Shown here piece by piece: positions 1 through 64,000 of a stretch of DNA of 64,000 nt. The DNA comes from Ischnura elegans (Eukaryota > Arthropoda > Insecta > Odonata > Coenagrionidae). Position 1 is the stretch's first letter; each line of letters begins with the position of its first letter. A program made the position numbers and the translations under genes. Under the pieces are notes generated by a model that did no database searches, was not told the DNA's origin, and was given only the letters and a program-made list of their open reading frames with translations. Location of the stretch: the NCBI RefSeq assembly GCF_921293095.1, contig NC_060259.1:42947812-43011811 (forward strand), written 5' to 3'.

Positions 1-1119
1 AGTTGTGTAGACCATATATGCTGACTACTATGTTGAGCTTGTTGGCCCAACACTATATATGTACCATGTCTCCATAGAATGGTACCATTAACACTTTGAA
101 GCCCAAATGAATATTCCATGGGATGTATATTTTCTGCCAGTGTCCCGATCCTGAGTAGAGCTCAGGCTTTCGTATTTGATTCTGGGGAAAAATATTCCCT
201 GCATATTTCTCTGGCCTGAACTATTTTGCCTCTTTCTATAGCTATCTGGTCTTCTTGTATGGCAGGTGATATCATTTAGTGGCTCCTAAACTTTATTTTC
301 AGATTAGGAAATAATTTTATAAAAAAACAATAAAAGCCCTAGTTTTTTTGCAACCTGCACATGAAATTACCGCGGGCTTCAAACTGTTAAAGAGTCACCA
401 CTACGTAAATACACCGCTTACTTGAGCAATTAAGCTTTATAATAACAAGGAAGATGCATGTCCCAGTTCGGTCAGTAGTTTCGTCGCACTTTATTCTAAC
501 TGGCCTATCTTTTGCAGCCTCTTCTAAATCCTAAGAAATACGAACCAGGGCATTATTGAGGAAACCTCTTAGAGCAAGATTTTCTATTTTTTCGAGTAGT
601 ATAACAGCCTTTATAAATGCTTCTGTTAAATCATAGTTGAACTGTTCTTTATCTAGCTTGGTTGTCTTTGATTTACCTTAAGAGTTTGTCAGTGAAACCT
701 GTCGACCCGATGGTCCAACTTCATAGGACTCCTTGCTTTTGCAAAGAACTATGACTAGGTGCTTCTGTCAGGAATCTTCATGATTCAATTAATTCTTGGA
801 TTACAGAATTTGTATTTTACAAATTGGTTTTGTCTGTCAAAAACATAAAATCCTTCGCCAGCTTACTCGTAAACACGTTAACGAATTTCGGCATTCCAAC
901 GGAAAAAAATCACACTTAGAGATATGACTTTTACTTTTAACCCACGTATCAACCACTAATCGTTAACAAAAATCTAGACATTTCCCGCAAACGAATTTTG
1001 GACGCAACGGAAGACTGCCGGAAAAGGAGCTTCGAAAATTGATGCGCACGGCGACCATCTTGAAAAGATCGTTTTGATAACGAATTAACATACTCGATTT
1101 TAGTTGACATTATCGCAGC

Positions 1120-1620
1120 ACGTGTGCATTTGATTCCAAATATGCCACCATACCACCTTCCTCGCACGAAGTCGGGGGTTGGGGGCTCCCAGAGCGCAAG
1201 AGTAGTAGCCACGGCCCTCAACGCATTCGCTACGAGTTATTTTTCGGATCATTCTTTGAGGCCGAATCTTGCCCTAGCAATCGTTGCTGATGAATTAATC
1301 CTTTATGCTAGGGACGTGTTACTATGAGGTATAAAAGCCAAAACTTGGGTGCCCTACTTAAGCGTTCACGCAGTCAGGGAGGTTCGCGTAGCGGCCGGCT
1401 CCAATGAGCATCGGGGACTAGCGGTCACTCCTACTGAATGCACCTGTGTCTTCAACGTACTATCGGCCGCTTTGGGAGATCTTCTTCATGACTTATCGGA
1501 ACAGGCAATGTCTAGTTGGTTGGAAAAAAAACATAATGGCGGCGAAACGATGTCGATGATAACGCTTCAAATGAGAGTTTTTGGGATGAGGAAATGCGGC
1601 GGCGTCGAGAGCCTGTAGTT
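1120..1620 (+). promoter_or_regulatory. GC-rich promoter-like patch with TATA box
   Basis: This patch is clearly richer in G+C and CpG than the AT-rich DNA around it. A TATAAAAG box lies at about 1330, and a CAGTCAG initiator-like stretch follows about 35 bases downstream. Short open frames run through 1124-1327 and 1349-1618, but neither resembles a protein family I know and no splice-supported gene can be assembled. It may be the promoter and first exon of an unrecognised gene, or the regulatory end of an old mobile element. Function is inferred only from base composition and core-promoter spacing. The flanking stretch 1-1119 shows no gene or repeat that I can recognise. Confidence 0.25.
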
Positions 1621-1767
1621 TAAACTCGCGGCTTCAACTTTATTCGAGGATTTGTTTTAAAAAACAGAAGCGCTTTTTCGTTGTTTCAAATTTAAAAAGT
1701 AGCCAAATGATCAAAAATCCTTTCAAAATCGTGGAGACATCACAGTAAAAGTAAAAAACATTCAAAT

Positions 1768-2430
1768 AGGGTAGTTTCCTTCATCAAAGAAAACGAAAGG
1801 CATTGATTGCGATTCGTTACCCATAATTACTGTATTCACAATATACAAATTATTTGGTTTTAGAAATACAGGTTTAGACAAATGGCAAGGGTCAATTTTA
1901 TACTCATTTGAAAAAGGCCGGATTGGCGCCCATGCGATGCCACTCCACGTGACGTCACAGGGACCTAGTTTCTATATAAGTAGATAGGACTTTTACATCG
2001 TCTGAGATTACTAATGCATGCATGAGGAACAGAGCTCAGGGAAACATGTCTTAATAATCACCTATATTAAAACTGGCTAAGGTCGGAAAATTTTCCTCGT
2101 TTGATAAGGTATTAATAATCCTTATTTAAGCCAAGCGCTACCAGCCAGCAGGGTACTCTGCTACCTGCTAGCATCCTGCGTCGTATCAGTGCTCAGAGCC
2201 TCGCCCCAAGGTCACCTCACTTGCGGCAGCGAAAACCAGAACGACGTCACACGGGAGTTTTCCCGGCATTCATACTTACCCGTCGCGTTTTCGCGCGCTT
2301 GAAAATTTCCACTTTTAATTTAATCGCGAAAAATAGATATCGTCATTTAAAAATCTAAAAGCGTGAAATACGTACTCCAGGAGTAATAATCTTTCGATTT
2401 AGGCAATAAAAAATAATAGGAAACCACCCT
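1768..2430 (+). mobile_element. MITE-1 copy A (663 bp, AGGG-ended, AT target)
   Basis: Starts AGGGTAGTTTCCTTC and ends GGAAACCACCCT, which are inverted repeats, and has the dinucleotide AT on both outer sides (1766-1767, 2431-2432). Copies of nearly the same length lie in opposite orientation at 33097-33759 and 37749-38409, and a partial one at 2821-3075. The interior holds a TGACGTCA octamer (1950-1957) and a GC-rich block of CTAGC/CTGC repeats near 2140-2180. No coding capacity is conserved. AT duplications and AGGG ends resemble the ISL2EU-like element at 5201-10117, so a non-autonomous member of that superfamily is possible (inference). Confidence 0.8.
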
Positions 2431-2502
2431 ATTCGCGTAAATACTTAAAATATGCCAAAAATTGCGAAATTTCGCGTTCGCGAAAATCGAGGAGCTCTAC
2501 TC

Positions 2503-2650
2503 ATTACTAACTCGGTCGATCAATTTGATCCTCATCATTCTTCTGTAGCACCACATTTCAAAGGCCTTCAACCTTGCTTTCTCCGCTGCTGTCATTGTCC
2601 ATGCCTCGCTTCCATATGGGAGCATACTACAAATGTAGGTTCTCATGAAT
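2503..2650 (-). pseudogene. LINE reverse-transcriptase scrap (C-terminal)
   Basis: The minus strand reads YGSEAWTM, then EKARLKAFEMWCYRRMMRI, then DRVSNE. This is the hallmark post-polymerase segment of one group of non-LTR retrotransposon reverse transcriptases. Only about 50 residues survive; no polymerase core or endonuclease is present. The plus-strand open frame over the same bases is an antisense shadow. A relative on the minus strand lies near 17990-18640. It is a dead LINE piece with no expected function. Confidence 0.7.
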
Positions 2651-2820
2651 TGTTAGGGTAATGGAGTATAATCCCAAAGGGAAGTCAGCAATTAATTTTT
2701 TGTGGACTGGAAAGATTTTAAAGATCGTGGGAGCAAAGATTTTGAAATGCAGAGAAGTGGAGTTAATTTTAGGTCCTTTCTAATGTTCATGTTCGCCATG
2801 AACCATGGCGCGCCAAGAAT

Positions 2821-3075
2821 AGGGTAGTTTCCTTCATCAAAGAAAACGAAAGGCATTGAATGCGATTCGTTACCCACCATTAGTGTATTCATAATATACA
2901 AGTTATTTGGTTTCAGAAATCCCAGTTTAGACGAATGGCAACGGTCAATTTTAACCTCATTTGAAAAAGGCCAGATTGGCGCCAATGCGATTCCCCTCCT
3001 CGTGGCGTCACAGGGACTTAGTTTCTATACGAGTAGATAGGAGTTTTACATTGTCTTTGATTACTAATGCATGGA
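2821..3075 (+). mobile_element. MITE-1 copy B (truncated)
   Basis: Begins AGGGTAGTTTCCTTCATC after an AT dinucleotide, matches copy A for about 255 bases in the same orientation, then stops at ATTACTAATGCATG where the relationship is lost. The right half and right inverted repeat are missing. The 3076-3390 stretch that follows shows no recognisable feature. Confidence 0.75.
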
Positions 3076-3392
3076 AAAGGGTATCTGTAGTTGCCTTTCG
3101 CGGAAACAGTTTGTTTTTCTCTCTCTTTAGTATGCCAACTTAATCTCTTAACTCCACTTCAATACCCGAAGCATATTTCTTATACGTTGGTTCCCACAAA
3201 TATCCAATCCCTAGCATTTCACTCGAGTAACGCGTTAAATGGTCAATTCGGTCGATCCATAATCCTTGTTAATGTCATCAGTATAGTGCTTTACATCATT
3301 ACTGACTAGGTTCTGTGCTTATAATGACGGTTTTCAAGAATGAACTTTCAAAAAACTTGAAACATCGACCTCTGTTACCGAGCCTCAGGGTC

Positions 3393-3957
3393 CCGCGGCG
3401 TGTAGCTCAGTCTTGACTCGCGATCGAAAAATCGCTCTCATTTCCTTCGTCGCAAACTTTTTTCCAAGATTTCTGCTTAGTATTCTTAATAAATCTCTAC
3501 TTTACACCGTGATGTGAATTTCCCGAGTTATATATTTCGTGAACGAAATATAATGTCTACTTTACGTCAAATTTCACGTGAAAAACGGGTCCGCCATTTT
3601 GCGTTGTAAAACCAGTCAAATGAGAACCAAAATCTTCAAAATTCATAGGAAGTATAGGCAAAGTATCAGGTCAAAGGAATATTGCGTTTTTTATTCCATA
3701 AAAATCATGCCAACGCAACACCACCTGATTAAATTCAAAGGTTTCTGAAGAAAAACGAGATCGCGCGTTTTTAAAAAGTTGGTCATGTTTGGGCCACTAT
3801 ATCTCGGTAACGGGTCGTAGTGATGTAAAAAGGCACATACATCTATAGTAAATACTCATTTATAAGTATTTACGCCAAGTTTGAAGTCTCTATCTCCAAA
3901 AACGTCATTTTGGACTTTTGTCCAGCTTTTTTCGATTTCAGCCCACTGTGCGCCGCT
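3393..3957 (+). repeat. Dispersed repeat R4, old copy
   Basis: About 570 bases that parallel 10891-11454 in order and orientation. Shared landmarks are GATCGAAAAATCG, GTCCGCCATTTT, ATATCTCGGTAACGGGT and the right end CCCACTGTGC. The two are much diverged. A further relative in reverse orientation begins near 53717 (GTGGGCTGAAATCGAAA). The recurring right end suggests an interspersed non-coding element; I could not define its left terminus or a target duplication. Confidence 0.55.
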
Positions 3958-3990
3958 GTGTTACAATAACAAATGGACAGCGGTTTCCAT

Positions 3991-4383
3991 CAGTGGCGTA
4001 GAAGGAATTTTGCTGTAGGAAAGGGGGAAGTCCAATACCAAGGGATCAGGGAGAAAAGTTCTGAAAATCAGGGTACTATGTAGAGGGTTTTAATAATATT
4101 ATAACGCTTTTCATTACCGCAAAATCTTCATCTTCCAAAGAAATCTTTTGAAAATTCATGAATTTTTCAATATTTTGTTCCTTGTTATTTAATTTTTGTT
4201 TTACTATTTAAACAAAAGGAAAAACCTTTTTTAACAACGGTATGATGATTAATTATTTGTAGACTGCATAAACCATGTTACTGCCGCTGCTGCTGTCACA
4301 TTCTAAACATAAACCTTAAAATTTCTCTGAGCCCTGGGGAGGGGGGGGTATACCCTCCAAAAACCCTCCTCGCTGCGCCACTG
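3991..4383. mobile_element. hAT-like MITE (CAGTGGCG ends)
   Basis: Starts CAGTGGCGTAG and ends TGCGCCACTG, the inverted-repeat ends typical of hAT-type MITEs, with C/G-runs just inside the right end. About 393 bp, AT-rich inside, no ORF. The flanking 8-mers (GTTTCCAT and TGTTGCAC) do not match, so no target duplication is visible; it is probably old. Confidence 0.6.
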
Positions 4384-4400
4384 TGTTGCACAGTCTAAAC

Positions 4401-4624
4401 CAGTGGCGTAAATATGAGGGGATTAGGGGATAGATCCCCCCAAAAGCCTCAAAGGAATAAAAAATTATATATAGCTATTGTCTAGTTTTGACATGTAATA
4501 ACAAAATCTGTTTAAAATTAAATATTTAGTGCCAAAATGATGTAAAAATGTATTTTCAGGCATTTGATTTTTCAGTGATTCGATTTTTTTAAATTGATGG
4601 TTGCTTTGTTTCAAGTGGCACGAT
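4401..4624 (+). mobile_element. hAT-like MITE, right end replaced
   Basis: Begins CAGTGGCGTAAATATG and follows the copy at 12883-13206 through the GGGGGATCCCCC-like segment, AAAGCCTCAAAG and the TTTTCAGGCAT block. It then ends abruptly where the inverted R4 fragment (4625-4856) begins, so its right terminus is missing. Confidence 0.6.
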
Positions 4625-4856
4625 GCACAGTGGGCGGAAATCGGAAAAAGCCGGACAAAATTACAAAATGGCTTTGTTTGAGTTATAAACTTGAAACTTT
4701 GCAATTATACTCAAAAATCATTGAAATTTATGGATATGTACTTCATTTGACATAGATCCCACCCGTAACTGAGATACAGAGACTCAAACGAGAACAAATT
4801 TCCATAAAAACGCCCGTCTTCAATTTTCTCTGAAAATCTTCCAAAGTGAGTAGATG
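4625..4856 (-). repeat. R4 fragment, inverted, near-identical to 11224-11454
   Basis: Base-by-base comparison with the reverse complement of 11224-11454 shows about five differences over roughly 230 bases. It begins GCACAGTGGGCGG and ends near CTTCCAAAGTGAGTAG. It is far closer to the 11.2-kb copy than either is to the copy at 3393-3957. The two arms face each other about 6.4 kb apart around the element at 5201-10117. Bases 4857-5200 hold nothing I recognise. Confidence 0.8.
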
Positions 4857-5577
4857 AGAGCAAGTTCAGCAGTAGTAGTAGTTCTAAAGTTTGAATTTTT
4901 CTTCTAAGTGATCTAACGTATGAGGCGCGAAATGTATTTTTGGCCTCCAGGTAGTGTTTGGCAAATATTATATGAATTTTGTAGCATAAAGCTGAAGGGG
5001 GAATTTTATTTAATCAATCAATTTGAGAGGAATAGATCTATACAAAAATACACTAACAACCGGCTGTCGTTGAAGTGTCGGCAAAGTGATGCATAACAAA
5101 TTCTGGAAATTTTATGGATTCAACGAGTCAATTTTTGTATCGAAACAAAAATCGTTCATTGTTTCGAGAACTCTCTGAGGTATGGCCATAAGATGAGTAT
5201 AGGGAACTTGCATATATTTCAGATATAATCAATAGCCCCAAAATTATATAAAAATATATGTTTGCATACCTCGGTGAAAGTTTTTTTATTATTTTATGAC
5301 GTGATTTACGATATTTAATGCATCAAAGTTCACGAGAATTTTCAAAAGCAAGTGAGAAGCGAAAACGCCCGATGATTGGCTGATAGAAAAGTGACGTCAT
5401 AGTTCAGTACGAGGAGAGACGGCGGCACGGGCATAGTAGAGGTTGCATACTTATACATGCGACGGCGTGGTTATGATTCATTTATTGAAGTGCAGACGTA
5501 TCGCAGTTGTTCATTGTGACTTCAGGGATATTATTTGATCTATTTTTTCTTCATTGAAAGCGATAGATTGCGTAAAG

Positions 5578-5708
5578 ATGAAGGAATATGGTTATTCTTA
5601 GGCTGATCCTAGCAAGCTTCCTGTTACTGATTCCATCATGATAACAGGGTATTTTAGTGACACTGTAGACTTCGTCGGCTCGGAAAGTCGATGCCGAGAA
5701 ATGGAAAG
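5578..5708 (+). pseudogene. YqaJ-type nuclease partner gene, N-terminal exon remnant
   Basis: The frame from the ATG at 5578 reads MKEYGYS, a stop codon, then ADPSKLPVTDSIMITGYF and continues to about 5708. From memory this resembles the start of SWIM/YqaJ-domain proteins carried by arthropod DNA transposons, in which a short leader with an LPxxD...MxxxYF pattern precedes the metal-binding and nuclease domains. A possible following exon begins after an AG near 5815 and reads DSYGELIS, compatible with the family's SYG motif, but soon breaks down. The in-frame stop and lost downstream exons make it non-functional. It sits just inside the left end of the 4.9-kb element, opposite in strand to the THAP gene. 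The family call is tentative. Confidence 0.4.
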
Positions 5709-6489
5709 GTAGCTGATGTGCATCTGTAATGTTTTATAGTTCATAACAAAGTGAGACTTGCGTATAATATTGGCGAAAGCGTATACTCATGTGAAATGTG
5801 TATTCTTTTGGCAGTCCGGTAGACTCTTATGGTGAACTTATTTCCACCTCGAAGCTGTCGATGATACTTTCAACTTAAAAATACCTTGCCTGGAGGGCGA
5901 CAGGAAGCTCTGAGGAAGCCAGACTATTCAGGCTGGCTGTTTCAATTTAGTAGCGATAATATAGACGAACTTCCAACACAATCTACCATCTTGTGACTCA
6001 AAACCCCGAAGCCACTTCCTATTCTGCAGAAAGAATCGGTCAATCGCTCTTCGATCAATATAATAAACACAACGTCTTTAGGTGTTAATAATTAAGTTAC
6101 TTTTGTAAAATGTAAATACTTCCTAATTTAGCATTAAAATGTGAATGTTTTCCAAACAGAGTCTAATACCCAGACGGCACAGAACCCTCCGTATCTAATT
6201 CGTATGTACATAGTACCCATTGACTAAGGGGATACTGTGCCGCTCCGTCGCTTTTCGTCAATGGATACATACCATTCGCGGCCTGTCGACGAAGCGCGTA
6301 CGCAGCATGTGAATGTCCGCTACTAAGCACTTACGATTGGATACATAGCGCGCAGGAACACGGCACTCAGGCTAATCTCAATCGATTAGGTCGAAATTAG
6401 TTATATCGTAACTCGCACGATCGAAAAATGTATCGAACGCAACACAATCGATAACTACCGACCGTAGCGAGAACCTTGATACGAATGAA

Positions 6490-6638
6490 TTGTAAGTTCT
6501 CAATAGGTAAATAACACCATATCATGAATTCTAATTACCATGAAAGACTCACGACCGACAAAGTTTTTGTCGGTTGTGAGTTTTTCATGGTAATTAGAAT
6601 TCATGATATAGTATTATTTACCCATTGAGAACTTACAA
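6490..6638. repeat. 149-bp near-perfect palindrome, 3-nt loop
   Basis: Arms 6490-6562 and 6566-6638 (73 bases each) are inverted copies with five differences, separated by GTT. The outer arms read TTGTAAGTTCTC and the inner arms ACCGACAAA. All five differences are transitions. It would fold into one long hairpin as RNA or extruded DNA. It lies inside the 4.9-kb element. No target duplication is obvious, so it may be a fold-back insertion or an inverted duplication. Confidence 0.9.
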
Positions 6639-7579
6639 AACTTACTCGGCCACTTAAATAACTCTGCGAAAAATGAGATTCTCACGGCTAATTCACGCAC
6701 CACCAGCATCCAGCATTGTTAAGTGGCTCGTACTTACTTGGAAACCTTGAGATGTTAATGAGAGTAAATTCTTATTAATTTTGACATAAAATAAGACATC
6801 ACATAGCCCACGAGCATTAAAAAGCTTACCCTAAAGCCTGACGAAATAAGATTTTTAAATAAAAATTGCCGATGAAACAGGATTGCTGACACATCTGCTA
6901 TTAGTATGATCGAATTCATCAAAATGCAAGCAAAAATTAACGTATAGTTCAGTCTCAGCTACTAAAACTTACCCATATCAGGCGCTAAAGTATTTGAAAA
7001 ATTATTTGGTATGAGTAAAAGTCCCTAGGTAACTGCAGTAAATGTATCAACCTATTAAAAATATGAAAGTACTGCCAAATCACCAGCATAAACACTTGTA
7101 AAATAAAACATGTTATCTCTTAGATCACACCTCCGATTTTATACTTACTTTGCATGAAGTCACCACCGCAAGAAATTTTAAAGAGGCAGGAAAGAAAAAA
7201 CCCACAGAAATACAATACATATATTATGTATTTTCTATTGTCAACCACAATAATATTTCCAATTTTCTCTTCTATCCCACATCTAATTTAGCGAAACAAT
7301 TACTCTTATTCTCTTTCGAATAGAAAATTATTTAAAAGAGGACTGGTCGATACATACAAACTATCGTCAATACTTTCTCCGATGAACGTCCACTATCACT
7401 GCACCAACTTGCACAAATCAAATCCACATCCACAAATATGTCACTTCTGCCACAATGTCTGTCTTCTTGGCGACAGGTAACAGTGAAGCAATGGTACCTT
7501 CCTCCAATCTGGGCACCTTCCATTCAGCAAGAATTTTCTCCTCGTCTTCTCGTCCAAGGCCACAGATTACTTTCTGATA

Positions 7580-8212
7580 TCACAATGGAGCAATGTGAAG
7601 CTCACACACCTAAAATTAATAAATAATAAAATACCATGTAACTTATTAGGTCAAATCATTTCCAATTTTTCGTATTTCTGCATGAGAAATCAAATTACTA
7701 GGCTCGTAAATATAGTAAATATTTGTATGCCTGATATTTTTATTGTTTTAAACTATAGCATAAGATAATTTGAAATGATGAAAGCCGACGTGTAATACAC
7801 CATAGGGCAAGCTAAGAAGCAATATTCGATCCTATAAACTTGGCAGCTTATTCCTAGTTTCTCCTTTAACCACACGTTTACCGAATGAATTAATACAAAA
7901 AAGACAACTAAAATGCAAGAATTTTCAAAAGAATTGCTGCTACAATATTTTGAATCACCATTTTTAGTACTGAATAGTTCGGGATGTTGATGCATCAACA
8001 TCCCGAAGCCACTTCTGACTTAAAATTACATCCAAATAATTACAGCGAGAAAGAGTACATACCTCACAGTTTTTCGTAGGGGTGAAATGTTTTCTTCTTA
8101 TCGCACAAATGCACTTCTTCTTCAACTCAGGATCTTTTGGAGAGCTAAAAACTTGAACCATATGTCCCGGAGTTTCCATTACATCCCGACAATACACACA
8201 CGAAAGGCATTT
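7580..8212 (-). pseudogene. THAP-domain gene (exons 8212-8063 and 7609-7580)
   Basis: THAP domains are C2CH zinc-binding DNA-binding modules found in DNA transposases and host factors. An exon after a TTAG acceptor runs 8212-8063 and reads KCLSCVYC, then SSPKDPELKKKC and AIRRKHFTPTKNCE, ending in phase 0 at GTATGT. The next acceptor (TTTTAG, exon from 7609) continues VCELHI, giving the expected C-x2-H pair exactly across the junction. A TGA follows three codons later (7580-7582). Beyond it, the same frame keeps family-like text (KVPRLEEGTIASLLP near 7500), suggesting the full gene once read through. The upstream exon with the start was not identified. The gene appears broken and belongs to the enclosing 4.9-kb element rather than the host. 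Confidence 0.65.
7978..8005. repeat. 28-bp perfect palindrome
   Basis: TCGGGATGTTGATG is followed directly by its own reverse complement with no spacer. It sits in the intron between the two THAP exons. It might be a transposase-binding or structural site; no function is visible. Confidence 0.9.
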
Positions 8213-10117
8213 CTAACAAAAATATCTCACAAACACGTTTCTGAAGCCCAGTGAATGAAATTAAAGAATAAGGGAAACTTCACCATTACCAGACACTCTA
8301 TTCTTCACTAACTTAACCACAAAAATCCCTGAAATGTAGTGAGACGTGACGTAAACGACGCGATCTCCAACGGCTTGTGAAGGCATGTGATCTTACTAGG
8401 AGGATAGGGCACGATGGCACCAGATGACACCACCCGCGAAAGAAAATAGTCCCAGACCGAATACAGTTTTATCGATGAGATACAATTTTATCGATGCATA
8501 TGAATTTGCCAGTCCTCTTGCATCTTTTTTCGTCATTAAAGGAAATAAAGAAACAAAACCTTCTAAGTAACTTCCTAAGCGCGATTTTTGTATCTTGATT
8601 GTCCACCCTCGTATTTAGGTACGAAAACTTCCTGTGCCGTCTGGGTACATTTTGGGAGCTTTTCTCACGATATATCTGAAACTCTAAAGGCGAGCTCATT
8701 GTCATTGCAATCGGTTGTCACTTAAAAATTCCGAATCGGAAATCCTAGAGGGATGATCTTCGACGATGATCATGATCACCTGCACTCTCACTATCACTGG
8801 AACCCGTGGTGAAAATATCATCCCAATCCAATTTTTATTTGGTTTTAACTGGGGAAAGAGCAACACAGAACTGCGCATTCTTTGGGCAACAGCAACGGCG
8901 TAGAATAAAATCAAAGAATGCTGCGATTCATTTTTTGTGACCACCTCTGGATTCCATTCTTTTTCCATCTACAACTTCCTTAATCTTTCGGGATAAACTA
9001 TATGGGACAAGATAATGTTTAAATATTTTCATTAATTTATTACAAAATATAAGTTCTAAAAATACCCAAAAGTCATTTTATTAATCCGCACTGATGAGTG
9101 TAAATTAATGTGGAAGATGAATACTGTAGACGTAGTAGTTTTCCCTACGTTGGGTTGCAAAGTTCATGAAGTTGACAAAACGGCTAATTTTTCGGTGCGC
9201 GGAGTCATTTATTGCACTGGCCGTGTCTACATTTTTGAAATTTTTTGTAATAAAATAAATCAGAATTTAGGATAAAATTTCCTTTAGAATGACGAATAGT
9301 TCATTATTATACCATGCAGTGAAGCCAGGATATAAATTTGCAAAGTACAGCGGCACATCATTTTGACGCCGAGAGTAGAAGAAAACGCTGTCTTCTTGGC
9401 TGGCACTCGAATGCATGAGGATCAACGTTGCTCTATATTTTCATATTTCCTCCCTTGATTTTAAACATCATGGAATTTTCTGTCCTTCCGTAACTAAAAT
9501 TGAACAAGTGCCTTAATAATTTGAGTCCATCGTAACGATCGTAACCATCGAGAAACACCTATCTCGATTTTTGTTCGGAAGTTGAGTTTTTATTCTACGG
9601 CGGCCGAATTATCGAAAAATCTCAGTTTCAAGTTATTCAGTCAATGAAATATGGAAATATTATTTATATTAAAGTTATCTTCGCTCACATAGCACACGGG
9701 TTTATCATTCCGTTTATTATACTCTTATTTTTCCGTAACGCTCATCCCGACAGACGGCTTTTCTTCTAATTTCCTCCGTGGGAATGCAGACGAAAATTTT
9801 TTCTGGGGTGTTATTGCACAGAGGAACAATGCACCACTTGTAATTTTTCCTTATTTCACCCATGTTCTCCTTTAAACGCAACGCGGCTCTTCCAAACGTG
9901 CAGTTACTGGGCTTGGATCTTGGACTCGTACTGAACTATGACGTCACAGCCAAAGATTAGTGGGGGCGGTATTTTTTAGCCCGCGAAACTCGGGCGACTT
10001 TTGGGAGTCATTTTCTAGGGTATAAACTGAATTTTAAGCGGAAAAAAGTATATTGCGGTACTAAGTGTTTACTGTAGTATATCAGCATACTGTTTATAAA
10101 AAGTATGCAATTTCCCT

Positions 10118-10890
10118 ATTGTAAGGAAGGAAGTATAGTGAGGAAGTCATTGAGAAATTTTAGAGCATCAGGGTCTTGTCTTAAATTCAGCCCCCGCGAT
10201 AAATAATGCAGAATATTTTATGTCTGAATGAATGATTTTTTCACCAATTTAAATATTATTTTATAGATATCAAGTCGTGTAATAAAATGAGGAGGCATTT
10301 TCGTATGCATGGCGGAAGGAGCCTTAGTACAATTGAAAAATAAACAAATAATTTGTAGAACCCATGGTTATCCAATGTCCTAATGAGTACACGGGGAAGA
10401 ACGTGTGGTAAATGTGCAACAGACACGAGTAATCTATAAGTCAAAGTAGAACTGATGGTATGATACACATTTTTAAAACCTAGAAGTTCCCGTGGAAATA
10501 CCCCGTTAAGACGGTCAAAGGCTCCGCTCCGCGGTGTCATAATAAGACCGTTTTCGCAGTAGAATCCTGGGGGTCAGGGATAGGAGAGTAAAGAAGGTAT
10601 AAGAGTCTCAGTTGGTGTCTTTCTGGTAGGTCTTTGTATGAGTCCCAGGAAAACAACTCACTTTTTCGAGATTTGAACGCTTTTAATAGAAGCATGGTCT
10701 TCGATCATATCCAAAGAAAACGAAATGAACTTCAATGAAACGTGCACTTACCTCGGCTGAAAAACCTCCAACGTCTTCACCATAGACCATTGGAGAATCG
10801 GTGTCATGAAGCAAAACATAAAAACGGTGAATGCTGAGCGTTAAAATCCATAAAGCTTCAGCAACCATACCGCGTCGCGGCAAATCCAAC
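10118..10890. other. Stretch without recognisable gene
   Basis: Minus-strand open frames at 10256-10540 and 10683-10889 resemble no family I know and lack convincing splice sites. A CG-rich knot lies at 10860-10925. Nothing else was recognised. Confidence 0.3.
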
Positions 10891-11454
10891 TCCCGACGCG
10901 CGGAGAAGAACCCTGCCGCGCGATCGAAAAATCGATGTTATTTCCGGCGACGCAAACTTATTTCAAAGATAACTGCATAAGCACCTCAAGAAATCTTTAA
11001 AGAATGCTCTCATATAAGTTACTCCGCGTGACTTTGCCGAAAACCTAAATTGAAACTCTACCTAAATGTAAAACTTTGTCGAAAAATAGTGTCCGCCATT
11101 TTCTAACTGCAAGGTAACAATTTATCGATGATATTCTTTATGATTACGGAAAATTAAAGAAAAAACCCTATGCCAACAGATTATGTGTTTTTTTATTCCG
11201 CAAGAATCCACCCATAACTTCACCATCTACTTACTTTGGAAGATTTTCAGAGAAAATTGAAGACGGGCGTTTTTATGGAAATTTGTTCTCGTTTGAGCCT
11301 CTGTATCTCAGTAACGGGTGGGATCCATGTCAAATGAAGTACATATCCATAAATTTCAATCATTTTTGAGTATAATTGCAAAGTTTCAAGTTTATAACTC
11401 AAACAAAGCCATTTTGTAATTTTGTCCGGCTTTTTCCGATTTCCGCCCACTGTG
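10891..11454 (+). repeat. Dispersed repeat R4, second full-length copy
   Basis: Parallels 3393-3957 in the same orientation (GATCGAAAAATCG near the start, GTCCGCCATTTT in the middle, CCCACTGTGC at the right end), with AT-rich filler between. Its last 231 bases are about 98% identical to the inverted fragment at 4625-4856, so the two copies have very different ages. Confidence 0.6.
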
Positions 11455-11941
11455 CGATGGTTCAGCTGGTACGCTGTGCCAGCTTGAATCGTTTTGCGGA
11501 GGAGAAACCGTCCATTAAATGAAGACACTTACTAATTTAATAAGGTGAAATTTATTCTTCAAGGGTGTGTTAGCAAAGCTAATATAAATCCTGTTTATTT
11601 TTTTGAGAGCACTTCACTCGTGGTAAGAAGTGGCTACATGGATGAACCAGGGCATGATACTAATATATCAGGTAGGTCGTTCCCGAGGACGAAAATGAGA
11701 CCGTTCTGCGCATGACGTCACGTGGAGAGCAGTTAGTGGCGGAGCATTTGAAAGTAACTCAAGATTACGAAGACTACTTTCGCTCCGCATTCGAGATTTG
11801 CTTGGCAAACCTTTCTCTCTCGCGAGCAAAGTTAACCTGAGAGAATCTTGAAAAGCCATTTACACGGGGCAAGTAATCGCATTATCTGACGTGTATACGA
11901 AGTTGCAGTCAAAATTGTGTTGTTTAAAGCGGTGAATTTTA

Positions 11942-12174
11942 AGGCCTGGTTACACGGTACATACACGTACAAGTTAATGTACGTTTGCGTGAATGATTTT
12001 GGTGGACCGGAACGGAACATGTACGAATGCATGAACCAAATTAGAACAGGTTCTATTTTCCGTTCATACATTCGCACAAGTTGGGTGGTTGCACGGTACA
12101 TTTTCGTGTTCATTCACGCGTTCATACATTTAGATATTAACCCGTACGTGTTAATATATCGTGTAACCAGGCCT
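11942..12174. mobile_element. PIF/Harbinger-type MITE (233 bp)
   Basis: Ends AGGCCTGGTTACACG are inverted repeats, flanked by TTA on both sides (11939-11941, 12175-12177), the Harbinger target preference. Internal text is a second layer of imperfect inverted repeats built on GTACA/TTCATACATTCG. It interrupts an older repeat: the sequence to its left (11862-11938, TTACACGGGGCA through AAAGCGGTGAAT) has an uninterrupted relative at 53295-53372. Confidence 0.8.
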
Positions 12175-12400
12175 TTAGAACTAATTCGAGAATGCTTAGT
12201 GCATTTAAGCAATTGCATGCCATAATAAGAAATTACAGTTCCAACCTGCGCAATTACGTCCCCCGTTCAATACGACCTTAAGTCATGACGTTTCGCATAA
12301 ATACTAAAAACCCTGTGGCGGTTTGGGTGAAATGAAGCTGGAAAGAACAAAAGATATACCAACTCGTACGGAATCATCTCAGAGAAGCTTCCTATTTCGA

Positions 12401-12618
12401 GACATGTGCGTACCCAGCGACGCCCCCAATAAAAGCAAAAATCGCAAATGTCTTTGAGGAAAATAATATTTTTTCAAGCAAATAATTTGAAAAACCAATA
12501 AGGAGCTGTTACAGTTTCCATAAATGTTGATTTCATTCACCTGTTCCATGCTTAAATCTTACCTAAAACTTGAGCAACCATGGCTTTTAAGCATCTGCAG
12601 GGGGACGTGCCCCCATAC
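12401..12618 (-). mobile_element. MITE related to 43707-43946
   Basis: Begins near GCGTACCCAGCGA and runs through GCAAAAATCGCAA, GCTGTTACAGTTTCC and TTAAATCTTACCT, matching the reverse complement of 43707-43946. Its right terminus is worn and no target duplication is visible. Confidence 0.5.
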
Positions 12619-12882
12619 CTCCCTGAATCCACCTATGATCGAAGCAGCATCTTCCTTATCAAACCCACCCAAGTATTTGCTACTTATATTCATTCACTGT
12701 TTGGGGCACTTACCTTAATTTTCACAATCCTGTACTCTGCTCATCTGAAATATCTCATTATCATGATATATGGGGAGGAAATGATGTTTTAAATTTCTAT
12801 AAGTCACTTGGGAAAGTCAGCCTATTTAGAGACCTTACACCTGATATAATAAATAGAGGTAATAATGTAGGTTACACTCAGG

Positions 12883-13206
12883 CAGTGGCGTAACTATGGA
12901 TGGCGTAACTGGGGGATGAGGGGATATATCCCCCCCCCCCCCCAAAGCCTCAAAGAAATTAAAAAATTATTTGAAAATCATGTCTGGATTTGATATATTA
13001 TAACTGCATCTGCTAAAAGTTAAATTTTAAGTACCAAAATGATGTAAAATGCATTTTCAGGCATGTAATTTTTCAAACATTTTCCTGAAATCACCGTTTC
13101 CTGGGAAGGTAGCCCCCAGTAACCCCCCCCCCCCCCTAAAGCTCCCTCATCCTTATTGAGCATAATCCTAGTGTATTCCATAAGCATATTCCTAGTTACG
13201 CCACTG
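12883..13206. mobile_element. hAT-like MITE (324 bp) with 8-bp TSD
   Basis: Ends CAGTGGCGTAACTATGG and TAGTTACGCCACTG are inverted repeats. The flanking 8-mers CACTCAGG (12875-12882) and TACTCAGG (13207-13214) match at seven positions. It contains two long C-runs. Same family as the pieces at 4401-4624 and 49570-49665. Inserted inside the P element. Confidence 0.85.
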
Positions 13207-13460
13207 TACTCAGGAGTTCAAAAATACAATAATACAGGATCGACAGTTTTGATATTTTATTCACTGCACACAAATATTTGAAACAAAATTTACAAGATTA
13301 TTCAAATGAAAACAATTTACAAATACAGTAGAATCCTTCTTGTTGAGAAGCAATTCATAGATTTTGACATTCATTTGAATCAACCACAGTGAACTAAACA
13401 TTAAATCAGGCAAAAAAATCTTCAGCAGGAAAAATCTTTATAACCTCAAATGCAGAAATG

Positions 13461-14605
13461 CTAAATAAGGATAATATTTACATTGCTCGGATAGGAATGA
13501 ATCAGGACCCCAAAAAATAAACAGTACATGCGGAAAAACATTAATTGCTCCTGTGGGATGTCTGCAAACAACAAAGAATCCACCAGCTTTCTTTTGGCCC
13601 TGTTGGTATGCCTTTCCCTTCTTGATGTAGACATACCTTTTTCCTCAGATGAGAAAGGTAACAAAAGGGTCGGTGTAGCATCATCCCTCAGCTTTCTACT
13701 ATTCTTTGGCGAATGGCCTAGCAGAGTTTGCTGAAGGCTTATGAAGAATGAAGTCTCGTCAAAATGAACCGAGGAGAGCTGAAAAGGTAATTTTTTAAAA
13801 TAAAACAATATGAATATACATTACTTTAAAAAGTAACGAAGGATGTTCAAAAGAAATGCTTTCTATCGCAGTCATCAGAAGTTAAGATATTCATTATTTG
13901 CCGGGGTAGTTCACCATGCAAGGCTTCCTATCATCGTATTGCAAAATGAGAGGTCTACGTTACATCTATTTTGGAATACAAATAACTCCCGTGATATTAA
14001 CGAAAGAACTTCATTACTAAATGTTGCTTTAGTAAAACATGACAATTTCTGGGCAAAAGTTTTCAGGCTCTGACGTTCACACATGAAAAACTTTGAAGGG
14101 CTTAAATTATACATTATATATTTTTTCATTTTTGCCCAAATTTCCAAACTGTTAACGTCTATCCACAATGCCTCACTTCGAATTGTATTTAACAACTAAT
14201 TCAAAGATATAATACTTAATAAACGGGTCGTAAAAGAGAGAACAACGATTACCTATTATTACCTACGATACCACCTATTATCGCGTGAATAGTAATTGGC
14301 AATTGTCGGTTAAGAAGGACACTTTTCCATTAATGCCCGTGCTTTTCAAAAACAATTTTCGACCTCATACACGTCCGTTTCAGCGGTAACAATCGAGGAT
14401 ATCAACCAAATACTCAAAACTAAAAAAATGCATTAAAAACAAGGACTCTCCACTCTTACTTACCCGTATTTAAATTAAAGCTGTCCTTTCGCCGGCATGC
14501 ATTTACCCACTTCATCCTCATGTTGTTATCTCTAGGAAAACGAAAAAACTTGAATTTTCCATTTCTGCGGCTGTTGTTGCATCCAAGCACAGAACATAAA
14601 GACAT
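13461..14605 (-). pseudogene. P-element THAP gene (exons 14605-14464 and 13778-13461)
   Basis: This should encode the THAP DNA-binding module that lets a P transposase recognise its own ends. Exon 1 starts with an ATG at 14605 in good context and reads MSLCSVLGCNNSRR, giving the first zinc pair C-x4-C, then FKFFRFPRDNNMRMKW and ACRRKDSF, ending at a GTAAGT donor (14463-14458). Exon 2 follows a TTTTCAG acceptor and reads SSVHFDETSFF, LLGHSPKNSRKLRDDA and PTLLLP, the C-terminal THAP half including the conserved P, then a basic tail. Two oddities: the third zinc ligand, normally C in C-x2-H, is S (codon TCC), and exon 1 ends in phase 1 while exon 2 needs phase 0. Both suggest decay. No catalytic domain follows before the stop. 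Confidence 0.7.
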
Positions 14606-14917
14606 TTCGATTCAAGAATCGCAACGCTCTCATCACGGCCACCGACGGCCACTTTGCTCTCCACACTACGTCACACAATCGAAACTCACGAGTATCGATA
14701 TGTGACGAGATGCGCAACGACCTACCTGATATATTAGTACCATGAACCAGGGTGGTTTCTCGTTCCATTAGATAAAAGTGGACATAAAAAATTGCGGAAA
14801 CAACATTCTGATGTATTATTACTCTGCTGCGTTAACAATGAGGTCACTAAGCATTTTCCTTCGTAATTCCAAACATAAATACAGTCATCAACTCTATTGA
14901 GGATACATTAAAATTGG

Positions 14918-14925
14918 TGACGTCA
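14918..14925 (+). promoter_or_regulatory. CRE-like octamer upstream of the UPF0390 gene
   Basis: A perfect TGACGTCA octamer lies 206 bases upstream of the chosen ATG. CRE octamers close to the transcription start are common in housekeeping promoters (known). No TATA box is seen, fitting a broad promoter. Confidence 0.5.
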
Positions 14926-15130
14926 CAAAATGCTTGTCGACTTTGTGAGTGAGTCAACTCTAGTCTGTTTTTATCTAGAAAAGTTATTTTCCGCTTGTCA
15001 ACTGTTTCTCCATTGCTGTGGTTCGATTTGTAGCGCACAAATTTGGGAAATTCGTCCACATTGTGGTAATATTATTGTTTTTCCAATAATTCGCATTCTT
15101 GGTTCTTTAAGTTTCAAATACCATATTAGA

Positions 15131-15582
15131 ATGCCCCAAGGAAAATTGAAGGCGAAGGCTAAATTGCCCGCGTCCGTAAAAATCAAGAAGGTTAAGAATA
15201 AGGGGATGAAGAAGAGAGCAAGTAAGTTATTGAGTATTAGTATTGTTAACCTTTTGCATGGTCTCTTCAGAAACAACTATAACTATCAGCCCTATCCATG
15301 CTTGCTCGATGGTGCAAGTGATTGAGGCCTGAGCATAAAGGGCACTTTCATTTCGCTCGAGTTAGTGCTTGAAAGTAATTTATTATGTGTGGTTTTTAAG
15401 ATCGCCCGGTGGCCCCGAAGGGAAAGAAGGATCCCGAAAGCCTGAAGTTGAAGAAGGAGCTGCTGAAAACTATCAATGAATCAATGGAGAAAGAACTAAG
15501 ATCGAAGGCCCACAGTGGAAGCTCCTCTTCCAGATTAGGCAAAAAAACCGGGAATGATTCCGCTACGACGAAGAAGAAGTGA
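15131..15582 (+). CDS. UPF0390 / C19orf53-like basic protein (exons 15131-15221, 15401-15582)
   Basis: A small lysine-rich protein of the UPF0390 family (human C19orf53, Leydig cell tumor 10 kDa protein), whose precise role is poorly known. Exon 1 begins MPQGKLKAKAKLP, the conserved start. It is basic through KIKKVKNKGMKKRA and ends at a GTAAGT donor. Exon 2 follows a GGTTTTTAAG acceptor, restores the split codon (N) and reads RPVAPKGKK, then LKLKKELLKTINESMEKELRSK, a conserved amphipathic helix, and ends with a serine/lysine tail and TGA. Total 90 residues, the usual size of the family. The frame is also open 67 codons upstream to an ATG at 14930, but the family start decides for 15131. A possible poly(A) signal AATAAA lies at 16032. 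Reading frame and splice phase are intact, so it looks functional. Confidence 0.88.
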
Positions 15583-16490
15583 TTCGAAGACCAGCGGAGG
15601 ATGTATATTCGTGCTAAAATTACCTGAATCAGAGCATGTGTTCAAAGGAGTTAATCATACTGTAAGTCGGAGGGATCTCTTCCTACAGTAAATAGCAGGT
15701 TCGCATCACGTTCTATTTACACTTAATGAATCTGTCACACGTTCATCATTTCTCAAATTATTGCCATTTTAGTTCGTCACTATTGCAGTTTTTCATCAAT
15801 ATTCCAATAATCATTTCTTGTTGGTACTAGGTTACCTCCTGTAATTAGAGCGAAGTGGAAGGAACTGCAGGTAATGGCGTTGAAATCGGAGCTTATTTGA
15901 TTTCATTCTGCTTTTTCCTCTCTTTCTGGCTTAAGTTTCCTCCTGTGAGTTTTTGTCAGTTTTAATTTTGTGATAATTTTACATTTGAACTTAAATTCAG
16001 TTATTTTTCATGTAATTATATCTTAGTTGCAAATAAATGATATTTGCCCCGTGTTCATTATTGAATTATTATTAGCATTAATTTTCTTGATGGCAGTATT
16101 TTGCTTTTGGTTCAATCGCTGGAGAGAGACCTGCATTTGAGGCCCCAATCAATGTATCTAGACCCCAAAAAAATGTTTTGATATCAACGGAGTCCAAAAT
16201 CATCTAAACGTCTTGATTCAAATAATACTGCACCTATATTGGGGAAAGTGACCTTTTGAGGAAAGGTGTACATGGATATGGTAAGTTTGGTATGTTTATC
16301 TAACTTCATTTAATGTTTCAGTGGTGCTGCTTCAATTAGCTTCCTCCTTGCCATGGTTATGGATCAATGTAAACCGTCATAAGGGTGATTAATTATTTCT
16401 ACTAGGGGTTTAATTTTGTTAATCTTGTCACAAATGCATATTACGAGGTGTATACGTATAAAATAGGTTTTTTAAATTACTCGTCTGTTA
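15583..16490. other. 3' UTR and intergenic AT-rich DNA
   Basis: Probable 3' UTR of the UPF0390 gene up to the AATAAA at 16032-16037, then AT-rich DNA without recognised coding content. Confidence 0.35.
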
Positions 16491-17106
16491 TTTGAAAATT
16501 ATAAAAAACTATTCAAAATAGTCTCTATTGGAATTTATAAAGTTTTCCCTCCTCTTCAGCAGGTTGTGAATGCCACCAAAAAGCAATTCTTCCTTTGAAG
16601 CAAACTAGTTGTCGAGCTTTTCTGTTACATTTTCATATGAATCCAAGTGTTATTTGACAAGTGTGTGTCCCTATGATGTGAACAGATTGTATTAGGATAG
16701 AGCCAAGTTTGTAGAATAAGCTGCTTGCACTAGTATTTCCCTATTGAATGCCTTGATTGCATTTGTGACTCGTTTTGATGTGGGTGAGGGGGTATTATCA
16801 TGAAGCAAAATGACTTTATGTTGCTTTTTTTTTTGCATATTATGGTCATTTTTCATGTATGGCTCTGTGCAAATTGATAATTTTTTGTTGGTAGCGATCG
16901 GTGATATCGGTTTCAGCAGGTTTTAGTTGCTCATAATATATTACACCCCTTTGATCCCACAGCACACTGCCCTCTTTCCAAAATGATTTTGTGTTATAGT
17001 GGTTGTCAATTGTTTGCCTGAATTCACCTATGATTCATGACTCTTAGGATTCTGGAAATATGCCCACTATTCATCACCTGTCACTATTCGATGGAGCATT
17101 CTCATT
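16490..17106 (-). pseudogene. mariner transposase relic (C-terminal half)
   Basis: The minus strand reads RIVTGDE, then W-A-Y and GIKGV, then VILLHDNTPSPTS and GIHNLLKRRENF. These parallel the mariner landmarks VTGDE (first catalytic D), KGV, LLHDNARPHTS (second D) and the C-terminal GI..LP.RW segment. Several stop codons interrupt it. The N-terminal half is not clear; text to about 17440 may belong. An insertion at 17103-17241 splits it just before VTGDE. It is a plain DNA-transposon fossil without function. Confidence 0.75.
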
Positions 17107-17241
17107 TTTCTCCATGTTTCCAGTGCAACCGCGTAGGTTTGTTGGTGATGACATACCATGGTCATCACCAACAAACCTACGCGGTTGCACCGGAAACATG
17201 GAGAAATTGGAACCTGAACACCGCGGAAACCTACGTAGTCA
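17103..17241. mobile_element. Palindromic insertion with 14-bp direct repeats
   Basis: Arms 17107-17152 and 17161-17206 (46 bases each, one difference) surround an 8-base spacer. The 14-mer CGATGGAGCATTCT lies at 17089-17102 and again at 17242-17255. On the minus strand the same mariner peptide RMLHR appears on both sides, so the unit was inserted into the relic and duplicated its target. About 35 non-palindromic bases follow the right arm, including GGAAACCTACGTAG, an echo of the arm sequence. Confidence 0.8.
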
Positions 17242-17989
17242 CGATGGAGCATTCTGATAGTCGTGAAACTGATAGCAAGCACCATCTATAAGGAAACTGG
17301 TTTCAAACTTCTACATATGGTATTCCTCAGCCAGTCATGTCTCACTTAATTGTTGGTGTGCATTGAGACATTTGGGTTGCATTCAGGCAGAGCTATTAAT
17401 AATGTTTGGTGTTAGTGATGCTTGACTTGCATGATAAATACAGTCCGGCTGGCAAGAGTTGTCTGATGATAGCGCTCAAGGAGGGGCGGAGAACCCTAAT
17501 TGTAATCAATCGCTGTCTCCCAAACACTCCTCGCACCCTCGCCTAGTCATACAATATTGTCGCATGCATATGAAGCACCTAAAAAAGCCTGAATCACAAA
17601 AACAAGCCATTCTAATTACCAAAACAAGGGATTTTTCCTTTACGCTGGTCATCCCTTCCGGCTCGTTTCTTCACAGAAACCTTTTGTTTACATGTGACGT
17701 GGGCATTTCCCTTTCTAACCTGGCAACCTTGCCCCCTACCCCAAACTGAACCCTTCTGCCTGTCATTGGTCAACTCATGGCAGCTGTACTGTAAAAAATG
17801 AGATAAATTTCAGTGATCTGAAGATGGCATTGGTGAAACACTGTCCTGTCCTACGTAGGACAGAAATCTTTGCTTTTTTATTTGAGACTTTTGTCACCTT
17901 TGAGAAAGCTCTTTATTATTAGAATCCTGATCAAGCTAATTTTACTATTAAGTATTCCTGTTAAAATGTTTATAAAGGGCATGAGAATC

Positions 17990-18640
17990 ACCCTGGCCTG
18001 TCTCCCATCCTGCATTCAACTTCTCTCATAAGTCCACTATATGGGCTGTTTATTATTCTTGTCATAAACCTTTTCATTTCCTTCCCCATCCTGCCTATCC
18101 TAGCATTCATCCTTCTTGCTCAGTTACAGCATCCCCTCCGTGCTCAGTACTTGCTTAATGCAGATAGTTTTTTCTTAACCTAAATCCTGCCAAATCTCCT
18201 TTTTCCATTTTCCTATGATCACTCATCTGGTATGCCTCATGTATTTTCTCACCCTCATTCCTCAGCATCCAAGTTTCTACCTTGTAAAGAGCTATGTTCC
18301 ATATAAGGCTTTCCATTACCTAGCCTTTCCTTTCCACTATTATTGAGTTAATCTTTATTAGCTGTTTTTTTCTTCATGAACCCATCCTTTGCTTTAGCTA
18401 GTATATTTCTTATATCCTTACTGGTATGTCTGTTTTCCTCTACTTTGCTGCCCATTTAGAGAAATTATTCTACCTGATTCAATTTGTGCCCATCAAATTC
18501 AATTAGCTGCAGGTGCCTTGCTCTGTCCCTTGCTTGTGCATTGCTATAGACCTTGTATTTGGACTTTTGGTTAGCCTTCATAATATGTATCTCTCCTTGT
18601 CTCATCCTCATTTTCTCAGCACTATTTTTGGTGCATATTG
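17990..18640 (-). pseudogene. LINE reverse-transcriptase relic
   Basis: Minus-strand reading gives KLNQVE, GSKVEENRHTSKDIRNILAKAKDGFM and further low-quality matches (SLQGRNLDAEE, EAYQMSDHRKMEKGDL) across changing frames. The GS.V...DI...A..AF pattern is the segment after the polymerase core in the same LINE type as 2503-2650. It has many stops and frame changes and no endonuclease. Bases 18650-19188 beyond it hold two ACGATGACCTCA repeats and nothing coding. Confidence 0.55.
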
Positions 18641-19188
18641 AGCTAATAGTAATATAGTCACCACATTCTCAGTTACACGATGACCTCACGTGTACACAAG
18701 AGTTTTTTTGTCCTTGAATAACCACGTATGATCCAATGTATTTCCAACTTTGGTTATGAAACTACACTTATACGATGACCTCAGTTACGAAATGTATTTT
18801 TTCAGTCCCATAAGATAAAATACCTAACTTTTATGATTTGTCAGAGAACTGTTCTACGAGAAGATTGCGGTATGTGAGCTGATTTTAGTCACATGAGCGG
18901 GAGTACTGTGCGCTCATTACATAGAGATACCATAAATAATAAGTTAAATAAGATAAAGAATAATAAGTTTTAATTGTGAGCAATGCTGTTTATTAGGTAT
19001 TAATTGTAATTGTAGTAGATTGTTTATCCAGAATTATGCACTGCAGAATATCCATCTCTAGCAGAAGATTTTCTAGAATTTTGCCAACGTTATGTTTTCC
19101 GTCGCCCCAGCGAAATAACCCCCTATTGAGCTGTTAAAAATCCTCCCGTGCCAAAATTTTGACTTCCAAGGTCATCCAAAAGAAGATA

Positions 19189-19951
19189 CAGTAAAACCTC
19201 TATGTAGTGAACCTCTTTACATCATAAACCTCCATACATCATAGCACCCCTACAGTCCTGTCTAATTTACATGTAAATTCATAGGCAAACCTCTTTGTAG
19301 TGAACCTCTTTATATCGTAAAACCTCCACTTATCATACCAAGGAGATACCCCCGAGACGGCCTTACTCCTCCACAAATCATACCGAGACATTATAGACCA
19401 TTAATGCAGCCACGATTATGTACATGGAACGACATTTTCAGCGATAAATGTTTAACCCTTATTTTTTTCCTTATACACCTTTAATGTGTGGTAATTTTCA
19501 TATTATTCATTAGTTGTGGCTGTTTGGTTCCAAATGAGAGCATACCTAACTGTAAATAAGAAAAAAGGTATCCAATTACCGTAATCATTTTAAGTGACTG
19601 TTGAATTAAGAGAGATCACGTTGTTTTCTCTCAAATCATGACAAAAATCATGCGATAGCACTCGCTTTTTGTAATTATTAAATAATAAATATATGTTCAC
19701 TGATGCATGCATGAGTGTTTCATCATCACTGGTCAACAATCCTAGGATTGGTTTGACGCAGCTCTCCACTCTATTCTCCTAGAGTGTTTAAACACATAAA
19801 TATAATGGTTTAAAAGACAGTTAGTGACTTTTATTTCCAAAGGATATGAAAAAAATGGTGCCTATCACTAAAACCTCTCTATAGTGAAACTCCATACATC
19901 AAATTGCCCGAATTTTGGTCCCCTCCATTAAGATGTAAAGAGGTTTTACTG
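19189..19951. mobile_element. Tigger/pogo-like MITE (763 bp), TA target
   Basis: Ends CAGTAAAACCTC and GAGGTTTTACTG are inverted repeats, flanked by TA at 19187-19188 and 19952-19953. Several internal copies of AACCTCTTTACATC-like text near both ends form iterated subterminal motifs. No transposase frame. It carries the tiny insertion at 19721-19781. Confidence 0.8.
19721..19781 (-). mobile_element. 61-bp insertion with 8-bp TSD, likely LINE tail
   Basis: Flanked by GAGTGTTT at 19713-19720 and 19782-19789. It begins CATCATCACTGGTCAACAAT; in reverse this is a short GATGATG tail, which fits a severely 5'-truncated LINE 3' end. Too short to assign a family with confidence. Confidence 0.6.
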
Positions 19952-19953
19952 TA

Positions 19954-21120
19954 ATGGTATTTCTAATATGAACCAAAGTCAATGGTGATTCAACATGATT
20001 GCAAAAACAGCATGCGTGGTCTCATTCAGTGGGCTAACCCCACATCTGCAGGACAAATGGAGCCGGGGAAAGTTGCTTGTGCGGCGCACTGATCAAAACT
20101 GACCCAACTTGTATCTCAGTGGGTTTAAATGAAACGTGGTTGGACCTTGAATAGCTTAACTCTGCCTGGCGTTAAGCGTTTATTTTTAACAGTATGGGAG
20201 TTACTGTAAATGTCTACATCGCATCGTCAGTTGCCTTGTAATCATTAAAATCAAGTTCAAGACGTGAAAGATAAGGCAGTCCCTTTTGCCTAAGGAATGG
20301 CTTTGCACCATTAGATCGAAATACAAAAAGTGTTTGTTTTTATCTGAAATGGGAAAGCAAAATATTCCATGAATACAAATCACGCGGCTTGTGAGTCTAA
20401 GGTTCCGGCGCTGAATTCGTGGAAGAATGCCGGCAGCTACATTTTCATTTTCACAGCTATCATTTTCTTTCCGTTCATATCCCAAAAAGCTCTATTTACA
20501 GATCTTTAGTCCCTGGTACCAAATTGTGTATAAAACCCGTTTTAACTTATGTGACTTCTACGTCAAATTGGGCTTTTAATGCTGCAACAGACCAAGTAGT
20601 CACTCGCCTCCCACCAGAAGTTTTTTTGTTTGCATTCATATGAAATTTTCTCATCCAGAAGCTTCGGTACAGTTTTTATGCTTGACTTTTTTGGTCTTGT
20701 GTGTATTACTTATATTGCATGCACAAAGCACTATGCTATACATTTTTCTTTAACCAAAATCTGACTATATTCTTCCTGAAATTCAATAGGTTGATGTTTG
20801 AATTTACATCTGGCATATGCAGAAAAGCAACAAAATTTCAGTGTCAACTCTTTTATTTAACATTATCTCAGTTGATAAGGTGATCCTAAGTGCAGAATGT
20901 AATATACAGAACGCGTATTAGGGATTCCGCTTTCACCAACATGCCAGCCAAACAGAGCGTGCTGTTGACGACAGCCAATCAGGAGTCGCCTGACCACCAG
21001 AGTGACTGTTACTATACAGAGTGGCTATAAGCAAGGGAAAATTCTCACTCGACACTCATAGCCCTGAGGACAATGGCCAAGTCTGACATCAAAATGTTGG
21101 CAGTAATGCAGTTCTTGACC
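19954..21120. other. Intergenic stretch without recognised gene
   Basis: Open frames at 20201-20485 (-) and 20419-20643 (+) overlap each other and match no family I know. Nothing else supported. Confidence 0.3.
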
Positions 21121-21447
21121 CGGTTGCGATCCCAAGAACTTTTCACTTGGTCCTTTCTGCATCCCTCTTCCACATTGCATGTCCATCGTGCATGCACTCC
21201 ATTTCTGAGTGGCCACTCCTGTACCCTCATTTCATGCTCAGCATTCCTATTCCACTGCATTAAGGTACGTTTTCCAAGGAGCGACTGTAGCGATGATCGC
21301 CGGGCGATGATCGCTGACCGATGATCGCTGGACGATGATCGCTGGTTAGCGGCCGCCTTGGTGTTTTCTTAAAAGCGACTGCGATTTTCTTCTGAAGCGA
21401 GAACCCAGTAGTCTCCAAACTCTTTACCTGTGCAAGTGCGTGAGAGC

Positions 21448-23606
21448 ATGAGTAATAAAAAGAGGCGTATTCTAGCGTTTTTACTGAGTGAGGAAGAAGA
21501 CGACGACGACATTGCAGAGAAAATCATTATTTCCAAGAGAAAGTCTGAGCATCAGATATATAAAACAAGGAGTGAAGAGGGATACTCACATATGCTGATC
21601 GAAAACCATTTGCGAGGAGACAGTGAGAAGTTTTGCGAATTTTTCCGTCTGAACCCCTCCCAGTTTAATTTTATTTTAAGCTTAATAGAGGATGACATAA
21701 GGAAGATAAATTGCAACAGACATCCCTATCCAATCAGACCTGATGAAAAGCTTGCACTTACTTTGAGGTAAGTCGGAAATTAGTTCATGTTACATTTTGG
21801 AGTTGTTGACAAGAAATCTCTTCATTCTAAAATGATTTGGATACATAAAGTGGTTATTAAAATCAGTGCAACTACCTTAAAAACTGTAAGAATTCACACC
21901 CGCTCCTTCATAAATGTCAAGCCTACCATAATCACTTGGTGAAGCTGGTAGAGAATTCCCACTAAGTGGAGTTAATCCACTAGTTGCTGGTGAGGGAGTG
22001 GAAAAGGTAGTGGACAAGGAAGGACTGGGAAGCTGACGCTCCACTTGCCTTCTCATTTCGGTCTCAAAATTAGAAACAAGCGTTAAAGTTTGTAATTTTA
22101 TTTGGGTAATGAAATCTGGACTAAGTTTCTTAACTGTTTTAGCAATACTTTAAAAAAAATAAGTCCACTTCATCCTCTTCTTCCGCTAATAAACTTTCTA
22201 TGATAGTTTTGCGTTCATGGTCCCTTTCTTTTAGGTGCATTAAAAAGTTATCCTTAGCACTTTTTTTCACTTTATTGGCTCCACCAACATTCACTCTGTC
22301 TGCCGAGTTCACCGAGGAACCAGATTCCCCACTTACGCATATTCCTTCGATCTGCTCACATTCAGGTTGGGGTTCACTTACTTCCCTCTCGGATGTGATT
22401 TCTACATCAGCCGTATCCTTTTCATTGGATATGGTCTTTCTGGGGGCCTCCGTTGATTGTAAGAAAGATAACTTTTCTTTTAGCTGCCACTTTTTTCTTT
22501 TCATATCGGGAGCAGCCACTGAGCCTGTCGGTGACCTTGCTCTTTTTCTCCTGTCATAAGTGTCTTTAATGTTTTTCCATCGTTTTTTACAATCTGTCAC
22601 TGAAAGAAGGAAAACATTTTATCAAGTATTGAATAAAGATTGTTGAAAAACAAAAGTATAATTATACTCTACTTTTCGCAGGTTTTTGGCGACTGGAGAG
22701 TCTTATCATTCTCTACGGTTTCAATTCCGAATATCTGCCGGTGAAATAAGCAAGATTGTTGCTTCTACATTGAGCGTCCTGAGAGAAAAGCTAATGCCAT
22801 TGTATTTGCCACCGTTATCGCCTGAAGAAGTATTAAGTAAAACAGATCAGTTCTACCAAAGATGGAATTTTCCAAATTGTGCGGGTGCTATAGATGGAAA
22901 GCACATTCGGATTGTCTGTCCTAGTAAGACTGGTTCCCTTTTCTTCAATTATAAGGGCTATTTTTCCATCGTTCTGCTGGCTTTGGTTGACGCCAACTAT
23001 AAGTTCATGTACATTGATGTTGGCTCCTACGGAAAGGAAGGTGATAGCGGAATTTTTGATAGGTCAGACATTGGGAAAAAAATTGCTACTGGGTCCCTGC
23101 TTCCTTTGCCGCGTAAACTACCTAATTCTGATAAGGTACTTCCATGTGTGTTAGTTGGTGATGAAGCCTTCAGATTACATACAAATATGATGAGACCCTA
23201 CCCAAGAACTGATGCAGCAGCTAACGAGCGAAAAGCTATTTTCAATTACAGGCTTAGCCGTGTTCGTCGAGTTTCCGAAAACGCTTTTGGATTGTTGTCC
23301 CAAACCTTCAGGATTTTTTACACTCCCATTCATTTACTACCTTCACGAGTTGATGACGCCATCATCGTTTCTTGCTGCTTACACAACCTGCTAAGAGATG
23401 ACTTCATTTCATCACATGGAAAAACCAACTGTGATTTTGAACCGGCAAAAGATTTGCCTTGTCAAAATCTAATTAGTTTGGCTGGCACTGGAGGTTTTGC
23501 AAATCAAGAAGGTTTTTCTGTGAGAGATTCTTTTGCAGACTACTTTATTGGAGAGGGCAGTGTAGGATGGCAAAACCATCATGTGAACAGAACGGACAAA
23601 AATTAA
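21448..23606 (+). CDS. Harbinger DDE transposase (exons 21448-21767, 22682-23606)
   Basis: Nuclease that cuts and joins the element's ends, acting in the nucleus with the MADF/Myb-like partner. The ATG at 21448 starts MSNKKRRILAFLLSEEEDD; a GTG six codons upstream is ignored. Exon 1 has an acidic N-terminus and FFRLNPSQFNFILSLI, typical of the family's helix-turn-helix leader, and ends LALTL at a GTAAGT donor. Exon 2 follows TTTTCGCAG, restores R and reads FLATGESYHSL, the expected junction. Catalytic residues: first D in CAGAIDGKHIRI, second D in GKEGDSGIF, E in LVGDEAFRL. RRVSENAFGLL and CCLHNLLR complete the family signature. Total 414 residues, usual length. No stops or shifts seen. The 914-bp intron carries exon 2 of the antisense MADF gene. 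Confidence 0.93.
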
Positions 23607-24769
23607 TGCCCTCCAATTTTTTAATGTTATTTTTAAATGATTTAAGTAGTATTATTGATAAATTTAAAGCATACATAAAGCACTCGGAGAAATTACTTCG
23701 ATCCATTTAAAATATGTCAGCCAAGGCGTTAGATACAGGTAAAATGAAATCACTTGAGGTCGCAAGAGAAATTTTGTAATTTGTGGATGTATTGCTCGTA
23801 AAAATTCAAAATGCTTATAGTCTATTATTCATATGGAGAGAAAAAATATTATGAATGTATTATTATGAATAAAGAATTACCAAATCATCAAATTTCTCAT
23901 TTATAATATGCCATCGAAATGCAAGTAAAGTGTTGCCCACGGAGCTATCGGATTCCTACTGAAAGCGGTGCTGAAATTATGCAAAATTACCCTTTGGAAA
24001 CTTTGCCTTGATATGAAACAAAGCCCTTACCACTGAAGTTATTATCCACCAGTCCCAAGTTAGCAATTAATTAAATATTGTATTATATTAGTGAAGCCAA
24101 TTGCCGATTAGGAATTACGTAGTAGGTATTTAATGACAGCTTATATCCACACTCGTGCTAGAAGAAACCCGGCGCAGTTACACATCTACAGTCGAAGAAA
24201 ATTTTCCCTTTTTGCCGTGCAGCTAAGAATCCAAGGTCATAGACTAAAAGAGTCCGTAACTTATTAGGAGTATATCTATGGGAATTCTTAGAATCTCATC
24301 CAGGAGACGGGATTAAGCTAATAGTTATCAAATATGTTTACTGAGTTGCAGCAAAGGAACTTCATTAGTCTCATTCATAACTACACTTGGTGGTCATTAT
24401 CAACTGGAATCAATCGTAATTATAGCATCCAAAAAATGTTAAATGGCATAATATAATAATTAAAAAATTCTGCAATCTGGTGAAAGAATAGTCATTATCT
24501 AACAAATCGAAAAGATGATCTGAAAATGGTTAACGAACTAGATCTGTTCAAGAAATAGCAGATACAAACTCAAGGAAATTTTAGATTGTGATGAACTCAC
24601 CTGGTCTTCTTACATATTCTGCGATCTCTTTCCAAATATTGTCTTTCACACGTATGTCCCGGTATAGTGGATGGTGCAAATCATACAGTGCTGGATGGTC
24701 TCTCACCTTTTCAGTCAACTTTTCGTCTTCTTCCGATGAAAAATTCAATTTTGTGGTGCTGCACGCCAT
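21877..24769 (-). CDS. Harbinger MADF/Myb-like protein (exons 24769-24601, 22599-21877), frameshifted
   Basis: DNA-binding partner that in animal Harbinger systems recruits transposase to the ends and to the nucleus. Exon 1 starts MACSTTKLNFSSEEDEKL, then VRDHPALYDLHHPLYRD and IWKEIAEYVRRP, ending at a GTGAGT donor (24600). Exon 2 follows CTTTCTTTCAG, restores V and continues TDCKKRWKNIKDTYDRRKRA, completing the MADF fold. An acidic, serine-rich linker and LLAEEEDEVDLFF follow. There the frame closes at 22139-22141. One base fewer in the T8/A3 run near 22150 would continue SIAKTVKKLSPDF, TLVSNFETEMRR and about 60 more residues to a stop at 21877-21879, so one inserted base truncates the C-terminal BESS-like part. 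Its intron contains transposase exon 2. Confidence 0.88.
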
Positions 24770-27200
24770 GATATCACTTCATTCACCGGCAAATAATCGC
24801 TGGCGACTGCGATTCCTACCCCTCTCTGGGCAGGATACCATAATCGCCCAGCGATCAAAGTAAGCGACTCCCGCAATAGTCGCGTGTTGGAAAATGGTTA
24901 CATTGTAGAGCAACGTATGCAGGCTGTCGCGATCATCGCTCAGCGATCATCGCCCGGCGATCATCGCTATAGTCGCTCCTTGGAAAACGTACCTTTACAC
25001 GGAGTGTGCACTGTTTGTGGAATTGCATGTTTATTATCCATACCCTCATTCTACACTTGTATCCCTGTGGCCATGTTTTGACTCTGGCCACATCCACATT
25101 CCACACACTCATTCTGCACCCACAACCCAATCTGTTTATCCAAAATGCATGGTACAAAATACAGCCGACTCTATCTGTGCATGAGTTCATACTGCAGGAT
25201 GCAGTGCACGATCACGCTCTGCGTCCTGCAGCGATTGCAATTGGGCTCAGGAAAATGAAACTGTCAATGAGTCTGGGAAGCTATCTAAAAAAATTGGACC
25301 TATTGCGTAAGTAATAATGCATCAGAATGAATGGGCATCGCTCCTCTTGCAATAGCGTTTCCTCTCTTCCAGTCGCCATACATGCTTCCTCCCAGAATGC
25401 TCTTTTTGACGAGTGTTATAAAGTGGGAATTTTGGCCTCCCTCCCCCCATCTACGACCCCCCTAGAGCTGAAGCACCTGGAGCAGGTGTGCATTTAGGCA
25501 TTCTGTGCATTTTCTGCACCAAGGATCAACTGCGCCCACTAAAGCACCCCCAATCCCCAACAACTGTTTTTCCTCCCCCCATCTTTACCCTCTCTCTTGC
25601 ACCCTTCCTTCTTCCCTCCCTTTTGTTCCTCTTCTCACTTGAGAAAGATGGGCTGCATCCTATCGAAAATTCGAAGTAACTATAAACTAAGTTCCCTCAT
25701 TTTATTTTTTCATTTATATTTTCTCTGTAACTAAGAGTTTCTGTGTGCCTACCCTAGGGCTAGAAAAAGTTTGAATTTATTATTTATAATTATGTATTGT
25801 TTGTAGGGATGTGTGAGTACTCGAAAATTCAAGTCGAGTCGAGTAGTTGGTACTCGACGTGAGTGCTTTGAGTGGTATTGCGATTGTCGAGTCGAGTAGT
25901 TTCGGTTACAGAGCTGTCGAGGCCAGTAAGTTCAGAACACTGCCGACAGCTTTTTTATATGTAGCTGTCAACCACTTTACAAAGTAGTCGTTGTTTGGAT
26001 TATTTTTGTTTTCCAATTATTATTCGTGCTGCCTCACCCCATTTAAGCTGGGATAGTGAGGAGTTTGCTGTGTATCCGTATAACCCACATCCCCTGGCTA
26101 CATTCTCAATCTGAACCTGCATCGTCTCCTCTGTCTAAAGGGGTATCATACATCCACGCTTCACATTCTCTTTTTGCCATAATGTGACCATTTAACCACA
26201 CCCGCCATCTCTCATCCAACCTCAGCATTCCCTATGAACACTACTTTAATGGAGTATACTTGTCTCTGCTGCAGTCAAGCCTCCATACTCCTGTTCTGCA
26301 CCCATATGATAATCAAATAACGACTCCAGCTCCCCAAATCCAAGCTTCATTCTATCATTCTGTGCTCATATTGTATCTATTTCCTAACTCTGTGGCCATT
26401 TCTTAATCCTTCCTACATGCTCTAAAATCTCTTCACCCCTGAGTTTGCATCCTCAAGAGAAACAATTATCCATATTCCATGCCATCATTCTGCACCATCC
26501 CTGATCATGCTTCCTCTTCTAAGTTCCTCAAACTCATTAAGCTCCTGCATGCTGACCAAGTGCCTACCACGGTATCATGCATCCAAGCATACCTTCTTAT
26601 TCTGGAGGGTAAGTAGGCACTTAGAAGTAGTTTGGGCCCATTATGAGGATATAGTGTGTGGATAGGTGGTGCAGAAGTGGCTGCATTGTCAGGGTATGGG
26701 AGCAAAATGAAAATGTGAAGCATGAGTTTCTTATGTGTGAGCGCAGGCATTGGAATGGGAGAAAGTGGAGCATGGATATGGAATCTCTTCCGCACCTTCC
26801 GATTCTGCACACCCACTATGACCACGTGTTAACTGGGGCATTCCACAACTATGCTTCAGAGACTCATTCTGCATCTACACTTGACCAAGGAAGTCAAGTT
26901 CATCTTCCCACGTCAGCATTACACATCCTACTCCTGCATCCTAATGTAGGGTAACAGTGACTTTCCTAATATGTCCTCTTCATATTCACTCTGTACTGGG
27001 GGTCTGACGGTATATCAACTCCATCACCCCACCTCCACGTTCTCATCAACGGAACATTCCATTAAAGGTGTATTTATTAAAGGTGTTCTACGAAAAAACA
27101 GATCCACACTCGGTACCCTCATTCAGGACCCACAACTAAACCTATCGGTAACTGCGGCATTTCAGATTAATAATACTCTGCATCACAAGTATGTTTTATG

Positions 27201-27869
27201 TTTTCAAACTTTTAAAAATCTTCCTTGTGTTAATGTTCTTCCTTCTTCCCGCTTCTTCGGTCCTTGAAGCTCCCTTGCCCTCTCCTTGTTTTGATGTGGT
27301 GGTTTTTCCCATCATTCCCTCTCCTTACCTCAAACCAACTCTTTCTTTCCCAGCATATGAATGCCATGTCTGTTATTTTTAGTTATCTAGCACCTGAAGG
27401 GTTGAAATTTCCAGGGATTTCTATCTCAGTAGGGTGTTTCAGAGTCACCCGTCCTGAGTGAATCGGGAGACTTGACTCGGAATCCACGTCACTTACCATC
27501 TGCAAGACAATGCGTGCATTTCAGGATGCTTCTTATCGTATCAAGGATGGTTTTCCAATAGGATAGAAGTCGATTGGTCAAGAGGTGTCGGAAAGTCATT
27601 CGGGCTGTGTAGGGTGATCTGTTATGATCTTGTTTTCATTATTTGACTCTAATAAACTAATGCCACTTTATTTTATGAGTTCTTATATACGTGGATGTTC
27701 TGCTAGAGTAATATAGGTGTTAGGGAATTTAATTATCGTTTAAATTAGACAATATATGTGCAGACTGTATCATTGTTGGCACAAGTTTATTTACATGTTA
27801 TTTGGATGATTAATTTGGCAAAAAGAAGGTGAAGCAAGGTGGAATGCATGAAGTAATGGCTTACAAATA
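27201..27869. other. Non-coding stretch
   Basis: AT-rich, with short overlapping frames only. A segment at 27577-27600 (GGTGTCGGAAAGTCATTCGG) resembles the SINE head at 28071. Confidence 0.3.
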
Positions 27870-28043
27870 CAGTGAAACCTCTATTTTACACTTTTGAATG
27901 GACCACTTACAAAAAGTGCAAAATTGAGGATATTGTAAAATAGAGTATCATTATTTAAAGGCTGTATTGTTTGGGACTTGATAAAAATGGTGCAAAATCA
28001 GGGAAAATGTATAATGGGGGAATGTAAAATCGAGGTTTCACTG
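27870..28043. mobile_element. Tigger/pogo-like MITE (174 bp), TA target
   Basis: Ends CAGTGAAACCTCTATTTTAC and GTAAAATCGAGGTTTCACTG are inverted repeats. TA lies on both sides (27868-27869, 28044-28045). GTAAAAT/GCAAAAT motifs recur inside. Non-coding. Confidence 0.88.
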
Positions 28044-28070
28044 TATGTAGGTAGCATAATGCTGATAAGA

Positions 28071-28230
28071 CGTGTCGGAAGCTCATTTGGCTTAAGGACT
28101 TGACTGAGTATGGAAAGTTTCGGGTTCGAATCCCGCTGAAGGTGAAAATTTTTTCTCCGGTATATTTTCACATAGTGAAATGTTAGTTAGAAGATATATT
28201 AAAAGGTGCAACAATAGTAAGTGTGAGTCA
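28071..28230 (+). mobile_element. tRNA-derived SINE head
   Basis: A perfect pol III B-box-like GGGTTCGAATCCC lies at 28122-28134, about 40 bases after an A-box-like GAAGCTCATTTGGCTTAA. The T-stem is flanked by a mismatch and no acceptor stem can be paired, so this looks like the head of a tRNA-derived SINE rather than a working tRNA gene. An AT-rich body follows; its end is not defined. The stretch 28230-29340 shows nothing else. Confidence 0.5.
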
Positions 28231-29343
28231 TTTTAGTACCTAATAAAATGGCGTTTTAAAAATAATCGAGTAGGTGCAAATCAGAAAACAATCTTACCAC
28301 GTCATTTTAATTTACATTGATAATAATCGACACCATTCAACCTAATTTAACCACTGTATTTCCTTCCAGTGTACTTCCACTTTTACGGAAAATTTGTTAA
28401 AGTTTGCAGCATATCATGATGGCCATTACATCATTGTAGAAGGTCTATATTCACAATGAAGTGAGATAAGCAATGAAAATATAACAGTTTGGATAAACAA
28501 TTTAGTGTACAATGCTGCATGTCTGTTATTGCTAAAAAGGAATGGGTTTCCCGACTACCTGTGTATTATTTCTTACGATACATGACCTTACTATCATCTG
28601 TGCTCTTACGAGAATGAACGAACAAACTCGTTTAAAATTTAACTTCATTCCCATAATTTGCACAAAACGAATGGAGATTATATCTAAAAAAAACTACCAA
28701 CAGATACTTCTAAAATAATTTTACCCTGCAATAACTTCAATTATGCAACAATGTATCAATTAGCACTTATGCATGCCCGTATATATACCTTTCGCCTGCA
28801 TTGTGAAGCGTAAAACCTGGTGGGAGGTTGTTTTTGCTGCTCACTTGTCTCTAAAAAATTGTTACATTTTATCATTTCCCATTTGGGGTGACTATTGATG
28901 TCATACCAAAAGCAGCACGCTTTCTAATAGTAAGTGTGCAATGAATGGAAGACGAGAGTAGGATACATTCCTGATCGACTCGGACTGAATATGTTTTCGA
29001 TGCCACCAATCCGATGAGACTCTGAAACTCCCCCCAGGTCTACATAACAGACAATCAAAAAATACCAAGAAAAGTTAAACATTGGATAAAATGAAGCCAT
29101 TTACATTTTTAGGAAAAAAACTTTAACTATCACAAACTTAAGTTCTGTTAAACGAGTGGTCGTGCAGAAGAAAAGATGTTTCTAGCTTTTGGCACATAGT
29201 GTTCACCTTTCCATACTCTCATTACCTACACACAATTACCGGTGTACACTACGAAATTGCACCAAATTGTCCCGGATATAAATAACTGCCCTTGAATTGG
29301 GTAATAGTAATCACTATTTTGCTTCAGAAATATTTTACCATCT

Positions 29344-29544
29344 TCAATAGAATTTACTATCACATGCCTCCTCTAAAAATAGATTCTCTTTAGACTTGGG
29401 GCACTTAATTTCTTCCAGACCTTGTGGATTTTCCTCACTTGTATCATAAACCTTGCTATCAGTAGAGCGCTCCAAAAATGGAAATTTAGGGTTGACTGCC
29501 AAACCATATGAAAATACTGTGACCGCGTTGTTTTTGGAAGACAT
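29344..29544 (-). pseudogene. YqaJ-type nuclease domain fragment
   Basis: Minus-strand reading: GLAVNPKFPFLERSTDSK, then GLEEIKCPKSKENLFLEEAC and DSKFY. The EIKCP motif carries the catalytic E-x-K of the YqaJ exonuclease fold, and the upstream PKFPFL(G/A)-S-D-G-style segment normally supplies the aspartate; here GASPDG has become ERSTDS. The fragment covers only the nuclease core (66 residues), with upstream text in other frames. Such domains occur in accessory proteins of some arthropod DNA transposons. It adjoins the piggyBac relic, but whether they share an element is unknown. Confidence 0.6.
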
Positions 29545-29629
29545 AAGTTACAATACTGCCTAAGAGCTCTCATTCTTTTGGGAAAGCTTTGTTGGAAAAA
29601 AATTATCACCAGTTCAAGATAAAGTGCTG

Positions 29630-30900
29630 ATCATGAAGCACAAATGCAAAGCAGTTCTCCTTTTTGAAGAGGACCATAAGGGACAGTAATGACCTGCCAG
29701 CAAAATTATTTGAGCCCTTCCCGAAAAAGATACGTACATATTTTTAAAAACAGTTGTAGAAGTAGGGACCAAGGGTTTCTTATGGTTTTTTCAATTTTTT
29801 GCATCATATGTTCATGTTACCAGGAGGCCAATGGCCTACTTGTCACAATATTATGATAACAATCAGTAAGCCACCTTAGTGCAACGTATGATCTAAAATC
29901 AATTTGAGACATTTTGTGCCCAGAAGCCTTCCTATAGATCATTAATAAATCAGTAGGCACACTATCCGGTAGATTTGTAAACAATGGCTTTTTCCCTATG
30001 ATTCTGATTCTATAATTTGCGTTTGAATTATCGTGAAGATCTACTCAACCCATGTGCTTATTGTAAATCCCAGTGACAAGAGGCTGGGGAATTGTTACCT
30101 CTTTTCTTCCCTTACGGTTAAATCTTTTCTCACTTTCTGAAGGGAAAACTGGAAATGTGTTGCTGGCCATAGTTACAAGAGAGTTATCATTCCATTTGAC
30201 TACAGACGATTCAGATTCCTCATCAAATTCATGATCAAATGAGCCTTGGTTTTTTCAAAAGAATCTTAGAGTCTTCTAGTGGGCACTTTCCAGTTTTGTT
30301 TTCCTGAATGGTTGCAGTTGCAAAGGATCGCCTTTATTTCAGTGTTTGGAACAAGAAATAGAAAGAGAAGAAATGGTCGAAAAATAAACGATGCTTTGTA
30401 ATATCAGGAATTATTTTCAAGAAATCCTAAACAACACTATCTTTTGATCCATCCTTCTCTCCATCAGGGTTTGATTTAGCCCTCTACGTATAAAATAAAT
30501 TGGAAGAGATGACCATCTGAGGAGCAAAGGCACCATAATTTGAACCCACATCAAACTGGTTTATTTTTTATAAAAATTTTCGCTGAGTGGCTTCCAAAAT
30601 ATGGAACCATTTGCTCATCAATGGAAAGGTGTTGAGAAAAAAATCCAAACTGCTAAAACTTAGCATTCAACAGAGTAAATATTGGCCTCTTGATATGCAA
30701 ATTTGTTGGTTATGTCGAGAGGAGAGTTGTCAGTAAGGCTGGGCATATTCTCTTGAATGCTCCTAAATCTCTTTCTATTCATAGTATGACGAACTAATTA
30801 CATGAATTTATCCTCATCTTCTGGCCAGTACAAGTTCTGCTGCGGGAACACATGATACCCAGAGTGAATAAAATCCCAAGAAATTTTTTCAACTCTACAA
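29630..30900 (-). pseudogene. piggyBac transposase relic
   Basis: Minus-strand text runs in piggyBac order: YWPEDEDKF and MNRKRFRSIQENM near 30700-30830, then SSVVKWNDNSLVTMASNTFP near 30180-30220, KRFNRKGRKEVTIPQPLV, IYNKHMG, VDLHDNSNANYRI and YRKASGHKMSQIDFRSYVALR to about 29860. These match the catalytic DDD domain and the NKxMGGVD motif of piggyBac transposases. Stops and frame changes are numerous (for example a stop right after NKHMG), so it is long dead. No TTAA-flanked ends were found. The following 30950-31443 holds nothing else recognised. Confidence 0.8.
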
Positions 30901-31443
30901 TACTAAAGTTTACTAGTCTAAAGTGTGGTCAATAAGTTTTAGTCGCGGAAAATATGAGAAAATAAAAAAGATAAATGTTTTCACTCTTAAGTTGCCTGAT
31001 ATGCTGACGATCTTGAAGCTGTAGGGTCACCCAGTCACACCTGCAACACCTTACCACTGCGTATATGCCCATGGGACCAACTTCTTGAAACCTTCTTCCA
31101 GAGTTGGAAGGGAAAATCCACTGACGTCCACATAGCGGTGATCTGCTTCTAATTGACCATCACTGGTTGAGAAACTATGCATTACACACAGTTAAGAGCA
31201 GACTGGTCTTGTGGCTGGGAATAGAATTGCTCATTAGTTCAAAATGTATCTTACGACTGAATGAAGCCACACTGTAGTTGTGAGACCAATAAGTTTGGAA
31301 AATATATTTTGTGGTATTCAAAACCCCACAGTGCTTAAATTGATTCCATGAATAATTTCAGGGTGGTGCACAATGCTGGTGACCAAGGCTTGCTAGATTT
31401 GCCTCTCAGCACAGTGCCTCTGCCCTAATCTGACCTACCCCCT

Positions 31444-31834
31444 AATGCAAGGGGTGCGAAAACGCACTATTTCGCGTCAAAGTTTGTGACCAGTGTCAAA
31501 GGTGTAGACCTCTAAATATATTATTTGATTTAAACATGCGAGTAATTAAGCATTCATTGTAAATTAACAATACAAGTGTTTGGATTAATAAATATCTGAT
31601 TGCACTTGTAAAAAAATGTTAAGTTGATAGCCCTCGACGAGCAAGAAATTTAGTAAACTTGAAAAATTGTAAATGCATAATTAACCACATTTAAATTATA
31701 AAAGAAAATGGTTTTAAAAATAAGTTTAGTATCTAATAAATAATTTACCATGGAAAAAACTATTAAAAACGGGGTAGATATTTTTTCATGTGCTAATTAG
31801 AAAATTGTGTGTTTTTGCACCTTTGGCCATTAGT
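31444..31834. mobile_element. TIR-bounded non-coding element
   Basis: Left CTAATGCAAGGGGTGCGAAA and right TTTGCACCTTTGGCCATTAG are imperfect inverted repeats about 390 bases apart. The interior is AT-rich. No target duplication was established, so superfamily is undecided. Confidence 0.45.
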
Positions 31835-31852
31835 ATTGAGATGACTTTGAAA

Positions 31853-32595
31853 CAGTGGCGGGTGGTGGTAATTTATCTAAGGTGTGCATTAGATCAGATA
31901 TAGGAGGATTTAATTATATTAATTTCTAGTTAATCCTAATCCATGAGCATCTAATTAGTTAATCCTAATCCATGAGCATCATATCTCGTCGTAATAGAAT
32001 ACATAGCAAGCAAAACATATCACTGGTACATTCTACCCTTAAAATAGCATGAACAGAAATAATATGAGCATGCATGAAAGTAATTATTTTAATCACACCT
32101 TTACCAGTGATGGTAGATGAAATTCATTCTCCTTTCCTTACACCCTATGAGGAAGTAGTGTAGAAAACGGCCATACAGATGACTTTGTTGCAGACAGACT
32201 TGGATCCTGGGCGCAGGTAGTGTAGGTGGCGGCTACACCGCTACACTACCCGCGAGTCACTCACCAAAAATATGCACGTGCGCACTCGCATCATTTTGAG
32301 TCTGCTCCCATCACCCATTAGAACTGTACATACCCCACCGCTTACTTCGTCCCGCCCGAGCACCCTCAAGCGATCGCATAGACCGAATATGCGACTGGCG
32401 CGATGCCACGGGATCGCACACATGTAGAGCGGTGAATCCGGAAAGGAGATAGCTGTAGCGTTTGGAGCTTCATGTTTCTTGCATATGTAGACAGGATTTT
32501 TATCCTTCTCATTGCAAAGGAATAGTTTTCTTTTATAATTCATTCATCTTTGGGTGTGCACTTGCTAACGTGCGTATATGCACAAGCCGCCACTG
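31853..32595. mobile_element. hAT-like element (743 bp) with perfect 8-bp TSD
   Basis: Starts CAGTGGCGGGTGG, ends AAGCCGCCACTG, and is flanked by CTTTGAAA at 31845-31852 and 32596-32603. The interior includes a tandem repeat (TTAATCCTAATCCATGAGCATC twice near 31930-31980, given in parts) and a GC-rich segment with GGTAGTGTAG...CTACACTACC. No transposase frame. The following 32604-33096 holds nothing recognised. Confidence 0.88.
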
Positions 32596-33096
32596 CTTTG
32601 AAAGCTTGCAACTTGCAGAAAAGGAGCCATAATTTCCTCAGTTACTCAGCTCTCTTTCTTACTGAGGGAAACTCAAAAGAATATTGTTCCTATCTAACTG
32701 GGTACCAATTGATAACTCATTCATTATTTTGTAGCAGATCATGGTAGTTAATGAAAATGAAATTGCTTGCTCACAGTTATGCTTTGACCATCTGCCATTA
32801 TGTTCGGTAAGCTGAAATGGATTAATATGAGAGATACATAATCCACATGTGCTAATTGTGTGAGCAATTTCAGGTAATTATAAGTCAGGGCAAACAGGAT
32901 ACTACATGGGAATCAAAAAAATATGTGTGAAATAAGGAGAGAATGTAAAGGGAAAAACATCTATGTAGCTACTACAGCTAGCCAGGAACAACATGATAGG
33001 GCAAAAATCTATGAATGAGTTGACATAGTCAATTCATAAATTTAATTATCATTCATTTCATTCCAAAGCCCACGAGTGGCTGACTCAGCCCATAAT

Positions 33097-33759
33097 AGGG
33101 TGGTCTCCTATTATTTTTTTATTGCCTAAATCGAAAGATTATTACTCCTGGAGTATGTATTTGACGCATTTAGATTTTTAAATGACGATATCTATTTTTC
33201 ACGATTAAATGAAAAGTGAAAATTTTCTAGCGCGCGAAAACGCGACGGGTAAGTATGAATGTCGGGAAATCTCTCCGTGTGACGTATTTCTGGTTCCCGC
33301 TGCCGCCTTGTGAGGTGACCTTGAGGTGAGGCTTAGCGCTGATACGACGCAGGCTGCTAGCGGGTAGCTGAGTACCCTGCTCGCTGGTAGCGCTTGGCTT
33401 AAATAAGGATAATTAATACCTTATCAAACGAAGAAAACTTTCCGACCTTAGCCAGTTTTAATAAGTGATTATTAAGACATGTTTCCCTGAGCTCTGCGCC
33501 TCATGCATGCATTGGTAATCTCACACGATGTATAACTCCAATCTTCTCCTACAGAAACTAGGTCCCTGTGATGTCACGTGGAGTGGCGTCGCATGGGCGA
33601 CAATCTGGCCTTTTTCAAATGAGGATAAAAATGGACCATTGCCATTCGTCTAAGCCGGTATTTCTAAAAGGAAATAATTTGTATATTATGAATACAGTAA
33701 TGGTGGGTAATGAATCGCAATCAATGCCTTTCGTTTTCTTTGATGAAGGAAACTACCCT
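33097..33759 (-). mobile_element. MITE-1 copy C (663 bp)
   Basis: Starts AGGGTGGTCTCCTATT, ends GAAGGAAACTACCCT, with AT on both sides (33095-33096, 33760-33761). Reverse orientation to copies A and B and the same length as A. The open frame near its end (FVFFDEGNYPI) is also readable in copy B but has no family match. Confidence 0.85.
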
Positions 33760-34583
33760 ATTAGGATGAAATATATATCTCACTGCACAATTTCTGTCTT
33801 GGGGGTGAAGCTGCCTCCAGTTGTCCTTGTTCACGTACCTGGCCGATGTTTTGAAGGTGATATGCAGCACTCAGTTGTCTGGGCACATGAAGCAATCAAC
33901 TGAAGAGTGGATGAGGTTTGCACCTGAGGTTACAAAGGTGCATTGGCAGAGGCTGTGGGCGGTTGTCGGGAGGTTCTCAGCATCGCCGCTGCTGCATCGC
34001 CTCTGAAACATCAGCTTGGTATGTGGAAGTGACAACTCAACGCAGCTTCACTCCAAAGTCCAAGATAGTGCAGTAACTAATTTTAACCTTGGAAAGAGGT
34101 ATTTCTGTTTATTTTGTCCTCATTGATAATGATGGATGGAATGGGTGATTTTAAGAAGGTGATATTGGCATACTAACTTGAATTTCATTTGCACTAAAAA
34201 TTTCTGTGCTCCTTCAATGCAGTAGTGTATGGGGAAAATTGAAATTAAAATGTGAATGGTAGCATGAGGGGAAATGTTGATTATTGTCTGGGAATTTTGT
34301 TTAGGTGCCATTCCCTTAGTTTTTTGCCCATTCCAATCAAAAACTTGTTGTTTTGATGTGAAGAAGAAAGAGGGAGTAGTGGAGAGCGAGAAAAGGATTG
34401 TTGGGTTGGTAGTGTTTGGGAGGAAGGACAGAGTGATTGGCAGTTTATCTAACAAATGGCTAATCAAACTTTTGTATAAGCAAGCCACTACTACATTTCA
34501 ATAGTATTCTTTAATGTTGAACATTTCATGGCATTTTCTTTTATATACATATTTATTCTTCGGGACAACTCTCGGTGGCCGGA

Positions 34584-35176
34584 CTGTAGGTTTATCAAAT
34601 TACGAACAAGGTCTCGGAATCAAGGGAGCAGCTAGGAATTAAGGCTGGGGGGGTTTAGGTGCAACTAATACCGGGGTATGTGGTGTATGGAATACCCACC
34701 AGGATAAGCAATAGGTGCGAGGTTAATAAGTTGCGGAATTTTAAGATAAATAGTTCAAAACGGTGGATTTTACATCTCTCTGAGGGATATTTTATTCATC
34801 CTTACACTATTCTATTAGTAATATCAATCCAATTAAGTAAAATGGATTAAACTTAAAAATTTCTTTGAGCTCTGTGGGGGGTTTTATCCCCCAAAACCCC
34901 CCCTCAGTACGCCACTGCTCGGAACGCATCTAGTCGGTATATTGAGGACTTTTGCTGTATTCGGGAAGATATGAACCCTAGATTGCATCATGCCTCATTC
35001 TTCTATTGAGAAAACTGAAACAAATTTCTTGTTTTCATATAATTGCCCGCAATTAATCGCGTATATTATACACTTTTTTTTTCGCTGATTCCTAAAAGAA
35101 ACTTACATACGAACTTCGTCATTATAAACCTCCAATTTTTCAGTTCTGTGAACTTCGTAATATGGAGAGTCTACTG
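34584..35176. mobile_element. Tigger/pogo-like MITE interrupted by a hAT MITE
   Basis: The right end, read in reverse, starts CAGTAGACTCTCCATATTAC; the left end CTGTAGGTTTATCAAATTAC is its worn partner. TA follows the right end. The hAT MITE at 34621-34917 sits about 37 bases inside the left end; its target duplication CTCGGAA is Tigger sequence. The 33760-34583 stretch to its left has only unrecognised frames. Confidence 0.55.
34621..34917 (-). mobile_element. hAT-like MITE family H3, copy 1 (297 bp)
   Basis: Reverse copy of 40696-40998 and 51692-51996: the right end is ACGCCACTG, the left end worn AAGGGAGCAGCTAGG. Flanking 8-mers CTCGGAAT (34613-34620) and CTCGGAAC (34918-34925) match at seven positions. 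Shared internal landmarks are TTAATTCCTAGCTG, ACTAATAC and TCTCTGAG. Confidence 0.85.
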
Positions 35177-35920
35177 TATATCTTGATGTTATTGAAAAAT
35201 GTCAATTTTATTTTTGTATCAGTATTGTTAAAGGAACACACAGGAAGATGAAATGAAAAAAATAATGAATTATACCCACGATGGCCTTCAGAATTTTTGC
35301 ATGCAAATGCAATGTTATGACCCTCCGCTAAACTTGAACCTCTAATTATCGAGATCTGTTGATCTATTTCTTAAATTATTTTAGTTGCTAACCACCTCTC
35401 ATAAAGTTCTCAGCTGTTCTTAGTTTATATTTTTTTGAATATTCAGAAGAGTATTCAATTAAAAATGAAGTTTTTTGTAGATGAGGAGCTGGTTCTGACT
35501 TCCTGCAAAACAGATCATTAGCTTGGTGAGATTAAAAAATGCTGCTATTACTATTGCACAATTGTATATTGAGTGTCTAAAACTCTTTTAAAAAGTATCT
35601 TTTTTAATTTTTTGGCTGCATTTGGAAAGTGCTATTTGCAAGCAATTCAATGGGAGATAGCATATTTTTAAAAATATTTCATTGTGGAGAAACTGACTCA
35701 GAAACTTGTGGATTTTGTATATCTTGCGTGTTTGAATTTTTTTGGGCAGTATGATTTTGGAAGAAGATTAAAGAGACTTGGAAGGTTCCCTCTGAAGGAT
35801 TCAATTATTATTACACAAAGAAGAAGCTTCAAATAAAATACAAATAATATTCAAGTGCATCCATACATCCTATGCTTAAAGCCAAAATCTGAATAAGATG
35901 ATGTAAGTTCACCATTTTCA

Positions 35921-36786
35921 CCACCAGTTCTACCATTCACCCTACGCAAGTCTATCCTGAGTAGAAATTACCGATTATCTGGACATCATATCCCTTCGGT
36001 CACCTCTCAGAAGGATTTAGGGGTTATTTTTGACTCTAAGCTGCTCTTTCGTGAGCACATTAAATCCATTTCCACCCGCGCTATGTCTTTGGTGGGTATG
36101 ATGTATCGCCATAGTGAGGTGTTGGATTTAATTGCTCTACGCACCTTCTTCCTTTCCTGTGTCTCTCCGGTCCTAGAATACTGCAGCCAAATCTGGTCTT
36201 CGGCCCCACCTTCTTCATTAAAACTCCTGGAACATTCATTGAATTTTTTCCTTTCTGTTGTCCGCTACCGCCACTTGCCTTTTCGTAACTTCTCCCTCAA
36301 TAAGATTAGATCCTCTCTTGGCATTTCTACTTTAGCTGATCGCCGTATCCTCAATGACCGGAGACTCTTTTTAAATATCATTAATGGCAAATACAGATCA
36401 TCAGACCTTCTTTCTTTTTTTCCGCTTCGTGTTCCTTCGCGCACGACGAGGTCGAGTGACCTATTTCATTGTTTCACCCCCCGCCTTTCTGTTTCTAAAC
36501 GTTCTTTTCTATTCAGACTTCCTTCTTCCATTAACTCATATGCCAAATGTGTTCCAAATTTTGATCCTTTTTTTCATCCCTCACCCAACTTGCACCATCA
36601 CTATCGTAATTTTCCCCCTATTCCTCGCACCACCCGATGACTATTCTTTGTTATTATTTGTAAATACTGTTGAATATTTTTTGTTTTTGTTGGTTACGTT
36701 GCTTAATGTTATGTAATTATTTCTCCTGTTATTGTAGTCCTCTGTAATTGGCCTCGTGCTGTTTTGGACTAAATAAATAAATAAAG
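35921..36786 (+). pseudogene. 5'-truncated LINE (RT C-terminus, 3' UTR, AAAT tail)
   Basis: From about 35921 the frame reads LRKSILSRNYRLSGHHI, then KDLGVIFDSKLLFREHI and MSLVGMMYR, then SPVLEYCSQIWS, ending at a stop at 36638-36640. This is the thumb and post-polymerase region of a non-LTR reverse transcriptase of Jockey/CR1 style; palm motifs are missing because of 5' truncation. The surviving frame is open for 240 codons. A 130-base 3' UTR and an (AAAT)n tail at 36771-36785 finish it. No clear target duplication was seen. The preceding 35177-35920 holds nothing recognised. Confidence 0.85.
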
Positions 36787-37748
36787 TGGAAAAATATATC
36801 AGTATTGGCTGGTGATGTAAATGACTGCATGACAGTGATTACCTACTATATTGTGCATCATCATGAACTCTCATTTGAAAATGGGTGAGTAGGCTTTGAG
36901 TTCATTTATGAAGTTGGAGAATGGTTAATGTAGGGTTTTCTTATGGTTTTTGAGCGAGTATACTCTTTATTTAATTTAGTAGTTTTAGTTTAATAATGGC
37001 AGAGTGATTTACAGGTAAGATTAGAACTATCCAGAAATTGATTTTGTGAAGAAGCTTCTCAACTCTCATTATGTTGATGTTTCAGATGAAGGCAATTCAT
37101 GCTTGGAATTAGTTAATTCCTTTAGTTCTTAATTGAGGGGGTTAGAAGCCAAGGTGTACAAGTGATTTTTTTTACTACACAGAGTTAGTTACAGAAATTA
37201 GGTGAAGAAAACAAACGAGATCAAGTAGATATTTAGTAGTGCATTTGATTTTCCAGTTGATGTCAGTACAAAACAGAGACTCATTCGAATCCCTTGGCCG
37301 CCAAGTTTTGTGTCTATTTCAACTATCAATTTCTGTTCCTAAATCTATTCAGAAAAAAAATCACTTGGACCCCTTGACTTTTCACGCTCTCAATTCAATG
37401 AGCATCTTAAATTGAGTGGAAGTGGACTTTATGACTGGCAATGTAGCATAATGGTATCATTTGGATCCTAAAAAGTTGGTGACATCCCTTTGCTATGGCT
37501 CCTGAAATAGGTAATTGTTAGTTAGATGAGAATAGAATACGAGTCTCTCACTTAACTATGGTGATGGTCCACACAAAGGTGTCCTTAATGGTCTGTCTTA
37601 TTGCCACGGTCTGATACTTTGGCTTTTGCGTACTTGGAAAAGTGCTTTGACACAATATATTGACTTATGAAATGACCAAATTACAATTTTTGGTTGTACT
37701 AATTTCATTTATCCATTATGCATGTATCCAAGTATTATAAGCAACAAT

Positions 37749-38409
37749 AGGGTGGTTTCCTATTATTTTTTTATTGCCTAAATTGAAAGATTACTACTCC
37801 TGGAGTACGCATTTCACGCTTTTGGATTTTTAAATGACAATATCTATTTTTCGCGATCAAATGAAAAGTGAAAATTTTCAAGCGCGCGAAAAGCGACGGC
37901 TAAGTATGAATGCCGGGAAAATGCCGTGCGACGTCATTCTGGTTCCCACTGTCGGCGTGTGAGGTAACCTTGGGGCGAGGCTTTGAGCACTGATACTGTG
38001 CAGGCTGCAAGCAGGTAGCAGAGTCCCCTGCTAGCAGGTAGCCCTTGGCTTAAATAAGGATTATTGATACCCTATCAAACGAAGGGAACTTTTCGACCTT
38101 AGGCAGTTTTAATAGGGGATTATTAAGACATGTTTCCCGGAGCTCTGTGCCTCATGCATGCATTGGTAATCTCAGACGAGGTAAAACTCCTATCTACTCG
38201 AATAGAAACTAGGTCCCTGTGACGTCACGTGGAGTGGCATCATATGGGTACCAATCTGGCCTTTTTCAAATGCGGTTAAAATTGACCATTGCCATTCGTC
38301 TCAGCTGGGATTTCTAAAACCAAAAAATTTGTATATTATGAATACACTAATGGTGGTTGACGAATTGCAATCAATACCTTTTGTTTTCTTTGATGAAGGA
38401 AACTACCCT
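37749..38409 (-). mobile_element. MITE-1 copy D (661 bp)
   Basis: Starts AGGGTGGTTTCCTATT, ends GAAGGAAACTACCCT, with AT at 37747-37748 and 38410-38411. Same orientation as copy C. TGACGTCA lies at 38220-38227. The preceding 36787-37746 shows no gene. Confidence 0.85.
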
Positions 38410-38594
38410 ATCGAATCATTTTAGTGAGATAAGCATTTAATTTATAATGTTAATTAACGTCTTGGAGTATAGTTCACCTTTTTTGCAAAGACTTGTTTTC
38501 TGATTGTAGCTAAGTATATTGTGTGTCAAAATTTTTGTCTCTTCTTATAATGAATGTGACATTGATTTATTTTTATATTTTATTATTCTAAAAA

Positions 38595-38715
38595 AACATT
38601 GTAATAATCTTTCATGCCTTCATGTATCAATTTAATGAAATCATATTCATTCATAGCCGTGAAGAAGATATAAAAAATATTTCGAAACATTGGCAAATAA
38701 TTATGCATATAATTC
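38595..38715 (+). repeat. Dispersed repeat, 3' portion (pair with 63860-63960)
   Basis: TTCATGCCTTCATGTAT and, about 60 bases on, CGAAACATTGGCAAA are matched by TTCATGCCTTCATGTAT and CGAAACATCGGCAAA near 63868 and 63938. The spacing is similar, so these are two worn copies of one non-coding repeat. Confidence 0.5.
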
Positions 38716-39099
38716 TTAGACCTTTACTCCAGAGATGTTAATCGACATTAAGAAATTAAGGTCAAGAAAAAGAAAAAAGAAATTAGTTGATAAAATAGTG
38801 ACCACATATATGTTGTTTTTTATGAGATGTTACAAAGCTCTCTAATTTACTGTGGGTCTTCTCTCTGACGAATTTGAATCTGGGATGGTGGATTAGTGGA
38901 AAATAACTTACCTGAGGATGGGAGATAGGAGCTAGAAAAAAATGAGAAGTTAAGCTGTAGTCCTCAAGGCTGGGAGAAACCCTAAAGAGTTGTGTATGTT
39001 GGAAAGGGGAATGGAGGATATGAACGAAGGCCATGGAAAGACCGTTTGAATCGTACCTATGCTGAATCCTTTGATTGGTCCTCCAACTCGACGTATGTT

Positions 39100-39740
39100 A
39101 TCTCTGCCTTTCGCGACGGCTTCTAGAGAGGGAAGGGGAGTGGCAGCACGGTTGGAGGCTTGGCGAAGCGGAGTCGGTTCCCCCCCCCCCCCCCCCCCCC
39201 CCGAGTTTAGGTAAAAACTGGCACTTGCCCTTCCCATGAATATCTAGATGACGGCGAGGTTGCGGGAAGTAGCGGAAAGGTCGAGGCGCCAAAGGAAAAG
39301 AAGTGAAGGAAGCTAAGGCGAGCGGTTGAAGCGACGGATCAAACGAGTACCGTGGAGAGAAATCGGGAGTGGGCTGAAATCATTTACGTTCAATATCTGG
39401 TCGCCATTGATCTTATTTTAAATGATTTCCAGAACTATCGTTTCCAATAATATTTAGACACTCACGAGTCCCACTTAATTGATCTGGTCGGGTCGGGAAA
39501 AACTTGGAAGATTGGCACATGAGGTATCCTGCATCTCCCATCCGTACGCCACCAAGAGCCGACGAGGACGGCCCCGGGGGCGAGCGGGCTAGCGAGACAG
39601 GAGTCGAACTCCAGGCGCAAAAGCCCAAGGGAATCGAATGCAGTGAGGGTACTAAACGTTCACGCGCAGGTTGAGCCGTGGGGGTGTATTCTTTCGGGCT
39701 CCTTGTCGAGGCTTTTCCTCTCTTTGGATTCATATTTGGA
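39100..39740. repeat. GC-rich tract with about 23 C and a SINE-like unit
   Basis: A run of about 23 C lies at 39180-39202 in GC-rich DNA. Bases 39545-39640 (reverse) share GCGCCTGGAGTT, GACTCCTGTC, CGTCCTCGTCGGCTC and GGCGTACGG with 41150-41240 (forward). GGAGTTCGACTCC resembles a pol III B box, so a tRNA-derived SINE is possible but unproved. Bases 39740-40695 hold no recognisable feature. Confidence 0.35.
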
Positions 39741-40695
39741 CTGACCGTTTACAAGACATAGATGTGGCTCCGTTGCTCAGTAGGTTTGTTTTACGCGCAT
39801 TTGTTGTGATTAAGGTCAAATTCTAAGTAATTATATTTTTTTATTTTGTGAAAGAATCATTCCTAATATCTACGTAATAGACGCCGTTGACTCAGTAAAT
39901 AATTAATGCCGAATTTTTTTAAAGGATTAAATTTATTAATATAATGGTTATCTGCGTTAACAAATTTATGTTTTATTGTAAGAAGATTCATTCACTGAGA
40001 GGAAATAAGCAGAGGAGGTGGCAGAGGTTGTATCTTCGTGTCCTTTCGGCTAATTACTGTCCAATATAAGTTGATAAAAATTCCTACTCATATTAACTAC
40101 GATTCTCACTAAATAACCAGATAAAATCGTAGTTAAAATTATTTTGATAATCCCAGAACAAGAAAAATAATTGGAATTCGATAGATAATCGTAGTTTTAA
40201 AATTTCTATAACTTGATTACGAAAAAACGTGGGAAGTTACATACATGAAAGCACAAACAGTGTCTTAAAAGTGGGTATGCGAACCACAATTAGCTCAGGA
40301 CCAGGAGAAAATTCTACCATTCTAACCCGAAAAAATACATTATTGTAAAATCACGGTTTCACCTGAATAAAAAGCTTGAGGACATAGTGACCGGTATTTC
40401 GGTCATCAACGTATGATTATTAAAATTCATTGTATTCAGAGTTCATTTACCAATATATTTCTGCCTATTTCCACTCCGTGAATTAATCTGTTTAGAAATG
40501 CTTGAAATGAAAGTGTTAACATAGATAGTCATAAAAATTTCGATAATAACTTTTCTTGAGCCATCTGCATAGAGTATGTTGATTTTAAGAATATCTCCTT
40601 TAAAATATGAAAAAAAAACTCGAACTCGGACTCTAACCCTCCCAGAACTTCACCGCATCTACCGCGCACAAAATAGACCTAATTGTCTTCGGAGC

Positions 40696-40998
40696 CAGTG
40701 GCGCAGCGAGGGGGGTTTTGGGGGTTAAAACCCCCCCAGAGCTCAGAGAAATTTTTAAGTTTAATCCATTTTACTTAATTAGATTAATATTACTTATAGA
40801 ATAATGAAAGGATTACAAAAATATCCCCCAGAAGGCCGTAAAACTCACCATTTTGAACCATCTATCTTAAAAATTTTCTGGGGGAGGGCCCTGCACCTCC
40901 AGCTTCCCCTGGCGGGTATTCTATACCCCTTAACTCCCCAGTATTAGTTGTGCCTAAACCCCCCCCCCCCCTAGCCTTAATTCCTAGCTGCGTCCCTG
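40696..40998 (+). mobile_element. hAT-like MITE family H3, copy 2 (303 bp)
   Basis: Starts CAGTGGCGCAGCGAGG, ends TAGCTGCGTCCCTG, flanked by the perfect 8-mer TTCGGAGC at 40688-40695 and 40999-41006. Internal C/G runs near both ends. Confidence 0.92.
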
Positions 40999-41149
40999 TT
41001 CGGAGCCACGTGTTATTGAGACTGAAATGGTGGGTCCAAGCATGATCTTAAAGAGAAGAAAAACCTCGCCACGGAGTCAGAAAGAAAACACTCCGACGGA
41101 TTGTGGACGTGAGTGTCTTCAGTGCATTCCATCCGCTAATCTGAAATTC

Positions 41150-41240
41150 GCTGGGCCTTTTGCGCCTGGAGTTTGACTCCTGTCCCGCCCGCTCGCCCCC
41201 GCGTCCGTCCTCGTCGGCTCCTTGTGGCGTACGGGTGAGG
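41150..41240 (+). repeat. SINE-like unit, second copy
   Basis: Matches the reverse complement of 39545-39640 through GCGCCTGGAGTT, CGTCCTCGTCGGCTC and GGCGTACGGGTG. Boundaries unknown. Confidence 0.4.
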
Positions 41241-41278
41241 GATGCAGATTGCTTCGTGCAGTGGCGCAGTGGCAGGGT

Positions 41279-41470
41279 GCAGTGGCGAGGGGTGTGCAGT
41301 TTGGCCGAGGGAAATGTATTGTTGACAGTCGTCGTCACTCGAAAAATGAACTGATCGGTGGTATTTTTGGTGCAGGGGTTTTAGGGATGTGATACCCTTC
41401 CTAGAAATTCTCGGATTCAAGGTTCTTATGCCTGCATTAAAACTTCCCTCGGCCAAACTGCACACCCCTC
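41279..41470. mobile_element. Short hAT-like MITE (192 bp)
   Basis: Left CAGTGGCGAGGGGTGTGCAG and right CTGCACACCCCTCGC are inverted, extending inward through TTTGGCCGAGGGAA. The outermost CACTG of the right end is missing. No target duplication. Confidence 0.6.
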
Positions 41471-43706
41471 GCAACAATCCCGCGCACATAATTAAACAAT
41501 ATCCCAGCGTGCCATTACAACAATATATCTCATCAATTCCCCAATAGTTCTGTATTATCCTCCCAAACACATTCAAATGATCTTAACAAAATAATCTTTA
41601 TAAAGACTCCAAGTCCCCCTTTAAAATGCGATAATACGCATTGACTAGCTGTTGAAGTATGCGGCTTCTACCACAATTGTAATACGAATTCGATAAAATT
41701 TCAAAATTGAATAAAATGATGCTAATTAAGCATAGTTAATTTTTAATATTTTCCCTTTTATCATTTTAGAGATTTTACATAGCAGTTGTATACCGTGCAG
41801 CATGTATTCAGGGAGCTCACTAAGACGCAGGGCTATATTTTCTTTAAAGCCAAACGGCAAACCTGATCCCACCATGTTAAAAAACGAAAATATAATTAAA
41901 AAATCGTTATTAATTAACATGCTGTAGAGTTTATCTGCTAAAAAGTATGGGGAAAAACACCAAAAAATGGGTTTATTCAAATTTTGAGGATTTTCCGGAG
42001 TAAAAATGGCAAATCTAACACGGCCATTCAAAAGAACAATAAAAAATACACAAAAAATGATTTTTTAAAAGTTTGCCAAATATTACTAACATAACCTAAA
42101 AATTCATGAAAAAATTAAAATATTTTTCATAAACTCAATTTTGACCCAAAAAGTATGAAAAAAATCAGGGTGTATTTGAACATAAAAGTATACTTTCATG
42201 AATTTTTTCAGATTTTTTAAAGCAAAGGATCGCTCAGGAAAAATGTTTTTCGAAAAAACACGTTTTTTACGATAGAAGGACCGTGGGACCACCTAGGCAT
42301 CTAAAAATTTCGCTAAAGGGGTTTCTAAATATTTACTTTTGAGTGCATGATCCCAAATAAGAATCCAGCCTAGTGCAGATTTTACCATCTTATCCCGCTA
42401 TAGCCTTTCCCGATTTATTCTTTCCTGAGCACTAACGTTAACAATATACATGAGGTCAAATTTGAACAAATTTAGCGAAAAACGACCACCCTCAATTTTT
42501 TCTGAAAATTGCCAACTTTATCCTCTCGCAGTGCTTACATGGATTGCTATGTTGGAAAAACTGTTATACCATGTTAATAAGAACTTTTTCTTCTTCTATT
42601 TCGAGGGTTTTTGAAGATTTTGTTTGTTTATTTACCACAGATACAACAAAATGGTGGAGCCTGCTTTCAGCCAATATTTTACATGAACATAGAGAAAAAT
42701 TAGATACTTCCACCGAGTTCCGCCGAGTGTATTGTACCAAATCGTTTTATAAAGCTTTTGCATTGTGAATATAAAGTAAAATCCTACTCCAACGTGCAAC
42801 CCCGAATTTTACATCGTTTTTTCGAGCGTCCCGTCGACTCCGGTGGCGACGACGCGTCGCCGAGAAAGTGGCATCAGCCAACTGTCCAACGGTATAGCCA
42901 GCGTATTCACGTCAGAAAAAAGTTATGTAGGTTTTTTTTCCTACGCCTGCCATTAACTCGTCTTAATTACTTAGCTGTCTTGAGGCCGAAGTCGGCAAAT
43001 TGCGAAAAACTACGATGTGTGACTTCATTCTGCGACTTCTACCATAGAAAATATTAATGCCTAAGAGCCACTTCTGAATCAGCCTCAATGAGACATTCAT
43101 GCAATTAACTCCCCCCGTTTGAAAAATGGTGTCCCTTCTAGGGCAACCGAGGGTTCGTATAATATTTATGCTTGAAGTGACTGACTGGTCTTAATGGGGA
43201 GGGTGTTGAAGGTAATTGTTGAAATCTTTCAAGGTACGTGCAAAATAATTCATCGCGTAGTGATGAGTGAAAATATTTTGTCCCGATATCGCCTGACCTT
43301 CACATTTTCGATTTCAGCTCCGTCTAAATTTATCCAAACAACTGGTGTTCCATATTTTATGAGACGTAACTGAAGGCTTAACCAGGGTATGTCCGACCCG
43401 TCAAGAAAGTAGAGCCTACCTCTTCACGTTGTTTGTCCTCTTTTCTTTGTAGGTCAAGCTTCGGAAACTAACAAGCCTGGATCTAGATCTAAGTTTCCAC
43501 TTTTCTACTCCTTGAGAATTTATTTGCAGTTTCTATCTTCAATCGAGTCGTTGTTGACGCTTCCTTGGTTGACGCAATTGCTTCCTTCGTTCGCTTTGCT
43601 AGATCCATTTTCAACCTTATTAATATCCTCGTATTTAGGCTACTTGGCTTGCGATTGTTTCCGTCTTTTATGATATCAAAACCTTTTAGGGTACGTACAT
43701 GAGAAA
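41471..43706. other. AT-rich stretch without recognised gene
   Basis: Contains A/T-rich inverted runs near 42095-42230 (TTCATGAAAAAATT / TTCATGAATTTTTTC) and short frames only. GCGACGACGCGTCGCC at about 42846 is a small palindrome. Confidence 0.3.
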
Positions 43707-43946
43707 AAAGGGCGTGCCCAGGATGAAAACTGGGGGGGGGGACAACCTTTGTTTGTTCAAGTTGCAGGTAAGATTTAAGCATGGAAAAGGTGAATAAAAT
43801 CAACATTTTAAGGAAACTGTAACAGCTCTTAATAAGGTTTTAAATTATTTGCTTGAAAAAAAACATTACTTTCCTTAAAGAAACTTGCGATTTTTGCTTC
43901 TGGGGGGGCAGCTGCCCCCTCCTGTCCCTCGCTGGGTACGCCCATG
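43707..43946. mobile_element. MITE with GGGCGTRCCCAG ends (240 bp)
   Basis: Left AAAAGGGCGTGCCCAGG and right GCTGGGTACGCCCATG are inverted, with G runs just inside. ATGAGAAA occurs at 43699-43706 and 43947-43954 as a perfect 8-bp duplication, so hAT-like. A relative lies at 12401-12618. Confidence 0.7.
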
Positions 43947-43954
43947 ATGAGAAA

Positions 43955-46900
43955 CTCATCTTTTGAATTTCACGATTCATTTCTTCAAATGGAGTTTACT
44001 CATTGATTCGTGTTGTTATCTATACACATGTCATTTATCACCTAGGTGTTACGATTTTATTAGCTCTATTGGTTCACCCAGAATCCATCCTTCAAAATTA
44101 GAGAACTACTGTGCAACTTGGTTATTATGGTCATAACCGTAACGTCAACACGGATATAACGTCATTCGCTCCTAAGTCCCGCCAAACTTAAAGTGTAAGC
44201 ATTGATAAAACCTCGGATTCATCGCCAATCGATTCTAAAACCTTGTACAAAACGTAAAAAAATCCGGCATCAAGCAGCAAAGTAACCTTAGTAAAAGTGG
44301 CTAAAATGGGCGACCTTGGATAAAAACACTTCATTTTAATGACCCTGTTACATACAATTTAAATAGCAAAACGTTATTATTCATAAATTTGGTTGTATTT
44401 ACACCAATAATCTCATTAAAGTATGTATTTCATGAAAAATTGTAACTTTTTATTTCTCGTGTGCTATTGTTTAATTAGCTAAATAATCCTTTTATTGTTT
44501 CACTCTGATATAATAATTTTGTGGTCAATTAAATGACGTTATAATCAAGTTATATTGTATAACTAGATATTATATGCATGGATGCAATGTTAAGATGCGG
44601 AAGAAGAAGTTGGAAACTCTGGCCAAAGCACATTTCCGCAAAGTTGATAGGTATCTACGAGGTCCATATGGGTTTGGGGGGAACTCACGGTGAATGATTC
44701 AGTAACCATTACTTCGGCTTACTAGCATTTAAATAACCTGCAGTGAGGGGGAATGTGGGGTGATTGGGGGCTCTCGGTGAAGCTCATAGTAAGACCCCCT
44801 TATCGGCAGTTTCGTGGGCTTCCCCCGGAAAATTTTAGGAAATTGTATGCCCAGATTTTGACGCTATTCTGGCTTTCAAAAACTAGATAAAATTTAATAA
44901 AAATAGCAATTTCGTTAGGAAAATACTGTGAGAAGTGAAAATTTCACAGCTCATAAAACTTTATAATTTATTATGGTTATTTTATCTTTTTAGTGAATTT
45001 GTCCCTTGAAACTGCACTGCAATATAAAAAACTTCGAATATAACATTTTCAAATAACCCTTTCAAAAAAACATCAGGTTCCCTTTTATCTTCTGACTCCT
45101 CTATTTCATTTTTTATATACTATTTTTTACGCCGAGTATGTTGTAAATAAAGCGGCTAATGAGTAGAAATTTGGTTCAAATACACTTAGTTTTTCTATTG
45201 CACCTTTCATACACGCTTCACGATAGACGCGAGCGTTGCAAGGCATTGTGCCCCCCCCTAAGCTCGGGGCCCTCGGCGATTGCCGACCTGGCCAGACTCT
45301 GCCCACAGAGATAGAATTTTGCCTCGTTAGTAAAGTTAGTGTCATAAATAAGTTCGGTCCATCCCAATACATCGACTGTCAACGACCTATAGTAGGGCCC
45401 GCCCGCCTTTGTGACGGTGCGGGATTCCTCGTCCCCTCCCTTCCTTTCCTATCCTTCCCCTGGAGGTGTCGTCGGGCTCTCATCGCGGCGATGCCTCCAT
45501 TCCTTTTTCCTTCCTCTGTCCTCCTCCTCTCGAGAGGCACGGGCGTATAAGTCTCAGACTTGGTTCCCGGCTCTCGAGTTGTATCCTCGCGGGGCCCGCC
45601 CTGGGACCCCCGAATCCACTGTCATCGACCTGACTCTAATATTTCATAATGTTTACTATTTGCTCTCTTATGCTTGTCCTTAACGCAAATTATTGTCGGT
45701 TGCAGATTCTGCCTATCAAACACATTTTTAAAGTGCTTAAATTATTTAATTTACAGAGCGGCAATATTCCCGAAAGTACCGTTAGTGATGAATACTATTT
45801 AAGAAGGAAGCGATGCGCAATGAATCCAAAACCAAGCCTATCATTATTTAAGAGGCCCTTTATTAACTCGGGACCCTAACTATTTAACGATATGCCAGAG
45901 TATTAAAAAAAATCATGAAACAAAAGAAAAAAAATCTGAAGACGATAAAGAAATGGATACTCTCCATATTTAAAATCGAACTTTTTTAAAATTACATTTG
46001 TTACTCACATTACATTCCAAACTAACGATGTTAAATGTCTACATAATATGGTTCGATGCATTGTAAAAAAGACGCATATACTTGGTATTTCTTCACAAAC
46101 AGGCATTAATGAAATGGTCCTTATTTATTTACATAAACCTAAATGTTGTGAAATTTTCAGTTTTTGTATAACAACACTAGCAATGGCATATACAGCAATA
46201 ATGTATATATTTAATAAAGGCAGTTTCAATCCAGGTGCTTGTACCTTTGAGGATGCAGGAGTGTATAATATACACATTTATTATCATTAAATCCGCCTTC
46301 CCCACTAAAATTCATCAGCGGCTTTTGCATTGTCCAATTTATCGATAGCGATTCATAATGATAAATGTTTTTATCATGTTCAGCCCTATCCCCTTCCATC
46401 GATTTCTTACTTATTTCGTAGGGAATAGTTACTAAAAAAATAGCAGTTACTAAAAAAATACTTATCAAGTGTCTAAAAATGTTTTCAAATCTTTTTAAGT
46501 GTAATTCGATTTAAACAATGAGTATTAGTATTAGTCAACATCACAAGGCTATTTATTATCAAATATTATAACCACATTACCCCTTCAGGGTTGTTTTCTC
46601 AGCCGCTGATTGTGATGGCTTGGCTTGTGCTACATCTAATTTTCTTCTTTCATCTTTACTACTTTTATTTCATTATAAAGTATTTTGCCAAAAAACCTTT
46701 CTGATTTTTGTCGAAACATCCAATCTGTATCATCGCCTTACGCTTAAAATCCCTGCTATCAGTAGTTCCATGACGTTCTTCAGAGACTCTCGGTGAACTA
46801 TTACTCTCGCACAGGGAGCGAGGATTTCTCTTGACTTACTCCCCCATCTCAAGGTTTTCATCCTTTTTAAGCGGAGGATTGTTTGCTATTCTGATTTCTG

Positions 46901-48575
46901 TGTTTGCATAGTTGTGAGTCAATTATCCATAGGAGTTAAACAATCTTCATACTGCCCTTTTTTACTGTACTCCGAAACTGCAAAGAAAATTAGATTCATA
47001 GGGATGGGAAATATATTTCGGATGCCTTTTTCCATCGCTAAGGAGTTGGAGATGGAGTAGTGATCGTGAATTTCCGCTGGAATTATCTTTATTTTCCAAG
47101 AATTAAAGTCTTATGAAATATCATATATTGACATTTTAGTGCACATACCATAATGAGCAAAATAGTACAAGGCAAAACAGATTAAGTCGTAAGCATTCCT
47201 CACAAAACATTGTGGTAACATTTATTACAGATAGAAGTTTGAAAATTTTAATTCACGTCATGTTTTCCTTGTCAATCCACCAAAAATATATATATGTATG
47301 CATGCATGTACCCTTAAAAGGATTCGTACAGATTTAGCATTTTGGAAGCGTCAGCCCATGTATTTACCTTGATTCCAGTAGGAATTTCTAATTTTTGCAT
47401 AAACATCCAAAAATAGTTTCACGTGACAGGAACTGTATAGCTAGTTATCCGAGGAAACAAATATGAACATTCAAAGAATCGAAAGAACAACATTCTTTCA
47501 AGAAAAATAGTATTTAAGGCATTTTTTTACTGTGATTTATAGTTTCGTGAATATGTTAAAATATTATTCGATAAAGTACATTGAGAGATGAATTCATTAA
47601 TATCATAACTACAAAATTGATAAAATTGAAGTGGAAAGATCTTAATGGAAGCACGTAGCTTGATTGTTTTAGATACATTTTTGGTTAAGACGTTGGAAAT
47701 GTATTTACTTGATTGGTGTTCATTATTTTGATCTCATAAGTGCAGCAGAAAGTGAGCAGTTTGAAATATTCAGTTAATGAGCAACTTATTGTGCTCTATG
47801 GTCGCTTCTATGAACCATAGTTAAAATGTAATGCTGCATGCGTGGAGATCTTCGTAAGCGTTCAATTAATTTCTTGATCATGATCCGTAGCCAAGAATCA
47901 ATGACCATATAATTTCCCTTTTGCAGTGTTACCCTCTTTCAAAAGTGAGTACATGACTTTTTTTCTGGATGAAGTCTTTTATTCATCGAATGATATCAAG
48001 GTACTCATCAAAGTGAGTTCTCAGTTCGAGTTCTGGTTTAACACCAGCATTAAAATAATGTATTCTAGCTCTCGATTGTCTATCAGTCAAAATAGCAGTC
48101 TTTATTTTGTCAGGTGGCACTTAGCAAATAATATGGCGTGCAAATATCGGTCAAATATCGACCATATTTCACAAGTTTTACGCTGAAATGACGAGAAGTG
48201 GAAAAGGAGAAAAATGTCTTGATGAAGTATTCATATATCTTAGACCTTTTATGAAAGTATTAATTATTTTTCTTTTAAAAAATGCACAGGTTTGTTCAAG
48301 AGGTAAAAAAATAAAATGAGATACTTGGGCAATAATTTGACGAGAAAAGTTGTACTTGATGTTTTTTCAGCAAGAATTTAAGCTTCTTTTGTTTCAAAAA
48401 TGCTTACTGATTATGATGTCGGCGCTCGAATATTTTTTTCTAGGTTCCACGTTCTAATTTCTTACTGGAGGTATGATTTAAATTTCCATGAGACAATCTA
48501 TATTTTCATTCCAGTCCGTCTTTTATAAAACATTGTAAAAAATGACTGCTGTCTGTTCTGTTTCAGCATTATAAA
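43955..48575. other. Long stretch without supported gene
   Basis: A GC-rich block at 45225-45610 gives two overlapping frames without family likeness and is probably a repeat. The remainder is AT-rich. Nothing else is supported. Confidence 0.3.
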
Positions 48576-51429
48576 CTAATTTTTAGATGTTGGGTGGATT
48601 GGGTGTGATATGTGAGATAAGTCTGGGGGATTAGATTCGAATGCTCGAACTTCTTCCATTCCCGGAGCAACTATGTTCCAGAGTCTGGGGTTTTCCGCTT
48701 TGAAATTCTCGTACCACTTTGCCACCATGGGATACTGGCTGATGTTGAAGTGGATAGCCTCCAGGCAGGCCGTTGCTGTCACTAGAGGGAAGTCCGCAAT
48801 TGTGAGGGTATCTGAAAATAGAATCGTTCAGAGTTGCAATTAAGTATCCTGTTTGCAAACATTCACGCCAGCCAGAATCTACTGAAAAGTCTAAAACTGT
48901 CTACCATCTGAGTGCAAAAAGGCGGTAAATCTTCATATTTTTCTAAAAATGTGAAAAAATTGGCAGTTTACTTATCCTAAAATTGTATAATTACTTTATC
49001 AAATCAAATTAGATAATTGTAATGATATATTTAGTCAAAGGTACCATTTTATTAATGTCGGTACACGTCCTCTTTCCACTATTGCAGCAACAACCAATGC
49101 AGGGTAGATAATTGTATAATAATCGTAGCCTAAACACAAGTCTGCCTTCTAGTAAATCTAAAGGTCTTTACATTTTGTGTTTGTCTTTGTTTGTAATTAA
49201 TATGGAGTGGTAAACATTATTATTATTATTATTAAACAAGAAAAAATACAGCATGGAATTAAACTGATAAACCTAAGAGTAGAAGCTAATATCCTTAAGC
49301 GCAAGGGTCTTAAACTAACTTTTACATTTTTTTATGCATGCTTCCTTTTCAGAAAAATACGTGCGAAAATTAAATTTTTTATGATCGTCGAGTTATCTAG
49401 CTGTAATGGTGTCTGGGTGTGTTCCCTTGATGTGCACCCGCGGAATAAATAAACGCCCGAAGAAATGGCTTAACCTATCAAAGAGTGGATCGTCGATGCA
49501 TTATCTGTTTATAACTGAAAAATTGTGATAGGGCGGTGCATTTGAACAACTTAAGCAAATGCAGTTATTATGCGTCAAAACTAGTCGATAGATTTAAGTA
49601 TTTTTTTATTTCTTTGAGGCTTTGGGGGTATCTACCCCCTCATTTCCCCCATGGTTACGCCACTGCACAGTTACTATTACCGCACTCCATTCCCAAGTGA
49701 GAAACAGTAGAATGCGCTGCCGATGCGGCGAGAGATGACTCGACTTGCTGTGACTTTATATATGCGTTCTGTTCATTACGTTTGGAAAATTGATTGTACG
49801 TTTGGAAGAAAGTATTGCAGACGCGGGTGTCACGTCGCAGAGATGGGCGGTTGAATTACGGAGAACGTGTTTGCTTTATCGCGGCCCGCGCGAAGAAACC
49901 GTTTTTCCACCGGTATGAATTTTCCGCCATCAGTCGCTCTCGCTATTTCGAAGAATATTCGCACAGATGGAAGCACAGACCCGCGCGGCGGCGAGCCTTG
50001 ACCAGCGTTGATAGAATTGACGACTTAGATAGCAGACAGGCCATTGAACCATGCTAAAATCGGCGTGTATGGATCTCAAGAGACTAATATTGCATTACAA
50101 ACGTTTTATTTATTGTATTTATCGACTTATGAAGTTAAATGTTTGTTATTCTGCGATATATTCTTATATAAGCGTAATGTACGTTCTTTTCACTCGCTCA
50201 CTTTGCGACACTACGCCTAATGGTTGGATATGACTTTTTTGTAAATTTTAAACAATTATTTTCTTATTAATAGTGAATTATTTAGAAATTATACATATTT
50301 TATCAAAAATTTCATCTCATTTTGTGGTGACTTATCGCATTCCATTGTAAAAAAAACATCTTACATCCCCTGGTAATATTGGCTACTACCTCAGCACCCG
50401 AAATTCGGCATCATCCATGTGCCGACGCGTCAGTGTGTGTTACGCGACGCGACGTTGCTGTATTCGGGCTACTCAACTGTAATTTTTTGCCGGAGAAGAA
50501 GCATAAGTAATTTTCTGCCGTTGAGGCTCCGAAAATATATTTTCAAAGATTTCAAGATATTTCATTACCTTAAAATTATTACTATTTATTCAATCTTATA
50601 ATGCTGAAATTCCACTCGATTAAGCCGGAAATGATGTCCATTACGTTTAGGAAGATTTGCGTTTTCTGTACAAAGTCGGACTAAATTAGAGTCCGACTTT
50701 GATAAGGAGAAATATCAATTCACTATCTCTATTCTCCAAAGATGCACAGATCAGATGAATGAAATCATGCTAAGCTAATATGTATACATGTACAAGCAAT
50801 AAAAATTAATTTTAGCTTGTCCAGATTTCATTCAAAGACATTCAAGCATTCGAAGGCCGTTATCCACATGAATTTTATTATTTTTGTGAAGCTTAAACTG
50901 CAGGGGGTAGCATGTACCTATTATTGAAATATTTTTATCATAAAAAACGTTCATCCTTACCTCCTGCAGCGTACTTTGTTCCTTGCCTCTCGAGAATTAT
51001 GTTGAACACATTTAGTCCTATATTCATCTTTTTTAGCGATTCTGGAGTGCGCTTGTAGGCATAAAATATTGGAGCCATCTGAAATAAAAATACTGAAATC
51101 AATTTTTTAAATCACTGAGATGGTTCATTCAGCGTAAGTACCATGACTTGATTTTATTAGTTGATGAGCGCATGGATAGTTCAAAGAAGTTTTCCCAGAT
51201 ATACCGACAAATAATTATGAAAATGATAATTTATAAGCTGGGATTCTTTTGCTTTCATTTGTGGAACTAAAATAATGTCATTCATACCACATGCTCCCCG
51301 ATGTACCGGTAGTATGTTGTGAGGTTGAAAGCAAGGCGATGATTGACAACTGCTCTCTTCTGAGGGTCTTTCGGATAGAGGCTGCCATCGGTTGAGTATT
51401 TATCTGCCAGGTACTGAAGAATTGCGATG
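48576..51429 (-). CDS. Glutathione S-transferase, three 3' exons (51429-51288, 51078-50961, 48811-48576)
   Basis: Cytosolic GST, conjugating glutathione to electrophiles in detoxification. The three exons join in phase. The first reads IAILQYLADKYSTDGSLYPK, the end of the thioredoxin-like domain and linker, then RAVVNHRLAFNLTTYY. The second is MAPIFYAYKRTPESLKKMNI. The third reads DTLTIADFPLVTATACLEAI, the conserved N-capping-box helix, then YPMVAKWYENFKAENPRLW and a tail ending in a stop at 48578. Acceptors (CCTGCAG, TTTTATTTCAG, TATTTTCAG) and donors (GTATGA, GTAAGG) fit. About 165 residues of a usual 215-225 are present; the N-terminal exon with the catalytic Ser/Tyr and glutathione site was not found upstream to 64000. 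The last intron (2.15 kb) holds a truncated hAT MITE and a GC-rich patch. Class probably delta/epsilon-like (inference). Confidence 0.9.
49570..49665 (-). mobile_element. hAT-like MITE fragment in GST intron
   Basis: Ends GGTTACGCCACTG and matches, in reverse, the first hundred bases of 4401-4624 (AAAACTAG, TTTGAGGCTTT, the C/G run). The other end is missing. Confidence 0.65.
49680..50060 (+). other. GC-rich, TATA-containing patch in GST intron
   Basis: Clearly richer in CpG than its surroundings, with TTTATATATGCG at about 49754. An open frame at 49794-50057 is unrecognised. It could be an alternative promoter or an old insertion. Confidence 0.25.
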
Positions 51430-51691
51430 CTGCAGGTGTTTGAGAGACATCACACATTAGTATTCAGACAAATAATAGGTCGATTAATACAGATATTTGC
51501 CGTATTGGCTGCAGGAAAATAATTTAATAATCGTGGGCTACGACTTATATTGAATGAATAGCCATGCTATCACACCATGTAAATCCTTATGCTTTATATT
51601 TACCTTAATGAGCATCCCTACGTGCTCATTGATTTACTCTTATGACCTATGACAATAAGATTAAAAATGAAGAATATTGCGTTCAAGTTTG

Positions 51692-51996
51692 CAGTGGCGC
51701 AGCGAGGGGGGGTTTGGGGGATGAAACCCCCCCCTCCCAGAGCTCAGAGAAATTTTTTAGTTTAATCCATTTAACTTCATTGGATCAGTATAAATTATAG
51801 CATAGTCTCAGGGTTAATCAAATATCCCTCAGAAAGCCGTAAAACTCGCTATTTTGAACCATTATTCTTAAAAAATTTCTGGAGGAGGGTCCCTGCAACT
51901 CCTACTAACCCTGATGGCTATGCAACACCCCCCACACTCCTAAGTATTAGTTGGGTCTAAAACCCCCCATAGCCTTAATTCTTAGCTGCGCCCCTG
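51692..51996 (+). mobile_element. hAT-like MITE family H3, copy 3 (305 bp)
   Basis: Starts CAGTGGCGCAGCGAGG, ends AGCTGCGCCCCTG, flanked by the perfect 8-mer CAAGTTTG at 51684-51691 and 51997-52004. It lies about 260 bases beyond the first visible GST exon, probably within that gene's upstream intron. Confidence 0.95.
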
Positions 51997-52305
51997 CAAG
52001 TTTGTATTGGAACGTATATGTTCAAAGGCAATTTCGTTTTCATGATTTCGTTGGTCCGGACAGCGTTTACGTTCGGACAGTATTTTGGCAATCTGCTGGT
52101 AACCTTTAATTCATGTGAGTGAAATTCAAATTGGCAAACTGATGGTCCTATCACACACCAAGTGTATCAACTTAGATCAATCTGGCCGATTCATTACGGG
52201 TCGCTAAGCGAAGCGGACGGAAAAGGCCGATTTTTTAGCGGGAAGAGTGAGCCCTCTTTCGTAATGAGTTTGAAATCTCAGCACGGACGGAGGAGGCCAG
52301 TCTAA

Positions 52306-53107
52306 AGCCTGAATCACACGATCATTGTTTCCATCCCTTTGGAGTGACCGCAACAGCGACCGCGGGAAAAAGACCGCTTCTCGCTTTCATTTTCCGCGAT
52401 GGCTGAAGGGATGAACTTTCCATCCTTTTTTCCATTGCTCGGAACGCCCCTTTTTCCGTAGTTGAAACCATGGCTGGCACCTTCCATCAGCCAATCAGAA
52501 GGCAAGGCCAAAGGGGACTGCATAGAGGAGGCCCAATTCCATCCCACAGAAGGTTGACTTCTGTTGCCACTTCGGTCGCATTTTAATCGGCTTCCAAAAA
52601 TGTCCGCGGCGCGGTGATGAGTGCAAGGCGATCCACTTTTTTCCAATAATTTGCAGTATAACCTTTACAAATGCGAGGAATAGCATTGAAGAGTTATGAA
52701 GTCTATAAATCACAGCATCACGTATGTAAACTTCAGTTGACATCCCTAATTATAACGTATTTCCCTGCGAAACTCGGATCAATTTGTCTGTCAGCGATGC
52801 GAGTGGCGACTTCTGTAAATCAATTTATATGCACGGTGGGTGACAACAAATTTAGACCCCAATTTGAGGATCTCATGTATATATTATTAGTAATAGTCGT
52901 GGCAAGGCCACTAAGAGCGATTTTAACGCCACACACAGCATTTAATTGAATGACAGCTGTAAATACGGAATGTTACGGAAAAAGCGATGGAAAAAGAGAC
53001 GGTAGGAATGAACGTGTGATTCTAAAAATGGTGCATCGAGCGATAACTCTTGGTCGCTGAAAACCTAGTGCTGGAGGGACGGAAAAAGTGATCATGCGAT
53101 TCAGGCT
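52306..53107. mobile_element. Harbinger-like non-autonomous element (802 bp)
   Basis: Ends AGCCTGAATCACACGATCA and TGATCATGCGATTCAGGCT are inverted repeats with few differences. TAA precedes and ATA follows, so a 3-bp target duplication is not proved. A minus-strand frame (52314-52646) is open but resembles no transposase. The core 52505-52905 is also present at 57569-57955. Confidence 0.65.
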
Positions 53108-53294
53108 ATAGCTGTAAATGCATCGTGCAGATTCAGTTCAGTTGCGTATAGCGGCCCTTCTCTGTCACCCAATGGAAATATACGAATTCTAATGTACAAC
53201 AAATAGAGGAAACTAAGCGTTAGCTTAGCATTGGAAAGACGCATTGCAGAATCAGGAAAACACGCAGGAGAGAGGCAAATGATTAGACCGTTTT

Positions 53295-53372
53295 ACACGG
53301 GGCACGTCATTGCGCAATCTGACGTGTGTAGGAATGCGCAGTCGAAATTGCATCGTGCAAAGCGGTAAATTG
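53295..53372 (+). repeat. Uninterrupted relative of 11862-11938
   Basis: TTTTACACGGGGCA, ATCTGACGTGTGTA, GCAGTCGAAATTGC and AAAGCGGTAAATT match the sequence interrupted by the Harbinger MITE at 11942. Confidence 0.6.
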
Positions 53373-53716
53373 CTAGAAAGCATATGAGATTACATGGGTG
53401 CGAGTGGTAAAATAGCCCCTGCTCTAAGTCCGAGCTCGCATTGTCGCAATTTCAAAAAAATGTTTTCAGTGGTAACCTGCGAAATGCGTGTGTTGACGAT
53501 GTAAAACGACCTATAGAATTTACAGGTGAAAATCGATATGCTTAATCCATGCAGGAGAGCGCTACACAACGTGCGGGCTCACTTCCTCATTTCAATTCGA
53601 TCAGAGTTTATTCCTATCTGAGTTCAGTTGGTAAGTGTTGTAATTGTTAAAAAAAATGATGGTATGTGGAACTGTGGCTCCCGTTAATGCATAGGCTGTG
53701 GGAATTGAAGCGCCTC

Positions 53717-53830
53717 ACGGTGGGCTGAAATCGAAAGAGAGTGTAAACAATTAGAAAATGACGTTTTTCGGGGTAGCTACCCATAAATTCGCAAAAATAC
53801 TGAATATGGTTGGAAATCAATGAATACGTT
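53717..53830 (-). repeat. R4 fragment, third locus
   Basis: GTGGGCTGAAATCGAAA and AAAATGACGTTTTT match the reverse complement of the right end of 3393-3957; similarity fades after about 110 bases. Bases 53840-54903 hold nothing recognised. Confidence 0.45.
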
Positions 53831-54903
53831 CCAAATGAATGGCACGCCTTTTTAAATGCCTTTTCTTATTTTAGCATTGTGTCAGAGATTTTCAACCGCG
53901 TAGAAACGTCCTGCAATAAAATATGCGTGATTTAATTTTACATTTTTAATCACGAAAATGGGTTAAATTGGCCTTTTTTAATATTATATTTCTCGGGTAT
54001 TGAATTTTAGTGATTAATTGATGTGTTATGGAGAAATCATGAGAAAAGTTGGCCAATGACTTTTTTATAAAATTTGAGGTCTCTCACACAAGGGCAAACA
54101 CATTGGCCAATTTTAATTTTCAAACACATCACTTCAAATTTCTCCGCTCTCCTCTTTTTGGGAATACGAATGATGATCTTACTTTCATAGTTGATTGATA
54201 TGTTCCCTGTTGAAAATGCGTTTGCGACGCTGAAATTTAAGCTGATTTTTTTGAGCACGTGTCCAAGGCTGTGCTACGAGCGCCAGGAGTTTGGAACCCA
54301 CGATTCATTTAGCTTTTTCGGATGACTTATTCCCCCTCAAGTTCCATATTTTGCATTTATTAAATGACCTCACATGAACCGCAAACTGCAGAAAGGCATC
54401 ACGTCCCATTCGGCTAACTTTACAGGGGAGAGGAAAACCTAGTAAACCCATACATACCGCATAGATAATAAAAAAAATATTTTTGTGTAATATGACTCGG
54501 CATTTGGAACTTGTATGTACTAATAAAATAAGTAAAATATTTTAAGAGAGTTGACTAGAGATTTTTTTGCATCAAGGACAGATTTTTTTTCTGCCGACTG
54601 TTTTCGGGAATTTCATGGAGAACAATCTTTATACAAACAATTTACTTTGGAAAAAATTATTTGAATAAAAAAACTTTGTTTGGCTACATTATTTCAGTTT
54701 TCATGCTCTTTGAATGCTATTCTCGTTCGCCATAACAAAATCAAATTCCAAAAGTTGAATATTTATTCTGGTATGTATACCTTTGTTTTTATTGAGATGT
54801 TCCATTTTTCATGTTAATTGGGAGTACCATTGAATAGAATTTATTGGTAGGATCGCGGATCGACTTTTCTGCGTCCCATAGTTTAAAATAATCCATTGTC
54901 AAG

Positions 54904-55000
54904 CAGTGGCGGATATATATGGGGGGGCGCTCGTCCCCCCTCGCGGGGCCGCCCGCATTGCCTAACATCGTGGAACCACAACTGTAACTATTTTATATCA
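54904..55000 (+). mobile_element. hAT-like left end (CAGTGGCGGAT)
   Basis: CAGTGGCGGATATATATGGG followed by G/C runs is a typical left end. No matching right end or target duplication was found in the next kilobase. Bases 55000-56140 hold only short frames. Confidence 0.4.
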
Positions 55001-56145
55001 TAGGATGGCATTGTCTTGTGTGTACTCCATACGCATTATCAGTTTTAATAAAATTTCTCAAACTTTGTATGTGACTTAATTATTTGCCATTGCTACAAAA
55101 GTTAAGGTAGCTCAAGATATCTTTTGCTCCCATCTTGAGTTTTTTATGTTTCCGCTACGGTTGCCAAGCCGGAAATAAAACATACAGAATGCACGATGTT
55201 AATGTTACACTGCAAGGTGTGGTGCTTCTCGCATGAAAAAGTTATTTCTCTGTATTGTGAGATGGAAGAAGTCCTTATTTGTTTTTTTTTAATCTTTGTC
55301 AATTAAGTTTTTTATGTACCAGTTCAGCATTGAACACCTCTTGTGAGGCCCATTACCGCCATTACCTTCATGGTTAATAAAAGTTATACATTCCTACGTT
55401 AAAAGATTATTTACATCAAAGCCGTTAACAGTTAGCGGTCTGAGATACTATATAGGTGTCTTGGACAGGAATACAAGGGGTACAGTATGCAAATAAGGTG
55501 AACTGGTTGTTAGTTCACACATCTGCCACGGCTAGCGGGCAGCTGTTTACCGCAGAAAGGGAACTAGTGCTGGGCTACACAATATTGAAGGCGTTGTCGT
55601 GCTAATAACAAAGCACTGACCTGTTTCCTCTTTATAGCAAACGGTGAGTCTTGCAACTTACAACAACTAAAAGAAAAAAAAAGAAAAATCGTCCAACTTG
55701 GACATGATGCCTTTCTGCAGTTAGCGATTCATATATATAGTCCACTGCGTACCGTGTCCACTTATCTTCAATCGTATTGAGGGAAGACTCATTGACAAAA
55801 AATTGAAAGGGAGATAAAGCATTTTGGACCTGAGGGAAAAAGAGTTGGCCTTTGAACTAAATAAAATGTAATGGATATCGACATGAACCGTTTACAATGT
55901 TACGAGAGACTGTGTTTAACAGATTATGTTACAAAAGCCACTACGCGGGTTATTTTGGAAACCGCAGGACGAATTTCCAAACAGGAAGTTTTTCGCGAAT
56001 TATACAGCACCATAATAAAATATTGGCCATTATTAAAAATTAAAAGTACATGCAATGAGTCTCAGTAATAATAAAGATACACTAGTATTGTATGTTTCAT
56101 AAATTTTTGAATTGTATGACCCAGGTTTTTTAATTGTATGCACTA

Positions 56146-56647
56146 CCCAAGTAGCAGACGATATCCATCGGATATCTAAATGAGGTTGATATATCCAATA
56201 GATATTTTTATTATACGGTGGATTTTTTGACAATGTTTCATAGATATCCTATTTGTAACATCCACGAAAAGTTTAAAAAATGACATTACATAGATATCTA
56301 TGCTGTAATATCGGTAATATTAAAAAAATTGTAATTCAAAACAGTATCCATAGGTTGCATATGCTCTGGATAGAATTGAATAGCACAGATGATTTGTCTG
56401 TATGCATGTGGATCACCAAGAACCATTTTCTACTCATTAGATGCTGTGAAGATATCTAAGAGATGTTGTAATATGGACCTCCATGTCCTCTGTTGGACAT
56501 CGCTGCAACGTTGCTTGGAGGGTTCTTTGGATATTTGACGGATATCCATAGAACGTTTATTGGATTAACATGGATATTGTACGGATATCATATGTTAACG
56601 CTCATAATGGTGCCTGAATGTTGTTGGGATATCGATTGCTGCTTGGG
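56146..56647. mobile_element. GATATC-rich MITE (502 bp), TA target
   Basis: Left CCCAAGTAGCAGACGATATC and right GATATCGATTGCTGCTTGGG are inverted repeats, flanked by TA at 56144-56145 and 56648-56649. GATATC occurs many times along the element in both halves, giving a quasi-palindromic texture. No transposase. Confidence 0.75.
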
Positions 56648-57568
56648 TATGCCATTCTCAAAGGTTAAAAAAGGTTACATACATACAAATTCTAGTTAGT
56701 GTACAGTGCGAAAACTGGATCAGATCATCAAAAAATTGTAGAAAATATAATATTAGTGTATATATGATTATGTTGCCTGTTACACATTTCCACAAGATAT
56801 CGCCATTCTCCCTTGAGTTGTTCAATAATAAGTATTCAAATATCTTTTCTGATTTCTGGGTGGAATTTTGATTTAAAGAGATGGAGCTTTATAAATAGGA
56901 TAATATTTTCTAGATGTCACTTTATTTAAAACTATTTTATAGCCTCAAAATTATGACAATGGTACGTTCGTACCAATTGCTCGTAAAGTTTAAACGAAGA
57001 ATTCGTTATTTATGGATAGAATCGTGCCAGGCGTCTCAAGTACGAGCTGTGGCTCAATCATGCACTCAATAATAGCCTCCAGTGGCTTTTGATCTAACAG
57101 TAAGCCTTCTTACTGCTGTATCTGCGAACTCTCGACAATTTTGAAAAACGTTCTGTGGAAATCATGTATTTAAATTATTTTCATAGTAATAATTTATCTT
57201 ATGGTCTGCATGCGACTACCTTCCACGTAATCGAGAGCACCTACTTATTCAATGAATAAAACTCGGTGTTGTAATTACTCTTCACCAGACGCTCAGCGAT
57301 CTATAGTGTGGAATTTTTTTTCGTTCGCTCCAGAATTGCTTTTAGATTATGGTGACGCGTATCGTGGCCGCAAAAAGTATTTTTGGTTGTGAGCCAAGGA
57401 GTGCGAAGTGAATAACAATCGTTTGAATGGAGTCCCAGCTAGTGATGACAGAGATCGAGGAAAGCCCATGTAAAAAACTTCGAAAAGTAACGCTGTGTGA
57501 ATTAGCTTCGCTTTTTGCGGATTGAATTTAGACCCTACTGCTCGTGCAGGTCAGTATTGTGATCAAGG

Positions 57569-57955
57569 GGACTGCACAGAGGAAGCCCAAAACCATCCCG
57601 TAGAAGGCCGATTTCTATTGCAACTTCGGTCGCATTTTAATCGGTTTTCAAAAATGTCCACGGCGCGGAGATTAGTGAAATGCGATTCAAATTGTTCCAA
57701 TATTTTGCAGTATAGTGTTTGTAATTGCGAGGAGTAGCATGGAAAAGCTATTAATTGGATAGATCGCAGCATCATGTAAATATATTTTGGCTAACATCCC
57801 TGATTATTCCTTGTTTTCCTGTGAAACTCGGATCAATTTGTCCTTCAGCGACACAAGTGGCGACTTTTGTAAACCCAATTAAATACGCGGTGGTTGACTA
57901 CACACATAAAGGTCAACCTGAGGATCTTCTTTTGTAACACTCGTGATTGTAATAT
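57569..57955. mobile_element. Internal fragment of the 52306-53107 family
   Basis: Parallels 52505-52905 throughout (GGGGACTGCA, CGGTCGCATTTTAATCGG, GTCCRCGGCGCGG, TCGGATCAATTTGTC, GAGGATCT). Both terminal inverted repeats are absent. Flanks 56650-57568 and 57956-58585 contain no recognised gene. Confidence 0.8.
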
Positions 57956-58585
57956 CGTTATGATGGGAAGGGTAAGAATGTAATGTGACTTTAGCTGATA
58001 CCAATTTGACTAGTCTCGTCCATCCCCTAGTACTTGCTTCTCTTATGGTTTGAATTAGGTAAATTGGTTTTGGAAAATAAGTTTTATGATGTGGCGCTTT
58101 TGGGGAATTCTTCTAAAATCCTCAACTGCCTTTCCCCGGAATATAGATGCGTCTCATTTATTTTTAATTTCGTCAACTGTACATGGCAGGTTCGCAGAAA
58201 TTGTCGACTCCGGTGGAAATATTGGTCACCAATGTGAAGACGTCATAATGCGTCTCTGAGTTCCTAAGGGCGGTCGTCTGAATGCTTTATCTCTCTCTAA
58301 GTGGGACAGACAGCGACTACGAAACAGCCTCCACTGTTGGAGGTTGCTAAACTCTACTACTACCATCATCAGCAATATTTGATCCAATTAAGAAATTCAC
58401 TGCGATCCCGATGAAACTGAAACATCAACATACATGCGATAGGGTTAAGAAGTTGCGACGTATCAAAAACAGAAAATGGGTGCCTCGTTATTTTTTAAAC
58501 TCGAACACAATGGACATTAAAAATATATTCTATTTCTTTTCCAACGTGCATCCAACCACCAAGTAAGAGGCAGCTGAATCTCTGG

Positions 58586-58958
58586 CTATGCAATTGAAGC
58601 GTATTTCTCTTTATTCTGGATATTGCTTATTACGTCGAGCTTGTTTTTGTTGGAATCGCTAAAATCTCGTCTCTTTATCGGCTTATTCGCCCCAATGACA
58701 GCTAACTCGTCCGATGTTGGCTGGCTTGTTTTTGTCGAAACGCTGGGAGATGGATTGCTTTCTATAGGGAACGAGGAAGGGAAGGCGTGGGAGAGACTAC
58801 TCAGTGGATGCATTGCCGAGGACAAAACGTCAGGGCCGGCGAGGAGGTAGGTGCGATTTCTGCAGCGTATGGGTCTAGGAACCTCCTGGTACGGAGCGAT
58901 ATAATTCAAGGCGCTGTCATATCGACCACCTCCTGGAGAGGACCGTAGTTGAGGGGTG
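58586..58958 (-). CDS. Unidentified protein, probable terminal exon
   Basis: After a TTACTTTTCCAG acceptor the frame is open for 123 codons to a TAG at 58586-58588. It reads QLRSSPGGGRYDSALNYIAP, then PYQEVPRPIRC and YLLAGPDVLSSAMHPLSSL, a Ser/Pro-rich stretch, and a charged end with KPIKRRDF and SNKNKLDVI. Codon use is richer in G+C than the surroundings, which supports real coding. I do not recognise the family. There is no signal peptide or membrane segment in this part, and the serine/proline-rich, charged C-terminus looks like a disordered tail. The preceding exon, which must end in phase 2, was not found. The reading could be chance. Confidence 0.4.
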
Positions 58959-61900
58959 CTGGAAAAGTAAATCGAAAGCCAGATCTTTCTGTTACTTAGC
59001 GACTATGCATAATAATAATAATTACCTTTATTCGGGCGAGGTTGAGACTAAAAAGTCCACTATGGAAGGAATGGACGAGGACACAAGGATGAAAGGAAAG
59101 ATGCACACTCACACAATAGCAGGAAAGAGACAGGAACATGCGTTTCGGGGCACGCTGAGCCCAAGTGAAATAAGTCAATTTGGCCAATTTTTAGCCTCTA
59201 ATTTCTGGCTTTTTTCCATCTACCGCAGCACCGTTGTCTTCGTCCTTTTTCCATTTTATGTTCCTATCCCTTTCTCTCCTTACCTGCGAATTTATTTGTA
59301 TAAAGGTAAATATAAATTTACAGTAAAAATGTGACACTAGCTATTCAAATGTAATAATCAATAAAAAATTGGAAAAGATAGTAAATAAATCTCTATTAAA
59401 TTTAACTGGAAGAATTGAACTATAATTGAATTTAAACGAAAGAGACGAAATAAACCCTTTCCCCCAAAAAATTCACACCAACCCTGATCACAGATCTTAA
59501 TTAAGCTGATATATTATTAGTAAAATATTAGTGAATTCAGCTAATATATAAATAATAAAATATTAGTGAAATTTCACACAAGATAGTAAAGTATATGTGG
59601 ACATCTTGTGTAAAAATGTATCTGCTTGTGGGAAAAACATGAGGAAGGGAATAATGTCCACCAGCTAAAAAAACCCCCCTGCAGGAGAACGCCAACACAG
59701 AAGGGGGGCGTGAAAAACGTGTGAAAACCTGATGTGATAAAACTGATTTAAGGAAGAGGTATGATCACAGGCGTTGGAGGCAGAAGGCAATAGCTTTCGG
59801 TGCGGTTGTCGATATTCGGAGCGAGCCCAACGGTTTGAATCACGGCAGTTATTTTTAAATTAAACATTTATTTATTCCAATTTACCCATGGAAAAGAACC
59901 TCATGTGACTTTATTCTCTACCAAATGAGAATTTTATCTGTGTCCCTGTTGCTCATTACTTTACAGCAAATGCCGAATCTGGTTTACTTTCCGTTTTTTT
60001 CAGTAGAGATTCGCCATTTTCCATTTCACCCGCTTTATTTTGCATGGAGCAAATGGCAATTCTCCTCAAATCCTCCTATGAGATTAACGTCACCGTTGTT
60101 ACATGCCCTCTGAGCTCGGGCAATAGATTTTTCATAATATAGAATTCAACATCGAAGTACTTCGACATAGACAATTTAACATCGAAGCGGAGACGGCAAA
60201 CGTAACCCAAGGCTGAGTAAAGCCTCAAGAAAGAATCCATTATAGTGCATTTCTTTCTTTTTTCGTACAAAACTGCCATCAACTACATCTAGATTATTTG
60301 AATACTTTTTGTAAGTATAGTATGAAAGCGTAAATTTTGGGAACCATCAAAAGAACATTTTAAAATCCTGTCAAATGAATTTCATACGAGTGTAAAAGTG
60401 TAAGCTTTTCAACGATGTGAAAATTAATATAAATAAACAAAGTTTTGTATTTGTAAAAAATATGGGAACCTTACTTTTGGTACAACCCTCGTATATAGAG
60501 CCAATTTTCACAAACAGGTCGTAAGAACACAAAAATGCTTGTTGCGATGGCAGGTCTTGAAAATCTACAGATTTTAGTATTAAAATACTAATGATATCTC
60601 CAGTTTTCCGATTGTAGACTTCAATTCGAAGGTGAAATAGTCATCAATCTAATACACCTACTCGGTGGATACCTGAAAGATGCAGAATCATCAATTACTC
60701 CGCGGTAATCCTGGAATCAAATTCGAAAATTATCTTGTAAATTGCACCGTACCGATATACCTTCATTTCACTTGTCCAAAATGCCTTCGGGTTTCTATCT
60801 AAAGATTCCACCAATATTTTTGGTTTTTATTTCATTCAATGCCTCCCTAGGAGTTTTCTTTGTCTCTCTAATTAATTTAAAAAAATAATTTTCACGCCTT
60901 TTTTATTTTTGCTTGCAATCTGAATGCCGCAATTTGAATACACCAAATGTATCCAAAAGGAGAGGTTGAGAGTCGAGAATTCCATTGTCCCAGATTCACG
61001 TTAAAATTTGTTAAAAATGCTTCCAATCACAGTACTCTAAGTACGACCTCGTGTCTTTAACCGGGAAAGCAATGGTTTTGGAGATAGAGTTGAATACGAT
61101 CTTCACGCGCCGGGCGCGACGATGTAGTGCTCTGAGATACATAAATTTGCGGTCGAAAAATGCGTGTCATATTTTCCTGCAAGTTAATGTTAACAATGCA
61201 TAATTAACTTATGTAATTTATGCATAATACTATCCTATATTTTATGACCGCATGATTTGAATAGATATTTGTAGTCGATTCAATACAATTATTCACTCTG
61301 ATTAGTTATTTTATTTTTGATTTTAATATTATTGTTACCACTGTTATTGCGTTTGGATTTGAGCCAGGAAATTTGCTGTTCTCTAAAATAAAAAATTAGT
61401 CTTTTTTATGTTTTTTTTTGCTGTCTGCAGATATCAATAGCTTTTATCAATATTTCGGAAATTGTTTTGCCCACTCCAAAGGAAATGTTTGCCTCTTCTT
61501 CTCTATGGCAAGTGGTTCAAATTTTACTTCCCAAATCAGTAGTCATTTGAATCCTTAGGTACTTCTGCAGCGAAATGCAAATCTTGTGTTTTGCTTCTTA
61601 AATAAACGGAGCAACTGTAATTCCGTTATCGGTCTCGCCGCCCAAAATGTTCAATGAGCTCTGCTAGCTTATTTTGTCCTTCTATAAGCAATTTTATCGA
61701 TGCCTTGAGGAAAGCTGAGCAGCGCGACTGAAGCACTTTTGATTAATTTATTAAGCAATTATAATTTTTGAAATTACTTTTTAAAAATATGAGCGGTCTG
61801 AATTTATTATTGTGTTCTGATTCAATTTTAAACTAAATATTATTTATTATACATTGTATTCGCAGACTATGAGCTAAAAATAATACTTGTTTGAATAGTT

Positions 61901-63859
61901 CATTTTGTAATGCGTATGCCTTGGAATTCGTTACTTTTCCGAGAATAATATGTCGTTTTATATTAAAAAAGATAATATGGAATGGCGTCTCTGTACTACA
62001 CCTTCTTAGGGTAACATAGTAAACACATTGGTTCGATTGCATGCACCTATGCTATGCATGAATGCGGTCATCTTGATCAAAAAAAGCTTCTAGCAGCCAT
62101 TTTATGGCTTTTAAGGAGAAATGTCGTTAAAGAAAGCCTATCGTATTCAAATTGTTTTCTTATTGGTCCTGTGAAAGCTACTGACCAAACGCTTCACGTA
62201 TGGAGCTATAAAATCGCTAAAAGTGAACAGCTTTATACAACTGGACTAAGAAACTCTAACGCGCAAGATATTCTGCCGATGTCACATTAACACTTTATTG
62301 TCGTGTACTGGAGATTGAATAAAGGACAATCCAGTCATTTCATTTACTTAATCATGCTCAAAAACAGCAAAATAAACGCTTGAAGCGTCATTTTACAGTG
62401 CACGTATTGGGAACATGCTATCGATGATTTTGCTTAATTATTCTGATTAGAAATGTATCTTTTTCAAAATTTGAAACAAAAGGTTGTCGAAAGGGTCGTT
62501 GTGCTGAATTGGAGAATCTAGGAGTTTTTTTTATCCAAACGCGATTTTTCAACCTCAATCTTGGCCATTTCGTTTGATCTCAGAAACGTCACTACCGGCC
62601 TATGATAACGTTATCCGTCCCATGTTAAATACTTTTATCTAAGGCCGGTAAAATTGGAAAGGCACGCCCTTGAACGTGAACAAAGCATCTCAATCAGTTG
62701 ATCTTTCGTAAAACAATTTAGTGGTATCGTATGGTTCCAAGCGGTGATCCCAAAACTTTTATATGCGTGCATTTGTAAGTTTTTACTGCTAATAATTCAA
62801 TCCTGTACTGTAAGTAGAGTTTTCGGGATTATTTCTTCAATTCAAATGTGTATTTTGAATGTTTTTCGTATGAAAAATAAACATGTGTTTGCGCGCACTT
62901 TATTATGAAAAAAATTTTTCTTTCAATTAATCGATATTTTTGCCAAAATTTCGATTTTTGTTGAAAGTTCGAGCTTTTAATTTCGATTAAAAGCGATTGC
63001 TCGAAAAATCGATTTTGACCGATATTTTTCCGCCACCACTCTCGCATACTCTTCCGAGCTCCTTGCTGTTATTTTTTGCGAAACATCTAGACCATCATAT
63101 TCCCCACCGTTAGGTTATGGTGCATGAACTTTGGCTCAAAACTACCTCTCTGCTTTACTACCGTGATGAGGAAACATATGCCAAATTTGAATCCCGTATT
63201 GTTTTCTTGAAAATCTCATCTCGGAAAGCATGCTGGATGGTCTCTAAAATAAATACGATATTAATTCCGTGGAAAATTACTATGGAGAGGATGTAAACGT
63301 GTGACTATATATTGCGCTCCTGACTTCACTGCAAAGGAATACCGAGTCACCCTCAAGTTTAAGTCACCCTCAAGAAACGTCGGCAGCGATGGAGATGGAG
63401 CTCACCCGGATGTAAACCCCAGAAGAATTCACTGCCATCATACGCCGGGAAAAAGTGAAATCTTACACCCTCAAGTTCATTTGTCTTTTCCGGTGGATGG
63501 AATTTCTTGGTGGATGGATATTCCAGACTTAACCACTGGGTCAACTTCTCTGTACGATCTTTTGATTTTGATAATGATGAAATTGTAGATTATGATTATA
63601 ATTAAAAATATTACTTAAATAAATTATTCATATATCTAAAAATAAAAATAACTACAGTAAAAAATCAGACGCTAACACTCTCAGTAAAATTTATTTTTAA
63701 TTAATAAATCCAAATTGATGGTTACCACGATATTTAATATCCTAGCTACAATCGATAAGCAGAGTGCAAATTAGGTACCTATGTCAAATTCTTGCCTTTT
63801 CTTTTCGTTTTTGTGTAATAGCATTCTTTTTATATTTTATTTTTGTGAGAAATCATTGT
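58959..63859. other. Long AT-rich stretch without supported gene
   Basis: Short frames only. Microsatellite AATAATAATAAT near 59010; a minus-strand frame at 60076-60282 and a plus-strand frame at 63301-63588 are unrecognised. May include upstream introns of the GST gene and of the unknown gene. Confidence 0.3.
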
Positions 63860-63960
63860 GAAAAATCGTTCATGCCTTCATGTATAAATTTATGGTAACC
63901 ATTATTAATTTCCCTGATAAACATGTTAGATAATATCGAAACATCGGCAAACATTCATGC
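63860..63960 (+). repeat. Second copy of the 38595-38715 repeat
   Basis: Matches the landmarks TTCATGCCTTCATGTAT and CGAAACATCGGCAAA at similar spacing. Boundaries unknown. Confidence 0.5.
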
Positions 63961-64000
63961 TTTTCTTTTCCTAGTTTAAAGTATACCGGGACTAGCCGCG

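Follow-up and report, generated by a model that had tools for sequence, protein, structure and literature searches.

The question raised by this locus is how two genes of one transposon come to lie in each other's introns, and what has kept them there. An earlier note on a 64,000-nucleotide stretch of Ischnura elegans DNA (the window) had proposed that a Harbinger transposase gene and an antisense MADF partner gene share such an arrangement. We found that positions 21263-24994 constitute a complete PIF/Harbinger DNA transposon, bounded by inverted repeats and a TTA duplication, and the identity of both genes is borne out by matches to PF13359 and PF10545 together with these ends. The features of the element, in window coordinates, are listed below with the evidence for each.

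21260..21262, no strand: target-site duplication, left copy (TTA); by eye
21263..21328, + strand: left terminal inverted repeat, start AGGTACGTTTTCC; inverted-repeat arms
21290..21345, + strand: left subterminal array, 14-bp units with the palindrome GCGATSATCGC; unit and motif scan
21448..21767, + strand: transposase exon 1; splice signals, family comparison
21768..22681, + strand: transposase intron, holding the entire MADF exon 2 in antisense; splice signals, GT and AG kept in 8/8 copies
21877..22599, - strand: MADF exon 2, second half of the domain and BESS-like tail, frame-broken here; splice signals, Pfam, copies
22600..24600, - strand: MADF intron, holding the entire transposase exon 2 in antisense; GT and AG kept in 8/8 copies
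22682..23606, + strand: transposase exon 2, DDE_Tnp_4 domain; splice signals, Pfam
24601..24769, - strand: MADF exon 1, first half of the MADF domain; splice signals, Pfam
24929..24968, + strand: right subterminal array, 14-bp units, inverse of the left array; unit and motif scan
24929..24994, - strand: right terminal inverted repeat; inverted-repeat arms
24995..24997, no strand: target-site duplication, right copy (TTA); by eye

The transposase gene on the forward strand and the MADF gene on the reverse strand run towards each other, and the intron of each gene encloses the entire terminal exon of its partner. The two acceptors stand back to back across a spacer of 82 bp (22600-22681). The mutual placement of transposase exon 2 and MADF exon 2 described in the earlier note is thus upheld by the splice sites and is shared by nine families, and the coordinates of all four exons agree with its statement that the coding exons of the two strands alternate without overlap. 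Its figure of about 1.7 kb for the complementarity of the unspliced transcripts holds as a minimum: the potential complementarity runs from 21877, where MADF exon 2 ends, to 23606, where transposase exon 2 ends, and so covers 1,730 nt or more. Two exon details need correcting: transposase exon 1 ends at 21767, and the MADF frame of the window copy is broken in exon 2, reaching a stop after 209 aa. Intact 296-aa copies are present elsewhere in the genome.

The splice signals of the transposase gene are a donor AG|GTAAGT and an acceptor CGCAG|G, and joining the two exons yields an open frame of 414 aa that matches PF13359 with an E value of 8.3e-27. Motifs of the DGK, DEA/DDA and ENAFG type are visible by eye in the transposase alignment rows; we take these to be the conserved D, D and E residues of a DDE_Tnp_4-type transposase. 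A comparison of transposase exon 2 with solved structures gave no match at an E value of 1. The MADF gene has a donor CCAG|GTGAGT and an acceptor TTTCAG|. The PF10545 match in the window copy improves from an E value of 4.7e-8 with exon 1 alone to 1.8e-18 with the exons joined, and reaches 8.3e-21 in the intact copy L006. A single MADF domain is therefore rebuilt from two halves by the splice, which is independent evidence for the MADF intron. The tail of the protein resembles a BESS motif, with scores above the curated Pfam cut-off in L060, L064 and L069 and below the 21-bit cut-off in L006 (19.5), L053 (16.1) and L063 (13.6); the tail piece of the window copy tested alone gave no BESS match. 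The partner is probably a MADF-BESS protein. As expected of a PIF/Harbinger element, the window element carries a second gene of the Myb/SANT/MADF kind by Pfam, both terminal inverted repeats and a 3-bp duplication of the TWA type.

The inverted-repeat arms (21262-21328 and 24929-24995) are about 67 nt long and 97% complementary, and we read the outermost base of each arm as part of the duplication. By eye, the 3-bp duplications match in eight of the nine loci with both ends visible (L003-L011), L008 being the mismatch; the matching triplets are TTA or TAA in six loci, TCA in L005 and ATA in L011. The palindrome GCGATSATCGC, at up to one mismatch, occurs seven times in the 64 kb, all seven inside the element, compared with 0.41 matches expected from shuffled sequence. 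The length of the subterminal arrays varies in L008, L009 and L010, and the differences sum to multiples of 14. In the zebrafish element Harbinger3_DR the Myb-like protein binds a subterminal motif, according to the accessible text of PMC9710019. By analogy, the 14-bp palindromic units are probably binding sites of the MADF partner. Scans of the window for tRNA genes and Rfam families found nothing. An open frame at 14921-15325 on the forward strand contains MPQGKLKAKAKLPASVK and resembles the UPF0390 type of small protein conserved in animals; it is perhaps a host exon. Another forward-strand frame at 35897-36640 (247 aa) is similar to the final part of a reverse transcriptase from a non-LTR retrotransposon.

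A DNA search of the 1.72-Gb genome recovered eight full-length or nearly full-length copies of the element (L003-L010) with pairwise identities of 99.2-99.9%; copy counts use these eight of ten rows, the incomplete rows L011 and L012 having been left out. Across the four splice sites of the eight copies, all 32 dinucleotides were kept. Four of the eight copies have an open transposase frame, three have an open MADF frame and two have both. The window element is a recently active PIF/Harbinger transposon. The MADF frame is broken at the same two places in the window copy and in L004, which also have in common several other differences from the remaining copies. Because the two copies sit at different insertion places, the broken version itself has probably moved. 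This suggests that a copy with a broken MADF frame could be mobilised in trans by the proteins of other copies.

More distant relatives were sought with transposase exon 2, and the best 150 of 1,074 candidate matches were scored. We then scanned 31 loci with small purpose-built profiles: the best-scoring exon 2 matches, eight hand-picked loci, L014 and the window copy. The hand-picked set covered 20 of 40 planned places (11 with short flanks, 8 + 1 added). In 28 of the 31 loci (weakly in L014; L047 and L050 are one element) the MADF exon 2 half precedes transposase exon 2 and is antisense to it; the exceptions are L067, L068 and L070. The complete order of transposase exon 1, MADF exon 2, transposase exon 2 and MADF exon 1 is present in 19 of the 31, and in most of the remaining loci transposase exon 1, MADF exon 1 or both are missing from the stretch examined.

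These loci yielded nine interlaced families within the one genome (L003, L042/L043, L049, L053, L060, L063, L064, L065 and L069), with identity down to about 40%. All four pieces are in order in eight of the nine; L049 has three, its transposase exon 1 being recognised by tblastn only. The acceptor of the transposase intron falls in the same codon and phase in all nine families, and the donor is likewise the same in all eight families with exon 1 placed. The MADF acceptor is clear by eye in every family except L049, which also showed no MADF exon 1. The MADF donor was seen in four of the eight families with MADF exon 1 (L003, L043, L053 and L064); it was not located in L060, L063, L065 and L069, where the borders of MADF exon 1 are provisional. 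Pfam MADF matches exceed the cut-off in L006, L053, L060 and L064, and exon 2 alone falls slightly below it in L063 and L069. Full-length matches were obtained with the joined exons of L053 (E 2.4e-21) and L064 (E 1.9e-19).

Five further interlaced families (L043, L060, L064, L065 and L069) have terminal inverted repeats of their own, and all five show 3-bp duplications by eye if the repeat is taken to start at AGG or GG. No inverted repeats were seen at the ends of L063 and L053 in the stretch examined. Beside the terminal repeats of L060, L064, L065 and L069, short family-specific units are apparently repeated. In L042 and L045, which belong to the 67% family, the reading frame changes between the second half of MADF and the BESS-like tail, which are separated by about 190 bp; the transposase intron may contain an additional MADF intron there.

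The arrangement was also approached from the MADF side, with the MADF exon 2 sequences of L053 and L064 as genome-wide queries; the matches, some weak and some from other families, merge into 74 loci. All 38 loci with a transposase match within 6 kb, among the best 150 of 1,074, have the two genes on opposite strands and MADF exon 2 ahead of transposase exon 2. The other 36 have no transposase nearby among the matches listed. One of these was fetched, and a transposase 95% identical to that of L053 was in place, so the choice of matches explains at least that one apparent absence. MADF-only derivatives had been considered for the 36 loci, and the one examined was thus not of this kind. Relatives in viral contigs were also sought; ten stretches matched a pattern and none was confirmed.

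The layout reported in the earlier note therefore extends to the eight copies and eight further families, and it stops short of four more distant families, L067, L068, L070 and L072, which do not show it. In L067, L068 and L072, three of these four, the LR|F codon is read straight through and that transposase intron is absent. L070 shows no interlaced layout, and the stretch examined does not reveal the place of the intron. No MADF partner was found in the scanned loci of L067 and L070. L072 has a MADF piece past its transposase, on the other strand, that scores 25.8 bits against a cut-off of 22. A piece downstream of the L068 transposase had no Pfam match; we take it from its resemblance to be part of a partner gene, less surely than in L072. 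L072, and less surely L068, thus differ from the window element in that a related transposase is accompanied by a partner piece beyond it and not interlaced with it.

A transposase tree of 13 loci separates the nine interlaced from the four non-interlaced families by one branch with support of 99/96. When four further DDE_Tnp_4 transposases from this genome served to root the tree, the interlaced families formed one clade (95/98), and the four non-interlaced families fell outside it without a supported clade of their own. The outgroups (L074-L077) were hand-picked from 150 listed matches, and one is only 124 aa long. The program cautioned that these long outgroup branches may have been drawn together, which leaves the root less certain than the split. 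For transposase exon 2, comparison of the window element with its nearest relative family gave a dN of 0.26 with dS undefined; dS was undefined in 11 of 12 comparisons, and no dN/dS ratio is claimed. We read the undefined dS as saturation, so the layout looks old. Collectively, these comparisons make us confident, from sequence, of the anatomy of the element, of its conservation in families of one genome and of a single origin of the interlaced layout.

We propose that transcription runs inward from both ends of the element, so that the two transcripts converge. Each primary transcript would cross the last exon of the other gene and remove it within its own intron, given the presumed splicing in vivo. 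The layout would have arisen once, in the ancestor of one clade of elements, and would have been kept since as a compact packing in which each gene is locked to the other by the occupancy of its intron. Loss of either intron would be barred, and deletions affecting one gene would often harm the other as well, so the two transposition proteins would stay linked. The lock is leaky: in L011 a deletion has truncated MADF exon 1 at its donor end, and transposase exon 2 is still open. That this element would need both proteins is taken from the literature on its relatives: for the rice and zebrafish elements, transposition requires both, according to the accessible text of PMC9710019. Whether the packing or the linkage is itself favoured by selection is close to evenly balanced in our judgement, and we propose such a benefit tentatively.

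Frozen accident is the neighbouring explanation, in which the genes became interlaced through an early rearrangement that no viable single step can reverse, with no benefit involved. What separates it from the reading favoured here is solely whether selection acts on linkage or packing. The single origin on the tree fits an accident of this kind, as does the consideration that reversal would require an exon to be moved out of an intron without breaking either gene. The families outside the clade nevertheless manage without the layout, and the layout has been kept over saturated divergence, both of which speak against it, though neither is decisive. We regard an accident without benefit as possible, though somewhat doubtful. 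Chance overlap of the window copy with an unrelated host or transposon MADF gene, which the large number of MADF genes in arthropods might suggest, has next to no probability: the MADF gene lies inside the terminal repeats in all eight copies and in the five further families with terminal repeats, which rules such an overlap out.

The earlier note suggested that double-stranded RNA could provide a built-in dosage or silencing switch. In a fuller form of this reading, the convergent pre-mRNAs would form nuclear double-stranded RNA or interfere with each other's transcription, so that output would drop as copies accumulate. The potential complementarity of the primary transcripts is compatible with such a switch, as is the opposite-strand order in all nine interlaced families. 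The window family furthermore lacks both AATAAA and ATTAAA in the interval from the MADF stop to transposase exon 1, and the MADF mRNA may therefore continue antisense to that exon. Against this, the mature mRNAs have no overlap in their coding exons, and the length of an overlap makes no specific prediction by itself. The poly(A) signals that were found are, moreover, placed as in simple shuffles: for six MADF and eight transposase flanks, signal position relative to single-base shuffles gave fractions of 0.10-0.92 in 12 flanks, and two more flanks had no signal. We consider an antisense switch unlikely. Stated as a conserved control device, reciprocal intron occupancy would allow convergent read-through to lower output as copies or promoter activity rise; the speed of splicing would choose between productive mRNAs and double-stranded RNA, balancing transposase against MADF protein and damping overproduction. 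This form of the proposal is equally improbable to us. A separate idea, that poly(A) placement keeps the mature mRNAs apart, was dropped, as the signals are no closer than in shuffled sequence.

On the favoured reading of compact, mutually locked packing, the element is a two-gene transposon whose genes are hard to separate and whose layout has been retained through long divergence. The interlaced clade and the related non-interlaced families also form a natural contrast, in which one can ask whether a selfish element gains or loses by antisense overlap. More speculatively, the layout may bear on the frequent joint domestication of PIF transposase and MADF genes, and on the single large intron in some domesticated PIF transposases.

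The element resembles the PIF/Harbinger transposons with a Myb-like or MADF gene that are treated in PMC9710019, such as zebrafish Harbinger3_DR and insect PIF elements, in its DDE_Tnp_4 transposase and partner, terminal inverted repeats and 3-bp duplication. The accessible text of that paper describes the two genes and differs from our account in that it does not mention interlacing. The same text describes domesticated insect PIF genes that are likewise pairs of transposase and MADF genes, among them the Anopheles pairs and cockroach BPLG1 and BPLG2. The two exons of BPLG2 lie about 900-1,500 bp apart in most cockroach species (PMC9710019, accessible text), a spacing close in size to the transposase intron of the window element, whereas the Anopheles pairs are described there as adjoining, unlike the interlaced genes of the window. 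We found no description of the interlaced layout in the literature searched, including the accessible text of PMC9710019 and PMC11893794; most subscription papers and Repbase reports lay outside the search, and an earlier description is possible. The PIF/Harbinger element type is thus known, and the unusual conserved gene layout is apparently new. Among animal host genes there are nested or interleaved antisense cases in which exons of one gene lie in an opposite-strand intron of another. Unlike these host genes, the arrangement described here is reciprocal, lies inside one transposon and is common to several families.
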